Below, in pieces: positions 1-64,000 of a DNA stretch of 64,000 nucleotides. Each line of letters starts with the position of its first letter. Position 1 is the stretch's first letter. The notes under the pieces are model-generated. The model made no database searches and had not been told where the DNA came from. It saw only the letters and a program-made list of their open reading frames with translations. The DNA comes from Rhodanobacter panaciterrae. Lineage in GTDB: Bacteria > Pseudomonadota > Gammaproteobacteria > Xanthomonadales > Rhodanobacteraceae. The stretch lies in the NCBI RefSeq assembly GCF_014651895.1, contig NZ_BMXT01000002.1, positions 186,001 to 250,000 on the forward strand, written 5' to 3'. A program made the translations under genes and the position numbers.

Positions 1-190
1 CATTCGCACCACCGATCTTGATAGTGCGGCCCAACAGCTGACGACAATCTATGCCGCGCAGCATGTGTATGTCTCCGCGACCGATCGAAAGATATTGGTG
101 CTCCCATCCAGCACCGTCAGCAGCAGCACGACCGACGTGGAAGCTGCACCTGCATCGTCGCCACCCGCCAAACCGACAGGCAGCAAATGA
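1..190 (+). CDS. virB7: VirB7-like lipoprotein, C-terminal part (5' end outside window)
   Basis: An open frame enters from the left edge in frame 2 and ends at TGA 188-190. The visible 62 residues form a compact domain tail (AAQQLTTIYAAQHVYVSATDRKI-like region) followed by a Ser/Thr/Pro/Ala-rich end. In Xanthomonas X-T4SS, VirB7 is an outer-membrane lipoprotein unusual for carrying a C-terminal N0 domain like those of secretins and TonB-dependent transporters. The visible part and the position directly before virB8 fit that tail. VirB7 stabilises VirB9 and VirB10 in the outer-membrane core complex. The lipobox and VirB9-binding motif would lie outside the window, so the name rests on context plus resemblance of the tail. 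Its stop overlaps the ATG of a 16-codon ORF (ATGA at 187-190). Confidence 0.6.
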   Translation, partial: IRTTDLDSAAQQLTTIYAAQHVYVSATDRKILVLPSSTVSSSTTDVEAAPASSPPAKPTGSK

Positions 191-237
191 AAAGGGAATT
201 TATCAAGCTACCGCGCAGCAGGGCAGGCATTCGCTGA
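187..237 (+). other. 16-codon ORF bridging virB7 and virB8
   Basis: ATG 187-189 overlaps the virB7 stop as ATGA, and the TGA at 235-237 shares its last base with the virB8 ATG (TGATG). The predicted peptide MKREFIKLPRSRAGIR is short and basic, with no recognisable domain. The exact overlaps at both ends suggest it carries ribosomes from virB7 to virB8 by translational coupling. It may have no peptide function and could be chance. Confidence 0.35.
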
Positions 238-1109
238 TGTTGAACACGAAATCATCCAGTCGAAAAGTCGACGAAGCAGTCTCCAGGTCCGTCAATTTCG
301 AGCTGACCATCGCTGATATCGCCAGACGCAGTGAGCGGCGCGCGTGGTGGGTGGCATTTACGGCCATAGCGATGGCGCTGATTCTTGCCGGCGGCTACTT
401 CTACATGCTTCCGCTCAAGCAAAAAGTTCCGTATCTCGTCATGGCAGATGCCTATACCGGCACCGCCACGGTCGCACGTCTGGACGGTGATTTCGCCATG
501 CGCGGGATAACTACCCGTGAGGCAGTGAACCGCAGCAATGTCGCTCACTTCGTGCTGGCCAGAGAGTCCTACGATTTGACCCTGGTGAATTTGCGCGACT
601 GGAAAACCGTGCAGACCATGGCTTCCGCCGGGGTCAAGGCGGAATACACCGCGATGTTCTCCTCAACCAACCCGGACAGCTGGATCAAGCGGTACGGCAA
701 GGATCAGTCCATTCGCGTCAAGCTGCTCAGCATCCAGCTGGTTGGCGGCGGCGAAGGCATGACACCACGCGGCGCCACTGTGCGTTTCCAGCGCAGTCTT
801 TTCAATAAATCGAACGGCGCCAGCCGTCCCCTCGACAACAAGATCGCCACGATCGAGTTCACCTACAAACAGAATCTGGAAATGGACGACCAGAATCGGA
901 TTGAGAATCCACTGGGATTCTGGGTAACCAGTTATCGCGTGGACGACGACTACGCTACCGCGCCACCAGCAGAAATTCCCGGGCCTCCCGTTACCTCGCA
1001 AGCCACCATGCCGGTGTCCGCCGCTCCTGCGATCCCGGCGACCACAGCCGCAGCGATGTCAGCCCCGACAACGTCTACCGATTCCGCCACGGGAGCGGCT
1101 CGCCCATGA
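237..1109 (+). CDS. virB8: T4SS inner-membrane protein VirB8
   Basis: 290 residues. A short cytoplasmic N-terminus is followed by one transmembrane helix at about residues 36-58 (WWVAFTAIAMALILAGGYFY). The periplasmic part has VirB8-family features, for example VPYLVMADAYTG after the helix and an NPLGFWVTSYRVD end to the fold, then a Pro/Ala/Thr-rich tail. VirB8 is a dimeric bitopic scaffold linking the inner-membrane complex to the core and to the VirB2/VirB5 pilus. I chose ATG 237 because upstream ATGs in this frame lie inside virB7 and encode no VirB8-like sequence. The start overlaps the stop of the 16-codon ORF, and the 3' end overlaps virB9 by 4 nt (ATGA), showing one tightly coupled operon. 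Confidence 0.9.
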   Translation: MLNTKSSSRKVDEAVSRSVNFELTIADIARRSERRAWWVAFTAIAMALILAGGYFYMLPLKQKVPYLVMADAYTGTATVARLDGDFAMRGITTREAVNRSNVAHFVLARESYDLTLVNLRDWKTVQTMASAGVKAEYTAMFSSTNPDSWIKRYGKDQSIRVKLLSIQLVGGGEGMTPRGATVRFQRSLFNKSNGASRPLDNKIATIEFTYKQNLEMDDQNRIENPLGFWVTSYRVDDDYATAPPAEIPGPPVTSQATMPVSAAPAIPATTAAAMSAPTTSTDSATGAARP

Positions 1110-1873
1110 AACGATCAAGCCTCTGGTGTCTTGGATCCATCCTGTGTATTGCCGCTGCCGTTGCACCAACCATGGCGGCGGAGCAGGTGCTGACGCGCTA
1201 TCAATTCAAGCCCGACAGCATCTATCCAGTGAACACGGGCTTGGGTATCACCACCCAGATCGAACTCAGCCCCAACGAGAAAATACTCGATTACAGCACC
1301 GGCTTCAGCGGCGGCTGGGACCTCACTCGCCGTGAAAACGTGTTCTACCTGAAGCCAAAGAACGTGGATGTGGACACCAACATGATGGTGCGCACCGCAA
1401 CACACTCCTACATCTTCGAACTCAAAGTCGTGGCGACGGATTGGAAAACCCTGGCGCAGGCTCGCCGCGATGGCGTGCAGTACAAGATCGCCTTCAACTA
1501 CCCGGCTGACACCAGCTTCGCCAACGAAAAGAAAAAACAGCTGCAGGCTGCAGCGCAAGACAGCAACCTGCTACCTGATCGCAGCTACAACTTCGACTAC
1601 GACTACGCCACCAAAAGCAAAGCGGCCCCATGGCTGGTCCCCGCCAACGTCTACGACGATGGTCGCTTTACGTACATCAAGATGAGCGACCTGAAGGCCT
1701 TCCCGACTGGCGATTTTCCGGCCATCTACATGCGTGAGCAGGAGCACAGCGAAGACTCGCTGGTGAATACCACCGTGGAAGGCAACACCATCGTCGTCCA
1801 CGGCACTTACAACTATCTGGTCATCCGCCACGGCAACGACGTCGTGGGCCTGCGCAGGAATACCAAAAAGTGA
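1106..1873 (+). CDS. virB9: T4SS outer-membrane core protein VirB9
   Basis: 255 residues with a clear signal peptide (MKRSSLWCLGSILCIAAAVAPTMAA). The mature protein has the two-domain VirB9/CagX/TrbG architecture: an N-terminal beta domain (YQFKPDSIYPVNTGLGITTQIEL, then TGFSGGWDLTRRENVFYLKP) and a C-terminal domain (AAPWLVPANVYDDGRFTYIKM, then FPAIYMREQEHSEDSLVNTTVEGNTIVVH). The C-terminal part normally pairs with VirB7 and with VirB10 in the outer-membrane ring. It overlaps virB8 (ATGA) and virB10 (GTGA). Confidence 0.93.
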   Translation: MKRSSLWCLGSILCIAAAVAPTMAAEQVLTRYQFKPDSIYPVNTGLGITTQIELSPNEKILDYSTGFSGGWDLTRRENVFYLKPKNVDVDTNMMVRTATHSYIFELKVVATDWKTLAQARRDGVQYKIAFNYPADTSFANEKKKQLQAAAQDSNLLPDRSYNFDYDYATKSKAAPWLVPANVYDDGRFTYIKMSDLKAFPTGDFPAIYMREQEHSEDSLVNTTVEGNTIVVHGTYNYLVIRHGNDVVGLRRNTKK

Positions 1874-3042
1874 ATACTCCCCAGTACCCCGAAGACGAGC
1901 GCACAGGCAACGATCCGGCGCAGACCGCCGCGCGCGGCCAGAACGAGACCATTCACAACAACCCTTACGCCAACCAGTACCAGCGCAGCGCCGAACCCGA
2001 TCTCGATGCCAACGCGCCCGAGTTGCGCAGCAATGAACTGCGCCAGATGAACCGCCGCGCGCTGCTCTTGTTGGGCGCCGTGGTGTTGCTGCTGTTGTTC
2101 CTGGCTTTTTGGCTGATCAGCGGCGTGGGCAAAAAAAGTGAGCCATCCAAACCACGCGAGGAAAAGGTAACCGTGGCCGAGGCGCCTCTCGCCCAGCCGC
2201 AGCTGCCCTCCGCTCCGGTGCCGCAGCCGCAGCCAGCGCCCCAACCCATTCCACTGTTGCCAGCACCAACGCCAGCGCCGAACAGACAGATGCTGGCGCC
2301 GAGCGGCCCCACTTTGCTGCAGCGCCGACTCGCCGCAAGCAGTGACGACACTGGCGCCAGCGATTCCGGGGCGCTGGCTGCAACCCAGCAGTCGCTCGGA
2401 AAGAAGCTCCCTGGCGATGCCGATTCGGCTCCCACCAGTGCACAGCCGCTAACCCATCCGGATACCTTGATGCAGCGCGGAACCTACATCCGCTGCGTGC
2501 TCGAAACACGCATCATTTCAGACATTCCCGGCTTCAGTACCTGCCTGGTCACCGAGCCGGTCTACTCCTTCAACGGTCACACCTTGCTGCTGCCGAAAGG
2601 CTCCAAGCTGTTGGGCAGCTACAGCGGCGGCCCCACTGGCGATCGGGAAGCGGTGATCTGGGATCGCATCATCACGCCCACCGGTATCGACGTGAACATG
2701 TCCAGCCCTGGCATCGACAACCTCGGCGGCGCCGGCGTGCCCGGTTACTACGATGCTCACTGGGGCAAGCGCATCGGTTCGGCCCTGCTGATCAGTCTGC
2801 TCAGCGATGCCTTCAAATACGAAGCGGCCGAGCATGGACCCCGAACCACCAGCATCAGCAACGGCGTCGTGACCCAGACACCGTTCGAAAGCAACACCGC
2901 TCAAACCATCCAGAACCTGGCCAATCAGGCCGTTCGCGAAGCCGCCAACCGCCCGCCGACGGTCACCATCAACCAGGGCACCGTCATCTACGTCTATGTG
3001 ACCAAGGACGTGGACTTCAGCGGCGTGGTTGCGCGCTCCTGA
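1870..3042 (+). CDS. virB10: T4SS core/energy-transducing protein VirB10
   Basis: 390 residues starting at GTG 1870, which overlaps the virB9 stop as GTGA. Order: acidic cytoplasmic N-terminus, one transmembrane helix at about residues 59-82 (RALLLLGAVVLLLLFLAFWLI), a Pro/Gln-rich periplasmic linker to about 140, then the TrbI/VirB10 beta-barrel domain (GTYIRCVLETRIISDIPGFSTC, LLLPKGSKLLGSYSGG, VIWDRIITPTGIDV, YDAHWGKRIGSALLISLL). VirB10 spans both membranes and transmits the ATPase state to the outer-membrane pore. A 36-nt gap separates it from virB11, the first non-overlapping junction in the series. Confidence 0.94.
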   Translation: MNTPQYPEDERTGNDPAQTAARGQNETIHNNPYANQYQRSAEPDLDANAPELRSNELRQMNRRALLLLGAVVLLLLFLAFWLISGVGKKSEPSKPREEKVTVAEAPLAQPQLPSAPVPQPQPAPQPIPLLPAPTPAPNRQMLAPSGPTLLQRRLAASSDDTGASDSGALAATQQSLGKKLPGDADSAPTSAQPLTHPDTLMQRGTYIRCVLETRIISDIPGFSTCLVTEPVYSFNGHTLLLPKGSKLLGSYSGGPTGDREAVIWDRIITPTGIDVNMSSPGIDNLGGAGVPGYYDAHWGKRIGSALLISLLSDAFKYEAAEHGPRTTSISNGVVTQTPFESNTAQTIQNLANQAVREAANRPPTVTINQGTVIYVYVTKDVDFSGVVARS

Positions 3043-3078
3043 TCTGGAATAGCGAAAAGGCACCTGACTCATATAGCC

Positions 3079-4110
3079 ATGGAAGACGTCACCACCCACA
3101 TCTCGAATGACTTTCTCGACTACCAGTACGAGGTGCTGGGCGTGCGCGAATACATGGCCTCCCCCGAGGTCACCGAGATCTGCATCAACCGCCCCGGCGA
3201 GCTGTACCTGGAAACTCGTGGCAGTTGGCAGCGGGTGGACGTGCCTTCGCTCACCTTCGAGCGAGCACGACAGTTCTGCACCGCCGTGATCAACGAGAGC
3301 AACACCGGTCAACGCATTACCGACGTGGATCCGGTGGTATCGCTGACCTTTCCCACCGGCCAGCGCGCGCAGTTTGTGATTCCACCAGCCTGCGAGGCCG
3401 GCTTCGTCTCGATCACCATCCGGCTACCGTCCAAACAGCTCAAGACGCTGGAGCAGTACGAAAGCGACGGATTTTTCGACGAGATCGTGGAAATCAGTCA
3501 CGGCCTCAGCGAGCTGGATAGCAAACTGCTGGAACTGCGCGCGGCGCGACGCTACGCCGAGTTCTTTCGCCAAGCCGTACTCGGCAAGAAAAACATCGTG
3601 GTCTCCGGCGCCACCGGTAGCGGCAAAACCACCTTCATGAAATCCCTGGTCAACCACATCCCTGCCGATGAACGGCTGGTCACCATCGAAGACGCGCGCG
3701 AGCTCTTTATCGAGCAGCCCAACGTGGTGCACCTGCTGTACTCCAAGGGTGGCCAGAGCGCCAGCAACGTCACCGCCAAAAGCTGCATGGAAGCCTGCCT
3801 GCGGATGAAGCCCGACCGCATCATCCTGGCGGAACTGCGTGGCGATGAATCCTTCTACTTCATTCGCAACTGCGCCTCGGGCCACCCCGGCTCCATCACC
3901 AGTTGCCACTCCGGCAGCACCGAGCAGACCTGGGACCAGCTCGCGCTGATGGTCAAGGCGTCTACCGAGGGTGCCGGGCTGGAGTTCAACACGATCAAGC
4001 GTCTGCTGAAGATGACCATCGACATCGTGGTGCACATCAAGGCACACGGCGGACGTCGCTGCATCACCGGCATCGATTTCAATCCTCAACGCAGCCACGA
4101 GGAGCATTGA
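3079..4110 (+). CDS. virB11: T4SS ATPase VirB11
   Basis: 343 residues, the usual size for hexameric traffic ATPases of the VirB11/HP0525 type. The N-terminal domain (YMASPEVTEICINRPGELYLET) is followed by the ATPase domain. This has Walker A at about G177-T184 (GATGSGKT), an Asp box (VTIEDARELFI), Walker B (RMKPDRIILAELRGDES) and a His box (GHPGSITSCHSGS). It acts at the cytoplasmic face with VirB4 and VirD4 to drive pilus biogenesis and substrate transfer. Its stop codon is immediately followed by the virB1 ATG with no gap. Confidence 0.95.
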   Translation: MEDVTTHISNDFLDYQYEVLGVREYMASPEVTEICINRPGELYLETRGSWQRVDVPSLTFERARQFCTAVINESNTGQRITDVDPVVSLTFPTGQRAQFVIPPACEAGFVSITIRLPSKQLKTLEQYESDGFFDEIVEISHGLSELDSKLLELRAARRYAEFFRQAVLGKKNIVVSGATGSGKTTFMKSLVNHIPADERLVTIEDARELFIEQPNVVHLLYSKGGQSASNVTAKSCMEACLRMKPDRIILAELRGDESFYFIRNCASGHPGSITSCHSGSTEQTWDQLALMVKASTEGAGLEFNTIKRLLKMTIDIVVHIKAHGGRRCITGIDFNPQRSHEEH

Positions 4111-5094
4111 ATGTTGCCCGGAATGGAAATGCTGGCCTGTCCCAACCTCGCCGTCTCGCCCGAGGTGATGCAACACATCGTGCACGTCGAATCCAGCGCC
4201 AACCCCTACGCCATCGGCGTCGTAGGCGGTCAACTGGAACGCCAGCCCAAGAACCTCGCCGAGGCGCTTGCCACCGTGCAGATGCTCGACACCAAGGGTT
4301 ACAACTTTTCAGTGGGCCTGGCCCAGGTCAACCGCGCCAACCTGGGCCGTTACGGACTCGATTCGTACCAGAAGGCGTTCAGCGCCTGCGCCAACCTGTC
4401 CGCCGGCGCGCATATCCTCGCCGACTGCCATGCCAGCGCACACGGCGACTGGGGCAAAGCCTTCAGCTGCTACTACTCGGGCAACTTCACCACGGGATTT
4501 CGCGACGGCTACGTGCAGAAGGTTTACGCCTCGATCAATCGAGAGGCCAACGAGCCAGGAAAAGTGATGCCGGCCTCGGTGCCTGCAGAGGCCATTGCGC
4601 TGCGCTCGCAACCAACGGCGCCAGCAGCAGAGGCACCCACGCGCGCAACCGATCTCAAAACCGTCACCGTCTACGCTCCCGGCAGCTCCAACTATCGCGT
4701 CGCCTTGCGCAGCATGGCGATAGACGCAGCCGCGGCGGCCACGGTGCCCGCGATCGTCGCTGCGATCAGCCACTCTACGCCCGCAAACGCAGCCACTCCC
4801 TCGGACTCGCCGGCGATCAGTCCCATCGGCGCGAGCACCAGCCAAACCGCGCCAGCAGCGCCGGGCCCGGCAGATGCCTTACTTGCACCGACCTCGCCCG
4901 CCATCAACCAGACACCCGCTGCACCGTCGAACGACACAGTATTCGTTCCCAAGGTTCGTGGCCCCAACGATTTGCCCGACCCCACTACACCCGCTGATTC
5001 GACTCCGGCCATAACCCAGACAACATCCTCCAGCACAGGCGCAGATCGCGCCGACCTCCGCCAGGAGCAGCGCGATGCCGCTTTCGTCTTCTGA
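4111..5094 (+). CDS. virB1: T4SS lytic transglycosylase VirB1
   Basis: 327 residues. The first about 150 form a lysozyme-like SLT domain with the catalytic Glu in HVESSANPYAIGV (about E28), the NFSVGLAQVNRANL motif and the ACANLSAGAHIL and CYYSGN motifs. The remainder is a long low-complexity Ala/Pro/Thr/Ser region. It opens peptidoglycan locally for T4SS assembly. No classical signal peptide precedes the domain; export of such VirB1 proteins is often cryptic. The start follows GAGGAG with a 7-nt spacer and abuts the virB11 stop. Confidence 0.92.
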   Translation: MLPGMEMLACPNLAVSPEVMQHIVHVESSANPYAIGVVGGQLERQPKNLAEALATVQMLDTKGYNFSVGLAQVNRANLGRYGLDSYQKAFSACANLSAGAHILADCHASAHGDWGKAFSCYYSGNFTTGFRDGYVQKVYASINREANEPGKVMPASVPAEAIALRSQPTAPAAEAPTRATDLKTVTVYAPGSSNYRVALRSMAIDAAAAATVPAIVAAISHSTPANAATPSDSPAISPIGASTSQTAPAAPGPADALLAPTSPAINQTPAAPSNDTVFVPKVRGPNDLPDPTTPADSTPAITQTTSSSTGADRADLRQEQRDAAFVF

Positions 5095-5301
5095 CATAAC
5101 CCGGTCCCTGCCCAAGCCGGCGGTTTTGCTTTTATCCGGCGCGCACCTCGGTGCGCGTTGCCCTGGCCTCACGGCCATCCAAATGTCGCGGGGCAACCCG
5201 GGACATAACGCAGCACGCAACGCCGCCCAAGGCGGCCAACCCTGAACCGGCTGTCGCCACCTGTCTGGCGTACTGCTTCAACTATCGACAAGGAAACTCA
5301 G
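5095..5301 (+). other. Structured virB1-virB2 intergenic region
   Basis: 207 nt without a gene inside an otherwise overlapping operon. It contains an 8-bp inverted repeat at 5140-5147/5150-5157 (CGCGCACC / GGTGCGCG) and a smaller GGCC-tcac-GGCC repeat, with no T-tract. The region ends with AAGGAAACTCAG before the virB2 ATG, a usable ribosome binding site. An RNA processing or mRNA-stability element that raises pilin expression, or an internal promoter, is possible. Confidence 0.4.
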
Positions 5302-5700
5302 ATGGCTATCCACTCGACCGGCAACGAAAGCATTCTGCACTCTCAGCGCACGCGGCTTTTCATGATCATGTGCATCATGGCCTTTGTCGTGCTTCCCGGC
5401 CTTGCTTTCGCGCAGGATGCAGGTGCGACTATCGATACGACCTGCGGTTTCGCATCGAATGTTCAGAAAATCCTCAACGCGTTGTCCATCGTTGTCGTCA
5501 CCATCGCGGTGATTTTCTCCGGCTATCAGATTGCCTTCGCACACAAACGCATTGGCGATGTGGCGCCCGTCATGATCGGCGCCATCCTGATCGGCGCTGC
5601 GGGTCAAATCGCCAATATGTTCCTGAAGCCAAGCGCGGGAACGGATGCCTGCAAGGCAACTACGAGCCTGATCACGCACATCATCACCAACTATGTATAA
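5302..5700 (+). CDS. virB2: T4SS major pilin VirB2
   Basis: 132 residues with a long leader ending in LPGLAFAQDAG (cleavage expected after AFA). The mature pilin is about 90 residues with two hydrophobic helices (ILNALSIVVVTIAVIFSGYQIAFA and VAPVMIGAILIGAAGQIANMFL) separated by the short basic loop HKRIGD, as in the VirB2/TrbC family. Two Cys residues flank the helices (TTCGF and DACKA). It forms the pilus or conduit. The 3' end overlaps virB3 (virB3 ATG at 5693). Confidence 0.93.
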   Translation: MAIHSTGNESILHSQRTRLFMIMCIMAFVVLPGLAFAQDAGATIDTTCGFASNVQKILNALSIVVVTIAVIFSGYQIAFAHKRIGDVAPVMIGAILIGAAGQIANMFLKPSAGTDACKATTSLITHIITNYV

Positions 5701-6001
5701 AAACCCGCTATTTCGCGGCTGCACCCGCCCACCGATGTTCATGGGTGTGCCTTACATACCTTTTTTCATGGGTGCAGGCGGGTGCTTTCTGCTGGCGGTG
5801 TACACCAACTTCTTCTACTTGCTGCTGCTTCCGGTAGTGATCTTCATCATGCGGCAGATGGCCCGCCGCGACGAGATGATCTTTCGGCTGCTTGGCCTGC
5901 GTCTGCAGTTCCGTACGCGGGTAAGAAACCTGGGCGACAACGACGGTATGTGGGTGTTTACCCCCAACAGCCATCGCGGTCAGGGCAAGGACAAATCGTA
6001 G
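5693..6001 (+). CDS. virB3: T4SS inner-membrane protein VirB3
   Basis: 102 residues, typical of VirB3. The N-terminus carries the family signature (NPLFRGCTRPPMFMGVPYIPF), followed by hydrophobic helices at about 22-52 and a basic cytoplasmic C-terminus. VirB3 associates with VirB4 and is needed for pilus assembly. The start codon lies within the last codons of virB2. Confidence 0.92.
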   Translation: MYKNPLFRGCTRPPMFMGVPYIPFFMGAGGCFLLAVYTNFFYLLLLPVVIFIMRQMARRDEMIFRLLGLRLQFRTRVRNLGDNDGMWVFTPNSHRGQGKDKS

Positions 6002-6053
6002 TTTTCCCAGATGCCCTGATCGCAAGATCGGGGCATCATCTCGGACTCGAACC

Positions 6054-8531
6054 ATGGCTAAACCCAGCTTTAGACCCGACACCCCCATCGCCGAATTCCT
6101 GCCGCTGTCCACGCACGTGTCGCCCACAGTGCTGAAGACTACCGACGGGGATTTTCTGCTGGTATGGCGCCTCGGCGGACTGCCGTTTGTGGGTCGCGAA
6201 GAGTGGGAAATCGAGCATCGCCACAACACCTTCAACCGCCTGCTGCAGACACTGCGGGCGCCCGACTTTGTCAACGTCGCGTTCTGGGTACACGACGTGC
6301 GCCGGCGCCGTCGTTTGACCGACCACAGCCACTTCGGCCAAAGCTTCAACCAGCAGATGTCGGACAGCTACTACGAAGCCTTGTCCGCGCAGAAGCTCAT
6401 GCAAAACGAGCTATATCTGACCATGATGTATCGACCCATCGTGAGCGGCAAACGTTTCGCGGAAAAGTCCAGCGATGTCGGTCGGCTGGAGTCTCAGCAG
6501 CAAGACGCGGTGAATACCATCCTGGAGTTGGCCGGCAACGTGGAGGCTGTACTCAAGGACTATGCGCCCTATCGTCTTGGCATGTACGAGGCCAACAATG
6601 GCGTTGTGTTCTCCGAAGCATTGGAGCTCTACGGCTACTTGCTCAATCGCATCGATGAGCCGGTACCGGTGCTCGATGCGGCCGTCTACAACTACCTGGC
6701 AGTAAGCAAGCAGCGCTTCTCGGCCAAGACCGGTGATTTCGTGATCACCACGCCCGAAGGCAAGAACCATTTCGGTGCCCTTCTCAACATCAAGGAATAT
6801 ACCGATGGCACCTATCCCGGCATCCTCAATGGCCTGAAGTACCTGGATTTCGAATATGTCATCACCCACTCCTTCAGTCCCATGGGCCGCCAAGACGCGC
6901 TCAAGGCGCTGGACCGCACCAAGGGCATGATGGTCTCCTCGGGCGACAAGGCCTTCAGCCAGATCGCCGAGCTCGATCACGCGATGGACCAGCTCGCCTC
7001 CGGCAACTTCGTGCTGGGCGAATACCACTTCTCCATGGCCATCTACGCACCCAGCCAAGAGGCGCTTTCCCAACAGATTGCGACCACTCGGGCGGAGCTT
7101 TCCAACGCCGGCTTTGTCTCGGTCAAGGAAGACCTGGCCGTCACCGCCGCGTTCTACGCCCAATTCCCGGGCAACTGGAAATACCGCACCCGCTTGGCCA
7201 ACGTCAGCTCGCTCAACTTCCTGGGCCTGTCCCCACTGCACAATTTCGCCACCGGCAAGAAAGAAAACAATCCCTGGGGCGACTGCGTCACTACCTTGCA
7301 GACCACCAATGGGCAGGCGTACTACTTCAACTTTCACGCCACCCATCCGGCGGAAAATTCGCTGGGCGAAAAGGCCATCGCCAACACCATGGTCATCGGC
7401 AAGTCCGGTACCGGCAAAACCGCGCTGATCAACTTCCTGCTCAGTCAGGTGCAAAAGCTTCAACCCTCGCCCACCATTTTCTTCTTCGACAAGGACCGCG
7501 GCGCGGAGATCTTCGTGCGTGCCTGCGGCGGCAATTACCTGGCACTGGAAAACGGCAAGCCCACCGGCTTCAACCCGTTCCAGTGCGAGCGCACCGAGGC
7601 CAACGCGCAGTTCCTGGCCGAGCTGGTGAAAGTGATGGTGGGCAAGAGCGTCTACAGTTCGCGCGAGGAAGAAGACATCTTCCGTGCGGTCGAGAACATG
7701 CTCGACACACCCATGCACCTACGCACCATGACCAACTTCCAGAAGAGCCTGCCCAACATGGGTGACGACGGCCTCTTCATCCGCATGCGCAAGTGGACCG
7801 CCGGCAATTCGCTCGGATGGGTGTTCGACAACCCAGTCGACACCATCGACCTGGAAAAAGCCAACATCATCGGTTTCGACTACACCGAGCTGATCGACAA
7901 CCCTGAAGCGCGCGTGCCAGTCATCAACTACCTCCTGCACAAACTGGAGGCGCTGATTGACGGCCGCCCGCTCATCTATGTGATGGACGAGTTCTGGAAA
8001 ATCCTCGATGGCAAGGGCGGGCTCAAGGAGTTCGCCAAGAATAAGCAGAAAACCATCCGCAAGCAGAACGGCCTCGGCATCTTCGCCACCCAAAGTCCCG
8101 AAGACGCGCTGGCTAGCGACATCGCTGCGGCCCTGATCGAACAGACAGCCACGATGATTCTGCTGCCCAACCCCAATGCGAGTCGCGAGGACTACGTCGG
8201 TGGGCTGAAGCTGACAGACGCCGAGTACCAGGTCGTTGTAAGTTTGGACGAACGCTCACGCTGCTTCCTGGTCAAGCAAGGCCACGCAAGTGCGGTTTGC
8301 CAATTGAACCTGCGCGGCATGGACGATGCACTGGCCGTGATCTCAGCCTCCACCGACAACATCGAGATCATGCACGAGGTGCTGTCGCAGCGGGCCGCGA
8401 TTGAAGGTGTAGCTGTCGATGCACTCAGTCCGGAGCAATGGCTCAACGATTTTTATGACAGCCGCAAGGGTAGCGGCAAACGCAAGCCTGAGCAGCCAAC
8501 ACCACGCTCTTCGCGCGCGGCAGCCAACTGA
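6054..8531 (+). CDS. virB4: T4SS ATPase VirB4
   Basis: 825 residues, full length for VirB4/CagE/TrbE. The N-terminal half is the CagE/TrbE/VirB component (FLPLSTHVSPTVLKTTDGDFLLVWRLGG). The C-terminal RecA-like ATPase has Walker A at G449-T456 (GKSGTGKT) and Walker B ending in D645-E646 (LIYVMDEFW). A GLGIFATQSPEDAL stretch follows. It is the largest ATPase of the inner-membrane complex, powering pilin extraction and substrate transfer. It lies 52 nt after virB3. Confidence 0.96.
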   Translation: MAKPSFRPDTPIAEFLPLSTHVSPTVLKTTDGDFLLVWRLGGLPFVGREEWEIEHRHNTFNRLLQTLRAPDFVNVAFWVHDVRRRRRLTDHSHFGQSFNQQMSDSYYEALSAQKLMQNELYLTMMYRPIVSGKRFAEKSSDVGRLESQQQDAVNTILELAGNVEAVLKDYAPYRLGMYEANNGVVFSEALELYGYLLNRIDEPVPVLDAAVYNYLAVSKQRFSAKTGDFVITTPEGKNHFGALLNIKEYTDGTYPGILNGLKYLDFEYVITHSFSPMGRQDALKALDRTKGMMVSSGDKAFSQIAELDHAMDQLASGNFVLGEYHFSMAIYAPSQEALSQQIATTRAELSNAGFVSVKEDLAVTAAFYAQFPGNWKYRTRLANVSSLNFLGLSPLHNFATGKKENNPWGDCVTTLQTTNGQAYYFNFHATHPAENSLGEKAIANTMVIGKSGTGKTALINFLLSQVQKLQPSPTIFFFDKDRGAEIFVRACGGNYLALENGKPTGFNPFQCERTEANAQFLAELVKVMVGKSVYSSREEEDIFRAVENMLDTPMHLRTMTNFQKSLPNMGDDGLFIRMRKWTAGNSLGWVFDNPVDTIDLEKANIIGFDYTELIDNPEARVPVINYLLHKLEALIDGRPLIYVMDEFWKILDGKGGLKEFAKNKQKTIRKQNGLGIFATQSPEDALASDIAAALIEQTATMILLPNPNASREDYVGGLKLTDAEYQVVVSLDERSRCFLVKQGHASAVCQLNLRGMDDALAVISASTDNIEIMHEVLSQRAAIEGVAVDALSPEQWLNDFYDSRKGSGKRKPEQPTPRSSRAAAN

Positions 8532-8565
8532 GCTAAACCAAGCTTACTTACGTGAGGAATTCGCC

Positions 8566-9354
8566 ATGCAAAAGACAAACCCGGGAAAATCGAAGACTCG
8601 CCGTCTTTCGGACAAGATAACAGCCTCCATTCTCGCGCTCACTTGCGCATTCGCCTTCAGCAGCGTCAGTGCGCAGGTGCTCGTTGCGAGCCCATCCATC
8701 ACCGCAGGTATCACCGCATCAAACCATGCGGATTCTGCTTTGAGTTATGCCCGGCAGGGACTGGAATACGCAAAACAGCTGCAGCAATACGAAACACAGC
8801 TGCTGCAATACGAACAAATGATCATGAAGGTAAAGGGTCTCGGCACAAACGTATCGATAATCCCTAACCACCTGCAGCAGATTAGCGACCCTTCAACCCT
8901 TATCGCTCAGAACTGCCCAGGCTCGTCCGGCGGCTCGGTGGTCGGTAGCGTGGTGACCTCCATTGCATCCGCCTTCAGTCCCGGGGATTCGATCACGATG
9001 AGTCAGCAAACGATCTGCGCCAAGATCGTCACGCTTCAGGTCGACAAGTACAACAAGACCGTCATCGTTCTCAACGAGCTCAACCAGTACGGCGGCACAT
9101 TGCAGCAGCTCAATGACCTGGCCAATCAAATAACCAATGTTGGCAACGCCAGCAATACCACTTCGCAAGCGGAGACAGTCAGCGCCACCATGGCGCGCAG
9201 CATGCATGACTGGGAAACCTCGGTAGCCGGGGACGACCGCCTTATCGAAGCACTCAACCAGCAACAGCAGATTCTTGCCAAGGTCGCGATGAACGGCAGT
9301 CCCTTGGGCAATGTGGTGCAAGGCGCGGCATTCGCGCTGGCATTTCGCAAGTGA
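8566..9354 (+). CDS. virB5: VirB5-like minor pilin subunit
   Basis: 262 residues from ATG 8566, which has a good site (GTGAGGAATTCGCC). A signal peptide (ALTCAFAFSSVSAQ) is followed by a mostly helical mature protein, with a Gln/Tyr-rich helix (YARQGLEYAKQLQQYETQLLQYEQ) and the pattern NELNQYGGTLQQLNDLANQITNVGN typical of VirB5/TrbJ-type proteins. VirB5 caps the pilus and may contact the target cell. The name rests on fold pattern and place between virB4 and virB6, since VirB5 sequences diverge strongly. Confidence 0.8.
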   Translation: MQKTNPGKSKTRRLSDKITASILALTCAFAFSSVSAQVLVASPSITAGITASNHADSALSYARQGLEYAKQLQQYETQLLQYEQMIMKVKGLGTNVSIIPNHLQQISDPSTLIAQNCPGSSGGSVVGSVVTSIASAFSPGDSITMSQQTICAKIVTLQVDKYNKTVIVLNELNQYGGTLQQLNDLANQITNVGNASNTTSQAETVSATMARSMHDWETSVAGDDRLIEALNQQQQILAKVAMNGSPLGNVVQGAAFALAFRK

Positions 9355-9420
9355 CACAAACTCAGGCCTGAAAGCAGGCCTGATGCAGCGCACCACCACT
9401 CGGCCGGGATAACGAGCACC

Positions 9421-10509
9421 ATGGTTTACTTCGTCCTAATCTACAATTGGCTTCACGAGAGGATCGACAGCTTCGGGGCCAATCTGATGGGCGCCGTGAC
9501 CAGTTGGATGACAGCTCTCGCCCTGATACTGGTCACCATATGGATCATGATTCAGGGCTACCGCCTGATCACCGGGCAGTCGCGCGAGTCGATGATGGGC
9601 CTGGTGACCAACATGGTGCGGGTAGTGGTGATCGTCACCGTCGCCACCACCGTGGGCGCCGTCGGCCACAGTCTGCACACTCTTGTCACCACCGAGCTGA
9701 CGACCGACATCAATCAGTTGTTCACCGGTGACGACACCACGCTGGCAGAGACCATCGATAAAAACCTCGCCTACACTCAGTTGGCCATGTCCGCCATCGA
9801 CACCGTGCAGGTACCCCCAGGCGACACTGAAGGCACCGCCAGCAAGACACGCGCACAAGCCTTCGCCACCTTTGGCACGGCCAGCCCGCCGATGGCTGCG
9901 GCCGCCATGCTGTTGCTCTACGAGATCACCCTGGCGCTGGTTATCGGGTTGGCACCGCTGTTCATCATGTGCCTGATTTTCGAGCAGACCAAGGGCCTGT
10001 TCCAGAAGTGGCTGCTTTACGGTATCGGCACGCTCTTCTCGATGGGCGTACTGGCCTTCATCAGCTCGCTGGTACTGCAACTCACGCTGAGAGTGGCAGG
10101 AGCACTCTGGACAGCCGGCATCATCAACAGCATTACTGGCCTGGGTGCCGAAGGCTTCACCAGTCAATCGATGCAGCAAGGCGGCATCGGCCTGCTGATG
10201 ACCGTGTTGATCGTCTCCTCGCCACCGCTGGCGGCGATGTTCTTCCAAGGGACGGTGGGTAATTTCATGCACTTCTCAGCCTTTGGCGGCGGCATGGCAA
10301 GCCGACCCGGGCCACAGGGGCAACCACCGGGGGCGTATGGCGGCGGGTCCGGTGGTGGGGCGCATGCGCCAGCGCCATATACAGGGCAACCAAATACTGG
10401 TGGTCAGGGAGTAAATGCTTTTGGAAGTGCCTTTGGAAACCCAACACGCGTGAATGGTGCTCCCAGCGTTGTTCAGGTCGATGCTATCAAGTCAGTAACA
10501 CCAAGATGA
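9421..10509 (+). CDS. virB6: T4SS polytopic membrane protein VirB6
   Basis: 362 residues with several transmembrane helices (for example WMTALALILVTIWIMIQGYRLI, MAAAAMLLLYEITLALVIGLAPLFIMCLIF, LLYGIGTLFSMGVLAFISSLVLQLTL, GIGLLMTVLIVSSPPLAAMFF) and the central segment APLFIMCLIFEQTKGLFQKW characteristic of VirB6/TrbL. The final 80 residues are Gly/Pro-rich and probably cytoplasmic. VirB6 forms part of the inner-membrane path. It lies 66 nt after virB5. Confidence 0.92.
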   Translation: MVYFVLIYNWLHERIDSFGANLMGAVTSWMTALALILVTIWIMIQGYRLITGQSRESMMGLVTNMVRVVVIVTVATTVGAVGHSLHTLVTTELTTDINQLFTGDDTTLAETIDKNLAYTQLAMSAIDTVQVPPGDTEGTASKTRAQAFATFGTASPPMAAAAMLLLYEITLALVIGLAPLFIMCLIFEQTKGLFQKWLLYGIGTLFSMGVLAFISSLVLQLTLRVAGALWTAGIINSITGLGAEGFTSQSMQQGGIGLLMTVLIVSSPPLAAMFFQGTVGNFMHFSAFGGGMASRPGPQGQPPGAYGGGSGGGAHAPAPYTGQPNTGGQGVNAFGSAFGNPTRVNGAPSVVQVDAIKSVTPR

Positions 10510-10525
10510 CCAAGGGAGCCACACG

Positions 10526-11035
10526 ATGAAATTCAGCCGCTGGTTATTGATTGGGTTGCTGTTGTTGCTAGGCAATGCAACACATGCCGAAGATGGTTGC
10601 CCATCCGGGCTGATTCCCGCAAGCGGCACAAATATCAACTCATGCGTTCCCATACCTCCAGGGTATTACGGCAATCAACAGCCGGCGCAACCACAACCAT
10701 CGACACGACCGCAATGGGCAGATCGCTGGGGCGCAATCGCTACGGATTCAATGACAGGAAGCCTCGGGGCAGTCACCGGTATGTCGAGCGAAGCTGTAGC
10801 CCAACAAGCTGCGCTGTCCGATTGCACGGAGAAAGGGGGGACGAGATGTAAGCCGCAAACTTCATACCGGAATGGATGTGCCGCTATGGTTATTGGAGAT
10901 AGAGAGTTCAATGTTGGTAGCGCCGCCACCATGAGCGAGGCTATTCAATCGGGTATGAAAGTTTGTACTGATGCCGGAAACACAAGCTGCCGCGTCTACT
11001 ACTCAGCCTGCAGCCTGCCTGTAAGGATTCAATAG
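10526..11035 (+). CDS. Secreted DUF4189-domain protein
   Basis: 169 residues with a signal peptide (MKFSRWLLIGLLLLLGNATHA). The mature start has a CPSG...CVPIPPGYY motif, then a DUF4189-type domain at about 62-165 (WGAIATDSMTGSLGAVTGMSSEAVAQQAALSDC, then YRNGCAAMVI and CRVYYSACS), with several Cys likely in periplasmic disulfides. DUF4189 proteins are common in Xanthomonadales, but their function is unknown to me. The gene has a strong site (AAGGGAG) 16 nt after virB6, so it is probably part of the same operon. Confidence 0.8.
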   Translation: MKFSRWLLIGLLLLLGNATHAEDGCPSGLIPASGTNINSCVPIPPGYYGNQQPAQPQPSTRPQWADRWGAIATDSMTGSLGAVTGMSSEAVAQQAALSDCTEKGGTRCKPQTSYRNGCAAMVIGDREFNVGSAATMSEAIQSGMKVCTDAGNTSCRVYYSACSLPVRIQ

Positions 11036-11103
11036 TCCAACCTCTCGCTCAGAACTTGCGTTCCGTCGCTGAAGTAGTTCTCCACCAAACACGGAGGTAT
11101 GCC

Positions 11104-11430
11104 ATGAAACTGCGCGCCCTATTCACCACCCTCACTCTCGGAGCGGCGTGCCTGACCACCGCTCCCATTCACGCCCAGACCGTGGACCCCTGCACCGTCT
11201 ACATGTGCATGGCGGGCATCTCCGGCTTCGGACTCAGTGGTGGACCCGCCTGCGCCCCAGCACTTACCTACTGGCATACCGCCCTGGCCGTCTATAGTCC
11301 CTACTTCAACCCGCCTGCCAGTGCAGCACGGCGCAGGACATATCTGACGCCGGGCTGTCCTGGCGCCAACGTCGCCACCAACACTGCCGTGTTGAGCGCC
11401 ATCATGACCCAGTGGGGCTGGGTGCCCTAG
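11104..11430 (+). CDS. TrbM/KikA-like periplasmic protein
   Basis: 108 residues from ATG 11104, preceded by CACGGAGGT. A signal peptide (LTTAPIHAQ) is followed by DPCTVYMCMAGISGFGLSGG-type sequence with spaced Cys residues (CTVYMCM, GPACAPAL, PGCPGA). This is the pattern of the TrbM/KikA/MpfK family of conjugation-associated proteins. The role in an antibacterial T4SS is not known; core-complex maturation or local peptidoglycan interaction are options. Assignment rests on motif recognition only. Confidence 0.65.
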   Translation: MKLRALFTTLTLGAACLTTAPIHAQTVDPCTVYMCMAGISGFGLSGGPACAPALTYWHTALAVYSPYFNPPASAARRRTYLTPGCPGANVATNTAVLSAIMTQWGWVP

Positions 11431-11666
11431 GGTCTCGATACTGATAGACCGTGATCCATCGCTTCAACAGCTGATCGATCGAAGATGATGCGCAACGAGA
11501 CCCTGTCGTACATAAACGTGCTTATGGTTTATGCCCTGGTTGCATCGACGTTAATGCGTCACTTCACTCGCCCAGCACAACACCGGCCTAAGCGTTGTCG
11601 ACACGACGCCTGACCAGCCTGCCTCAAGGCACTCATTAGTCATACGAATTACGTAATCGAGCCGCC
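11431..11666 (+). promoter_or_regulatory. Gap before the effector/immunity pair with a perfect 10-bp palindrome
   Basis: 236 nt without a recognisable gene. A perfect palindrome ATTACGTAAT at 11648-11657 ends 9 nt before the start codon of the immunity gene, and no strong Shine-Dalgarno sequence is visible there. The position suits an operator or initiation-region element that gives the toxin/immunity pair its own control. No T-tract terminator for the upstream operon was found. Confidence 0.35.
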
Positions 11667-12272
11667 ATGTCAAAACGACTGACTTCCTCGCTGATTCTTT
11701 CGCTGGCCCTGATCACCTCTGCCTGTGGTTCCCCCATGAAAACTCCTGATATCAAGCAGAACCCGCATCCGAAGATGCGCTACGAAATCACCATGACCAT
11801 CCAGGGCGCACCGGGGCCGTTCGATTCGATTAGCGGGTTCGTGCAATACAAGGTGTCGAATGGCCACTGCGTGCCCTTGACACCAATCAGCGGCGCCACG
11901 CTTCCACCGGAAAGCCGCATCCCTATCTCTTTTACCCGCGTGAGCGACAACTTGTACAAAGGCGATATCTATGCCGACTTGATGCAGGACGAGGACTACT
12001 ACGGTCTGGGCGTCTGCCATTGGTCGGTGGTGGCGGCATCAGCGGATCTGAAAATCAAGACTGCAGCCTTGAGCCCGGCTATTTTTCACGACGACATCGT
12101 GGCGCAGAAGTCCGTGGCTACCTTTTTCGTCAACAGCGACTACCTCGACAGCGACAGTGCAAATGGCGAGGAACGTGTGGTGTCGGGCAACACCAACCGT
12201 GCTTTCTACCTGCCTACGTCACGGACTGATCTGTTCTCGATCTCGCTGACTGCCAAGGAAGACTTCCAATGA
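11667..12272 (+). CDS. Putative X-T4SS immunity lipoprotein (X-Tfi)
   Basis: 201 residues with a lipoprotein signal ending LALITSAC (Cys about residue 20; a Thr at -3 is an imperfect but tolerable lipobox). The mature part is beta-rich without a domain I recognise. The gene precedes and overlaps the lipase effector by 4 nt (ATGA 12269-12272). Immunity proteins of X-T4SS effectors are typically periplasmic lipoproteins encoded next to, and often before, their toxin, so the inferred role is to neutralise the neighbouring lipase in the periplasm. Function is inferred from architecture and linkage, not homology. Confidence 0.75.
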   Translation: MSKRLTSSLILSLALITSACGSPMKTPDIKQNPHPKMRYEITMTIQGAPGPFDSISGFVQYKVSNGHCVPLTPISGATLPPESRIPISFTRVSDNLYKGDIYADLMQDEDYYGLGVCHWSVVAASADLKIKTAALSPAIFHDDIVAQKSVATFFVNSDYLDSDSANGEERVVSGNTNRAFYLPTSRTDLFSISLTAKEDFQ

Positions 12273-13945
12273 GTATCAGCTCAAGCGATTACGCCTTGCT
12301 GTCTCAGGATTCGTATCACGATCACCAGTTAAAGGACAAAATCACGCTCGGCGGCGTCCAGTACGAAATCCAAGATCACGTCGACAATCCCCGGACTGGC
12401 TATCAAGGTACCGCATACAAGCGACTGGATACCGGCGAAGTCGTCATCGCTCACCGTGGTACCGAGTTCGATAGAGAGCCAGTGCATGACGGTGGCATCG
12501 ACGCAGGCATGGTGCTGGCTGGAGTGAACGCTCAGACGCCCGATGCGATGGCTTTCACCCGAAAGGTACTGGAAGAGGCGAAAGTCGATTCGGAACGGAG
12601 CGGACGCCCCCTGAGCGTCACCGTCACCGGTCACTCACTCGGTGGCACCCTGGCTGAGATCACCGCGTACGAATGCGGTTTGCATGGTGAAACGTTCAAC
12701 GCCTATGGCGCCGCCAGTTTGTTGCAAGGTATTCCCCGCGGCGGACATCAAGTCATCGACCACGTTCGGGCCGGTGATGTAGTCAGCGCCGCCAGTCCTC
12801 ATTTTGGTGAAGAGCACATCTATGCTGCCCAGCAGGATATCAACACGCTGAGCAAGGCTGGGTATCGCGACGATGGTGGTTTGTTGACTCCGCGCGCCCC
12901 ACTAAAGGCAATCGACTTTGGCGCACACGCCATCGACAATTTTGTGCCCGAAAGCAAGGCCCTTGGTCACTCGATCATCAGCCCTGAAAGCGAAGCACAG
13001 TATCGCGCGCATCACGGCATGATCGATCGTTATCGCAGCGACATCATGGATCTGCGTACCGGTTTATCCGCGAGTTGGGAGATACCCAAGCTGGCGGCAG
13101 AAAATGGCATGGCGCTTGGTCGTGCTGCCTCCCATGAAATCACGCAAGGCGTGCATGCCGTTGAACATGGTGCGCAGTACGTCGCTCACGAAGCCGTGCA
13201 AGGCGTGCACGCTATCGAGCGTGGAGCTCATGCGGTAGCGCGTACGGCGCAGAGCGTCGCGCATACCGCTCACGACAACGTGCTGAAAGGTGCCCGCGCA
13301 ACAGAGCACATCGTGTCGCAGAGCGTCCATACCGTCGAGCACACGGCGAAGGCTGTCGCCCGCACGGTCGGTGAAAATATTTCGCACGGTGTACGCACCA
13401 CTGAACATGCTGTTTCGCAAGGCATCCATGCCGCGGAACATGCCGCGCAATCTCTGGCCAGAGACGCGTCAAAGGCATTCGATACACTGCGCCATCCCGG
13501 CTCATGGTTCGACGACAGGCCAGCGCCAGCAGCGGCACCTGTGCGGCTGGATCACACGACGCATCCGGATCATCCGCTCTATCAACAGACTCGCGATGCC
13601 GTGCATCGATTGGATGCCGAGCATCATAGAACGCCCGATCAGCACAGCGACAATCTCGCCGCGTCCTTAGTAGTCGCCGCACGGCGCGATGGCATGCAGG
13701 CGGTCAACCACGTCGTGCTAAGCAACGACGCGGCACGGACCTTTGCCGTGCAGGGTGATCTGAAGTCGTCGTTCAAACAGATCACCCATGTGGAAACAGT
13801 ACAGGCCAGCAACACATCCATCGAACAGAGCAGTGCCGCGTGGCAACGCGCCATGCAACAGAAGCAGCCGGATCCGACGCACGCGCCGCAGATGACGCAG
13901 GAGCAACGGACCCAACAATCATCCCACCCTGCGACGGGGCCGTAG
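12269..13945 (+). CDS. X-T4SS lipase effector with C-terminal XVIPCD-type signal (X-Tfe)
   Basis: 558 residues in three parts. Residues about 1-270 are a class 3 lipase: nucleophile elbow GHSLGG with Ser123, candidate Asp170 (RAGDVVS) and His234 (LGHSII). Residues about 288-405 are an Ala/His-rich helical repeat of VHAVEHGA-type units spaced by 11 or 7+11 residues. Residues about 428-535 fit XVIPCD (HPDHPLYQQ, LDAEHHRTPDQHSDNLAASLV, HVVLSND, FAVQGDL, IEQSSAAWQ), followed by a Gln-rich tail. XVIPCD recruits effectors to VirD4. The likely role is phospholipase attack on a competitor's membranes after transfer. It has no N-terminal signal peptide, as expected for cytoplasmic loading. It overlaps its putative immunity gene. 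Confidence 0.9.
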   Translation: MSISSSDYALLSQDSYHDHQLKDKITLGGVQYEIQDHVDNPRTGYQGTAYKRLDTGEVVIAHRGTEFDREPVHDGGIDAGMVLAGVNAQTPDAMAFTRKVLEEAKVDSERSGRPLSVTVTGHSLGGTLAEITAYECGLHGETFNAYGAASLLQGIPRGGHQVIDHVRAGDVVSAASPHFGEEHIYAAQQDINTLSKAGYRDDGGLLTPRAPLKAIDFGAHAIDNFVPESKALGHSIISPESEAQYRAHHGMIDRYRSDIMDLRTGLSASWEIPKLAAENGMALGRAASHEITQGVHAVEHGAQYVAHEAVQGVHAIERGAHAVARTAQSVAHTAHDNVLKGARATEHIVSQSVHTVEHTAKAVARTVGENISHGVRTTEHAVSQGIHAAEHAAQSLARDASKAFDTLRHPGSWFDDRPAPAAAPVRLDHTTHPDHPLYQQTRDAVHRLDAEHHRTPDQHSDNLAASLVVAARRDGMQAVNHVVLSNDAARTFAVQGDLKSSFKQITHVETVQASNTSIEQSSAAWQRAMQQKQPDPTHAPQMTQEQRTQQSSHPATGP

Positions 13946-14135
13946 CTCGTCGCGCGCGGAATCCCGCAAACCGGATGCTCGGACGCCAACTCCGTTGCCC
14001 CATCAACAAAGCGCGCGCTTTCGTCATTCGCAATACACGCCACGAGAAACAATCGACGGATGGCGCTCTATGCGTATGAGACCTTAGATTGAATATGAAG
14101 AGCGTTCAAAAACACGTATCGCAGGATAGAACTTC

Positions 14136-15812
14136 ATGAACAGGGAAAAGTTGTATTGGGCGATATTCTTGGCGTTTCTCGTGCTGGTGGCCGGAGAATA
14201 TTTTTCAGGGTTCCTGACGCTGCTGTTCCTTCGACTGGATACCGGCTCGCTCAAATGGAATACCTACCTGGGTTACTTGCGCGCGCTGAACCTGCCGGAA
14301 GTTCAACCGTACTTTGGCCGCATCAAGGCGAGCGGTTATATCGGTTTCGGCCTGCCGGCCCTGCTGTGGTTGCTGGCGCTGTATTTCATGGCCCGCAAGA
14401 AGAAGCCATCCATCCACGGCGATGCCCGCTTCGCCCACGGTGGTGACCTGAGCAAACACGGCATGTTCAAGCGAACGGACAGCGGCATTCTGGTCGGCAA
14501 GTTCAGGGGTGAGCTGGTCAGGCTGAGCGGACAGCAGTTTGTGATACTGGCGGCGCCGACCCGCTCGGGCAAAGGTGTCGGTGTGGTGATCCCGAACCTG
14601 CTCGAATACGGCGAGTCGGCGGTGGTTCTGGACATCAAGCAGGAAAACTACGAGCTGACCAGCGGCTGGCGCGCCAGCCAGGGACAGGAGGTCTACCTGT
14701 TCAATCCATTTGCGGAAGATCGGCGCAGCCATCGCTGGAACCCGCTGAGCTATGTGTCGAAGGATCCCGCCTTCCGCGTGTCGGACCTGATGAGCATCGC
14801 GGCGATGCTTTATCCGGATGGAGCCGACGACCAGAAATTCTGGGTGAGCCAGGCGCGCAATGCGTTCATGGCTTTCGCGCTGTTTCTGTTCGAGAAGTGG
14901 GATGACGACGAAAGGAACGGCATTCCACTGCAGTTGCGCAGCAAACCCACACTTGGCGCCGTCTATCGGCTTTCATCCGGCGATGGCTCGGATCTGAAGC
15001 AGCTTTATCAGATGCTGGCACAGCAGACCTTTCTCAGCGGCAATGCGCAATCCGCGTTTGCCAATCTACTGTCGCAAGCTAACGAGACGTTCGCCTCGAT
15101 CCTCGGCACGTTCAAGGAGCCGCTGAACGCATGGATCAATCCCGTGCTCGATGCGGCAACCAGCGACGACGATTTCCTGCTGACCGATGTGCGCAAGAAG
15201 AAGATGACGATCTACATCGGCATCCAGCCCAACAAGCTGGCGGAGAGCCGGTTGATCGTGAATCTTTTCTTCAGCCAGCTGATCAACCTGAATACCAAGG
15301 AGCTGCCGCAGGCCAATCCGGCGCTGAAATACCAGTGCCTGCTGCTGATGGACGAGTTCACTTCGATCGGCCGGGTGGAGATCATCGCCTCGGCCGTTTC
15401 GTTCATGGCCGGCTACAACCTGCGGCTGCTGCCGATCATCCAGAGCATGTCGCAGCTCGACGCCACGTACGGGAAGGACGTTTCGCGCACGCTGATCACC
15501 AACCACGCGCTGCAGATCGTGTTCGCCCCGCGCGAGCAACAGGACGCCAACGATTATTCCGACATGCTGGGCTACACCACCGTGCGCAAGGAAAACATCA
15601 CGCGCGGACGCGAGACATCGCGTAGCCATTCGGAAGAGCGGCGCGCGCTGATGCTTCCCCAGGAATTGAAGGCGATGGGGACCGAGAAGGAAGTCTTCCT
15701 GTATGAAGGCATTCCGCATCCGGTGATGTGCCACAAGATTCGCTATTACCAGGACAAGTATTTCACTGTACGCCTGCTGCCCAAGGTCGATATCCCCAGG
15801 CTTGCGGTCTAG
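14136..15812 (+). CDS. virD4: T4SS coupling protein VirD4
   Basis: 558 residues. Two N-terminal membrane helices (YWAIFLAFLVLVAGEYFSGFL and IGFGLPALLWLLALYFMA) precede a VirD4/TraG ATPase domain with Walker A at about A140-G147 (APTRSGKG) and Walker B at D406-E407 (LLLMDEFTSIG). The all-alpha domain between them is the expected XVIPCD receptor. Signature segments include GDARFA, VVLDIKQENYELT and LPIIQSMSQLDATYG. In Xanthomonas citri virD4 precedes virB7; here it closes the locus after the effector. A 190-nt gap upstream ends with CAGGAT before the ATG. Confidence 0.95.
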   Translation: MNREKLYWAIFLAFLVLVAGEYFSGFLTLLFLRLDTGSLKWNTYLGYLRALNLPEVQPYFGRIKASGYIGFGLPALLWLLALYFMARKKKPSIHGDARFAHGGDLSKHGMFKRTDSGILVGKFRGELVRLSGQQFVILAAPTRSGKGVGVVIPNLLEYGESAVVLDIKQENYELTSGWRASQGQEVYLFNPFAEDRRSHRWNPLSYVSKDPAFRVSDLMSIAAMLYPDGADDQKFWVSQARNAFMAFALFLFEKWDDDERNGIPLQLRSKPTLGAVYRLSSGDGSDLKQLYQMLAQQTFLSGNAQSAFANLLSQANETFASILGTFKEPLNAWINPVLDAATSDDDFLLTDVRKKKMTIYIGIQPNKLAESRLIVNLFFSQLINLNTKELPQANPALKYQCLLLMDEFTSIGRVEIIASAVSFMAGYNLRLLPIIQSMSQLDATYGKDVSRTLITNHALQIVFAPREQQDANDYSDMLGYTTVRKENITRGRETSRSHSEERRALMLPQELKAMGTEKEVFLYEGIPHPVMCHKIRYYQDKYFTVRLLPKVDIPRLAV

Positions 15813-15850
15813 TCAGCGACGACACTGGCCGTCACGCGCCGCTTCGGCGC

Positions 15851-15862
15851 TAGACTTGGCGG
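15851..15862 (+). promoter_or_regulatory. -10-like TAGACT with 6-nt spacer to ATG (leaderless start)
   Basis: TAGACT (15851-15856) is separated from the ATG at 15863 by exactly 6 nt, so initiation would fall on or beside the start codon. No Shine-Dalgarno sequence is present. A hairpin GCGCCG-CTT-CGGCGC at 15836-15850 abuts it, without a T-tract. Confidence 0.5.
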
Positions 15863-17230
15863 ATGCTGCCACCTTCCCTTCTCGATGCGCTACGCACCAT
15901 CTTCGCGGCCGATGCACTCTCGGTCGGCGAAGCTGAGCGCATCGCCTATTCATACGACAACTCCCGTCTGCACGCGCTGCCGGATGCGGTGGTGTTTCCC
16001 ACCGAACATGCACAGGTGGAGTCGCTGGCACAGGCCTGCCGCACGCACAAGGTACCGGTGATCGCGCGCGGACGCGGCAGCAACACCACTGGCGCCACAG
16101 TGCCAGTGGACGGCGGTGTGGTGGTGAGTTTCGAGCGGATGAACCGGATTCTGCGGATCGATCCGGACAACCGGCTGGCAGTGGTCGAGCCCGGTGTGTT
16201 GAATGGCGATCTGCAGCAGGCATTGGCGCCACACGGTTTCTTCTGGCCGCCCGATCCTACCTCGGCGCCGTGGTGCAGCATCGGCGGCAACCTGGCCTGC
16301 AATTCGGCCGGGCCGCGCACGGTGAAGTACGGCAGCCCGCGCGAGAACACGCTGGGTCTGCGCGCGGTGGCCGGCAACGGCGAAGGTTTCCGTTGCGGCA
16401 CCTATACCAGCAAGGGTGCCACCGGCTACGACCTGACCCGCTTGCTGATCGGCTCGGAAGGTACGCTGGCGCTGATCACCGAGGCGACCCTGAAACTCAC
16501 GCCGAAGCCGTCGGCGGTACGCACGTTGCGTGCGACCTATCGCGATGTCGGCAGCGCCGCGCGTGCAGTGGCGCGGATCATGGCGCAACCGGTGACACCG
16601 TGCGCATTGGAATTCATCGACGACGTGGCGCTGAAGCTGGCGCACGAGCATGGCGGCGACAGCGTGCCGCTGGCTGGCGCGATGCTGATGATCGAGGTCG
16701 ACGGCGAACCGACCACACTTGAAAGTGCAGTGGATGCAGTGGCTACCGCCGCACGCGGTGACGGACTGGAAGAACTGCGGGTGGCGCAGAGCGCCGAGGA
16801 AACCCGCGCGCTGTGGGCGGCACGCAAGGCGCTGTCACCGGCGCAGCGCACGATTTCGCCGAACAAGATCAACGAGGACGTAGTGGTGCCGGTCAGTCAT
16901 CTGCCCGCGCTGGTCGACGGCATCAAGCAGTTGTCGGCGAAGCACGATGTGTTGATCGTCACCTTCGGCCATGCCGGCAACGGCAACCTGCACGTGAACT
17001 TGTTGCCACGCGACGCCGCCGAACGCGAGCGTGCGCATGCCTGCCTCGCCGATGTGTTCGCGCTGGTGATCTCGCTCGAAGGCACGCTGTCGGGCGAGCA
17101 CGGCATCGGCATGGTCAAGCGCGAGTTCATGCCGCTGGCGCTGGAAGCTTCCACGCTGGCGTTGATGCGCAACATCAAGACCGCATTCGATCCGGACGGG
17201 ATACTCAATCCGGGCAAGCTGCTGCCGTGA
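15863..17230 (+). CDS. FAD-binding oxidase, GlcD/D-lactate dehydrogenase family
   Basis: 455 residues, the standard length for the VAO/PCMH flavoprotein family of D-2-hydroxyacid dehydrogenases. The N-terminal FAD domain has VIARGRGSNTTGA and the segment SIGGNLACNSAGPRTVKYG with GATGYDLTRLLIGSEGTLALIT. The C-terminal FAD-oxidase domain ends with VTFGHAGNGNLHVNLLP and GEHGIGMVKREFM. The substrate (D-lactate, glycolate or D-2-hydroxyglutarate) cannot be fixed from sequence. It stands alone, with no glcE/glcF-like partner beside it. Confidence 0.88.
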   Translation: MLPPSLLDALRTIFAADALSVGEAERIAYSYDNSRLHALPDAVVFPTEHAQVESLAQACRTHKVPVIARGRGSNTTGATVPVDGGVVVSFERMNRILRIDPDNRLAVVEPGVLNGDLQQALAPHGFFWPPDPTSAPWCSIGGNLACNSAGPRTVKYGSPRENTLGLRAVAGNGEGFRCGTYTSKGATGYDLTRLLIGSEGTLALITEATLKLTPKPSAVRTLRATYRDVGSAARAVARIMAQPVTPCALEFIDDVALKLAHEHGGDSVPLAGAMLMIEVDGEPTTLESAVDAVATAARGDGLEELRVAQSAEETRALWAARKALSPAQRTISPNKINEDVVVPVSHLPALVDGIKQLSAKHDVLIVTFGHAGNGNLHVNLLPRDAAERERAHACLADVFALVISLEGTLSGEHGIGMVKREFMPLALEASTLALMRNIKTAFDPDGILNPGKLLP

Positions 17231-17258
17231 AACCGCGATCCCGGCATGGTCGTGCAAC

Positions 17259-17356
17259 TCTCCCTTCTGTCGCAGGGGAGGGCCGGCCAGGAGTCAACCG
17301 ACCTCGCGGCAAGCCCGCCCACCCCCTCCCGACCTCCCCCTGCATGCAGGGGGAGG
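17259..17356. repeat. Intergenic palindromes (units 1 and 2 of the CCTCCCC family)
   Basis: Unit 1 at about 17259-17283 is degenerate (CTCCC-TT-CTG with CAGGGGAG). Unit 2 at 17333-17356 is a perfect 24-bp palindrome centred on TGCATGCA with CCTCCCCC/GGGGGAGG arms and a CACCCCCTCCCGAC left flank. The same arms recur in five other gaps of the window. They fill most of the 171-nt gap between the oxidase and the glycosylase-like gene. Confidence 0.85.
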
Positions 17357-17401
17357 AGCTTCGCTTCGATCATGCCCTGACGTGCATCCAAGGGGCGTTG
17401 C

Positions 17402-17998
17402 GTGGCTGAATCGCTCGACAAGCTGCTCGTCGATATCCGCGCCTGCCGACTGTGCGAGGCACATCTGCCACTGGGCCCACGCCCGGTGTTGCAGGCGTCG
17501 TCCACGTCACGGCTGCTGATCGTCAGCCAGGCGCCGGGACGCAAGGTGCATGACACCGGCACTCCGTTCAACGACGTCAGTGGCGAGCGCTTGCGCGCGT
17601 GGCTGGGCATCGACCGCGATGCGTTTTACGACGCCAGCCGCATCGCGATCGTGCCGATGGGTTTCTGTTTTCCCGGTACGGGTCGCGGCGGTGATCTGCC
17701 GCCGCGACCGGAGTGCGCGCCGACTTGGCATCCGCGTTTGTTGCCGTTGCTGCGGCAAGTACGACTGACTCTGGTGATCGGTCAGTACGCGCAGGCCGGT
17801 GTGCTTGGCGTGCCGCGCGGCACCCGCCTCACCGATACCGTGCAGACGTGGCGCGATCATCTCGCGCACGGCCGTCTGCCGCTACCGCATCCGAGTCCAC
17901 GCAACCGGCTGTGGCTGGTGCGCAATCCGTGGTTCGAGACGGAACTGCTGCCGGTATTGCGCGAGCGCGTGGCGGCGACGCTGAACGACGCCGGCTGA
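17402..17998 (+). CDS. Uracil-DNA-glycosylase-family protein
   Basis: 198 residues from GTG 17402. It opens with a zinc-type knuckle ACRLCEAHLP, followed by LLIVSQAPGRKVHDTGTPFNDVSGERL. The latter is the family motif 1 in modified form: Gly-Gln is replaced by Ser-Gln and the water-activating region is PFNDVSG. Motif 2-like PLPHPSPRN lies near residue 160. This resembles uracil-DNA glycosylase superfamily members of uncertain activity (YcgM-like group) rather than classical Ung. It is preceded by the palindrome cluster and has an AAGGGGC site. Confidence 0.8.
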   Translation: MAESLDKLLVDIRACRLCEAHLPLGPRPVLQASSTSRLLIVSQAPGRKVHDTGTPFNDVSGERLRAWLGIDRDAFYDASRIAIVPMGFCFPGTGRGGDLPPRPECAPTWHPRLLPLLRQVRLTLVIGQYAQAGVLGVPRGTRLTDTVQTWRDHLAHGRLPLPHPSPRNRLWLVRNPWFETELLPVLRERVAATLNDAG

Positions 17999-18116
17999 GC
18001 CCGCGCCGCAGTGCGCCTTGCCGGGCGCCTGCCGATTCATCTAACCTGCTTGGTCTTCATGGCCACGGGCTTTCCCTCGGCCTTGCTGGGGAAATCACTA
18101 TGCGGGATATCGATTG

Positions 18117-19388
18117 ATGAGCATCAAGCTCCGTCTTGTGGCAATGAACTTCATGCAGTTTTTCGTGTGGGGTGCGTGGCTGATCACCATTGGCGCCTAC
18201 TGGTTCCAGTACCGGCACTGGTCCGGTGCGCAGTTCGGCGCGATCTTCTCGACCATGGGCATCGCCTCGCTGTTCATGCCGTCGCTGATGGGCGTGATCG
18301 CGGACAAATGGCTCAATGCGGAAAGGCTCTACGGCCTGCTGCACATCGGCGGCGCCGTGGTGTTGTTCATCATCCCCACGATCGACAACCCGACCACGCT
18401 GTTCTGGGTGATGCTGCTCAACATGATGTGCTACATGCCGACGATCTCGCTGGCGATCGCGGTGGCCTACAACGCATTGAAAACCAACGGCGCGGACGTG
18501 GTGCTGGTGTTCCCGCCGATCCGCGTATGGGGCACGGTGGGTTTCATTGCGGCGATGTGGGTGGTGAGCCTGCTGCATCTGGAAACCTCGGGCGGCCAGT
18601 TCTACGTCGCCTCCGCTGCGGCGCTGCTGCTCGGCCTGTATGCGTTCACGTTGCCGAAGTGCCCGCCGCGGCTGCGTGGCCAGGCGCACACATCGTGGCT
18701 GGATACGCTGGGCCTGACCTCGTTCACGCTGTTCAAGAACAGCAAGATGGCGATCTTCTTCCTGTTCGCGATGCTGCTGGGTGCGGCACTGCAGCTGACC
18801 AATGCCTATGGCGATACCTTCCTGCACGATTTCGCCAACGTCGATGCGTACAAGGGCATGATCGCGGTGCGTTACCCGGCGATCATCATGTCGATTTCGC
18901 AGGTTTCGGAGACGCTGTTCATCCTGGCGATTCCGTTCTTCTTCAAGCGTTTCGGCATCAAGACCGTGATGCTGATCAGCATGCTGGCGTGGGTGCTGCG
19001 CTTCGGCCTGTTCGCCTATGGCAACCCGGGGCCAGGCCTGTGGATGATCGTGATGTCGTGCATCGTCTACGGCATGGCGTTCGACTTCTTCAATATCTCG
19101 GGCTCCTTGTTTGTCGAGGAGCAGAGCGACCCGGCGATCCGCGCCAGCGCGCAAGGCCTGTTCATGCTGATGACCAACGGCGTCGGCGCGGTGCTCGGCA
19201 GCCTGATCAGCGGCAAGGTCATCGATGTGTGGTTCACCCATGCCGATGGCAGCAAGGACTGGCACGGGATCTGGACGACGTTCGCCTCGTATTCGCTCGC
19301 GGTCGCCGTGCTGTTCATGATCTTTTTCAAGCACAAGCACGATCGCGCCGCTTCGACTGCCACCGTGGACAGCCTGCATCAGGTCTGA
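18117..19388 (+). CDS. Nucleoside permease, NupG/XapB-type MFS transporter
   Basis: 423 residues from ATG 18117 with about 12 hydrophobic helices. The N-terminus LRLVAMNFMQFFVWGAWLITIGAYW and segments such as FPPIRVWGTVGFIAAMW and GMAFDFFNISGSLFVEEQ are typical of the nucleoside:H+ symporter family (PF03825). It imports nucleosides across the inner membrane. It converges on the GGDEF gene with only 6 nt between the stop codons. Confidence 0.88.
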   Translation: MSIKLRLVAMNFMQFFVWGAWLITIGAYWFQYRHWSGAQFGAIFSTMGIASLFMPSLMGVIADKWLNAERLYGLLHIGGAVVLFIIPTIDNPTTLFWVMLLNMMCYMPTISLAIAVAYNALKTNGADVVLVFPPIRVWGTVGFIAAMWVVSLLHLETSGGQFYVASAAALLLGLYAFTLPKCPPRLRGQAHTSWLDTLGLTSFTLFKNSKMAIFFLFAMLLGAALQLTNAYGDTFLHDFANVDAYKGMIAVRYPAIIMSISQVSETLFILAIPFFFKRFGIKTVMLISMLAWVLRFGLFAYGNPGPGLWMIVMSCIVYGMAFDFFNISGSLFVEEQSDPAIRASAQGLFMLMTNGVGAVLGSLISGKVIDVWFTHADGSKDWHGIWTTFASYSLAVAVLFMIFFKHKHDRAASTATVDSLHQV

Positions 19389-19394
19389 GACGGC

Positions 19395-21176
19395 TCAATG
19401 CAGCAGCGAGCTGGCGACTACCCGGTTACGACCAAACGACTTCGCTGAATACAGCGCCGCATCGGCGGCGCGCATCCAGCTGCCGAGGTCATGGCAGCGA
19501 TCGCCGTCGAACAGCGCCACACCGATGCTGATCGTGATGTGATCCAGCGGCACCGCAGCCGGTAACGACAGTGCGGCGACGCCGGCACGCAGGGTCTCGG
19601 CCAGGCGTAACCCGGCGTCCGCACCCAGCCGCGGACACAGCACGGCAAACTCCTCGCCACCGATGCGCGCGATGTGGCCGACGTCGACGATCGCGCAGCT
19701 CAGGTAGTCCGCCACCATCGACAGCACACGATCGCCCTGCGGATGGCCGGCGCTGTCGTTGACCCGCTTGAAGTGGTCGAAATCGATCAGCATCAGCACA
19801 TGCGTCAGCCGCGGCGCATGGTCGTCGCCGAGCAAGGCGGTGGCGCGCTGCATGAAGGCGCGGCGATTGTCGACGCCGGTCAGCGGATCGCGCAGCGCCT
19901 GTACCCGCAATTCGGCCGCATACCGGCGCTGTGCGCGCAGCAACAGATACAACAGGCCGGCGATCAGGATAAGCGCCACGCTGACGCCCTTGGTCAGCAT
20001 GCCGACCAGCGCCTGACGCTGCTGCGACTCGACATGCTCGGCGGCCTCGGCCTGCGCTGTCTTGAGCGCCAGTTCCTGCAATCGATTCTGGTGCTCCAGG
20101 GTCTGGATGCGCAGTTCGTTTTCGCGTGTTGCATAACGCGCTTCCAGCGAGACCTCATCCGAGTGCAGTGTCGTGGCATTGCGCTCGCCGAGCAGGCGGA
20201 TGACTTCACGCGCATCATCCAGCGCCTGGCGCGGCTGGCCAGCCTGTTCGCTCATCCGGCTGCGACGCTCCAGCAGCTCGGGCAGCAGGCCATCCATCTT
20301 CGCGGCGCGGGCATCGTCCACCGCGGCGCTGATCGTGGACAACGCCCGCGCCGACTGGCCCAGCGTGGCGTAGTCGAGGGCGATGTTCGCGCGCGAAACC
20401 AGCGCGTCGCTGATCCGGCCGGTGGCCTGCTCCTGCGCCAGCGACGCCTGCGACAGCAGCAGTGCCTCCTTCGCCCGGCCGACCTTGAGATACATCTGCG
20501 CCAGGTTGTCACCCACCATGGCTACCATCTGCTCGGCGCCGAGGCTGGCGAAGTGCTGACGCGAGCGTTGATAGAGTTCGATCGCTTTCTCAGGCTGGTT
20601 CAGGCCAGCGAAGTTCACGCCCTGGTCGTTCTCGGCCTCGGCCAGACTCCAGGTGTCGCCGAGGGCGCGATAGGCGTCCTGCGCCTGTTCGCACAGCGGC
20701 ATCGCGCCGCTGGCCCGTTCACTCATTGCATAGGCATCGCACAGGTTGTACTTGGCCCAGGCGATGATTTTCGGGTCGGTCGCATCCTGCACTTTCGCAG
20801 CCGCGCGCAAGGCCTCGCTGATACCGTCACCATTCCCGCTGGCGATCAGATGGCGCGAGCGCAGGAAGCCGGCCGACGCCGCGGCCAGATCGTAGTGCCG
20901 CGCCGCTGCCAGGCTGTCCAGCCGCAGCAGTGCCTCGGTCAGCGCAGTGTCGTCATTGACGTTGACCGCCGCGGTGCCCATCAGCCACAGCAGATCGCGC
21001 TCCTGTGCCGGTGCCGCGCTGCCGCCCAGCTTGTCCAGTTGCTGGCGCATGTCCGCGATCAATCCATGCGGATCGGCTTCGGTGCGGTAGCGCAAGGCAT
21101 CGCGTGCGGACATGGCAACGCCGGCATGCGCAAGCATCGCCAGCAGATACAAACCGATGATCAGCATCCCCCGCAT
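19395..21176 (-). CDS. TPR-containing diguanylate cyclase (GGDEF)
   Basis: About 593 residues from ATG 21176. I chose this start because AGGGG lies 9 nt upstream and a signal/anchor segment (MLIIGLYLLAMLAHAGVAMSA) follows; the open frame extends to 21257. A long periplasmic TPR-like helical region is followed by one transmembrane helix (GVSVALILIAGLLYLLL), a coiled coil before it, and a C-terminal GGDEF domain with an intact GGEEF signature at about residue 506 (IARIGGEEFAVL). This predicts an active c-di-GMP synthase controlled by an extracytoplasmic signal. c-di-GMP commonly controls exopolysaccharide in this order, but a link to the cluster at 46-64 kb is speculative. Confidence 0.88.
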   Translation of the reverse strand: MRGMLIIGLYLLAMLAHAGVAMSARDALRYRTEADPHGLIADMRQQLDKLGGSAAPAQERDLLWLMGTAAVNVNDDTALTEALLRLDSLAAARHYDLAAASAGFLRSRHLIASGNGDGISEALRAAAKVQDATDPKIIAWAKYNLCDAYAMSERASGAMPLCEQAQDAYRALGDTWSLAEAENDQGVNFAGLNQPEKAIELYQRSRQHFASLGAEQMVAMVGDNLAQMYLKVGRAKEALLLSQASLAQEQATGRISDALVSRANIALDYATLGQSARALSTISAAVDDARAAKMDGLLPELLERRSRMSEQAGQPRQALDDAREVIRLLGERNATTLHSDEVSLEARYATRENELRIQTLEHQNRLQELALKTAQAEAAEHVESQQRQALVGMLTKGVSVALILIAGLLYLLLRAQRRYAAELRVQALRDPLTGVDNRRAFMQRATALLGDDHAPRLTHVLMLIDFDHFKRVNDSAGHPQGDRVLSMVADYLSCAIVDVGHIARIGGEEFAVLCPRLGADAGLRLAETLRAGVAALSLPAAVPLDHITISIGVALFDGDRCHDLGSWMRAADAALYSAKSFGRNRVVASSLLH

Positions 21177-21282
21177 CGCGGCCATCCCCTGGCAGGCCCG
21201 AACGGCTTGCATTCTCCGCCATGTCACATGACAAGCAAGTGCCCGCCGCATGGGCATCCCGTCGTCGTGCCGTTGCTGCAGT

Positions 21283-21294
21283 TACAATGGCGGG
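21283..21294 (+). promoter_or_regulatory. -10-like TACAAT with 6-nt spacer to dusB ATG
   Basis: TACAAT (21283-21288) lies exactly 6 nt before ATG 21295, and no Shine-Dalgarno element is present. This is consistent with a leaderless transcript. A small inverted repeat TGTCA-CA-TGACA (21222-21233) lies further upstream, between dusB and the divergent GGDEF gene. Confidence 0.55.
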
Positions 21295-22281
21295 ATGCGC
21301 ATCGGCCCTTATCTGATCGACCCGCCCGTGGTGCTCGCCCCGATGGCAGGCGTCACCGACAAGCCGTTCCGCCTGCTGTGCAAGCGGCTGGGCGCGGGTC
21401 TGGCCGTGTCGGAAATGACCAATGCCGACCCGCGCCTGTGGCATACGCGCAAGTCGCTGCAGCGAATGGACCACGTCGGCGAGCCCGAACCGGTCAGCGT
21501 GCAGATCGCCGGCTACGACCCGGCGATGCTGGCCGAGGCGGCCCGCTTCAACGTCGCCAACGGCGCGCAGATCATCGACATCAACATGGGTTGCCCGGCC
21601 AAGAAGGTATGCAATGTATGGTCCGGTTCGGCGCTGCTGCAGGACGAGCCGCTGGTCGCGCGCATCGTCAAGGCAGTGGTCGACGCGGTCGAGGTGCCGG
21701 TGACGCTGAAGATCCGCACCGGCTGGGACCGGCAGAACCGCAACGCGCTGAACATCGCGCGCATCGCCGAGGACAATGGCATCGCCGCGCTGGCCGTGCA
21801 CGGGCGCACCCGCGCCGACAAGTACGAAGGCGACGCCGAATACGACACCATCACCGCGGTGAAAGCCACGGTGCGCATTCCGGTGCTGGCCAATGGCGAC
21901 GTGAACACGCCGCAGCAGGCGCGCCATGTCTTCGACGTCACCGGCGCCGATGCGCTGATGATCGGCCGCGGTGCGCAGGGCCGACCATGGATCTTCCGCG
22001 AGATCGCCCACTATCTGGCCACTGGCGAGCTGTTGCCCGAGCCGGAGCCGGTCGAAGTCGCCGCGATCCTGCTCGGCCATCTTGAGCAGCTCTACGCGTT
22101 CTATGGCGAGCTGGCCGGTGTGCGCATCGCGCGCAAGCACCTGGGTTGGTACGCCAAGGACCGGCCGGAGAACGCTGCATTCCGGCAGGTAGTCAACCGC
22201 GCCGAATCGGCCGACGCCCAGCTGCGCCTGACCCGCGACTATTTCGCCGCCCTTGCCGCTGGCGAACGGCTGGCGGCCTGA
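21295..22281 (+). CDS. dusB: tRNA-dihydrouridine synthase B
   Basis: 328 residues. It has an FMN-dependent Dus TIM barrel with LAPMAGVTDKPFR at the N-terminus, the NMGCPAKKVCNVWSGSAL motif carrying the catalytic Cys, the HGRTR motif (AVHGRTRADKY) and the FMN phosphate loop LMIGRGAQGRPWIF. The NMGCPAKKV form points to DusB rather than DusA or DusC. It reduces uridines in the tRNA D-loop. Its start follows the leaderless-type -10 motif. Confidence 0.92.
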   Translation: MRIGPYLIDPPVVLAPMAGVTDKPFRLLCKRLGAGLAVSEMTNADPRLWHTRKSLQRMDHVGEPEPVSVQIAGYDPAMLAEAARFNVANGAQIIDINMGCPAKKVCNVWSGSALLQDEPLVARIVKAVVDAVEVPVTLKIRTGWDRQNRNALNIARIAEDNGIAALAVHGRTRADKYEGDAEYDTITAVKATVRIPVLANGDVNTPQQARHVFDVTGADALMIGRGAQGRPWIFREIAHYLATGELLPEPEPVEVAAILLGHLEQLYAFYGELAGVRIARKHLGWYAKDRPENAAFRQVVNRAESADAQLRLTRDYFAALAAGERLAA

Positions 22282-22452
22282 GCAGAACCTCCCGCGGAAC
22301 CCGCCATATATGTTGAACGGCCGTCCAAACGGCTGAACATCCGCCTAACCCCCTGCCCCGCAGAATCCGTGCGGGCTGCAAAACCTGGGGCGGGGATGTA
22401 TCATGCCCAACTTCTTTTATCTCTCTATCCGCACGAAAGGATATATACCGCG
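22282..22452 (+). promoter_or_regulatory. metK upstream region: repeats, hairpin and -10-like element
   Basis: 171 nt. It holds two AACGGC repeats 12 nt apart flanked by GTTGAA and TGAACAT (about 22313-22340). It also has a CCCGCA/TGCGGG hairpin near 22357-22375 and C-rich and G-rich tracts that could pair alternatively. TATCAT (22399-22404) would start a leader of about 42 nt ending in AAAGGA and the metK ATG. If this is the promoter, the repeats are an operator rather than a riboswitch. I could not match it to a known SAM riboswitch class. Confidence 0.4.
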
Positions 22453-23652
<1,200 letters not shown>

Positions 23653-23675
23653 GCCGACGTCACACGCTGCAAACG

Positions 23676-23706
23676 AACGGGCCGCCTTGTGCGGCCCGTT
23701 TTTTTA
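23676..23706 (+). terminator. Rho-independent terminator of metK
   Basis: A perfect 10-bp stem AACGGGCCGC/GCGGCCCGTT (23676-23685 with 23691-23700) and 5-nt loop CTTGT is followed by a T-run, 24 nt after the metK stop. Confidence 0.92.
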
Positions 23707-23750
23707 TCGCACGCAGACGTGTCCGCCATGGGTGTGATCGCCGCACCAGC

Positions 23751-23762
23751 TACAATGGGCGG
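23751..23762 (+). promoter_or_regulatory. -10-like TACAAT with 6-nt spacer to uup ATG
   Basis: TACAAT (23751-23756) is followed by exactly 6 nt (GGGCGG) and then ATG 23763, the same geometry as dusB and trmB. It lies just downstream of the metK terminator, so uup has its own promoter. Confidence 0.55.
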
Positions 23763-25637
23763 ATGTCTCTTATCCAATTGCAACGCGTCGACTTCAGCAT
23801 CGGCGGCCCACTCCTGCTCGAACACGTCGATCTGTCGATCGAGGCGAACGAGCGTGTCTGCATCGTCGGTCGCAACGGCGAAGGCAAATCCACCCTGATG
23901 AAGCTGATCGCCGGCGAGCTGCATGCCGACGACGGCGAGGTGCGCATCCAGAACGGCATCGTGGTCGCGCGGATGGCGCAGGAAGTGCCGCAAGGCACCG
24001 CCGGCAGCGTGTTCGACGTGGTTGCCGAGGGGCTGGGCGATCTCGGCCATCTGCTGGCGCGCTATCACCACCTGCTGCATGAGCTGCACACGCAGGCCGA
24101 TTTCGATGCACTGGGCGAGGTGCAACATCAGATCGAGGCACAGCACGGCTGGGACCTGGATCGCCGCGTCACCGAAGTATTGACCCAGCTGGAACTGCCC
24201 GGCGACACCGACTTCGCCGCGTTGTCCGGCGGCATGAAGCGCCGCGTGCTGCTGGCGCAGGCGCTGGTACGCAAGCCGGACGTGCTGTTGCTCGACGAGC
24301 CGACCAACCACCTCGACATCGAGGCGATCGGCTGGCTGGAAAGCTTCCTCAAGCAATTCGCCGGCAGCATCATCTTCGTCACCCATGACCGCAGCTTCCT
24401 CCGTGCGCTGGCCACGCGCATCGTCGAGATCGACCGCGGCGCGCTGACCGACTGGCCGGGCGACTACGACAACTACCTGCGCCGCCGCGAAGAGCGCCTG
24501 CACGCCGAGTCGCAGGCGAACGCGCTGTTCGACAAGAAACTGGCACAGGAAGAAGTGTGGATCCGCCAGGGCATCAAGGCCCGGCGCACCCGCAACGAAG
24601 GCCGCGTGCGCGCGCTGAAGGCTCTGCGCAACGAGCGTGCCGAGCGGCGCAACCTCACCGGCAACGCGAAGATGGCGCTGGCCACGGCGCAGTCGTCCGG
24701 CAAGAAGGTGATCGATCTCGAGCATGTGCATCAGGCCTACGGTGGCCGCGTGCTGATCGACGACCTGTCCACCACGATCATGCGCGGCGACCGCATCGGC
24801 ATCATCGGCCCGAACGGCGCCGGCAAGAGCACCCTGCTGAAGATCATGCTGGGCGAGCTGAAGCCGCAGCGCGGCGAAGCGACCCTGGGTACCAGCCTGC
24901 AGATCGCCTACTTCGACCAGCATCGCCTGCAGCTCAACGACAGCTTGAACGCGCTGGACAACGTCGCCGAAGGCCGCGAGTTCATCGAGCTCAACGGCCA
25001 GCGCAAGCACATCATCGGCTACCTGCAGGATTTCCTGTTCTCGCCCGAGCGTGCGCGCTCACCGATCACCCGATTGTCCGGCGGCGAGCGCAATCGCCTG
25101 CTGCTGGCGAAGCTGTTTGCGCAGCCGTCCAACCTGCTGGTGATGGATGAGCCGACCAACGATCTGGACGTCGAGACGCTGGAGTTGCTGGAGGAACTGC
25201 TGACCGACTACCAGGGCACCTTGCTGCTGGTCTCGCACGATCGCGCCTTCCTCGACAACGTCGTATCCAGCACGCTGGTGCTGGAAGGCCAAGGCCAGAT
25301 CGGCGAGTACGTGGGCGGCTATACCGACTGGCTGCGCCAGCGGCCCAGCGCACGCAGTGCGGCGACACCCAAGCCTGCAACATCCAGCCCTGCCATCACG
25401 ACTGCACCCGTGGAAGCCAAGCGCAAGCGGAGCTTCAAGGAACAGCGTGAGCTGGAGCAGTTGCCGAAGCGGATCGAGCAACTGGAAACGGCGATCGCCG
25501 CCCACGGCGAGGCGATGAACGACCCGGCGTTCTTCAAGCAGGACAGTGCCACCATTACCCGTGCCAATGAGGCCGTCGCCGCCTTGCAGGCCGAACTCGA
25601 TGCCGCCTATGCGCGCTGGACCGAGCTGGACAGCTGA
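23763..25637 (+). CDS. uup: ABC-F ATPase, Uup type
   Basis: 624 residues with two ABC domains in one chain and no membrane segments. Domain 1 has Walker A GRNGEGKST, signature LSGGMKRR and Walker B LLLDEPTNHLD. Domain 2 has GPNGAGKST, LSGGERNR and LVMDEPTNDLD. The linker is rich in Arg and Glu, and a C-terminal coiled coil (FKEQRELEQLPKRIEQLE onward) is the Uup hallmark, able to bind DNA in E. coli. ABC-F proteins act on ribosomes; Uup is also linked to genome stability. It converges on the PBP7-like gene. Confidence 0.9.
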   Translation: MSLIQLQRVDFSIGGPLLLEHVDLSIEANERVCIVGRNGEGKSTLMKLIAGELHADDGEVRIQNGIVVARMAQEVPQGTAGSVFDVVAEGLGDLGHLLARYHHLLHELHTQADFDALGEVQHQIEAQHGWDLDRRVTEVLTQLELPGDTDFAALSGGMKRRVLLAQALVRKPDVLLLDEPTNHLDIEAIGWLESFLKQFAGSIIFVTHDRSFLRALATRIVEIDRGALTDWPGDYDNYLRRREERLHAESQANALFDKKLAQEEVWIRQGIKARRTRNEGRVRALKALRNERAERRNLTGNAKMALATAQSSGKKVIDLEHVHQAYGGRVLIDDLSTTIMRGDRIGIIGPNGAGKSTLLKIMLGELKPQRGEATLGTSLQIAYFDQHRLQLNDSLNALDNVAEGREFIELNGQRKHIIGYLQDFLFSPERARSPITRLSGGERNRLLLAKLFAQPSNLLVMDEPTNDLDVETLELLEELLTDYQGTLLLVSHDRAFLDNVVSSTLVLEGQGQIGEYVGGYTDWLRQRPSARSAATPKPATSSPAITTAPVEAKRKRSFKEQRELEQLPKRIEQLETAIAAHGEAMNDPAFFKQDSATITRANEAVAALQAELDAAYARWTELDS

Positions 25638-25658
25638 GGCCTGCGCGACCGACGAGGG

Positions 25659-26813
25659 TCAGTCGCGTCGCGGCATTGTCGCGGATGGTTTCTTGCCGGA
25701 GTGGCGCGTGGCCAACTTTGTCGCGCCTCCGGTACCGTGAGTGCGTTCGTGGCGTAGGCAGCCAGCCCGGCTTTTGCCGCCTTTCCGGCACACGGCGCGA
25801 GACTGGCTGGCCACCACGCTGCGGGTATGCCGACGCGATGCCACCATTTTCTTCGCGCGCGGCCCCACCCTCGGGACAGTCGACGCCTCGGCGCTGCTGA
25901 TCGGTGACAGCGCGGCGAGTACCCGGTGCGTCATGCTGCGATCGGGCATGCCAGCTTCGGCGACCATTTCAGGCGAAATCTGCCGATGCTCGAAACCGTC
26001 GTCCAGCATGTGCGCCATCAGATTGTCGCGGGCGAGCGAGGTGCGTCCGCCCATGACCACGCCGAACAGACGTTGGCCATCGCGCACAGCGGTGGAGGCC
26101 AGGTTGAAACCGGCAGCGTCGGTGAAGCCGGTCTTGAGCCCGTCCATGCCCGGGTAACGATCCATCAGACGGTTGTGACCACGTATCAGCTGACCGCGGA
26201 ACCTGAATTCACGGGTGGCGAAATAAGGTGCCTCGCGAGGGAAATCGCGATAGAGCGCCATCGCCAGCTTGCCAATGTCGCGTGCCGTGGTGGCGTCATC
26301 CCGGTTGGGCAGGCCCGAGGCATTGCCGAATCGGGTATTCGTCATGCCCAGCAACAGGCCTTGGGCATTCATCATCTCGACGAAGTGATCCTCGGAGCCG
26401 CCCAGCTTCTCGGCCACCACCGTGGCAGCGTCGTTGGCCGACTTGGTGATCATGCCAAAAATGCAGTCCTGCACCGAGATGGTCTGACCGGCGCGCAGGC
26501 CGAGCTTGGTCGGCGCCTTGTTCGCTGCCCGGGCCGAGACCGGCAACAGCTGATCCAGCGTGAGCCGCCCATTTTCCAGTGCCTGGAAGGTGAGATAGAG
26601 CGTCATCATTTTGGTCAGCGAAGCCGGATGATTGAGCTCGTCCGGGTTGACTGCACTGAGCACGTTGCCCGTTGTGGCATCGAGCACCAGTGCGGCATGG
26701 CCCGCATGGGCGTTACCGACAAAACCGCCCACACCACATACCAGCAAGGCCGCCAGTGTCATGCGGCCCAGCCTGCGCAGTGACCGGGTGAGCCTGGGGA
26801 AGTTGACATGCAT
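25659..26813 (-). CDS. D-Ala-D-Ala carboxy/endopeptidase, PBP7-like (peptidase S11)
   Basis: 384 residues from ATG 26813 (GAGGAT site upstream). A signal peptide ends near NAHAG. The S11 penicillin-binding domain has SxxK (S65-L-T-K68), SxN (S125-A-N127) and KTG (K227-T-G229). The C-terminal about 80 residues are strongly basic and low in complexity (RRHTRSVVASQSRAVCRKGGKSR), so the protein may bind wall or nucleic-acid-like polyanions. It trims peptidoglycan peptides in the periplasm. DacA/DacC-like or PbpG-like cannot be separated by eye. Confidence 0.88.
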   Translation of the reverse strand: MHVNFPRLTRSLRRLGRMTLAALLVCGVGGFVGNAHAGHAALVLDATTGNVLSAVNPDELNHPASLTKMMTLYLTFQALENGRLTLDQLLPVSARAANKAPTKLGLRAGQTISVQDCIFGMITKSANDAATVVAEKLGGSEDHFVEMMNAQGLLLGMTNTRFGNASGLPNRDDATTARDIGKLAMALYRDFPREAPYFATREFRFRGQLIRGHNRLMDRYPGMDGLKTGFTDAAGFNLASTAVRDGQRLFGVVMGGRTSLARDNLMAHMLDDGFEHRQISPEMVAEAGMPDRSMTHRVLAALSPISSAEASTVPRVGPRAKKMVASRRHTRSVVASQSRAVCRKGGKSRAGCLRHERTHGTGGATKLATRHSGKKPSATMPRRD

Positions 26814-27072
26814 TCGGGCGATCCTCGATTCCTGGTGCAACGATAGCGTGAACCCTACGTCAAAATCCATAGATTCTCACTTGAACTAACCGATACAAAT
26901 ACATGTTCTGCAATGAAAATCATGTCGATGAATGCAGCCTGCATACCCGTATCCGCAGGCAACACGGCAGCCAAGCAAGTCATGCGCCGAACCACGGCGT
27001 GCCTCCGCGGATCAAATAACAGCCCGAAGACGGCCGTTACCGCGGCGTATCATCGCCATCCGTCCACCGCGA

Positions 27073-27234
27073 ATGATCGCCATGTACACGCTCTGTTACG
27101 CCCCCGGTTCGGCCAACCTGCTGGTGCCTCTGACCCTGCTTGAATGTGGCGCACCGTACCGGCTGGAGCACGTGGACCTGGATGCCGGGCAGCAACGCCT
27201 GCGTGAGACTGAAGGGCTGACCGAGTGGGCCTGA
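27073..27234 (+). pseudogene. Truncated glutathione S-transferase fragment
   Basis: From ATG 27073 (or 27082) the frame reads MYTLCYAPGSANLLVPLTLL-type sequence, the start of the GST N-terminal thioredoxin fold, and ends after about 53 codons at TGA 27232-27234. GSTs have about 200 residues, so most of the protein is missing and the downstream DNA belongs to the GIY-YIG gene. This is most likely the remnant of a deleted gene, although expression of a small peptide cannot be excluded. The 26814-27072 gap upstream holds nothing else recognisable. Confidence 0.65.
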
Positions 27235-27238
27235 GCGC

Positions 27239-27520
27239 ATGAGCGACGCACCCTGTGCCGATGCCTGGGCCGTGTACCTGCTGGAATGCGCCGACGGCCG
27301 CGTGTATACCGGCATCGCACGCGATCCCGAACAACGCTACGCAAAACACCTCGCCGGCAAGGGCGCGCGCTTCACCCGCTCGAACCCGCCACGGCAATTG
27401 CTCGGCTGGGTATGGGTAGCCGGTCATGGCGAAGCGTTGCGGCTGGAAATCGCCTGGAAGCGGTTGCCACGCGCCGCACGGATCGCCGCGTTAGTCGCAT
27501 ATACCTCACCTCAACCGTAA
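27239..27520 (+). CDS. GIY-YIG domain protein (YhbQ/UPF0213-like)
   Basis: 93 residues forming a single GIY-YIG nuclease domain: WAVYLLECADGRVYTGIARDPEQRYAKH carries the paired Tyr residues and the catalytic Arg, and the conserved Glu is probably in ALRLEIAWKRL. Single-domain proteins of this size belong to the UPF0213 group with a suspected DNA-repair role. It starts 4 nt after the GST remnant stop. Confidence 0.85.
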   Translation: MSDAPCADAWAVYLLECADGRVYTGIARDPEQRYAKHLAGKGARFTRSNPPRQLLGWVWVAGHGEALRLEIAWKRLPRAARIAALVAYTSPQP

Positions 27521-27537
27521 GAGTCCGCTGGCGCTGA

Positions 27538-30243
27538 TCAACCGGTGTTCTGCAGTCCCTGCGATACGCCGTTGACGCAGGCGACCAGCGCTTGCAGCAA
27601 GGCATCGTCGGTACGCTCGGTGGCGCGCCAGCGTTGCAGCAGGTCGACCTGCAGCAGGCTCATCGGATCGACGTAGGGGTTGCGTAGACGGATCGATGCG
27701 GCGAGGCGCGGATCACCGCGCAGTAGTGCATCGCTGTGCTTGAGCTGCAACAGCCAGTGGCGGGTGCGCGCGAACTCGTCACGGATCAGGCCGAAAAATT
27801 CCTCATGCAGCGGGCCGGACAGTTTCGAGAACGCCTCGGCGATGTCGAGATCGCACTTGGCCAGCACCATCTCGACGTCGTCCAGCAGGTTGCTGAAGAA
27901 CGGCCAGTCGCGCGCCATCTCCGCCAGTGCCTCTTCGCCGAACTGCTGCACGCCCTGCTCCAGCGCGCTGCCGAGGCCATACCAGCCAGGCAAGATCGAA
28001 CGGCACTGGGTCCACGCGAACACCCACGGGATTGCGCGCAGATCCTGCACGCCGCGCATGCTGCGACGGCTGGCCGGGCGCGAACCCAGCGTCATCTTTT
28101 CGATCACGTCGATCGGCGTGGCGGCACGAAAATAATCGACGAAGTGCTCTCGCTCGACGAAGGCACGATAGGTTTGTCGACTGCTCGTCGACAACGCGTT
28201 CATCTGCTCGCGCCAGCGCTCTTCGCGCGGCTCGGTTTCGCGTGGACGCAGGCTGGCCCGCAACACCGCGCCGACGGTCTGCTCTAGGTTGCGCAACGCC
28301 AGCGCGCGGATACCGTACTTGCGATGGATCACTTCGCCCTGCTCGGTCACCCGCAGCACGCCGGCCACCGCACCGCGCGGCGACGACATCAGCGCTGGCG
28401 TGATCCGCGCGCCACCGCGGCTGGCCGAACCGCCGCGGCCGTGGAAGAACGCCAGCTCGATGCCGGCGGCGTTCGCCACCTCCAGCAACTCCACTTGCGC
28501 GCGCTGCAAACCCCAGCGCGAGGCCAGCGTGCCGCCGTCCTTGCCGCTGTCGGAATAGCCGAGCATCACCCACTGCTGGTTGTTGCGCGCGGCCAGGTGC
28601 TGGCGATAGACCGGATCGTCGAGCAGCGCCTGCAGCGTGGCCGGCGCGTTCTTCAGATCATCGACCGTCTCGAACAGCGGCGCGATGTTGAGCGGAACGC
28701 TATCGTTCTCGACCAGACCGCCGTAACGCGCCAGTGCCAGTACCGCCAGCACGTCGGCGGCCGAGCGCGCCATGCTGATGATGTACAGGCCGACGGCCTC
28801 CCTCCCATAACGACGACGGGAGTCGCCCAAGGTGGCGAATACGTCGTAAAGCGAGGTGACTACATCGGCGTGGCTGATCGGGAAACGTGCGTTGCCGCTG
28901 GCGTAGTCGCGCAGCTGCTGCGTGCGTGCATCGGCCGCGAGCTGTGGCCACGCCGGGTTGTCCAGCAGTGCGGCCAGCGCATCGTCATGCACGCGTGAAT
29001 CCTGCCGCACATCCAGTCGCGCCAGGTGCAAGCCGAAGGTGCGCACGCGACGGATCAGACGCTGCACCGCGTACGCACCGGCGTGCAGCCCGTGGTGATC
29101 GACCAGGCTGGTGACGATCAACTGCAGGTCGTCGAGCAGCTCGGTCGCGGACGTATAGCCTTCCGGATGGTTGTCGTCATGGGTGGCTTCGAGACGGGCA
29201 CCGATCACCGTCAGCAGACAGCGGTAAGGCATGTCGGCATGCCGCGGCCGCACCCTTTGCGCGGCGGCGGGAAAGCGGGCGCGGTAATCGTCCAGGCGAC
29301 GCTGCAACTGTGGGTCGACCGCGGCCCGACCCTCGGTCTGACTGAGCAGACGCGCCAGTCCCGCCACATCTGCCACGTAATGCTCGATCACATGGGCGCG
29401 CTGGGTCGCCAGGCTGGCAGCAATGGTGTCCGCGCCGACGTTCGGATTGCCGTCCATGTCGCCACCGACCCAGGTGGCGAAGCCGAGCAGCTGCGGCAAT
29501 TTCGCAGCCACGCCATAGACCGAATGCAGCGCCTCGGCCAGCGACTCGAACAGCGCGGGCACGATGCGGTAGATCGGGTTGGCCAGGTAGAAGCCCACAT
29601 GATGGTGCTCGTCCTGCACGGTGGGACTGACCGGCGAGGCTTCGGCGGTCTGCCAGCCGGAAGACAACGCCATGTAGATGCGATCGTCGTCCTCCTTGCG
29701 CTCCTGTGGCGTGCGCTCCTGGTCGAAACCGTCGATCAGCGAGCGCACGATCGCCTGCTCCTTCTCCAGCAGCGAGCGGCGCACCGCCTCGGTCGGGTGC
29801 GCGGTGAACACCGGTTCGATCCACAACCGGTCCAGCCAGCCCAGCAGTTCGTCCGCGCCGACGCCTTCCGTTTTCAGTCGACCCAGCACGTCGAGCAACG
29901 ACTCCGGCTGCGCTGTGCTGCCCTCGCGCTGGTAATCGCGGCGCCGGCGGATGCGATGCACCCGCTCGGCGGTGTTCACCGCCTGAAAATAGGTGGCGAA
30001 CGCACGTGCCAGCGCTTCGGCGTCGCTGGCATCGAGGCCGGCCAGCGAGTCGGCCAGTTCATCCACCGAGGCACCCTCGCGACGGCGGCGAATGGCCGCG
30101 ACGCGCACCTGTTCGACGCGAGCGAAGAACGCCGCGCCGCCCTGCTCGGCCAGCATCCTGCCGACCATCGCGCCAAGCCGGCTGACGTCCTCGCGCAGCG
30201 GGCCATCGGGTGGCAGGAACTCGGCTTCGCGGCTCTCTTCCAT
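27538..30243 (-). CDS. ppc: Phosphoenolpyruvate carboxylase
   Basis: 901 residues, full length. It has the catalytic His motif [13 protein letters not shown] near residue 140 and the [12 protein letters not shown] glycine loop. The C-terminus ends ...[13 protein letters not shown]; the conserved terminal NTG is present. The enzyme carboxylates phosphoenolpyruvate to oxaloacetate, feeding the TCA cycle. It is divergent from ahcY, and the 265-nt space between them carries the ahcY promoter and riboswitch. Confidence 0.96.
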
Positions 30244-30318
30244 GCGGTCGTTCCGGTGTTGGGTGAACGGCCAGCCTATCGAATTGCGGCGTGGGAGGCA
30301 TCCCTTGCCGTCTCCCGC

Positions 30319-30330
30319 TACAATGACGGG
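30319..30330 (+). promoter_or_regulatory. -10-like TACAAT of the ahcY leader
   Basis: TACAAT at 30319-30324 would start transcription near 30331, just before the SAH aptamer at 30341. No convincing -35 was found. Confidence 0.5.
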
Positions 30331-30340
30331 CTTGTACTGC

Positions 30341-30442
30341 CCGCCGAGGGGCGCTGCGACCGTTCACTGTGAATGCGGATCCATCCGCAAAAACCCGCAC
30401 TTCCCTGTGCGGACTCTTCACAAAACCGGCCAGGCTCGGCGC
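30341..30442 (+). ncRNA. SAH riboswitch (S-adenosylhomocysteine aptamer)
   Basis: The conserved 5' core CCGAGGGGCGCTGCGAC (30344-30360) and 3' core CCAGGCTCGG (30430-30439) are both present. P1 pairs CGCCGAG (30342-30348) with CTCGGCG (30435-30441). Between them lie a palindromic TGCGGAT-CC-ATCCGCA hairpin and a CCGCAC-ttccct-GTGCGG hairpin. SAH aptamers occur upstream of ahcY/metH and activate expression when the toxic product SAH accumulates, which fits its place before ahcY. Confidence 0.9.
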
Positions 30443-30453
30443 GGCACGTTCCA

Positions 30454-30474
30454 CAACGGCGCCCGGTTGTTTTT
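30454..30474 (+). terminator. Possible terminator in the SAH riboswitch expression platform
   Basis: CAACGG...CC-G-GTTG with a bulged G can form a 6-bp stem (30454-30469), directly followed by five T residues. It is short, so control by ribosome-site access is an alternative. Confidence 0.4.
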
Positions 30475-30508
30475 ACGCGAAGCGATTCGCAATAAACCGG
30501 AGATGCAC

Positions 30509-31948
30509 ATGAACGCCGTTACCAAAGAAACCACCCACGACTACAAGATTGCCGACCTTTCGCTGGCCGACTGGGGCCGCAAGGAACTGGACATCGCCGA
30601 GCACGAGATGCCGGGCCTGATGTCGATCCGCAAGAAGCACGCCGCCACTCTTCCGCTGAAGGGCGTGCGCGTGACCGGCTCGCTGCACATGACGATCCAG
30701 ACCGCGGTGTTGATCGAGACGCTGAAGGACATCGGCGCCGACGTGCGCTGGGCCTCGTGCAACATCTTCTCGACTCAGGACCACGCCGCCGCCGCGATCG
30801 CTGCAACCGGTACGCCGGTGTTCGCGTGGAAGGGCGAGACGCTGGAAGAGTATTGGGACTGCACGATGGACGCGCTGTCCTTCCCCGACGGCAAGGGCGG
30901 CTTCCTCGGCCCGCAGCTGGTGGTCGACGACGGCGGCGACGTCACCCTGCTGATCCACAAGGGCTACGAGCTGGAGAACGGCAGCAAGTGGGTCGACGAG
31001 AAGGCTTCCTCGCACGAAGAGCAGGTGATCAAGAACCTGCTCAAGCGCGTGCACAAGGAGCGTCCGGGTTACTGGCACACCGTGGTCAAGGACTGGAAGG
31101 GCGTCTCCGAAGAGACCACCACCGGCGTGCATCGCCTGTACCAGCTGGCCGAGGCCAAGTCGCTGCTGATCCCCGCGATCAACGTCAACGACTCGGTCAC
31201 CAAGTCGAAGTTCGACAACCTGTACGGCTGCCGCGAGTCGCTGGCCGATGGCCTGAAGCGCGCGATGGACGTGATGCTGGCCGGCAAGGTCGCCGTGGTC
31301 TGCGGCTACGGCGACGTCGGCAAGGGCTGCGCCCATAGCTTGCGTGCCTACGGTTCGCGCGTGGTGGTCACCGAGATCGATCCGATCAACGCGCTGCAGG
31401 CGGCGATGGAAGGCTTTGAGGTCAACACCGTCGAATCGACCCTCGGCCGCGGCGACATCTACGTCACCACCACCGGCAACAAGGACGTGCTGACGCTGGA
31501 TCACCTGAAGTCGATGAAGGATCAGGCGATCGTGTGCAACATCGGCCATTTCGACAACGAGATCCAGGTCGATGCGCTGAACGCGATGACCGGCGTCACC
31601 AAACTCAACATCAAGCCGCAGGTCGACAAGTACACCTTCACCGACGGCCGCGCGATCTTCCTGCTGGCCGAAGGCCGTCTGGTCAACCTCGGTTGCGCCA
31701 CCGGCCACCCCAGCTTCGTGATGTCCAACTCGTTTGCCAACCAGACCCTGGCGCAAATCGAGCTGTGGGCGAACAAGGACAAGTACGAGAACAAGGTCTA
31801 CATCCTGCCGAAGAAGCTCGACGAGGAGGTCGCGCGCCTGCACCTGGAGAAGATCGGCGTGAAGCTGACCACGCTGACCAAGGAGCAGGCCGGCTATCTC
31901 GGCGTGCCGGTGGAAGGCCCGTACAAGCCGGAGCATTACCGCTACTGA
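30509..31948 (+). CDS. ahcY: Adenosylhomocysteinase
   Basis: 479 residues from ATG 30509; GGAG lies 6 nt upstream, whereas the in-frame ATG at 30503 has no spacer. Motifs: [20 protein letters not shown], the insertion after residue 130 ([18 protein letters not shown]) seen in most bacterial enzymes, NAD-binding [11 protein letters not shown], and the C-terminal KPEHYRY that reaches the partner subunit's NAD site. It hydrolyses SAH to adenosine and homocysteine and is controlled by the SAH riboswitch upstream. Confidence 0.97.
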
Positions 31949-31974
31949 GTCACGGTGACACCAAGGCAACATCC

Positions 31975-32006
31975 AGAAGGGCGCACTTGTGCGCCCTTCT
32001 TTATTT
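31975..32006 (+). terminator. Terminator after ahcY
   Basis: A perfect 10-bp stem AGAAGGGCGC/GCGCCCTTCT (31975-31984 with 31991-32000) is followed by TTATTT. Confidence 0.9.
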
Positions 32007-32042
32007 CAGGTGCCGCAGGTTATTGATGTGCGCAACCAAGCA

Positions 32043-33005
32043 CTACCCAGCAAGAAACGCCGCCGGTACATAGCGCATCTTGCCGATGCCATTGAACCAA
32101 CGCAGCTTCATATAAGCCGGCAGACCCAGTACCAGGGTCCAGCGATTCACCGGATGGATATCGTTATGCGCCACCTGCAAATGCGACGGCTCGCCGGGCA
32201 TCGTGGTGGTCGATACAGAACGCATCCAACTCACCTTCCCGCGCATGCTGCCGCGCCGTTGCCGCTGCGCCTGGATCAGCTCCTCGTACGGAAATGCCAC
32301 GTCGCGGGCGTGCTCACGGAACAAGCGTCCCTGCCACGCGAACAGCAACTGCAACTGCGGGTGATTTGCAAAGTGCGGCACGATCCGCAGCGGACGCAGC
32401 AGCGATGCCAGGGTGATATCCGCGGCGGTGAAACGTCCACCAACAAGGAAACCATCGCGCTCCAACTTCATGGCGATCGGAACCAGTTGTGCTTCCAGTG
32501 CCTCGTACACCCGATCCTCGCGGTTGCGATGAAAGCGGAAACGTAGAGTCAGCATCGCGCCAAGCACCGGTGCGGCCAGTGCACGCAGCACCGGTCGGGT
32601 GAACAGCCCACCAGCGACATTCGGCATGAACAACCGTGAGAGGGCGTTTGGACATTCCATGATCAGCTGTGTGTAACCCAGCCGACGCGCGTGCAATCCG
32701 AGCGTGGAGTCGAGCCGCAACATCCACTGCCACACCTCCTCACGCTCAGCCGGGTCCCACGGCAGCAGTGCGTGTTCCGGGTAGGTCTCATCGAGGTAAC
32801 GGATGATCGGCGAGGAATCGCTGATCGCCACACCGGTGGCGGTGTCATGGATCAGCGGCACCGTCTGCGCGCAATCGAAGCGCTGCATTTCCTTCTTGGT
32901 GAACGCGACGATGTCGATGCCGCGCCAGTTCAGCTGCTTGAAATCCAGCGCCCAGCGCACCTTCTCCACGTAGTGCGACCAATGCAGCTTGTATAGCTCA
33001 ATCAT
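32043..33005 (-). CDS. Glutathione S-transferase family protein
   Basis: 320 residues from ATG 33005 (AAGGAG 6 nt upstream). The N-terminal thioredoxin-like domain (MIELYKLHWSHYVEKVRWALDFKQL) contains a cis-Pro region TVPLIHD and the ISDSSPIIRYLDE motif. The GST_C domain has the hydrophobic N-cap motif GGRFTAADITLASLL. It is longer than usual GSTs, with a basic C-terminal extension of about 60 residues. The substrate is unknown. It ends close to the ahcY terminator. Confidence 0.85.
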   Translation of the reverse strand: MIELYKLHWSHYVEKVRWALDFKQLNWRGIDIVAFTKKEMQRFDCAQTVPLIHDTATGVAISDSSPIIRYLDETYPEHALLPWDPAEREEVWQWMLRLDSTLGLHARRLGYTQLIMECPNALSRLFMPNVAGGLFTRPVLRALAAPVLGAMLTLRFRFHRNREDRVYEALEAQLVPIAMKLERDGFLVGGRFTAADITLASLLRPLRIVPHFANHPQLQLLFAWQGRLFREHARDVAFPYEELIQAQRQRRGSMRGKVSWMRSVSTTTMPGEPSHLQVAHNDIHPVNRWTLVLGLPAYMKLRWFNGIGKMRYVPAAFLAG

Positions 33006-33114
33006 GACCATCTCCTTGTCGAACCACAGCAATGGGGCTGCTACGCCGGTGCCGCAAGTCAGAGCGGCATGATCCTGGCTCACATCCATCTATCGCTTCA
33101 TCGCGACACAAAGA

Positions 33115-33120
33115 TATACT
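33115..33120 (+). promoter_or_regulatory. Candidate metF -10 element
   Basis: TATACT (33115-33120) lies about 30 nt before the metF ATG. The surrounding AAGATATACTT is a partial inverted repeat and could be part of an operator. No clear -35 is visible. Confidence 0.35.
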
Positions 33121-33150
33121 TCGACGATACCGCGACCAGGAACCCACGCG

Positions 33151-33975
33151 ATGCCGGCGATCAGCTTCGAATTCTTCCCGCCCAAGACCGACGAGCAGCG
33201 CGCACAGCTGGACCGTGCCGCACAGGTTCTGAAAGCGCACCAGCCGGAGTACGCCTCGGTGACCTTCGGTGCCGGCGGCTCGACCCTCAGCTACACCGGC
33301 GATACCGTGGCGCGGCTGCACCAGCAGCATGGTCTCAACGTGGCGCCGCACCTGTCCTGCATGGGCGGCACACGGGCGGAGATCGCCGAACTGCTGGACG
33401 GCTACCGCGCCGCCGGCTATCGACGCCTCGTGGCGCTGCGTGGCGACATGCCTTCGGGCATGGCCACCGCAGGCGACTTTCGCTATGCCGCCGAGCTGGT
33501 GAGTTTCATCCGCCAGCATTGCGGCGATCACTTCCACATCGAGGTGGCGGCGTACCCGGAAACCCATCCGCAGGCCGACGATGCGCTGCGCGATCTGCAG
33601 CACTTCAAGGCGAAGATCGATGCCGGTGCGAACGGCGCGATTACCCAGTATTTCTTCAACCCCGACGCGTATTTCCGTTTTGTCGACGACGTGCGCAAGC
33701 TGGGCGTGAACGTACCGATCGTGCCGGGCATCATGCCGATCGCGAACTACACCCAGCTGAAACGCTTCTCGGACATGTGCGGCGCCGAGATTCCGCGCTG
33801 GATCGCCAAGCGCATGCAGGCGCACGGTGACGATGCCGAGTCGATCCGCGCACTCGGCGCCGAGGTGGTGGCGCAGCTGTGCCGGCGCCTGCTCGAGGGT
33901 GGCGCACCGGGCCTGCACTTTTACACGCTGAATCGCGCCAAGGCGACGCAATCGGTACTGCAACAACTAGCCTGA
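33151..33975 (+). CDS. metF: Methylenetetrahydrofolate reductase
   Basis: 274 residues, a standard bacterial MTHFR. It opens with ISFEFFPPKT and has VTFGAGGS, the APHLSCMGGTR and LVALRGD motifs, GGITQYFF-type sequence (AITQYFFNPDAYFRFVDD), VPGIMPI and the C-terminal GLHFYTLNRA. It reduces 5,10-methylene-THF to 5-methyl-THF using FAD, supplying methyl groups to methionine synthase and so feeding MetK and AhcY encoded nearby. Confidence 0.95.
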   Translation: MPAISFEFFPPKTDEQRAQLDRAAQVLKAHQPEYASVTFGAGGSTLSYTGDTVARLHQQHGLNVAPHLSCMGGTRAEIAELLDGYRAAGYRRLVALRGDMPSGMATAGDFRYAAELVSFIRQHCGDHFHIEVAAYPETHPQADDALRDLQHFKAKIDAGANGAITQYFFNPDAYFRFVDDVRKLGVNVPIVPGIMPIANYTQLKRFSDMCGAEIPRWIAKRMQAHGDDAESIRALGAEVVAQLCRRLLEGGAPGLHFYTLNRAKATQSVLQQLA

Positions 33976-33988
33976 GCCGGCAGACGGG

Positions 33989-34000
33989 TATGCTGGCGTG
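33989..34000 (+). promoter_or_regulatory. -10-like TATGCT with 6-nt spacer to ATG
   Basis: TATGCT (33989-33994) is followed by exactly 6 nt and then ATG 34001, the same leaderless geometry as four other genes here. It begins about 14 nt after the metF stop. Confidence 0.45.
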
Positions 34001-34588
34001 ATGCGCCCGTCAGTCGCCCTGTTGTGCCTCATCCTGCTCGCCTGGGCCGTCCCGGCGCTGGCGCAGACCGAGATCCATCGCTGCATCGGCGCAAATGGCA
34101 GCGCGGTATTCACTGACCAGCCGTGCGCCGCGCTGCAGGCCACCCCGGTCAGCCCAGCTGCCCCGCCCGGCCATGACATCCCGCCGGCTACGCCGCCACC
34201 GATCCTGTGCGCGGCCAGCCTGGGCGCACTGCGCCAGAGCGTGATCGATGCGTTCGCCAACCGCGATGCAAACCGCATGGCCGGCCTGATGTTGTGGAAC
34301 GGCTACGGCCGTGGTGCGGCAATCGCCGACATCCGCTCGCTGGGCGAGTTGATGAAGCAGCCGTTGCTGGATGTCGGCACGCCAGACGATCCGGCGCCCG
34401 GCAGCGATCCGCCGGCACCGGCGATCGCCACCAGCAGCACCGGCCCGCTCTCCCCGCCAAGTCCGCCACCAGCCGGCGCCCAGCTGGTGCTGCATACCGC
34501 CGGCAACGATGGCAGCGGAAGCCCGCACGAGCAGCGTTTCAACGTCGTCAGCCGCGCCGGTTGCCTGTGGCTGCGCAATGCAGATTGA
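34001..34588 (+). CDS. DUF4124-domain periplasmic protein
   Basis: 195 residues from ATG 34001. A signal peptide (LILLAWAVPALAQ) is followed by a short DUF4124-type segment IHRCIGANGSAVFTDQPC at the mature N-terminus. This is a beta-hairpin module that reads as (Y/H)xCxxxxGxxxFTDxPC. The rest is Pro/Ala-rich with no other domain and one C-terminal Cys. The function is unknown; such proteins are frequent in Xanthomonadales. Confidence 0.75.
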   Translation: MRPSVALLCLILLAWAVPALAQTEIHRCIGANGSAVFTDQPCAALQATPVSPAAPPGHDIPPATPPPILCAASLGALRQSVIDAFANRDANRMAGLMLWNGYGRGAAIADIRSLGELMKQPLLDVGTPDDPAPGSDPPAPAIATSSTGPLSPPSPPPAGAQLVLHTAGNDGSGSPHEQRFNVVSRAGCLWLRNAD

Positions 34589-34641
34589 CGCCGGGCAGAC
34601 TCACAGCAGTTATCATGGGCGGTCCCCATTGGAGAATCGAC

Positions 34642-35559
34642 ATGGCGCAGCAGTACCCTGAGTGGATCTGGCAGAACGGCAGCATCAAGCCCTGGGCCGA
34701 GGCGACCACGCATGTGATGTCGCACGCGCTGCATTACGGCTCGTCGGTGTTCGAGGGTATCCGCAGCTACGCCACGCCGGACGGAGCGGCGATTTTCCGC
34801 CTCACCGACCATCTGAACCGGTTGTACCAGTCGGCCAAGATCTACGACATGGTGCTGCCGCATTCCGCCGATGAGCTGGCCGCGGCCTGCCGTGCGGTGA
34901 TCAAGAAGAACGAACTGGGCGCCGCTTATCTGCGTCCGGTCGCGTACCGCGGTCTGGGTGGCTTCGGGTTGTCTGCCGAAACTCCGATCGACGTCGCGGT
35001 GGCGGCATGGCCGATGGGTCCTTACCTTGGGCCAGAAGCGCTGAAGAACGGTATCGACGCCTGCGTGTCGAGCTGGCAGCGTTTCGCGCCGAACACCATT
35101 CCGGCCGGCGCCAAGGCTGGCGGCAATTACCTGTCCGGTCAGCTGATCGCGCGCGAGGCGCGTCGCCTCGGCTTCGGCGAAGGCATCGCGCTGGCTTCCA
35201 GCGGTCTGCTCAGCGAAGGTGCGGGCGAGAACCTGTTCCTCGTGTTCGATGGCGTGCTGCACACCACTCCGGCCAGCGCCTCGATCCTCGCCGGCATCAC
35301 CCGCGACACGCTGAAGACGCTGGCTCGTGAGGATGGCATCGAGGTGGTCGAGCGCGATATCCCGCGCGAATACCTGTATCTGGCCGACGAGTTGCTGATG
35401 TGCGGCACCGCCGCCGAGATCACTCCGATCCGTTCGGTCGACGGCAAGCAGGTCGGCACCGGCAAGGCCGGCCGGGTGACCCTGCGTCTGCAGGAGCTGT
35501 TCTTCGGCCTGTTCGACGGCCGCACCCACGACAAGTGGGGCTGGCTGGAACAGGTCTGA
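34642..35559 (+). CDS. ilvE: Branched-chain amino acid aminotransferase
   Basis: 305 residues, class IV PLP aminotransferase. Motifs: HYGSSVFEGIRSY, the catalytic-Lys region AGAKAGGNYLSG, EGAGENLFLVFDG, LAGITRDTL and ELLMCGTAAEITPI. It catalyses the last step of Val, Leu and Ile synthesis. TATCAT at 34611-34616 with a 20-nt leader containing GGAGA gives a conventional promoter and ribosome site. A strong terminator follows. Confidence 0.93.
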   Translation: MAQQYPEWIWQNGSIKPWAEATTHVMSHALHYGSSVFEGIRSYATPDGAAIFRLTDHLNRLYQSAKIYDMVLPHSADELAAACRAVIKKNELGAAYLRPVAYRGLGGFGLSAETPIDVAVAAWPMGPYLGPEALKNGIDACVSSWQRFAPNTIPAGAKAGGNYLSGQLIAREARRLGFGEGIALASSGLLSEGAGENLFLVFDGVLHTTPASASILAGITRDTLKTLAREDGIEVVERDIPREYLYLADELLMCGTAAEITPIRSVDGKQVGTGKAGRVTLRLQELFFGLFDGRTHDKWGWLEQV

Positions 35560-35578
35560 GGCACAGCCACTCACGGAA

Positions 35579-35612
35579 ACAAAAACGCCCCGCAACGCGG
35601 GGCGTTTTTGTT
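35579..35612 (+). terminator. Terminator after ilvE (bidirectional form)
   Basis: A 12-bp stem AAAAACGCCCCG/CGGGGCGTTTTT with a 5-nt loop. The A-tract before and T-tract after let it work in both directions. Confidence 0.93.
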
Positions 35613-35627
35613 TCTGCCCTGCTCGCT

Positions 35628-35734
35628 CCCTCCCCTGCACAGCAGGGGAGGGCCGGGGTGGGGTCGGCTCTTGATCTTCCCCGCACGTTCGGACAACCCC
35701 CTCCTAACCTCCCCCTGCTGCCCGCAGGGGGAGG
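35628..35734. repeat. Inverted pair of intergenic palindromes (units 3 and 4)
   Basis: Unit 3: CCCTCCCCTGC 35628-35638 with GCAGGGGAGGG 35642-35652. Unit 4: CCTCCCCCTGC 35708-35718 with GCAGGGGGAGG 35724-35734. Their T/G-rich and C-rich flanks are reverse complements, so the two units form an inverted pair in the ilvE/kinase convergent gap. Confidence 0.88.
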
Positions 35735-35741
35735 AACAGGT

Positions 35742-37019
35742 TTATGCGAACTTGATGCTGGCGATCGCGCCATTCGCATCGCTGCGCGGGCGCATCGAGA
35801 CATCCCAGCCGTACAACTCGCACAACCTGCGCACGATCGCCAGGCCGAGGCCGGCACCGCTGCCGCCGGCGCCCTCACCGCGTACACCACGCTGGAACAA
35901 GCGCTCGGCATCTTCCGGCTTGATCCCGGGGCCAGTGTCGATCACCTCGATGCGGCCAGCGCCCACTTCGACCCGCACGCTGCCTTCGAGGGTGTACTTG
36001 ATCGCGTTGCCGATCAGGTTGGTCAATGCCACCGACAACACCGAGGCCGGCGCATTGATATTCACGGGCTCGTTGACGGCCAGGTCGATGGTCAGCGGCT
36101 TGCCGCGCATCTGCGGGCGCTGGCTTTCGATCACATCGGCGGCGACCTTGCCGACCTCGGTGGTCTCGCCGCGGGTCGGACCGCGTCGCTCGGCGCGTGA
36201 CAGCAGCAGCAACGCCTCGATCAGTTCGGTCGCCTGACGCGAGGCGCGCTCGATGCGCTTCAACCGCTCGCTCAACTTCTCGGTCAGGTCGGGTGAGCCC
36301 TGCAGCAGTTCGGTAGTGCTGGCGATCACCGCCAGTGGCGTACGCAGTTCGTGGCTGACGTCGGAGTTGAACTCGCGGTCGCGCTCAACCATCGCAGTGA
36401 GCCGCTCCGAGTATTCGTCCAGCGCGTGCGCCAGTTCGCCCACCTCGTCGTCGGCGAAATGCTGTGCCAGTGGCTCAGCCTTGCCAGCCTTGCGGAAGTC
36501 ACGCAGTCGATTGGCCAGCTCGCTGACTGGTTTGAGTACCTTGCGCGACAACCATAACCCGATGGCCAGCGACAAAAGACTGAACAACACCACTGCGCCC
36601 ACCAGCGAAATCACCAGTTGCTGCTTGCCCAGATCTTCGCGGCTGATGTCGTAACGGGTAAAGCCGATGATCCCGTTCTTGCGTTGCACGGCCAGCTTGT
36701 AGTGTCTTTGCTTGCCGCTGCTATCGGTCTCGTAGATATCGTGAACCCCGCTACCCAGGTTCTGCCAGGCAAGCGGCATCTTGTAGAGCGTCCGATCGCT
36801 CTTGACCCAGCCTTCGATCAGCTCGGATTGAAATGGCTTGTCTGCAATAGCGTGATCGACCGCCTGATCGACATCGCTTTGCATGCTGTCGTTGATCAGC
36901 TGGTTCTCCACCTTGGCGCGCACGTACAACGCAGCCACAGCAAACAACGCGCTGAGGCCGAAACCGAACAGCGCGAAGGAGACGATCAATCGAAAGCGAA
37001 GCTTACGCCTGGACTGCAT
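35742..37019 (-). CDS. Two-component sensor histidine kinase
   Basis: 425 residues from ATG 37019, which overlaps the end of the regulator gene. Order: transmembrane helix (LIVSFALFGFGLSALFAVAALYV), periplasmic sensor of about 110 residues, second helix (LVISLVGAVVLFSLLSLAIGLWL), HAMP domain, HisKA with phosphorylatable His in DVSHELRTPLAV, then HATPase_c (NLIGNAIKYT, DTGPGIKPEDAERLF, GAGLGLAIV). It autophosphorylates and passes phosphate to the OmpR-type regulator upstream. Length and partner resemble ColS-type kinases, but the ligand is not evident. Confidence 0.9.
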   Translation of the reverse strand: MQSRRKLRFRLIVSFALFGFGLSALFAVAALYVRAKVENQLINDSMQSDVDQAVDHAIADKPFQSELIEGWVKSDRTLYKMPLAWQNLGSGVHDIYETDSSGKQRHYKLAVQRKNGIIGFTRYDISREDLGKQQLVISLVGAVVLFSLLSLAIGLWLSRKVLKPVSELANRLRDFRKAGKAEPLAQHFADDEVGELAHALDEYSERLTAMVERDREFNSDVSHELRTPLAVIASTTELLQGSPDLTEKLSERLKRIERASRQATELIEALLLLSRAERRGPTRGETTEVGKVAADVIESQRPQMRGKPLTIDLAVNEPVNINAPASVLSVALTNLIGNAIKYTLEGSVRVEVGAGRIEVIDTGPGIKPEDAERLFQRGVRGEGAGGSGAGLGLAIVRRLCELYGWDVSMRPRSDANGAIASIKFA

Positions 37020-37689
37020 CCGGCTCGACCATCCGATAGCCAATGCCGTGCCGCGTGTGGATCAGCGGCTTTTCGAACGGTTTGTCGATGGCCGCGCGCA
37101 GACCGTGGATATGCACGCGCAGCGAATCGCTGTCCGGCAACTCCTCACCCCACACCTTCTGTTCCAGATCCTGTCGGGTAACCACCGACGGGCTCGCTTC
37201 CATCAGCGCCTGCAACAGTTTCAGCCCGATCGGGTTCAGCTGGATCGCCTTGCCTTCACGGTTCACTGTCAACGTGTCGAGGTTGAAGGTAAGGTCGGCC
37301 ACCTTCAACACGCGGCTCTGCGGGCCCTTGCCGCGGCGCGCCAGCACTTCCAGCCGCGCGGCCAGTTCCTGCAGCGCGAATGGCTTGGTCATGTAGTCGT
37401 CGGCACCGGATTCGAAGCCGGTCAGTTTCTGCTCCAGCGCATCGCGCGCGGTCAGCATCAGGATCGGCGTCTGCTTGTGCGCCTCGTGGCGCAGCTTGCG
37501 CGCCACTTCCAGACCATCCATGCCGGGCAGCGTGAGATCCAGCACGATTACGTCGAAATCATGCACCACGGCCAGATGCAGGCCGGTCACGCCGTCGCCC
37601 GCAAAATCGACCACGTTGCCGCGGTCTTCCAGATAATCGCCGATGTTGGTCGCGATATCGCTGTTGTCTTCGATCACCAGAACGCGCAT
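37003..37689 (-). CDS. OmpR-family response regulator
   Basis: 228 residues from ATG 37689, which has a perfect AGGAGG site. The receiver domain has acidic pair ED (VLVIEDN), phospho-acceptor Asp in VIVLDLTLPGMDG and KPF Lys (YMTKPFAL). The C-terminal winged helix ends HTRHGIGYRM. The sequence pattern (GLHLAVVHDFDVIVLDL, FESGADDYMTKPFALQEL) is close to ColR-like regulators, but I do not assign the name. It is cotranscribed with the kinase, and an upstream inverted repeat may be its own operator. Confidence 0.9.
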   Translation of the reverse strand: MRVLVIEDNSDIATNIGDYLEDRGNVVDFAGDGVTGLHLAVVHDFDVIVLDLTLPGMDGLEVARKLRHEAHKQTPILMLTARDALEQKLTGFESGADDYMTKPFALQELAARLEVLARRGKGPQSRVLKVADLTFNLDTLTVNREGKAIQLNPIGLKLLQALMEASPSVVTRQDLEQKVWGEELPDSDSLRVHIHGLRAAIDKPFEKPLIHTRHGIGYRMVEPDAVQA

Positions 37690-37730
37690 GTATCCCTCCT
37701 GCGCAGCCGACACACGGGTCGACTGAGGAT

Positions 37731-37749
37731 GCAAGCTTAACAAGCTTGC
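37731..37749. promoter_or_regulatory. Perfect inverted repeat upstream of the response regulator
   Basis: GCAAGCTT (37731-37738), spacer AAC, AAGCTTGC (37742-37749), about 42 nt before the regulator start on the - strand. A further GTTAA follows the arm. It is suitable as an autoregulatory operator. Confidence 0.5.
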
Positions 37750-37803
37750 GTTAACGAAGTGCGCCGATCGCGATGTGAAACTGAACGCACGATGCTGCAG
37801 GCA

Positions 37804-37847
37804 ATAAAAAGGCCCAGATGCGCGACTCGCCGTCGCCCACCTGGGCC
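37804..37847 (-). terminator. Terminator of the rimB-rimK operon
   Basis: On the - strand GGCCCAG (37841-37847) pairs with CTGGGCC (37811-37817), enclosing an inner GCGAC/GTCGC hairpin, and is followed by TTTTTATT. It lies about 155 nt beyond the rimK stop at 38003. The rest of the 37850-38002 stretch shows nothing recognisable. Confidence 0.75.
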
Positions 37848-38002
37848 CAAACTACTGCCCCGATACCATCATCTGCTCGTCACCGGCCACAGGGCCTGCA
37901 TGCCACGCAAAAAACAGTGTCTGCTTTATAGGGGGTCGCTGGTTACGGTGTAGTTAACCCGTACTCACCTGGCCGTTAATGCGGTGCGTGGTGCGCCGCC
38001 AT

Positions 38003-38923
38003 TCAGGCCCGGGCCGGCTTGCGTCGCGTCCGCGTCTCGGCCGGCGCATCGCCTGCCTGCGCCTGCAGCAGATCCATGATCGCGCCCGCCACATCGACAC
38101 CGGTTGCCGCCTCGATGCCTTCCAGGCCGGGCGAGGCATTCACTTCCAGCAACAGCGGGCCGCGATTGGAGCGCAGCAGATCCACTCCGGCGATGCCGAG
38201 GCCCAGCGCGCCGGCCGCCTGCACGGCGATACGCTTTTCCTCCGCACTCAAGGTCGCCGCCATCGCGCTGCCGCCGCGATGCAGGTTGGCGCGGAACTCG
38301 CCCGGACTGGCATCGCGCTGCATCGCCGCCACCACCTTCTTGCCGACCACGAAACAACGCAGATCGCTGCCCTTGGCTTCGGCGATGAACTCCTGCACCA
38401 GAAAGTTCGCGTACAGGCCGCGGAATGCCTCGATCACACTCTGCGAGGCGCTGCGCTTCTCGGCCAGCACCACGCCGGTGCCCTGGCTGCCTTCGTTGAG
38501 CTTGATCACGTGCGGCGGATCGCCGAGCAGAGCCAGCACGTCGGCGGTGTCGTCCGGGTTGTCGCCGAACACCGTGATCGGCATGTCGATGCCTTGCGCG
38601 GCGAGGATCTGAAGACAACGCAGCTTGTCGCGCGCGCGCAGCACCGCATCGGACGGGTTCGGCGTGTACACGCCCATCATTTCCAGCTGGCGCAACACGG
38701 CCGTACCGTAGAACGTGCTGGTGGTGCCGATGCGCGGAATCACCGCGTCGATGTCGCGCACTTCCTTGCCCTTGTAGCGGATCGCCACCGCGCCCGGCGC
38801 GATGCGCACGTAGCAGCGCAGCGGATCGAGCACGCGCACCACATGGCCACGCTCACGCGCTGCCTCGACCAGTCGCTTGGTCGAATAGAGGCGGGTGTTG
38901 CGCGACAGGATGGCGATCTTCAT
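38003..38923 (-). CDS. rimK: RimK-type ATP-grasp glutamate ligase
   Basis: 306 residues. The N-terminus [22 protein letters not shown] is followed by an ATP-grasp fold with [34 protein letters not shown] and metal-binding [15 protein letters not shown]. In E. coli RimK adds glutamates to the C-terminus of ribosomal protein S6 and makes poly-alpha-glutamate. The 5' end overlaps the retropepsin-like gene by 4 nt (ATGA). Confidence 0.92.
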
Positions 38924-39387
38924 GAGATGTCCGGGGCCACCAGCAGCGGCCGTGGCTGGGTATAGGAACGTGCCGGATCGACCGCAAAACGCCCGCTCAG
39001 CGCGCTGCGACCCAACAACAACGGGAACAGCATATGCCGGCGATCGGTCAGATTGATGTCGACACTGAAACGCTGTCCCGCCAGCTGCACTTCGCTGCGG
39101 ATGAACCAGCGCTCGGTACGCCGGCCACCGGTGTCAGTCACGGCGCGTCGATCCAGCGCCGGTGCCTCGCAACTCACATACACCGGCTGGCGTCGACCCA
39201 CATGCATGGTGAAGCGCAACCAGGTCGCGTCGTCGCGCTGGAATTCCTCAAGGGTATCGACATGCAACGAACTGCTGCGCGCACCGGTATCGAGCTTGGC
39301 CTTGAGCAGATCGATGCCCAGCTGCGGCAACGCCAACCGCTCGCGCCAGCCCAATGTAATCAGGCCCGCGGTAATCAGATCCGCCAT
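38920..39387 (-). CDS. rimB: Retropepsin-like protease (RimB/PF05618 family)
   Basis: 155 residues with the Asp-Thr-Gly retropepsin-like motif [20 protein letters not shown] and a C-terminal PLLLGRSAL segment. The family is often annotated as ATP-dependent zinc protease but looks like a single-domain aspartic protease. In Pseudomonas RimB works with RimK in control of S6 glutamylation, and the overlap with rimK here supports the same role. Confidence 0.82.
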
Positions 39388-39424
39388 AAGGTTTCGGGAT
39401 AGCTCGGATCACTGCAGCGGGGAG

Positions 39425-39498
39425 TGGAGCGGGTGAAGGGAATCGAACCCTCGTCAGTAGCTTGGGAAGCTACAGCTCTACCATTGAGCTACACCCGC
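39425..39498 (-). tRNA. tRNA-Gly (anticodon CCC)
   Basis: 74 nt including an encoded CCA. The acceptor GCGGGTG pairs with CACCCGC. D-arm GCTC-AATGGTA-GAGC, anticodon arm GTAGC-TTCCCAA-GCTAC with anticodon CCC, and T-arm GAGGG-TTCGATT-CCCTT all fold. It reads GGG codons. Confidence 0.95.
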
Positions 39499-39808
39499 AT
39501 TGGCCGGCGGATGGTAACGCGTGATGCGCGCCGTTGGAAAGTCGGGTGCCTTGAAGTTTCACCAAACGTAACCGGCTGCCGCTTCGTTGCGCGTCGGGAG
39601 CGGGACACGATCGCTGACCCAACGCCGCATAAATCCCAGATGGCGGCCAGCTGAATCGCCAGTAGCACGACCAGCAAAACTAAGATTGGCCTAACTTTCG
39701 ATATGTACATAATCGGATCGTCATCGTCGGCTTGCTTCAGAACAGGCTGGCGGATCGAAGGGACTCATTGCGCGATGGCCTATCGCGCCCACCCAGGGGG
39801 AACGTCAC
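39499..39808. other. Gap between tRNA-Gly and the FecR-domain gene
   Basis: 310 nt. No gene with a usable start, no repeat-family unit and no terminator was found. A 73-codon - strand frame with a hydrophobic start (39489-39710) runs into the tRNA and lacks a ribosome site. The last 25 nt carry the strong site CAGGGGGAACGTCAC of the next gene. Confidence 0.5.
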
Positions 39809-42085
39809 ATGCGTGCGCTTGCCAAATTTTTCACCCCATCACGCTTCAGCTGGCGACTGCCGGCGATTGTGCTGCTGTGCGTGGCCGCAAGCCTGGCCCA
39901 GGCGCAGTCCGGCGCAGATGACGACAGCGCCGACCCGCCGAGCCGGGTGGCACGGTTGTCGTACATCGCCGGCGATCTCGGCTTCCTGCCGGCCGGCGCG
40001 ACGGACTGGAGCGACGCCAGCGTCAACCGCCCACTGACCACCGGCGACCGGCTGTCCACCAGTCAGGGCGCCCGCGCCGAACTGGAATTCGGCGGTGCCA
40101 GCTTGCGCATGGACGGCCAGACCGACTTCGGCCTGCTCGATCTGAATGACCAGCTGGCCCAGATCGAGCTGACCCAGGGCACGCTCAACCTCACTGTGCG
40201 CAATCTCGATCAGGGCCAGAGTTACGAAATCGACACGCCGACCGTGGCGTTGGTGATCGACCGACCCGGCACGTTCCGGGTGGATATCAACGACGACGGT
40301 GGCGGCACCCAGATCACCGCGTTCAACGGCGTCGCCACCGTGTATGGCGAGAACAATGCACAGCGCACGATCAATCCCGGCCGCAGCTATCGCTTCGTCG
40401 ACTCCAGCCTCGCGGCCGTGGTGATCAGCGACATCGACGGCGGTGACGCATTCGACGCATGGTCCAGCGAGCGCGACCGTCGCTACGTGCAATCGAACAG
40501 CAGCCAGTACGTGTCGGATGACGTGGTCGGCTACCAGGATCTGGATCAGTACGGCGCCTGGCAGGACACCAGCGACTACGGTCAGGTGTGGTACCCGACC
40601 CAGGTCGCTGCCGACTGGGCGCCGTACCGCGACGGCCACTGGGCGTATATCGCGCCGTGGGGCTGGACCTGGGTGGACGATTCGCCGTGGGGCTTCGCGC
40701 CTTATCACTACGGCCGTTGGGCCTATACGCATCGTGGCTGGGGCTGGATTCCGGGACCCCTCGGCGTGCGCTCGATCTACGCACCGGCACTGGTCGCGTT
40801 TGTCGGCGGTGGCGGCTGGTCAGTCGGCATCGGTGGCGGCCCGGTCGGCTGGTTCCCACTCGGCCCGGGCGAAATCTACAACCCGTGGTACCGCTGCGGT
40901 CGCAGCTGCTACACCAACGTCAACATCCGCAACATGCGAGAGCGCCGCGGCGATGACCGCCGCGCCGACATCGACGACCACTACAACCGCTACCGCAATG
41001 GCACGCCATCGCGTGGCGACCATTACGCCAATCGCGACGCGCCACGCGGCTTCACCGCCGTACCGGGCAACACGTTTGCAGGTGGTCGGCATGTACAGCG
41101 CAACCTGGTGAAAGTCGATCCACGCCAACTCGCCGCTGCCCCGCTGGTCTCGCGCGATGCCAACAAACTGCGCCCGATCGCAGGTGGCGCAGAGCCATCG
41201 CGCAACACGCATGCCCGTAGCCTGCCTACCGGCGGATTCAATCGCGAAGTCGTGGCACGCCGTGCGCCGCCGATGCCACCGCATGATGTGGCGCAATATC
41301 CGCGTGGGGCTGGGCGCAACAGTCAGCTCGCCGACTCACCACGCGCCGGCATGCCGACATCCAATGTCCGCGTGCTGAATCCGCGCGACAACCGTGACCG
41401 CGGCGACCGCGCTGCCCCGACCGATCGTGCGGATAACGGCCGCGTCGGCGGCGACGACCCACGTCGGTCCTCCGGCACACCGCAGCCGCTTCCTCCCGTC
41501 ACCCGCATCACCGCGGCTACGCCGGCAGCGACACGAAACGACAACAGTGCCGAAGCACGCGACGACACCGGAATGCCCTCGACACGCTTCGCCCATCCGC
41601 GCGGCCGCGACAACATCGACCAACGCGAGGCGACGCCACAGCCCGGTGTCAGCTATATCTCCGGTGCCAACGAAAATCAGCCGCGTCCGGCTTACCGCAA
41701 CAATGCGACGCTGCCGCAGGTGCCGCAGATCCAGCGTGCCGCCCCGGCCCCAGACAACCGGAACGCGCCGGCCAACGACGAGCGAATCCAGCGCTACCAG
41801 TCCAACCGCCCGATGCCGCAAGACTCGCCGGCGCCAGCCGCACCGATGCGCAACACCGACGAGCCGCGCTTCCAGCGTGCCGAACCCGCTCAGCGCAACT
41901 ACGTCCGCGAACAGCCGCAGCCGATGCCCGTGCCGCAACGCAATGAACCGGCACGTCCGACCTTTCAGCAGCCACACTACGAGCAACCGCAGCAACGCGC
42001 CGAAACGCCCCGCCCGCAACGCAGCGAATCGCGGCCCGCACAAAAGCCCGCGCCTCGGGTGAGAGACGACGCGCAGGAGCACTGA
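39809..42085 (+). CDS. Secreted FecR-domain protein with DUF6600 region
   Basis: 758 residues with a signal peptide ([17 protein letters not shown]). Residues about 45-200 are a FecR-like beta domain ([46 protein letters not shown]). Residues about 240-380 are an aromatic-rich DUF6600-type region with repeated GxW motifs ([47 protein letters not shown]). The last about 370 residues are Pro/Arg/Asn/Gln-rich and probably disordered. No sigma factor or TonB receptor gene lies nearby, so it is not a classical FecR anti-sigma. A cell-surface or envelope role is inferred. Confidence 0.82.
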
Positions 42086-42174
42086 GCCGTAGTCGCTCCC
42101 CACTCCGACCTTCCCCGCTTGCCGTGGGTAGTCGGAGTGGGGGCGACCGCATCGGCACTCGCGATGGCAGCCGC

Positions 42175-42186
42175 TACAATGCGCGC
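42175..42186 (+). promoter_or_regulatory. -10-like TACAAT with 6-nt spacer to trmB ATG
   Basis: TACAAT (42175-42180) plus exactly 6 nt leads to ATG 42187, with no ribosome site. This matches dusB and uup. Confidence 0.55.
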
Positions 42187-42903
42187 ATGCCCAAGACCGA
42201 CCATCCCGACCACGACGACTCCGTACCGGAATACATGCGCCGCATCCGCAGCTTCGTGCTGCGCGAAGGGCGCATGACGCCGGCGCAGCAGCGCGCGTTC
42301 GACACACTGTGGTCGCGCTACGGCATCGACTATCACGGCACCCCGCACGACTTCGCCACGAACTTCGGTCGCCATGCACCACTGGTGCTGGAGATCGGTT
42401 TCGGCAACGGCGAGGCGCTGGCCTGGGCCAGCGAGCACGACCTGGCGCGCGACTTCCTCGGCGTCGAAGTGCACGGTCCCGGCGTCGGCCGGCTGATGAA
42501 CGCGCTGGCCGCACGCGATGCCGGCAACGTGCGGCTGTACAAGCACGACGCCGTCGAAGTGCTGGAACATGAGATCGCGCCCGGCACCCTCGCCGAAGCA
42601 CGCATCTGGTTTCCCGACCCCTGGCACAAGAAGCGCCACAACAAGCGCCGACTGATCCAGCCCGAATTCGTCGAACTGCTCGCCTCGCGCATGGCGCCGA
42701 ACGGCCTGCTGCATCTGGCCACCGACTGGCAGGCCTACGCCGAACACATGCTCGAGGTGATGGAAACCTCACCGACCTGGCGCAACCAGCTCGGCCCCGG
42801 CCGGTACGCCGAGAAACCCGAGTGGCGCATCGAAACCCACTTCGAGCGGCGTGGGTTGAAGCTGGGGCATGGGGTGTGGGATTTGTTGTATCGGAGGGTT
42901 TGA
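42187..42903 (+). CDS. trmB: tRNA (guanine-N7-)-methyltransferase
   Basis: 238 residues. SAM-binding motif [36 protein letters not shown], then the TrmB signature [22 protein letters not shown] and a C-terminal [17 protein letters not shown]. It methylates G46 of tRNA. It is followed directly by palindrome units 5 and 6. Confidence 0.94.
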
Positions 42904-42929
42904 GGGGCAAGAGCTTCACCCCCTCCCAA

Positions 42930-43027
42930 CCTCCCCCTGCAAGCAGGGGGAGGGGCAAAAGCCACTACTCAGATGCCGCCGTGTCGTAACTCCCTCCCCT
43001 GCTTGCAGGGGAGGGTTGGGGAGGGGT
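42930..43027. repeat. Inverted pair of intergenic palindromes (units 5 and 6)
   Basis: Unit 5: CCTCCCCCTGC 42930-42940 with GCAGGGGGAGG 42943-42953, preceded by ACCCCCTCCCAA. Unit 6: CCCTCCCCTGC 42992-43002 with GCAGGGGAGGG 43005-43015, followed by TTGGGGAGGGGT. The flanks are reverse complements. The end of unit 6 reaches the stop codon of the DUF559 gene. Confidence 0.9.
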
Positions 43028-43374
43028 CAGGCTCTTGCCTCACCTTCCAACACCCGAAGAATCTCCGCCACCACATCCTCCGTGCGCAACAGCACGTCGT
43101 CGTTCCAGAAGCGCAGCACGCGATAACCTTCGCGCTCCATCGCCTCAGTGCGACGTTGGTCGTAGGTCCGCGCATCAAGGTGTTGCCCACCATCCAGCTC
43201 GACCACCAAACGCGCCGGCACGCACACGAAGTCCGCGATGTAGCCAGCCAGCGGATATTGCCGCCGGAATTTGTGGCCGGCCAGTTGTTGGCGACGCAGG
43301 AAGTACCACAGGCGGCGCTCGGCATCGGTGCTTTCGTTACGTAGGCGGCGGGCATTGATCCATATGCGCTGCAT
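43027..43374 (-). CDS. DUF559 (Vsr-like endonuclease fold) protein
   Basis: 115 residues. It opens ARRLRNESTDAERRLWYFLRRQQLAGHKFRRQ and continues with the PD-(D/E)XK-like pattern IADFVCVPARLVVELDGGQH and VLRFWNDDVL, which defines DUF559. It is predicted to be a small nuclease of unknown target. Its stop lies at the edge of palindrome unit 6, and unit 7 begins 48 nt before its start, so the gene sits inside a repeat cassette. Confidence 0.85.
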   Translation of the reverse strand: MQRIWINARRLRNESTDAERRLWYFLRRQQLAGHKFRRQYPLAGYIADFVCVPARLVVELDGGQHLDARTYDQRRTEAMEREGYRVLRFWNDDVLLRTEDVVAEILRVLEGEARA

Positions 43375-43421
43375 GGCGAGTCCTTCGCTTGGCTTGAGCG
43401 AAAAGCTTTACCCCCTCCCAA

Positions 43422-43525
43422 CCTCCCCCTGCAAGCAGGGGGAGGAGCAATACGCTGTGCTCTCTTCCCTGCACGCAAGAGTGGGCGCAACACGCGATGC
43501 TCCCTCCCCTGCTTGCAGGGGAGGG
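43422..43525. repeat. Palindromes upstream of the DUF559 gene (units 7, 7b and 8)
   Basis: Unit 7: 43422-43445 with perfect CCTCCCCCTGC/GCAGGGGGAGG arms and an ACCCCCTCCCAA flank. Unit 7b: a degenerate copy at about 43461-43483. Unit 8: CCCTCCCCTGC 43502-43512 with GCAGGGGAGGG 43515-43525 and a CTGGGGAGGGGT flank. The rest of the 43375-43680 gap shows no gene. Confidence 0.9.
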
Positions 43526-43680
43526 CTGGGGAGGGGTCGCTCTTGGCCTTAGGTTCACCAGCCCTCGCATCAGCCCGCTTATACTCACGCCACTCACCCA
43601 GGGACGAATCGACGCAGCGTGAAGCTTCCACTGCCCCGCCGTATCTACCGTAACCCGCCGCCCTTCCGGGACGTCAGCTA

Positions 43681-45522
43681 GTGGGACTTTCGCTCACCCC
43701 CGAAATGATCCTGGTACTCGGGCTGGTGGGCTTCACCATGCTGATGCTGGTGCTGGAGTGGATCCGCGCCGACATGGTCGCGCTGCTGGTGGTGGTGGTG
43801 ATCGGCCTGACCGGGCTGATTCCGTCCGAGCGCGTGTTCAACGGTTTCGCCGGCAACGCGGTGATCGCGATCATCGCGATCATGATCATGGGCGAGGGCC
43901 TCGATCGCGCCGGCGTGCTCAACCTCACCGCACGCTTCGTGATGCGCATGGCGCGCGGTATGGAGTCGCGCCTCGGCGTGGTGATCAATCTGGTCGCCAG
44001 CCTGTTCAGCGCGGTGATCCCCAGCCAGGCACTGGCCGCACTGATGATCCCGGTCAGCAGCCGCCTGTCCGCGCGCACTGGCGTGCCGCTGTCGCGGCTG
44101 CTGCTGCCGATGGCGTTCTGCATCCTCACCGCGACCAACACCACCCTGATCGCGAACTCGCCGCTGATCGTGCTGAACGACCTGATCGCCAGCGCCAACG
44201 TGAACTTGCCGCCCGGCGCGCACACGATCCCGAAGTTCGGCCTGTTCAGCGTCACCCCGATCGGCCTGACCCTGGCCCTGCTTGGCGTGGCGTACTTCTA
44301 CTTCTTCGGTCGCAAGCTGCTGCCCGGCCATGAGGACGAGCGGCTGAAGGTGACGCCCGGCCGTACCGAGAGTTACTTCGCCGAGACCTATGGCATCGGC
44401 GGTGAGACCGCCGAGCTCACCGTCACCGCGGAGAGCCCGCTGGTCGGCATGAGCATCGGCGAAGTGGAACAACTGCACGGTGCGCCGCTGATCCTTGCGA
44501 TCAAGAGCGGCAACGACGCGCGCATGGCGCCGCCGGCCGACCACGTGATCTGGGTCGGCTCGGTGCTCGGCGTGCTCGGCCCGCGTGACCAGCTGGCCCA
44601 GTTCGCCAACAACCATCTATGCCGGCTGTCGACCCGCATGCGCCAGCTCGGCGAGCTGTTCAACCCGACTCGCGCCGGCATTTCCGAAGTGGTGATTCCG
44701 CCAGTCTCGCGCTTCATCAAGCACACCGTCGGCGAGTTGCGCCTGCGCAAGCGTTTCGGCATCTCGGTGCTGGCGGTGACCCGCGGCGAACAGGTATTCC
44801 GCGACGACGTGCGCGGCGTCAGCCTGCGCGCCGGCGACACCGTGGTACTGCATAGCAACTGGCGCGACCTGGCGCTGGCAGCGGAAGACAAGGATCTGGT
44901 CGTCGTTACCGACATCCCGAAGGAAGAGCAACGCCCCGGCAAGATCTGGCAGGCGGTGGGCTTCTTCGTGCTGGCGAAGTGCCTGGCGCTGTTCACCAAC
45001 CTCGACCTGTCGGTGGCGATGATGACCGGCGCGATCGGCATGCTGCTGTCCGGCGTGCTGAACATGGACGAGGCGTACAAGGCGATCAACTGGAAGACGA
45101 TCTTCGTGACCGCGTGTCTGATTCCGCTGGGCTGGTCGATGGACGCCACCGGCACCGCCGCCTGGATCGCGCAGGTCGTGTTGCAGCATCTGGGTGGCGC
45201 CTCGCCGTGGGTGCTGCAGGCGTGCCTGGCCATCCTCACCCTGCTGTTCTCGCAGGTAATGTCGAACGTCGGCGCCACCGTGATGATGGTGCCGATCGCG
45301 ATCAGCGTCGCCGTCGCCACGGGTGGCAACCCGTCAGCCTATGCGCTGATCGTGGCGGTCTCCTCGTCCAACACCTTCCTGCTCAGCTCCGGCCATCCGG
45401 CGCTGATGATGGTCACCGGCCCCGGCGGCTACAAGGGCAAGGATTTCCTGCGCGTCGGTGCACCACTGACCTTGCTGGTACTCGTGGTCACCCTGATCGC
45501 GATCAACCTGATGTTCCACTGA
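43681..45522 (+). CDS. SLC13-type permease with two TrkA-C (RCK_C) domains
   Basis: 613 residues from GTG 43681 (start uncertain, no clear ribosome site). An N-terminal membrane half (GFAGNAVIAIIAIMIMGEGLDRAGVLN; a FCILTATNTTLIANSP hairpin typical of the citrate/anion transporter superfamily) is followed by about 200 cytoplasmic residues with two RCK_C-like domains (AELTVTAESPLVGMSIGEVEQLHGAPLILAI; HTVGELRLRKRFGISVLAVTRGE) and a second membrane half. The substrate is unknown; sulfate or dicarboxylates are the usual options. Confidence 0.87.
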   Translation: MGLSLTPEMILVLGLVGFTMLMLVLEWIRADMVALLVVVVIGLTGLIPSERVFNGFAGNAVIAIIAIMIMGEGLDRAGVLNLTARFVMRMARGMESRLGVVINLVASLFSAVIPSQALAALMIPVSSRLSARTGVPLSRLLLPMAFCILTATNTTLIANSPLIVLNDLIASANVNLPPGAHTIPKFGLFSVTPIGLTLALLGVAYFYFFGRKLLPGHEDERLKVTPGRTESYFAETYGIGGETAELTVTAESPLVGMSIGEVEQLHGAPLILAIKSGNDARMAPPADHVIWVGSVLGVLGPRDQLAQFANNHLCRLSTRMRQLGELFNPTRAGISEVVIPPVSRFIKHTVGELRLRKRFGISVLAVTRGEQVFRDDVRGVSLRAGDTVVLHSNWRDLALAAEDKDLVVVTDIPKEEQRPGKIWQAVGFFVLAKCLALFTNLDLSVAMMTGAIGMLLSGVLNMDEAYKAINWKTIFVTACLIPLGWSMDATGTAAWIAQVVLQHLGGASPWVLQACLAILTLLFSQVMSNVGATVMMVPIAISVAVATGGNPSAYALIVAVSSSNTFLLSSGHPALMMVTGPGGYKGKDFLRVGAPLTLLVLVVTLIAINLMFH

Positions 45523-45556
45523 GCCACCCGCCCTACTCCTGTTTCGCAGCTCTGTT

Positions 45557-45581
45557 CCTCCCCCTGCTTCGCAGGGGGAGG
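45557..45581. repeat. Intergenic palindrome (unit 9)
   Basis: CCTCCCCCTGC 45557-45567 with GCAGGGGGAGG 45571-45581, followed by a CCAGGAGGGGGT flank, 35 nt after the permease stop. Confidence 0.88.
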
Positions 45582-45840
45582 CCAGGAGGGGGTAAGGCTT
45601 TTGATCTTGGCTTGAAAAAAGCACCCATCCGGGCCGCTGTGGCGGGAGTACAGATCACCGCCACAGCTCTGTTCCTTCCCGGACACTGGGCCGCGCCCAT
45701 GCTCAAAAACATCACCTTCACGTCATCAACGCGTGCAGGCAGGCACCTTGGGCCACACTGGTGCGATTGATGTTCATCTACACAACTAAAGACTGAATAC
45801 GAAATACCCGTGTCGGAGTCAGCCAGCTACATATGTTAAA

Positions 45841-45856
45841 ATTGATGCAGATCACA
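45841..45856. promoter_or_regulatory. CRP/Clp-like binding site upstream of wecA
   Basis: ATTGA-TGCAGA-TCACA matches 8 of the 10 half-site positions of the CRP consensus TGTGA-N6-TCACA, with a perfect right half-site. A TAAAAT (45837-45842) overlaps its left edge. Clp of Xanthomonas is a CRP relative that controls exopolysaccharide genes. The site lies about 190 nt before wecA, so a regulatory link is a guess. Confidence 0.4.
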
Positions 45857-46046
45857 GTTTGATGCTCTGTAGCCAACAGTCGAAAACCGCTGTGGCTTTG
45901 ATTGCCATCGACATGATCCGGTTTCAACCGCACGACACTGCTCGCTCTGACAAGAACAGATTCACGCCGATTTGCCGATCACGCAACCCAGACACCTCCT
46001 TTTGAAATAATTCAGAAGGGCACTTGAATAGAAAAGGCTCTCTCAC

Positions 46047-47204
46047 ATGCAAGATACACGGACGATTCTTGCTTGCCTGATAGCCGTCATCGCTTCAACA
46101 GTAGCAATCACCGTGTTGCGTCGATTCGCTCCCACTCTGGGCCTGGTGGATCATCCCAACGAGCGCAAGCATCATGTGGGCAGTGTGCCGCTGGTCGGTG
46201 GCGTTGCCATCTTCATCGGCGTGCTTGCCGGAGCACTCAGCTACGGCCAATTCCATACGTACATAAACACGTTGCTCGGTACTGCCGGGATGCTGGTGTT
46301 GCTCGGTGCACTGGATGATCGCTTCGACTTGAGGGTACGGATTCGGGTGCTGGTACAGACCATGGTGATCCTGATTGTCATCGCCAATACCGGTGTCTAC
46401 ATCCACACGCTGGGCCACATCTTCGGCTATCAAGTGGAGCTGGGCTGGAGCGGCATACCGATCACCGTGATCGCTGTGATCGGCCTGCTGAACGCGTTCA
46501 ACATGATGGACGGCATCGATGGCCTGGCCGGCAGCCTCGCCCTTGTCAGCATCGCCGCCATCGTGCTGTTTGCTGGCACTACACCCTTGCGCGGGTCGCT
46601 GGCACTGGTCGGCCTGCTTGCAGCCGCCGCACTGCCCTATCTCGCCGCCAACCTCGGCTTCATGGGCCGCAAAATCTTCCTGGGCGACGCTGGCAGCATG
46701 GTCATTGGCTACCTGCTGGCGTGGACGTTGATTCGTCTCAGCCAGGCACCCGGCACCCATCTGTCACCGGTCGACGTACTGTGGTGCGTGGCCCTGCCTG
46801 TGCTCGACACGTTGGCAGTGATGTACCGTCGCCTGCGTCAGGGCAAGTCCCCGTTCAAGCCGGACCGCGGACATATCCACCACATCCTGATGGGTGCGGG
46901 TCTCGGCCCACGAGCCACGTTGATTGCACTTGTCGCACTGGCCGCCTCGATCGCCTTCCTCGGCAGCGTGGTGCGATCTCTGCCTCTCGGCTCCGGCTCC
47001 AACCTCGCCGCCTTCTGCATTTTCATGGTCGTCTACATCGCGATTGTCGAACGGACTTGGCTGCGTCAGAGGGCACGCCGGAATCATTTCATCCGCCACT
47101 CTGCCGCAAACGATGCTCATGTGTTCGATTTCATCCGCACACCGTTCCGAAAGCCCGGCGTAGACAACAGGAAGGCAATCACTCGGGGAACCCTCCAGGA
47201 ATAA
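46047..47204 (+). CDS. wecA: Undecaprenyl-phosphate HexNAc-1-phosphate transferase (WecA-like)
   Basis: 385 residues with about 10-11 membrane helices. Family motifs: VDHPNERKHHVGSVPLVGG, LGALDDRFDLRVRIRV (Asp-rich metal site), NAFNMMDGIDGLAG, KIFLGDAGSMVIGYLLAW, and KPDRGHIHH in the cytoplasmic HIHH loop. It starts the lipid-linked repeat unit by placing a HexNAc-1-P, probably GlcNAc, on undecaprenyl phosphate. It is convergent with wbuB and on the opposite strand to the rest of the cluster. Confidence 0.92.
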   Translation: MQDTRTILACLIAVIASTVAITVLRRFAPTLGLVDHPNERKHHVGSVPLVGGVAIFIGVLAGALSYGQFHTYINTLLGTAGMLVLLGALDDRFDLRVRIRVLVQTMVILIVIANTGVYIHTLGHIFGYQVELGWSGIPITVIAVIGLLNAFNMMDGIDGLAGSLALVSIAAIVLFAGTTPLRGSLALVGLLAAAALPYLAANLGFMGRKIFLGDAGSMVIGYLLAWTLIRLSQAPGTHLSPVDVLWCVALPVLDTLAVMYRRLRQGKSPFKPDRGHIHHILMGAGLGPRATLIALVALAASIAFLGSVVRSLPLGSGSNLAAFCIFMVVYIAIVERTWLRQRARRNHFIRHSAANDAHVFDFIRTPFRKPGVDNRKAITRGTLQE

Positions 47205-47257
47205 GGGACCACCTGACGTCTAAAGCCGACTGCTACTCAATGCGTGGACGGTCAAAG

Positions 47258-48493
47258 TCATGGGCGGCCTGTTGGGTTAACGTCGATTACATATTTACTG
47301 TTTACTGATCTCAGTGCGGCAACAATTCGGCTCACGGCACTTGCAGAAGAGTACCTCCTCTCTGCCAGCTCCTTGCCTCGATGTGCCATCTGGCTCCGCA
47401 GTTCCGGCGAATCCAGCAATCTTTCTGCCAGTTTGCTCAACTGATGTTGTGCATCGCCAACACAGACGTAACCGACGCCCTCGGTGTCGATGATCTGTTT
47501 GAGATCATTTCCCGCATTGATTCGAGCCAGCACTGGCAAGCCTGCCCGCAGATAAGTCAAAAGCTTGCCAGGGATGTTATGCGTGGTATGTCGTGGGTCG
47601 AGCGCGATCAAGCCCACATGGCACTGTGCTAACAGGCCTGGAATCGATTTCGAGTCGATCTCGTCCATGAACATTACATGGCGCAGATCATGGCTATTCG
47701 CATATTCACGCAAGCGCTCCACCTCGCTACCACGCCCCACGAAAAGAAACCCCGTGTCATTGCGATCACGTAAATCTTCTGCCAGCTCCAACAGGCAATC
47801 CATTCCCTGCGCGGCCCCCATATTGCCCGCATAGACAAAAACCGTCTTTCCAGCAAGTGGTGTCTCCTGCAATGAAACTGGGCACTCGGCATCGATCAGG
47901 TCGGACAACCAATTGTCCAGCACCTCGATACGAGGATTGCCTCGAGTGGCAGTTGCCTTGACGAGCGGGACATTGCTCGGCGTCTGCACGCCGATCACAT
48001 CGGCGATTTGGTACTGGTAACGCTCAATTTGTTTGAAAAAACGATACGCCAGTCCGCGTCGCATGATGCCCGCGTCCACCGCCCAGTCAGGAAACAGGTC
48101 ACGCAGGATCAGATAGCTTCTGATGCCAAGACGCCGCCTCAACCGATGCACCATCGGCCCAAGAAAGATCGTCGGTGAATACCAGATCACGCCACTCCAT
48201 GATTCCTTGGCTAATGGGCTCCGTAACAGGCCTCGATATAGCAAAAAGGGTAGCAACAGTTCAGCCAGTACCCGCCGTACATAGCCGATATCCTTGGTGC
48301 GAAACGCCTTGACCCGAAGCACCTCCACGCCATCCAAATTCTCAATGGTCCAAGAGCGATTCAGCTCCGGCGCTGGCACCACTACCGTTGGCTGATGCCC
48401 CTGCCGGGCAAACTCGATCGCCAAGTCATGCATCTGCAATGCTGCGGAGATACGTGCAGGGACGTACGTGTCAACGATGATCAGGATACGCAT
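47258..48493 (-). CDS. wbuB: Glycosyltransferase family 4, WbuB-like (L-FucNAc transferase)
   Basis: 411 residues from ATG 48493 (a TTG start at 48514 is possible). It is a GT-B enzyme opening MRILIIVDTYVPARISAALQMHDLA, with VFVYAGNMGAAQGMDCLLELA and the C-terminal nucleotide-site region PGKLLTYLRAGLPVLARINAGNDLKQIIDTEGVGYVC. This resembles WbuB, the L-fucosaminyltransferase encoded with FnlABC. It lies 44 nt after fnlC, supporting that donor sugar. Confidence 0.85.
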   Translation of the reverse strand: MRILIIVDTYVPARISAALQMHDLAIEFARQGHQPTVVVPAPELNRSWTIENLDGVEVLRVKAFRTKDIGYVRRVLAELLLPFLLYRGLLRSPLAKESWSGVIWYSPTIFLGPMVHRLRRRLGIRSYLILRDLFPDWAVDAGIMRRGLAYRFFKQIERYQYQIADVIGVQTPSNVPLVKATATRGNPRIEVLDNWLSDLIDAECPVSLQETPLAGKTVFVYAGNMGAAQGMDCLLELAEDLRDRNDTGFLFVGRGSEVERLREYANSHDLRHVMFMDEIDSKSIPGLLAQCHVGLIALDPRHTTHNIPGKLLTYLRAGLPVLARINAGNDLKQIIDTEGVGYVCVGDAQHQLSKLAERLLDSPELRSQMAHRGKELAERRYSSASAVSRIVAALRSVNSKYVIDVNPTGRP

Positions 48494-48536
48494 CCGACAC
48501 CCATTGACGCGCAAAAATCAGGCCCAATGCAGTCGC

Positions 48537-49667
48537 TCATGGTTTCTTCCAGACAACCCGATTCACGTAATCCACATAGCTGTGGATGATGCGCACAACT
48601 TTCTCGGACACATTCGGCATGCTGTAGTCGGCAACCTGCTGCAGCATGCGCTGCGCTCCCGTCGGCTGTAACTCCAAAATCACCAGCGCCTGCATTACGC
48701 GCTCCACGTTCATGCCGACCATCATCACCGCGGCCTCCTCCATGCCCTCGGGCCGTTCATGCGCCTCGCGCAGATTGAGTGCGCGGAAATTGAGTATCGA
48801 CGCCTCCTCGTTGATGGTACCGCTATCGGACAACACGGCCATGGACAACAACTGCAGCTTCACGTAGTCGGTAAAACCTAGCGGCTTCAGCAATTGAATC
48901 CGAGAATCCAATGTGTAGCCCATACTGTCGAAACGCTTGCGCGTGCGCGGGTGCGTCGAGACGATGATAGGCATGCCATAGCGCTGCGCCACCGCGTTGA
49001 GTACCTCAACGAGGTGGGCACAATTCTCATCCGACTCGACATTTTCCTCGCGGTGGGCACTGACCACGAAATAGCACCCTTCCTGCAGACCAAGTCGCGC
49101 AAGCACATTGGACGCCTCGATCTGATTCGCGTAGTAGTTCAGCACTTCGCACATCGGGCTACCGGTCTTGATCACCATGTCCGGCGATAGTCCTTCGCGC
49201 AGCAGGTACTCACGCGCAATATCGCTATAGGTCAGATTGATGTCTGCCGTATGATCGACGATGCGCCGATTGATCTCTTCTGGCACACGCATATCGAAGC
49301 AACGATTACCCGCTTCCATGTGGAAGGTAGGGATCTTGCGACGCTTGGCCGGGATCACCGCCAGACAGCTATTGGTATCGCCCAAAACCAGCACCGCATC
49401 TGGCCTCACTTCGGCCAGCACCTGATCCACGGCAATAATTACCTTCCCGATGGTCTCCGCCCCGCTGGCGCCGGCTGCCTCCAGGAAGTGATCCGGTTTA
49501 CGGATTCCCATGTCGTCAAAAAAAATGCCGTTGAGTTCGTAGTCGTAGTTCTGCCCCGTGTGGATAAGCACGTGCTCGCAGCACTCGTCCAGCTTGGCCA
49601 GTACACGCGACAGCCGGATGATTTCGGGGCGCGTTCCGACAATCGTCGCAACTTTCAACTTTTTCAT
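48537..49667 (-). CDS. fnlC: UDP-N-acetyl sugar 2-epimerase, FnlC/WbjD-like
   Basis: 376 residues from ATG 49667, the start matching the family (MKKLKVATIVGTRPEIIRLS). An upstream ATG at 49703 overlaps the methyltransferase stop (ATGA) and would add 12 residues through translational coupling. WecB-type motifs: LIHTGQNYDYELNGIFF, VLGDTNSCLAVIPAKRRKIPTFHMEAGNRC, EEINRRIVDHTADINLTYS, VSAHREENVES and LLSMAVLSDSGTINEEASILN. With FnlA and FnlB it produces UDP-L-FucNAc by C2 epimerisation. Confidence 0.9.
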   Translation of the reverse strand: MKKLKVATIVGTRPEIIRLSRVLAKLDECCEHVLIHTGQNYDYELNGIFFDDMGIRKPDHFLEAAGASGAETIGKVIIAVDQVLAEVRPDAVLVLGDTNSCLAVIPAKRRKIPTFHMEAGNRCFDMRVPEEINRRIVDHTADINLTYSDIAREYLLREGLSPDMVIKTGSPMCEVLNYYANQIEASNVLARLGLQEGCYFVVSAHREENVESDENCAHLVEVLNAVAQRYGMPIIVSTHPRTRKRFDSMGYTLDSRIQLLKPLGFTDYVKLQLLSMAVLSDSGTINEEASILNFRALNLREAHERPEGMEEAAVMMVGMNVERVMQALVILELQPTGAQRMLQQVADYSMPNVSEKVVRIIHSYVDYVNRVVWKKP

Positions 49668-49699
49668 ATTGGACTCATTGGGCTTAATCACGCACGTGC

Positions 49700-50449
49700 T
49701 CATGAATGAGCCATGTTCCTGGCTTGCAGGACAAAACTATCCCGGCGGCAGCTTTTTATGAAAAGAAGTCGCCTGGCCTTGGATACGAACTCCTCCTCGC
49801 CTCGGGTATGTGCCGTCACCCGCCAGCCACGGCTTTCGAAGAAATCCAACCATTCGGCCGTCGCACGAAACCGCACACCCACACCGAATGTATTGGCCTT
49901 CAAGGATGGAATGATCCGTGCCACAAGGTTACCGACACTCGAAAGGATGCGACTGCTAGTGATCACATAGATCAGCTTTCCCGAAAGATTCGAGATATAG
50001 GAGTCGTATATGTATTCATTGACAAACAAGTGAACTGGCTGATTGCGCCAGGCTTCAAGCGCCGTGCCCTGCAATTGCGCCGTCGACTTATCAGTGGGAC
50101 CCACCAAATGATGCAGGATCAAATTAAAGCAGACCACGCTCTCATCACCGAAAACAGGTGGCTGGAGTGCATCGCTCTGAATTGCCTCGATTCCCAGCTT
50201 CTTGCACTGCTCGATAGAGGTGTCATCCAGATCGATGACCCGTGTGGGGATACCGAGCAAACCTGTAACGGCCGCAGCAAAGAAGCCGCATCCTCCACCG
50301 ACATCGACGACGCGATCAGCAGCACCCACTTTCACATATGGAGTGCACATGAGCTCAAAGTGCTTGACTTGTGTATCGACAAAAAGGTCGTGATAGAACT
50401 CCTTGACCTGCACATTTGCTAGCTTCCGCTGAATAACGGGCTGTGCCAT
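49700..50449 (-). CDS. Class I SAM-dependent methyltransferase
   Basis: 249 residues from ATG 50449 (GGAG upstream). SAM motif I DRVVDVGGGCGFFAAAVTGL, then TRVIDLDDTSIEQCKKLGIEAIQSDAL and FNLILHHLVG. The central part is unusual and the C-terminus is basic. It lies between fnlB and fnlC, so it probably modifies a sugar of the repeat unit or a lipid-linked intermediate (O-methylation). The target is not known. Confidence 0.75.
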   Translation of the reverse strand: MAQPVIQRKLANVQVKEFYHDLFVDTQVKHFELMCTPYVKVGAADRVVDVGGGCGFFAAAVTGLLGIPTRVIDLDDTSIEQCKKLGIEAIQSDALQPPVFGDESVVCFNLILHHLVGPTDKSTAQLQGTALEAWRNQPVHLFVNEYIYDSYISNLSGKLIYVITSSRILSSVGNLVARIIPSLKANTFGVGVRFRATAEWLDFFESRGWRVTAHTRGEEEFVSKARRLLFIKSCRRDSFVLQARNMAHS

Positions 50450-50585
50450 GAAATTTACTCCGTCAAGGAACATCCAACTGTTTCATATACTGCGGTCTGT
50501 GTACTCGGACCGACAAATTGCAAAATTCGATATGGCAAATTGAAGCTTGCTGAAATTCCTTTGCATTTTGAGATCATGCAGGAAG

Positions 50586-51692
50586 TCAAACCGGGCTGGA
50601 AATCGTGTCGGGCCTGGTTCGATCGAAGATCTCGTTGGCCCACAACATCACCACCATCTCATCGTCACCCGTATTGGTAATGTCGTGTGCCCAGCCGGGG
50701 ATGGTCTCGACGATTACCGGCTGCTCACCCGAGGTATCCAGTTCGTACCGTTCATTTGTGAGGATGTGGCGGAATCGGAAGCGTGCCGTACCCTTGATGA
50801 CCAGAAATTTTTCGGTCTTGCTGTGATGATAGTGACCACCACGCGTGATACCCGGATGTGCGGTGAAGAACGAGAATTGCCCGGAATCCTTAGTCTTCAG
50901 CATTTCGACAAACACACCCCGCGGGTCACCGTACTTCAGTACCCCGTAACTGAACGCTTCCGTAGGCAGGTAGCTCACATAAGTGGCATACAACGCACGC
51001 ACAAAACCCTCGCCCACGCGCTCGGTGACCAGGTTCTGACGCACTACACCAAAGGCTTCGATCTGCCGCACTATCTCGCCGACAGTCGCTGTATAGACCG
51101 GGCCGGCTTCAAGCATGGCCGCACCCTGCGGCGGCTCGGACAGAAAGCGCAGAAACTCAGCCACCACGTCGTCCACATACACCAGCCGCACCTGCGCAGC
51201 AGGGTCATCGACCCGGATTGGTAAGCCATGCGCCGTGTTATGGCAAAACGTCGCCACCGCCGAGTTGTAGTTGGGCCGGCTCCACTTACCGAAAACATTT
51301 GCTAGTCGATACAGCCCTACCCCTGCGCCACTTTGCTCGGCATAGTCCGTCAGGTGCCTCTCGGCAGCGCGCTTGCTCGATCCGTAGGCATTGTCTCGCT
51401 CGGCCTGAATCGAAGAGGCAAATGCCACCGGTATCGCGCGCGCCGTAGCACGCAATAGCCTGCACAATCGTGCGGTAAAGTCTGCATTGCCTGCAGTAAA
51501 TTCGGCTGGATCCTGCGGTCGGTTTACGCCGGCAAGATGCACCACCGCATCCGCCTTGGCGATGACTTGTGCCAGCTCAAGCTCATCCGTAGCACGGGTC
51601 ACCGGCAGTACTTCGAAGTCCTTCTGTTCGGACAACGCTACACGGAGGTTCTTGCCAATAAAGCCGTCGGCCCCGGTAATCAATACCTTCAT
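50586..51692 (-). CDS. fnlB: Nucleotide-sugar reductase, FnlB/WbjC-like
   Basis: 368 residues: an N-terminal NAD(P)-binding SDR domain (MKVLITGADGFIGKNLRVAL) with SSIQAERDNAYGSSKRAAE and a C-terminal cupin domain (SFFTAHPGITRGGHYHHSKTEKFLVIKG). This fusion is the WbjC/FnlB architecture. It carries out the C3 epimerisation/C4 reduction steps from FnlA's product toward UDP-L-FucNAc. It starts 3 nt after the fnlA stop. Confidence 0.92.
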   Translation of the reverse strand: MKVLITGADGFIGKNLRVALSEQKDFEVLPVTRATDELELAQVIAKADAVVHLAGVNRPQDPAEFTAGNADFTARLCRLLRATARAIPVAFASSIQAERDNAYGSSKRAAERHLTDYAEQSGAGVGLYRLANVFGKWSRPNYNSAVATFCHNTAHGLPIRVDDPAAQVRLVYVDDVVAEFLRFLSEPPQGAAMLEAGPVYTATVGEIVRQIEAFGVVRQNLVTERVGEGFVRALYATYVSYLPTEAFSYGVLKYGDPRGVFVEMLKTKDSGQFSFFTAHPGITRGGHYHHSKTEKFLVIKGTARFRFRHILTNERYELDTSGEQPVIVETIPGWAHDITNTGDDEMVVMLWANEIFDRTRPDTISSPV

Positions 51693-51695
51693 GGA

Positions 51696-52730
51696 TCAGT
51701 CCACCGGCCTGGCTGTGCGACCCGCGATCAGGTCGCGGATGAAGTTCAGCTTCAGAAGGAGCTTCTTCATCCCTTCCACATCCAGCTGCTCCGTGTTGTG
51801 CGACGTGTAGTCCTCGCTAAGACTGATCTTCGCTTCGCCGTGTTCCACGAACTTACCGTAATTGAGATCGCGCAGGTCCGCGGGGATGCGAAAGTAGCCT
51901 GCCAAGTCGTCAGTACGTGCATGTTCTTCTCGACTCAGCAAAGTCTCGTGCAGCTTTTCGCCATGACGGGTACCGATGACATCGATCGGGTGGTCTGGAC
52001 GACCCAGCAAGTCAAACATTGCACGCGCCAATACATCGAGTGTCGCTGCCGGCGCCTTCTGTACAAAGATATCGCCATTGACACCGTGCTCGAACGCATA
52101 GAGCACCAAATCGACAGCATCATCCAGCGTCATCATGAAACGAGTCATGGCGGGATCGGTGATTGTCAGCGGCCTCCCGGCCTGCATCTGCTCCACGAAC
52201 AGCGGAATCACGGATCCACGCGAGGCCATCACATTACCGTAGCGCGTGCCGCAAATAGTAGTGCGCGCGGGATCGACGACGCGTGATTTCGCTACGAACA
52301 CCTTCTCCATCATTGCTTTGGAGATGCCCATGGCATTGATCGGATAGACCGCCTTGTCGGTGCTCAGGCAAATCACCTTGCGCACGCCGCACTGAATCGC
52401 AGCCTCGACCACGTTCTCCGTACCAAGCACATTGGTCTTGACCGCTTCCATGGGATGGAACTCGCACGACGGAACCTGTTTAAGCGCCGCCGCATGGAAT
52501 ACGTAATCCACCCCCCGCATGACATTCATCACGCTCTGAGGGTCGCGTACGTCGCCAATATAAAATTTCAATTTATCATTTACATATATCTTGCGTTGAT
52601 CGTCTTGCTTCTTTTCGTCTCTACTGAAAATGCGTATCTCTTTGATGCCAGTATCAAGAAAGCGACGAAGCACCGCATTTCCGAATGACCCTGTCCCACC
52701 AGTAATTAGCAATACGCCATCTTCGAACAC
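51696..52730 (-). CDS. fnlA: UDP-GlcNAc 4,6-dehydratase/5-epimerase, FnlA/WbjB-like
   Basis: 344 residues from GTG 52730 with a good site (AGGGAG, 6-nt spacer). It is a polysaccharide-biosynthesis SDR: VLLITGGTGSFGNAVLRRFL, IGDVRDPQSVMNVMRGVDYVFHAAALKQVP, CLSTDKAVYPINAMGISKAMMEKV (Met in place of the usual catalytic Tyr of the YxxxK motif, as in WbjB/CapE relatives) and TRFMMTLDDAVDLVLYAF. First step from UDP-GlcNAc to UDP-L-FucNAc. Confidence 0.92.
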   Translation of the reverse strand: MFEDGVLLITGGTGSFGNAVLRRFLDTGIKEIRIFSRDEKKQDDQRKIYVNDKLKFYIGDVRDPQSVMNVMRGVDYVFHAAALKQVPSCEFHPMEAVKTNVLGTENVVEAAIQCGVRKVICLSTDKAVYPINAMGISKAMMEKVFVAKSRVVDPARTTICGTRYGNVMASRGSVIPLFVEQMQAGRPLTITDPAMTRFMMTLDDAVDLVLYAFEHGVNGDIFVQKAPAATLDVLARAMFDLLGRPDHPIDVIGTRHGEKLHETLLSREEHARTDDLAGYFRIPADLRDLNYGKFVEHGEAKISLSEDYTSHNTEQLDVEGMKKLLLKLNFIRDLIAGRTARPVD

Positions 52731-52789
52731 GACAATCTCCCTAACGTAAATTGCACCAAAATTTCAAGTACAGCACACTCAATTCAAAT

Positions 52790-54073
52790 TCACTTTGCCC
52801 ATCTTAATTTAGAATGAGCAATCAAATACATTATACCCAACATTAGACATACAGTTACCAAACCATTATTTATAAGCTGCATGGGTCCAGCAGATACCCA
52901 TGATGCCAAAATAAATGATAAGAAAGCATAACCAACCAACTCAGGAATTGTTGTTTTTGAACGAGAAATCATCCAAAAAGTTACTTTTGAATAAAATAGA
53001 GAAAGGAAAAATGGAAAAACAAATACACCCATATATCCCCAGTTATAAACGACTGATGTCCACATCGATATAGGTACGGTCCCACGATCCGAGCCATATA
53101 AAATTTCGTGAATCTTATTTGATAAATGCGTCCCATGCTCTCCGGGCAAAATGCTCATCAAATCATCAGCCCAATCAGACCCATACTGAACAGGCAGATG
53201 ATATGTATAACGAAACCCAAAAATAGATCCTATTTGCTGCTCGGAAAAGATGCGGCTGAGTAACTCACCCGCATCATCGGAAATTGTATTTCCGCCGGAT
53301 CGGCCTAGTGCCAAGCTCATATAAGAAAATAATACAAAAAATCCAATGACCGTGAAAATCACTTCTACACGTCCAATCGTTATTTTCCCGCGCGCAATAA
53401 AACCCTTAAGCAAAAATGCGACTATAACAAATCCTACAAAGAATGCACGCTGACCAGTACCGAGCAGTGAGAATACAACAGGGATTAATAGAATAACTGA
53501 AACAAAGCGCACGAAAAACAATGATCGTGATAATTTTCGAATGATCATAACAATGGAAAGATATGACCAGGGCAATAAAATATTTTTGAATTGATTAAAA
53601 TATCCCGGCGCATAATATTTTGAGCCCGAGTAGGAAGCCAAGCGCATGTCCGTTATGTTTACATTCTCAGCCCCACTACCCAACACAAGGAGAAGTACGT
53701 TATAACCGACCAAGTAAAAATATATAAATGATGCAACTATTGAAATGATGAAAATACAAGTCGAGATTTGTAAATCCGCGCGGGAATGCGTAATTACTGT
53801 TTCCGAACAAAATCTCGACCACGCGGTGCGCAACTTAAAGCCGGCTGAAAAAAGCACGCTAAAAATAAGATATAACATCGCTGTAATAATTATTAATTCA
53901 GCATGTGCAACATCCTCAGCACGATTTAAATCAAGCTGGAATAAGATACCGACTCCCATCACGCCATTAAACCAAATAAACAAATTGTGTGGACACATCC
54001 ACCCGCTTCGTCTAAGCATAAATAAATTTATGCCACAGACCAAAACGAAAAATGTTAATAAAAAAGCGTTCAT
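52790..54073 (-). CDS. wzy: O-antigen/polysaccharide polymerase (Wzy-like)
   Basis: 427 residues, strongly hydrophobic with about 10-12 membrane helices and a large periplasmic loop near residues 255-330 (SEQQIGSIFGFRYTYHLPVQYGSDWADDLMSILPGEHGTHLSNKI). There is no soluble catalytic domain. This is the topology of Wzy. Codon use and base composition are distinctly AT-rich. The name rests on topology and position beside wzx and a GT2, since Wzy sequences are hardly conserved. Its ATG is 2 nt after the GT2 stop. Confidence 0.78.
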   Translation of the reverse strand: MNAFLLTFFVLVCGINLFMLRRSGWMCPHNLFIWFNGVMGVGILFQLDLNRAEDVAHAELIIITAMLYLIFSVLFSAGFKLRTAWSRFCSETVITHSRADLQISTCIFIISIVASFIYFYLVGYNVLLLVLGSGAENVNITDMRLASYSGSKYYAPGYFNQFKNILLPWSYLSIVMIIRKLSRSLFFVRFVSVILLIPVVFSLLGTGQRAFFVGFVIVAFLLKGFIARGKITIGRVEVIFTVIGFFVLFSYMSLALGRSGGNTISDDAGELLSRIFSEQQIGSIFGFRYTYHLPVQYGSDWADDLMSILPGEHGTHLSNKIHEILYGSDRGTVPISMWTSVVYNWGYMGVFVFPFFLSLFYSKVTFWMISRSKTTIPELVGYAFLSFILASWVSAGPMQLINNGLVTVCLMLGIMYLIAHSKLRWAK

Positions 54074-54075
54074 AG

Positions 54076-54993
54076 CTATCGGCCAGAAAAATGTCTAAAC
54101 ATTATATTACGCAGCCAAAATCCTAGTCGCGTTGAATGAGTGAAGATTCGAATTCTATCCTTGAAGGGAATTCGTCTAGTCAACAAAACGATGTGCCACC
54201 AACCTAGATATTTAGCGATCTCCACAACAATTTCGCGAAGAAGTTGCTTTTCTGCAACCGGTGGTAGTTGAGAACCGCACAAATTGTAGAATTGAAGGTA
54301 AGCGCGCGATCTAACCCAAATCATATTTTTATACTGCTGGAAATTATCGTCGCGCCTGTGCGAATTGCCTTCATGTATACGGTAATTTAGGCCCACCTTA
54401 CCAACATGAGCTATTTCGCAAGGAATGTATTTCAAATGCAACCAGATCCACGTATCTTCGTTAGGCAAATTTCCAGGGAGTGGAAATATTTTGTCGGCAT
54501 AGCTTCTCGTGAGCATAATTGCTCCACCTGATGGGCTACCTCGTCCCTCAGCCTTGGGTATAATAATATTGTTGTATTTTGGGTTATCTGAAAACATTCG
54601 CAATTTACAAAATGAAGCAGCACACTCTTGGCCTAATTTGTCAGAATCAGTGCGTGACAACTTCAGAGCACTTGCCCGTTCGGAAAGTACGGCAGGTAAT
54701 AGAATGTCATCTCCGCCCATTAAGCAGACACAATCACCGCTGGAAATTGCATATGCCAAATTTATCGCATTATTTTTTCCCTTAACACGGTTCTTTTCGA
54801 CGGTTAATTTACAATTGCTGTTTGCGCATTTAATTTCATTGATAATATCCAAAGTTCGGTCAGTTGAATAATCATCCACCACTATCAAATGAACGAAAAT
54901 ATTTGAATCGTAATCATAAGACAAGACGGAAAGTATCGCATCTTTGATATATTTTTCTTCGTTATACACGGGCATTAAGATGTCGATATTCAT
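54076..54993 (-). CDS. Glycosyltransferase family 2
   Basis: 305 residues. GT-A start MNIDILMPVYNEEKYIKDAI, VVDDYSTDRTLDI, the DxD-like DGG/DD region SSGDCVCLMGGDDILLP, and PNEDTWIWLHLKYIP acceptor region. It is AT-rich like wzy. It transfers one sugar of the repeat unit on the cytoplasmic face of the membrane; donor unknown. Confidence 0.88.
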   Translation of the reverse strand: MNIDILMPVYNEEKYIKDAILSVLSYDYDSNIFVHLIVVDDYSTDRTLDIINEIKCANSNCKLTVEKNRVKGKNNAINLAYAISSGDCVCLMGGDDILLPAVLSERASALKLSRTDSDKLGQECAASFCKLRMFSDNPKYNNIIIPKAEGRGSPSGGAIMLTRSYADKIFPLPGNLPNEDTWIWLHLKYIPCEIAHVGKVGLNYRIHEGNSHRRDDNFQQYKNMIWVRSRAYLQFYNLCGSQLPPVAEKQLLREIVVEIAKYLGWWHIVLLTRRIPFKDRIRIFTHSTRLGFWLRNIMFRHFSGR

Positions 54994-55035
54994 TCACTAT
55001 CTCGCGTTTATCTCTGAACTGATATTTTTCTAACT

Positions 55036-55073
55036 AAATAAGAAACTCCTCGCAGCATTATCGCCACGAAGAG
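55036..55073 (-). terminator. Possible terminator between the exported TIM-barrel gene and the GT2
   Basis: On the - strand CTCTTCGTGG (55064-55073) pairs with CTGCGAGGAG (55046-55055) in a 10-bp stem including wobble pairs, followed by TTTCTTATTT. It would divide the - strand block unless antitermination occurs. Confidence 0.5.
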
Positions 55074-55114
55074 CTAATAGTTAGGCGCATGCGCGTCCTA
55101 TTTACCGCGTCATG

Positions 55115-56083
55115 TTAGTGCTTAGCGGCCGCACCAAAAATTCTTTTCACGGCCTCGAATGTCTTGCTTCCATCTCGCTTGTCAAGACAATACGTCACCA
55201 CTCCTTCAATTAGTCCATCCTGTGCCATTTCCGTCATGGCTTGGGCACCAGCAGCAATATTCTCTGGCGTGCCTGCAACGTGATTAAATCTCTCTAAAGT
55301 AGACTCATCCCCTGAAACCATTACGATCATCGGGAGTGATTTTTTACGCAATAAAGCTAATGAATTCTCGACAGCTGCTCGGTTCGCCGGATACGCCGCC
55401 ACGACTCCGTCAATCAATTGACTCCATGTATTAATGAATTGCTCATCATCCATTTGATGAGTAAAATACATCAGCGGATAAAATTTGATTTTAGGATTTA
55501 TTGCTTTACCGGCCTCCACCATCTTATGAATATAGTCCGGCGTGAATTTTTTTGAATGAACTTCTTTGCTCGGAACTATGTTGCGCCAAAAATCGTCAAT
55601 CACATACCCCTTAAGATTGGGGTGACTAAGAGAAAGTCTGGCAATCTCTTGAGCCCATTTTATGTAATCAAGACGAAACGGCTCGGGATAATGGAACGTG
55701 CTACCTTGAGCGGGTGTCTCAGATGGCGGAACCAAATAAACCCACACTGTAATACCCGCCTTCTCAGCCTTTGGTAAGAATATGGCGAGATCCTGCCAAT
55801 CGTTTGTCCCGTGCGCAATGAGCCACATATACGTGTTCGCGTTCAGATCTACTAATTTGGTGACAAGGCGATCGGTATCAACACGGCCATTAAGACGTGG
55901 CTCTTTGTCATAATCACCTAGTACGAATTTAGAACTAGGCTGCGTGGAGGGTGTTGCTGATGTCGCATATGCCGGAGATATTAGGCCAGAACAAATCAAC
56001 GTGGTGAATACACAAAAATACAAAGAGTTAATCGTATGTATATATGCCATTCTGAGCCATTTTGCATGTGTTAACGTGACCAT
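55115..56083 (-). CDS. Exported TIM-barrel-like protein of unknown function
   Basis: 322 residues from ATG 56083 (AGGAG with 7-nt spacer). A signal peptide (LICSGLISPAYA) precedes a barrel-like fold: NANTYMWLIAHGTNDWQDL, KAGITVWVYLVPP, PNLKGYVIDDFWRNI with an Asp-Asp pair at a strand end, then KIKFYPLMYFTHQM, IDGVVAAYPAN, LPMIVMVSGD and EGVVTYCLDKRDGSKTF. The pattern resembles clan-level glycoside hydrolase barrels, with candidate acids in VIDDFW. I recognise no named family. Placement between wzx and the GT2 suggests a periplasmic enzyme acting on the polysaccharide. Confidence 0.6.
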   Translation of the reverse strand: MVTLTHAKWLRMAYIHTINSLYFCVFTTLICSGLISPAYATSATPSTQPSSKFVLGDYDKEPRLNGRVDTDRLVTKLVDLNANTYMWLIAHGTNDWQDLAIFLPKAEKAGITVWVYLVPPSETPAQGSTFHYPEPFRLDYIKWAQEIARLSLSHPNLKGYVIDDFWRNIVPSKEVHSKKFTPDYIHKMVEAGKAINPKIKFYPLMYFTHQMDDEQFINTWSQLIDGVVAAYPANRAAVENSLALLRKKSLPMIVMVSGDESTLERFNHVAGTPENIAAGAQAMTEMAQDGLIEGVVTYCLDKRDGSKTFEAVKRIFGAAAKH

Positions 56084-56202
56084 ATCCATGCTCCTGATGG
56101 TTTATGCTGTGGAATATCGGCACTCTTTAGAGTAATGACACGTTCTTGAGAATGTGCAACCCTGTATAACTGCAATTGATCATCTCTCCATCGTCAAGAA
56201 TC

Positions 56203-57594
56203 TCACAGGAAAGCAATCGCCGCCCTACAGGCTAAGGCTGTTGTAGTCCAAATCGCCACCCATGGCAAAGCTTCCCGCAATACAGCAATCAATCTTTGCA
56301 ATCGCATGCCCGAAACAATTACAACTACATACACATAGACAAGATAAAAAAGAAATCCAGAAACAGCATAAATCTCAACAACATCGTCGGCTGCAAATTT
56401 GGCAGCAAGCAAAACAGCACCCACACGAACAATAACGCCGAACAGTTGCAGAACTAATGCTCTTCGCTGGTGACCAGTCACATGCAGAGTCATTGATACT
56501 GGTGACGCTAGGAACTGGGCAACAAACCATGGCGTCATCCATCCAACAATATCGCCGGCGCGCCGCCATTCTTCGCCAAAAATAATTGGAAATGCAACTG
56601 GGGAAATAATGCCGGCAAATATCAACGGGCCGACACCAGATTTGGCAAGTCCTCCGATCACTTTCGCCGTAAATTCACCGAGTGAATCTCTGCGCAACTC
56701 TTCTGGCGCACGTGACAAATAAACTTGCGCCACTGAGCTTCCTATCAAAGTCATTGGAGCAGCCATCGCTCGAGTTGCCAGCATAAGATAACCGGCTTCA
56801 GGGCCGACAGCCAACGCCGCGATGATAATAACTGGCAACTGAATCCCGGCAGTATTGGCAAGCCCCTCGAAAGTCGAATATTTTGGAAAGCGATCGTATG
56901 CGTGAAACATTTTCCGCATGCCATTAAAACTGAGGGATGGTAGTTTGTTACGATCCTCCCTAAAAAAATCCCGACCTAAACCTGCTATCCCCGCGCCACT
57001 ATTGATCATCTGTCCTAACAACAAACCGAATGGCGCCATACCTAGCCAGCCAAAACCAACTTGAACGCCGGCGCCTCCTATTGCCTGAGTCATCCTTGTT
57101 TTAGCTATTACTGTGAATTTATGTTTCCGAGTCGACCAGTATTGGAGAGCCGCATAAGAGCCAGATAGCCATATACCCAAAGGCAGCATCCATAGATAGG
57201 GACGCAATCCAGGTTGATGTACAAGCTCTATCACTCTCGCTGGAAAAGCAATGCTTATACAGCCGACAAGCATTGCTAACGCTAATGAGCTACTTAATGC
57301 TAGGGCTAACAAATTAATTGCATCACTATCGCTTTCCGGTATTGCAATCGCTATCTCGAATCGCAAACATGCAGCAACGGAAAGGATGCTTAACAGTGAT
57401 GCATACACAGCAAGTATGCTGAAATGCTGAGGCGTATAAAGCCGCGTAAGTATAGGTAGCACTATTACCGTAAGCGCCTGAGCAACTGCTGTACCTCCAG
57501 CCAGAACGCCCACGTGGCGCAAGAACTTATTACTCAACAAGCGTCTAAGCCATATGCGCACGAGCATCACCCACGTAGACTCTGCGGCTGACAT
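56203..57594 (-). CDS. wzx: Lipid-linked repeat-unit flippase (Wzx-like)
   Basis: 463 residues from ATG 57594 with about 12 membrane helices. The MOP/polysaccharide-exporter pattern shows in VLAGGTAVAQALTVIVLPILTRLYTPQHFSILAVYASL at the N-terminus and YLMLATRAMAAPMTLIGSSVAQVYLSRA in the middle. It moves undecaprenyl-PP repeat units to the periplasmic side for Wzy. It starts 6 nt after the aminotransferase stop. Confidence 0.9.
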   Translation of the reverse strand: MSAAESTWVMLVRIWLRRLLSNKFLRHVGVLAGGTAVAQALTVIVLPILTRLYTPQHFSILAVYASLLSILSVAACLRFEIAIAIPESDSDAINLLALALSSSLALAMLVGCISIAFPARVIELVHQPGLRPYLWMLPLGIWLSGSYAALQYWSTRKHKFTVIAKTRMTQAIGGAGVQVGFGWLGMAPFGLLLGQMINSGAGIAGLGRDFFREDRNKLPSLSFNGMRKMFHAYDRFPKYSTFEGLANTAGIQLPVIIIAALAVGPEAGYLMLATRAMAAPMTLIGSSVAQVYLSRAPEELRRDSLGEFTAKVIGGLAKSGVGPLIFAGIISPVAFPIIFGEEWRRAGDIVGWMTPWFVAQFLASPVSMTLHVTGHQRRALVLQLFGVIVRVGAVLLAAKFAADDVVEIYAVSGFLFYLVYVYVVVIVSGMRLQRLIAVLREALPWVAIWTTTALACRAAIAFL

Positions 57595-57600
57595 CAAAAT

Positions 57601-58686
57601 TCAATCACTATGAAGCGCCGACATAATTTCAACCTGGTGAGCAGGTGACAAATACGGATGCATCGGCAAACTCATTACCCGCTCTGCCACTGCGTCGCCA
57701 ATCGGCAACCTACTGGTCGCGTCAGCTACTGCGGGCTGCTTGTTTAAGGGAGTCGGGTAATGCACAGCGGTAGGAATACCAACACCCTTGAGTCTAGCCT
57801 GCACATTTTCACGATCATCGACCTGTATGGTGTACTGTGCCCAAGCACTGATGTTGTGTGATTCGACATAAGGCGTGGCTTTACTATCAAATTTGGTTAG
57901 CAGTTGACCATAGACTTTCGCTATACCCTGACGTAGTTCAATTTCCTCAGCTAGGATTTCCAACTTTGGTAGCAATATGGCTGCCTGTAGCGTATCCAAT
58001 CGACTATTCACGCCCACACGGATGTGGTGATAACGACGATCCTGACCGTGGCGTGCGATTTGCCGCATGACCTTGGCCAACTCACCGTCACTGGTAAAAA
58101 TCGCACCGCCATCGCCATAGCAGCCCAACGGCTTGCTGGGGAAAAAGCTGGCGCAGGCAACGGTAGTCAGGTTGCAGCTCTTGCGGCCCTTGTAGCTGGC
58201 GCCAAAGCTCTGTGCCGCGTCCTCGATCACCGTGATGCCATGCCTGGTTGCGATGGCGTTGATCGCGTCATAGTCGGCGCACTGGCCGTACAGCGACACG
58301 GGAATGATCGCTTTGGTACGCGGGGTAATAGCCGCCTCCAGCAATGTCGGGTCGAGGTTGTACGTGCGCGGATCGACGTCCACGTAAACCGGCTTGGCGC
58401 CCAGCAAGGCCACCGTTTCTGCCGTAGCGATATAGGTGAAGCCGGGGGTGATTACCTCGTCGCCCGGACCGATGCCGAGCGCCATCTGGGCAATCTGCAG
58501 CGCGTCTGTGCCGTTGGCCACCGTAATGCAATGTCCGGCGCCCACATAAGCGGCAAGCTTTTCCTCCAGCTCAGCCACTTCGGGTCCGAGAATGTACTGA
58601 CCATGCGCCAACACCCGTTGAATGCCGGCGTCGATCTTGTCTTTGATGCGTGCCTGCTGGGTCTTGAGGTCAACGAATTCGATCAT
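57601..58686 (-). CDS. wbpE: DegT/DnrJ-family sugar aminotransferase, WbpE/WlbC-like
   Basis: 361 residues, a PLP enzyme with [60 protein letters not shown] and the active Lys in [19 protein letters not shown], with [16 protein letters not shown]. It is predicted to make UDP-GlcNAc3NA from the 3-keto acid formed by the WbpB-like enzyme. It overlaps the acetyltransferase stop by 3 nt (ATGA). Confidence 0.88.
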
Positions 58687-59270
58687 TGCGCTGCATCCAG
58701 CTTGTTAAGTTGACGTCCATCAAGCACGTAGCGCACGCCAGTGCGTGCACAAACAGCCTCGCTTGTACCTTGCAGGGGCAGCTTCAATTGCTCGCCGAAT
58801 TCGCTCATCCAGCCAATTTGACGAGCAGGCACGCCTACCATCAGTGCATAAGCCGGCACATCTTTGTTGACCACCGCGCCAGCACCGACGAAGGCGAATT
58901 CGCCGATAGTGATGCCGCAGACGATGGTGCAGTTAGCACCCAACGTCGCCCCTTTCTTCACCAGCGTATTGCGGTACTCATCCTTGCGTTCGATCAGCGA
59001 ACGCGGGTTGTAGACATTGGTGAACACCATGCTGGGACCGCAGAACACGCCCTCTTCCAGAGTGACATCGTCGTATACCGAGACATTGTTCTGGATCTTG
59101 CAGCGATCTCCGATGCTGACCTTGTTGCCGACAAAGACATTCTGCCCCAGGGAGACACCTGCTCCGATATGCGCGCCACCGCAGACGTGCACGAAATGCC
59201 ATACACGGGACCCCTCGCCAATCTGCGCGCCCTCATCAACGATGGCAGAAGGATGCTGATAGAAGCCCAT
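58683..59270 (-). CDS. wbpD: UDP-sugar N-acetyltransferase, WbpD/WlbB-like
   Basis: 195 residues from ATG 59270 (GGTGA site); a GTG at 59279 overlapping the previous stop is an alternative. It is a left-handed beta-helix hexapeptide-repeat acetyltransferase ([67 protein letters not shown]). It acetylates the 3-amino group to give UDP-GlcNAc(3NAc)A. Confidence 0.9.
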
Positions 59271-59275
59271 GTCAT

Positions 59276-61554
<2,279 letters not shown>

Positions 61555-61679
61555 GGTGTTTCCGTAGGGCGATTTGGATCAGGTTGTCTAACAGGAGCCA
61601 AACGGCTCAAAAAACATTGAGGCAAGTTTTAACCGTTGATTATGAGTGTTCGTATTGCAGAGGCGGTATTTGTGCTTTG

Positions 61680-61753
61680 CTCCTCCCCTGTTCTGGAGGG
61701 GAGGAGCAAGAGCTCTACCCCTCCTCAGTCCTCCCCTGCAAAAGCAGGGGAGG
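61680..61753. repeat. Intergenic palindromes (units 10 and 11)
   Basis: Unit 10: CTCCTCCCC 61680-61688 with GGGGAGGAG 61698-61706 and a 9-nt loop. Unit 11: CCTCCCCTGC 61730-61739 with GCAGGGGAGG 61744-61753. They sit in the 232-nt gap between wzc and the dehydrogenase gene. Another small hairpin GAGCC-AAAC-GGCTC lies at 61595-61608. Confidence 0.85.
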
Positions 61754-61786
61754 AGGCACATGGGGAGGAGGCAGAGCGGCAAACAC

Positions 61787-63988
61787 TTATTTGGCGGTTT
61801 TGTATTCGTAGTAGCCGTAGGAGTAGTAGCCAGCACTGCGGCGCTCAACGGCATTGAAGATGGCACCCTTGATTTCCACACCGTTCTGCTCGAAACGCTG
61901 CTTGGCCAACCCAATCTCGCGTGCCTGGTTGAGGCCAAAGCGCACTACCAGCAGGCTGGTGCCAGCCTGGTGGCCGATTACGGCTGCGTCGGTCACCGCC
62001 AGGATCGGCGGAGTGTCGATGATGATCAGGTCGTACAGCGGCATCAGCTTGTTCAGCAAGGCCGTGAAGTTCGCATGCATCAGCAGTTCGGAGGGGTTCG
62101 GCGGGATCTTGCCGCGGGCAATGAAATGCATGCCGTCGACGCTAGCCACAGCGCGGATCGCAACAGTGGTGTCTATTTGCCCAGCAATGAGTTCGGACAG
62201 GCCGTTCTCGGGTTTGCCGCCCAGGACCTTGTGCTGACCACCCTTGCGCATGTCGGCATCGATCAACAGCACCTTCTGGCCAGCCTGGGCAATCACCGCA
62301 CCCAGGTTGGATGAAACAAAGGTCTTGCCGGCGTTGGGGCTGGAGCCGGAGATCATCAACAGGTTGTTCTTCGCCTCCAGTCGGGCGAAATGCAGGCTGG
62401 TGCGCAGACTGCGCAGCGCCTCGGTGGCCAGATCCGCCGGCGCGTCCACCGCAAGCAAATGTTGTCGGCCATCACTGCGGCGATGCGGGCCACGCAGGGA
62501 GATGCTGCGCTCCTGTTCGCTCATCGGGATCGACGCGTACACCGGCAGGCCAAGCTGCTCGATATCCGCAGGATCTTCCACGCCGCGATTGAGCATCTGA
62601 CGCAGAAAGATGAAAGCGACAGCCAGGAAGCCGCCGAGGAAAGTGCCGCCGAGCGCGATGACTGCCTTCTTCGGCTTCACCGGGCGGCTGGTGTCCGCTG
62701 CGGCCTTGTCGATGATGCGCACATTACCGACGGTGCCGGCACGGGCGATATCCAGTTGCTGGGCCTGATTGAGCAGGCTGGTATAGGTGTCATTGCTGAC
62801 CTGCACATCACGGGTCAGCCGCAGCAGTTCCTGCTGGGTGTCCGGCAACTGGCCAACCTGCTTTTCCATCGCAGCCTTCTGCGCATCCAGTTGACCGATC
62901 TGCTGCATCAGGGCCTTGTAGGCCGGATGCTCAGGGGTGAACCGGCGCTCCATATCGGCTTGCTGCATGCGCAACTGCTGGATGCTGGTCTCGATCGCCA
63001 CTTCTTGGTCCAGCAAGCCCTTGGTCTGCATGGTGATGTCGACCGAATGCGCCTGGGTCTGGTACGCGTTCAGCGCCGTAGTGGCCTTTTCCAGGTCGCG
63101 CCGCACGTTCGGCAGTTGTTCCTTGACGAACTTCAGGCTGTTGGCGGCTTCGGCGGAATTACGATCCACGTTTTGGCGCACGTACAGCTCGCTGACCTGG
63201 TCGAGCAGGTTGGTGGCCAGTTCCGGGTCGGCGTTGTTGTAAGTCAACGCGATGATGCCCGAGTCCTTGCCTTGCTCGCTGGCATTGACGTCCTGCTGCA
63301 ATTGGGTGATCACGGCCAGGTCGCGCTGGCGCACCACGTCGAAGCGCATGCCCGGATTGGCGGCCAGCGCCTTCACCTGGATGGTCACGCCGTGGCCGTT
63401 GGCGGATTGCCCGACTTGACCACTGAGCAGAGTGTTGTTGTCGTCATCGAGCAGGGTGTAGGCGCCGTTCTTGCCGGCAATCAAGGTCAACGACTTGTCC
63501 AGCAAGCTGGCAGGGACATCCAGCTGGAAGATATCCAGCGTCGAACCGCCCCAGTCATAGCTGTTCATGCCGAACTTGGGCGGTGCCACAGCGCCGGCTT
63601 GATCTGGCGAGTAACGACGAGCAATGAAACTGCCAATCATTGGGAAGCGTCGCGGCGTGACGTTGATGGCCAAATGAAGGTTGTCGGCCGCCGCGCCGAT
63701 CACCGTGCGAGAGGTAATCAGCGCTATCTCGGTGGTGGCCTCCGAATTTGACGCGCCCAATGTCTGGGTGATCGCGCTGAGGCCCGGCAAGTTGGGCACT
63801 TTCTGCTCCACCTGCACGATCGCATTGGCCTGGTAGACCGGGGTGGCCAGCAAGGCGTAGGCCACGCTGATCACGAAAAACAGGCCGGTAACCAAGATGA
63901 TCAGCCATTTATGGTCGATCAACGTACCGAGCAGTGCGCCCAGGTCGATTTCGTCATCGCCCTGCGATGGAGTTTGCGTAGCAGCCAT
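61787..63988 (-). CDS. wzc: Polysaccharide co-polymerase/tyrosine autokinase (Wzc-like)
   Basis: 733 residues. N-terminal Wzz domain with a first transmembrane helix (WLIILVTGLFFVISVAYALLATPVYQA), a long coiled-coil periplasmic part, a second helix (KAVIALGGTFLGGFLAVAFIFL) and a C-terminal BY-kinase. The kinase has Walker A ISGSSPNAGKTFVSSN near residue 551, Walker A' VLLIDADMRKGG, Walker B LIIIDTPP and a tyrosine cluster SAGYYSYGYYEY at the end. It controls chain length and export through phosphorylation cycles. The start is 12 nt from the right edge; wza and a phosphatase are expected beyond it. Confidence 0.94.
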   Translation of the reverse strand: MAATQTPSQGDDEIDLGALLGTLIDHKWLIILVTGLFFVISVAYALLATPVYQANAIVQVEQKVPNLPGLSAITQTLGASNSEATTEIALITSRTVIGAAADNLHLAINVTPRRFPMIGSFIARRYSPDQAGAVAPPKFGMNSYDWGGSTLDIFQLDVPASLLDKSLTLIAGKNGAYTLLDDDNNTLLSGQVGQSANGHGVTIQVKALAANPGMRFDVVRQRDLAVITQLQQDVNASEQGKDSGIIALTYNNADPELATNLLDQVSELYVRQNVDRNSAEAANSLKFVKEQLPNVRRDLEKATTALNAYQTQAHSVDITMQTKGLLDQEVAIETSIQQLRMQQADMERRFTPEHPAYKALMQQIGQLDAQKAAMEKQVGQLPDTQQELLRLTRDVQVSNDTYTSLLNQAQQLDIARAGTVGNVRIIDKAAADTSRPVKPKKAVIALGGTFLGGFLAVAFIFLRQMLNRGVEDPADIEQLGLPVYASIPMSEQERSISLRGPHRRSDGRQHLLAVDAPADLATEALRSLRTSLHFARLEAKNNLLMISGSSPNAGKTFVSSNLGAVIAQAGQKVLLIDADMRKGGQHKVLGGKPENGLSELIAGQIDTTVAIRAVASVDGMHFIARGKIPPNPSELLMHANFTALLNKLMPLYDLIIIDTPPILAVTDAAVIGHQAGTSLLVVRFGLNQAREIGLAKQRFEQNGVEIKGAIFNAVERRSAGYYSYGYYEYKTAK

Positions 63989-64000
63989 TCAGGTGGTCGT

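Follow-up and report, generated by a model that had tools for sequence, protein, structure and literature searches.

The DUF559 gene and the palindromic units that enclose it are probably two parts of a single selfish system, a counterpart of RAYT/REPIN built on an unrelated enzyme, in which the encoded nuclease would recognise, cut and copy its own hairpins. DUF559/YcjD is a widespread protein family whose function is unknown, and pairing it with triplex-type repeats provides a candidate role, open to testing, for both partners. Besides RAYT, there would then be a second type of enzyme that may run a population of REP-like repeats. No link between DUF559 and such repeats was found in the literature searched, which represents part of what has been published (subscription journals and preprints lay outside it), so that an earlier description is possible.

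In the window (the whole 64,000-nt stretch of Rhodanobacter panaciterrae DNA that was analysed), the DUF559 gene (348 nt, 115 amino acids; 43027..43374, minus strand) lies between trmB, encoding a tRNA methyltransferase (42124..42903, plus strand; PF02390; conserved in 30 relatives), and an SLC13/CitMHS-type transporter gene (43681..45522, plus strand) that has an ortholog in 45/45 genomes of the genus. The original prediction placed the gene between repeat units 5-6 and 7-8, and the hairpins indeed lie on both sides of it, the predicted interval of 42930-43525 running exactly from the first hairpin to the last. The outer units are unit 5 (42918..42957, minus strand; hairpin 42930-42953) and unit 8 (43498..43537, plus strand; hairpin 43502-43525). 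Of the inner units, unit 6 (42989..43026, plus strand) consists of a hairpin at 42992-43015 followed, toward the gene, by a third strand, GGGGAGGGG, whose end at 43026 adjoins the stop codon (43027-43029), as had been noticed earlier; unit 7 (43410..43449, minus strand) presents its third strand, CCCCCTCCC, toward the gene start, followed by a hairpin at 43422-43445.

Each unit comprises a pyrimidine arm, a short loop, a complementary purine arm, two to three bases, and lastly a mirror copy of the purine arm, as in CCCTCCCC TGCTTGCA GGGGAGGG TT GGGGAGGGG, where the last element is the third strand. Folded as single-stranded DNA, unit 6 reaches -11.9 kcal/mol (z -3.05). A detector for this pattern (pyrimidine arm, loop, purine arm, mirror third strand) returned 9 units in the window, versus 0 in each of five dinucleotide shuffles. 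Judged by sequence, the combination of a hairpin with a mirror copy of its purine arm places these units with the 'potential intrastrand triplex' repeats (PIT/boxC/TM), whose E. coli motif is reported to form a triplex as a single strand in vitro (PMC4666352). The third strand is an addition to the earlier description, as is the finding that units 6 and 7 face each other across the gene. Together these two form an inward-facing inverted pair with 53-nt arms (42990-43042 and 43395-43447, 79% complementary), delimiting a putative mobile unit at 42990..43447.

The repeat is not confined to this locus: its core, CCTGCWWGCAGG, is present 48 times in the genome of 3.46 Mb (0 for the reversed control), and the dispersed copies of this genome are mostly inverted pairs with their third strands inward. 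Because the inner units share this geometry, the gene stands where dispersed pairs have their short tail-to-tail spacer. Within the window the same family is represented by a gene-free pair at 35628..35732 (plus then minus strand, tails inward), a unit at 17322..17356 (minus strand) with a degenerate partner at about 17258-17290, and two further units returned by the detector, at 45557..45592 (plus strand) and 61717..61753 (minus strand). A DNA search recovered the gene-free pair repeatedly across the genus, in the form of a single block some 112 nt long. Palindromes that are dispersed, often as inverted pairs, and tied to a cognate nuclease gene make the family REP/REPIN-like. The second short DUF559 gene of this genome is likewise enclosed, by hairpins of a different sequence. 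A weak DUF559 match within an 1884-aa open frame (L003; G000 C1:1156182-1156448) has no such hairpin nearby. At one dispersed-pair site (L299), several relatives (L309-L319, L323) carry an unrelated repeat, TCATTCCGGC...GCCGGAATGA, and this TCATTCCGGC-type family obscures the exact boundaries of the Rhodanobacter insertion there.

The association between DUF559 and hairpins extends to hundreds of bacteria: in Pseudomonadota it is almost universal, and other phyla show it too. In the bacterial family of the window, 86/88 DUF559 loci carry units, 73 of them on both sides, and across 40 family loci, mostly of 12 kb, PIT units number 11.1/kb up to 100 nt from the DUF559 domain versus about 0.13/kb at 500-6000 nt. 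Units on both sides and facing inward were found for 36/48 distinct family DUF559 genes (at least one unit, 47/48) and for 25/57 genes from the class and phylum (at least one unit, 45/57), with the inward orientation independent of the gene's strand. The family genomes are a tool-drawn sample, the controls were chosen mechanically from open reading frames, and hairpin types were defined by regular expressions. If DUF559 genes lacked the repeats as often as other genes do, the link first proposed would fall; a unit on at least one side instead accompanied 39/39 DUF559 genes of the family versus 27/179 others. The comparison came out the same way in 80 named loci from Pseudomonadota, Nitrospirota, Desulfobacterota-type MAGs, Chloroflexi and Gastranaerophilales: where enough flank was available, a unit lay within 250 nt in 61/72 loci and on both sides in 45/72, versus 5/124 and 1/124, respectively, for control genes of these loci. 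A motif-free score, taken from the highest-scoring inverted repeat that the left flank forms with the right, had a median of 24 for 173 DUF559 genes versus 9 for 364 controls (p=3e-55). Chance and a repeat-rich neighbourhood are ruled out as the cause by the control genes and this flank score.

Thirteen loci of the family, class and phylum and 13 named loci seemed negative; read by eye, most of them held the same palindrome in a form altered by mismatches, by a longer loop or by an additional small hairpin ahead of the third strand; a clear pair was not found in a few of the DUF559 loci read in this way, such as L112 and L277. Several loci depart from the usual arrangement. In two from Gastranaerophilales (L237, L280) the hairpins beside the gene point outward, in Legionella anisa (L222) the loops of the flanking hairpins are some 50 nt long and the gene sits inside a very long inverted repeat (flank score 122), and in L118 (G383) some ten units of another hairpin, CCCCTCTTTAGCAAAGAGGGG plus third strand, are arrayed downstream of the gene at a spacing of about 95 nt.

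Hairpin type is cognate to the DUF559 protein. Among 88 family loci, the left and right hairpins of one gene score 0.65 in similarity and those of different paralogs within a genome 0.37 (p=2.7e-11), and protein similarity correlates with hairpin similarity (Mantel rho 0.42, and 0.40 for cross-genus pairs; permutation maximum 0.16). In one alphaproteobacterium from which eight DUF559 paralogs were fetched, most had a left/right-matched palindrome of their own. Repeat copy number tracks whether a genome has the gene and of which type: at least 10 repeats of the two commonest types, T and L, were found in 52/91 genomes with a stand-alone DUF559 gene versus 3/56 without (OR 23.6, p=2e-11, not corrected for phylogeny), T repeats tracking T-type genes and L repeats L-type genes. 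Within the genus, at least 10 matches were obtained in 10/10 genomes with an occupied site versus 4/20 others among the matches listed (p about 3e-5, worked by hand). Type Q, that of the second DUF559 gene of the window genome, was found at only 22 sites in 147 genomes; as 11 of these lie beside DUF559 genes, it looks like a recent arrival caught before dispersal.

The window protein matches PF04480 over residues 6-110 (E 3.3e-41; 140 bits, against a curated cut-off of 20.6), in agreement with the nuclease assignment made at the outset, and alignments of the family show invariant residues E19, E59-x-D61, H65 and D72, with D48 nearly invariant. A structure model (pLDDT 88.7) predicts a Vsr/homing-endonuclease-like PD-(D/E)XK fold carrying these conserved acidic residues, its matches in the PDB including a DUF559 structure (3hrl, Z 16.9), the EDxHD homing endonuclease I-Bth0305I as second-best (Z 12.2 over 94 residues), and Vsr (Z 10.5). 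I-Bth0305I is itself a selfish nuclease, and the matched chain is a catalytic domain of a larger protein; unlike it, the DUF559 nuclease stands alone between hairpins, with no intron context seen. Fold and size are also shared with Vsr and with VsrA, a Caulobacter DUF559 protein that sets off a DNA-damage response in the absence of a cytosine methyltransferase and for which a role in mismatch repair, as a nuclease acting on T:G at methylated sites, has been proposed (PMC12907096). In contrast to the system described here, that study draws no link between VsrA and hairpins and leaves palindromes unmentioned (PMC12907096), and no cytosine methyltransferase was found next to the window DUF559 gene.

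Insertion or duplication can involve gene and hairpins together, as one unit bounded by the bases of the hairpins. The clearest case is an alphaproteobacterium (G560) holding two 588-nt copies of gene plus hairpins, 5.7 kb apart and 86% identical, in which similarity starts and stops at the outer hairpin bases. Copy 1 has an 8-nt direct repeat, GCGGCACC, close to both ends on their outer sides, a single case. Similarity to relatives resumes at the element's edge, the element is missing from this site in all 29 loci of relatives (L350 has a partial match elsewhere), and one relative (L351, G722) provides a clean empty counterpart; this element is thus a discrete unit with defined ends and an empty site in relatives, in one case and outside the genus of the window. 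In another genome (L329:942-2427, G029) a DUF559 element with its hairpins stands three times in tandem, as 501-nt units that are 94-95% identical. Occupied and empty sites were also expected between trmB and the SLC13-type gene, and both exist: among 30 Rhodanobacter species, 10 carry gene and hairpins, 19 carry neither, and one carries the hairpin pair alone. Comparison of two Rhodanobacter sites gave no clear sign of a target duplication. In one species (L200:891-1235, G116) the gene at the trmB-SLC13 site is inverted between its repeats relative to the others. Two readings had been offered for the arrangement, and they fared differently: a mobile or repeat-maintaining unit is favoured, since each DUF559 gene has its own matching hairpin type, and repeats serving as passive recombination points for the gene's insertion are disfavoured.

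Among the closest known systems is that of RAYT (TnpA-REP) and REP/REPIN sequences, where a single-copy nuclease gene is likewise flanked by palindromes dispersed as inverted pairs, protein and repeat are cognate, and E. coli genomes that hold the gene hold more repeats (PMC8049555). In contrast to RAYT, a Y1 HUH transposase, the protein here is of the Vsr/EDxHD PD-(D/E)XK type, and unlike REP/REPIN the repeat is a hairpin with a mirror third strand. A search of the whole window genome gave no match to the Y1 HUH domain (PF01797), ruling out RAYT as the mobiliser; the DUF559 system would therefore work like RAYT/REPIN without being a member. The repeats themselves resemble boxC/PIT/TM (PMC4666352; BoxC also PMC2267715), which share the order of pyrimidine arm, loop, purine arm, short loop and mirror third strand, often occur as inverted pairs, and are present at E. 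coli ycjD; whereas PMC4666352 gives no associated gene class or mobile element, we propose a cognate gene. As with MITEs and their autonomous parent, gene-bearing and gene-free versions share terminal inverted units, although here the terminal units are themselves hairpins and the protein has no known transposase domain.

We infer a mechanism in which the nuclease would recognise its cognate hairpin on extrusion (in single-stranded DNA at forks, or as a cruciform or triplex) and nick or cut at the hairpin base, after which processing of the break by repair or replication would copy the unit elsewhere. The gene-bearing version would then be the autonomous element, and the gene-free pairs of about 112 nt MITE-like copies moved in trans. 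That a lone nuclease of the Vsr/EDxHD type, with triplex-forming hairpins as its ends, spreads itself and gene-free pairs, is the source of boxC/PIT/TM repeats and makes up a mobile element of a new class we regard as about as likely as not.

Several observations count against the selfish-system reading, in which cleavage and transposition are deduced from DNA sequence. To our knowledge, strand transfer is not an activity of any lone Vsr-fold nuclease. Three family genomes that have no stand-alone DUF559 gene hold at least 10 copies (gene loss is possible), the direct repeat in G560 is a single case, and VsrA is proposed as a mismatch-repair enzyme (PMC12907096). The orthologs in 10/30 Rhodanobacter species share one position at 77-90% identity, which indicates long residence, not frequent jumping; RAYTs, too, have been described as long-resident (PMC8049555).

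Long residence also bears on the main rival explanation, in which a domesticated nuclease acts on hairpins or triplexes for the host, dealing with replication-blocking structures or guarding the genome, and repeats spread by other means create the need that keeps the gene linked to them. We consider this unlikely, if worth weighing: the 10 Rhodanobacter orthologs are under purifying selection (median dN/dS 0.17), the gene has persisted at one locus in these 10 species, the predicted fold is near those of junction- and mismatch-acting nucleases, and in E. coli instability of TM/boxC sites is reported (PMC4666352). Host maintenance nevertheless leaves unexplained why each DUF559 gene has its own hairpin type, why Q-type repeats lie largely beside a DUF559 gene, and why a duplicated element has hairpins at its exact ends.

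A good deal less probable is a passenger role, with DUF559 as an ordinary nuclease of Vsr-like mismatch repair and the repeats spread by some other system, recombination between them having picked up the gene and moved it about. The predicted Vsr-like fold and the interpretation of Caulobacter VsrA as an enzyme of VSP repair (PMC12907096) would suit such a passenger, and the inversion in L200 and the tandem triplication in L329 indicate that recombination does occur at these loci; however, control genes of the same loci are not flanked, proteins and hairpins covary and paralogs have hairpins of their own, the association extends across phyla, and the window genome has no Y1 transposase. That the hairpins are only transcription terminators or mRNA stabilisers of a small gene is highly improbable, for although they are stable and one abuts the stop codon, units lie on both sides and inward whatever the gene's strand, carry a third strand, exist in tens to hundreds of dispersed copies and vary in gene-free copy number with the presence of DUF559, and PIT elements acted neither as terminators nor as promoters in earlier work cited in PMC4666352.

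The selfish-system reading can be put to the test in E. coli K-12, which has one ycjD and 23 repeats, about two fifths of complete E. coli genomes having no full locus. In this strain a boxC lies about 170 nt past the stop codon of ycjD, a DUF559 gene, and a second, decayed hairpin overlaps the gene's 3' end. Given 23 boxC/TM motifs in the 4.64-Mb chromosome (PMC4666352), the chance of one lying within 200 nt of ycjD is estimated at about 0.4%. The full ycjD locus was present in 3363/5375 E. coli genomes matching the query, and two ycjD-less genomes that were checked had an efflux operon in its place, the operon called eef in PMC12817139.
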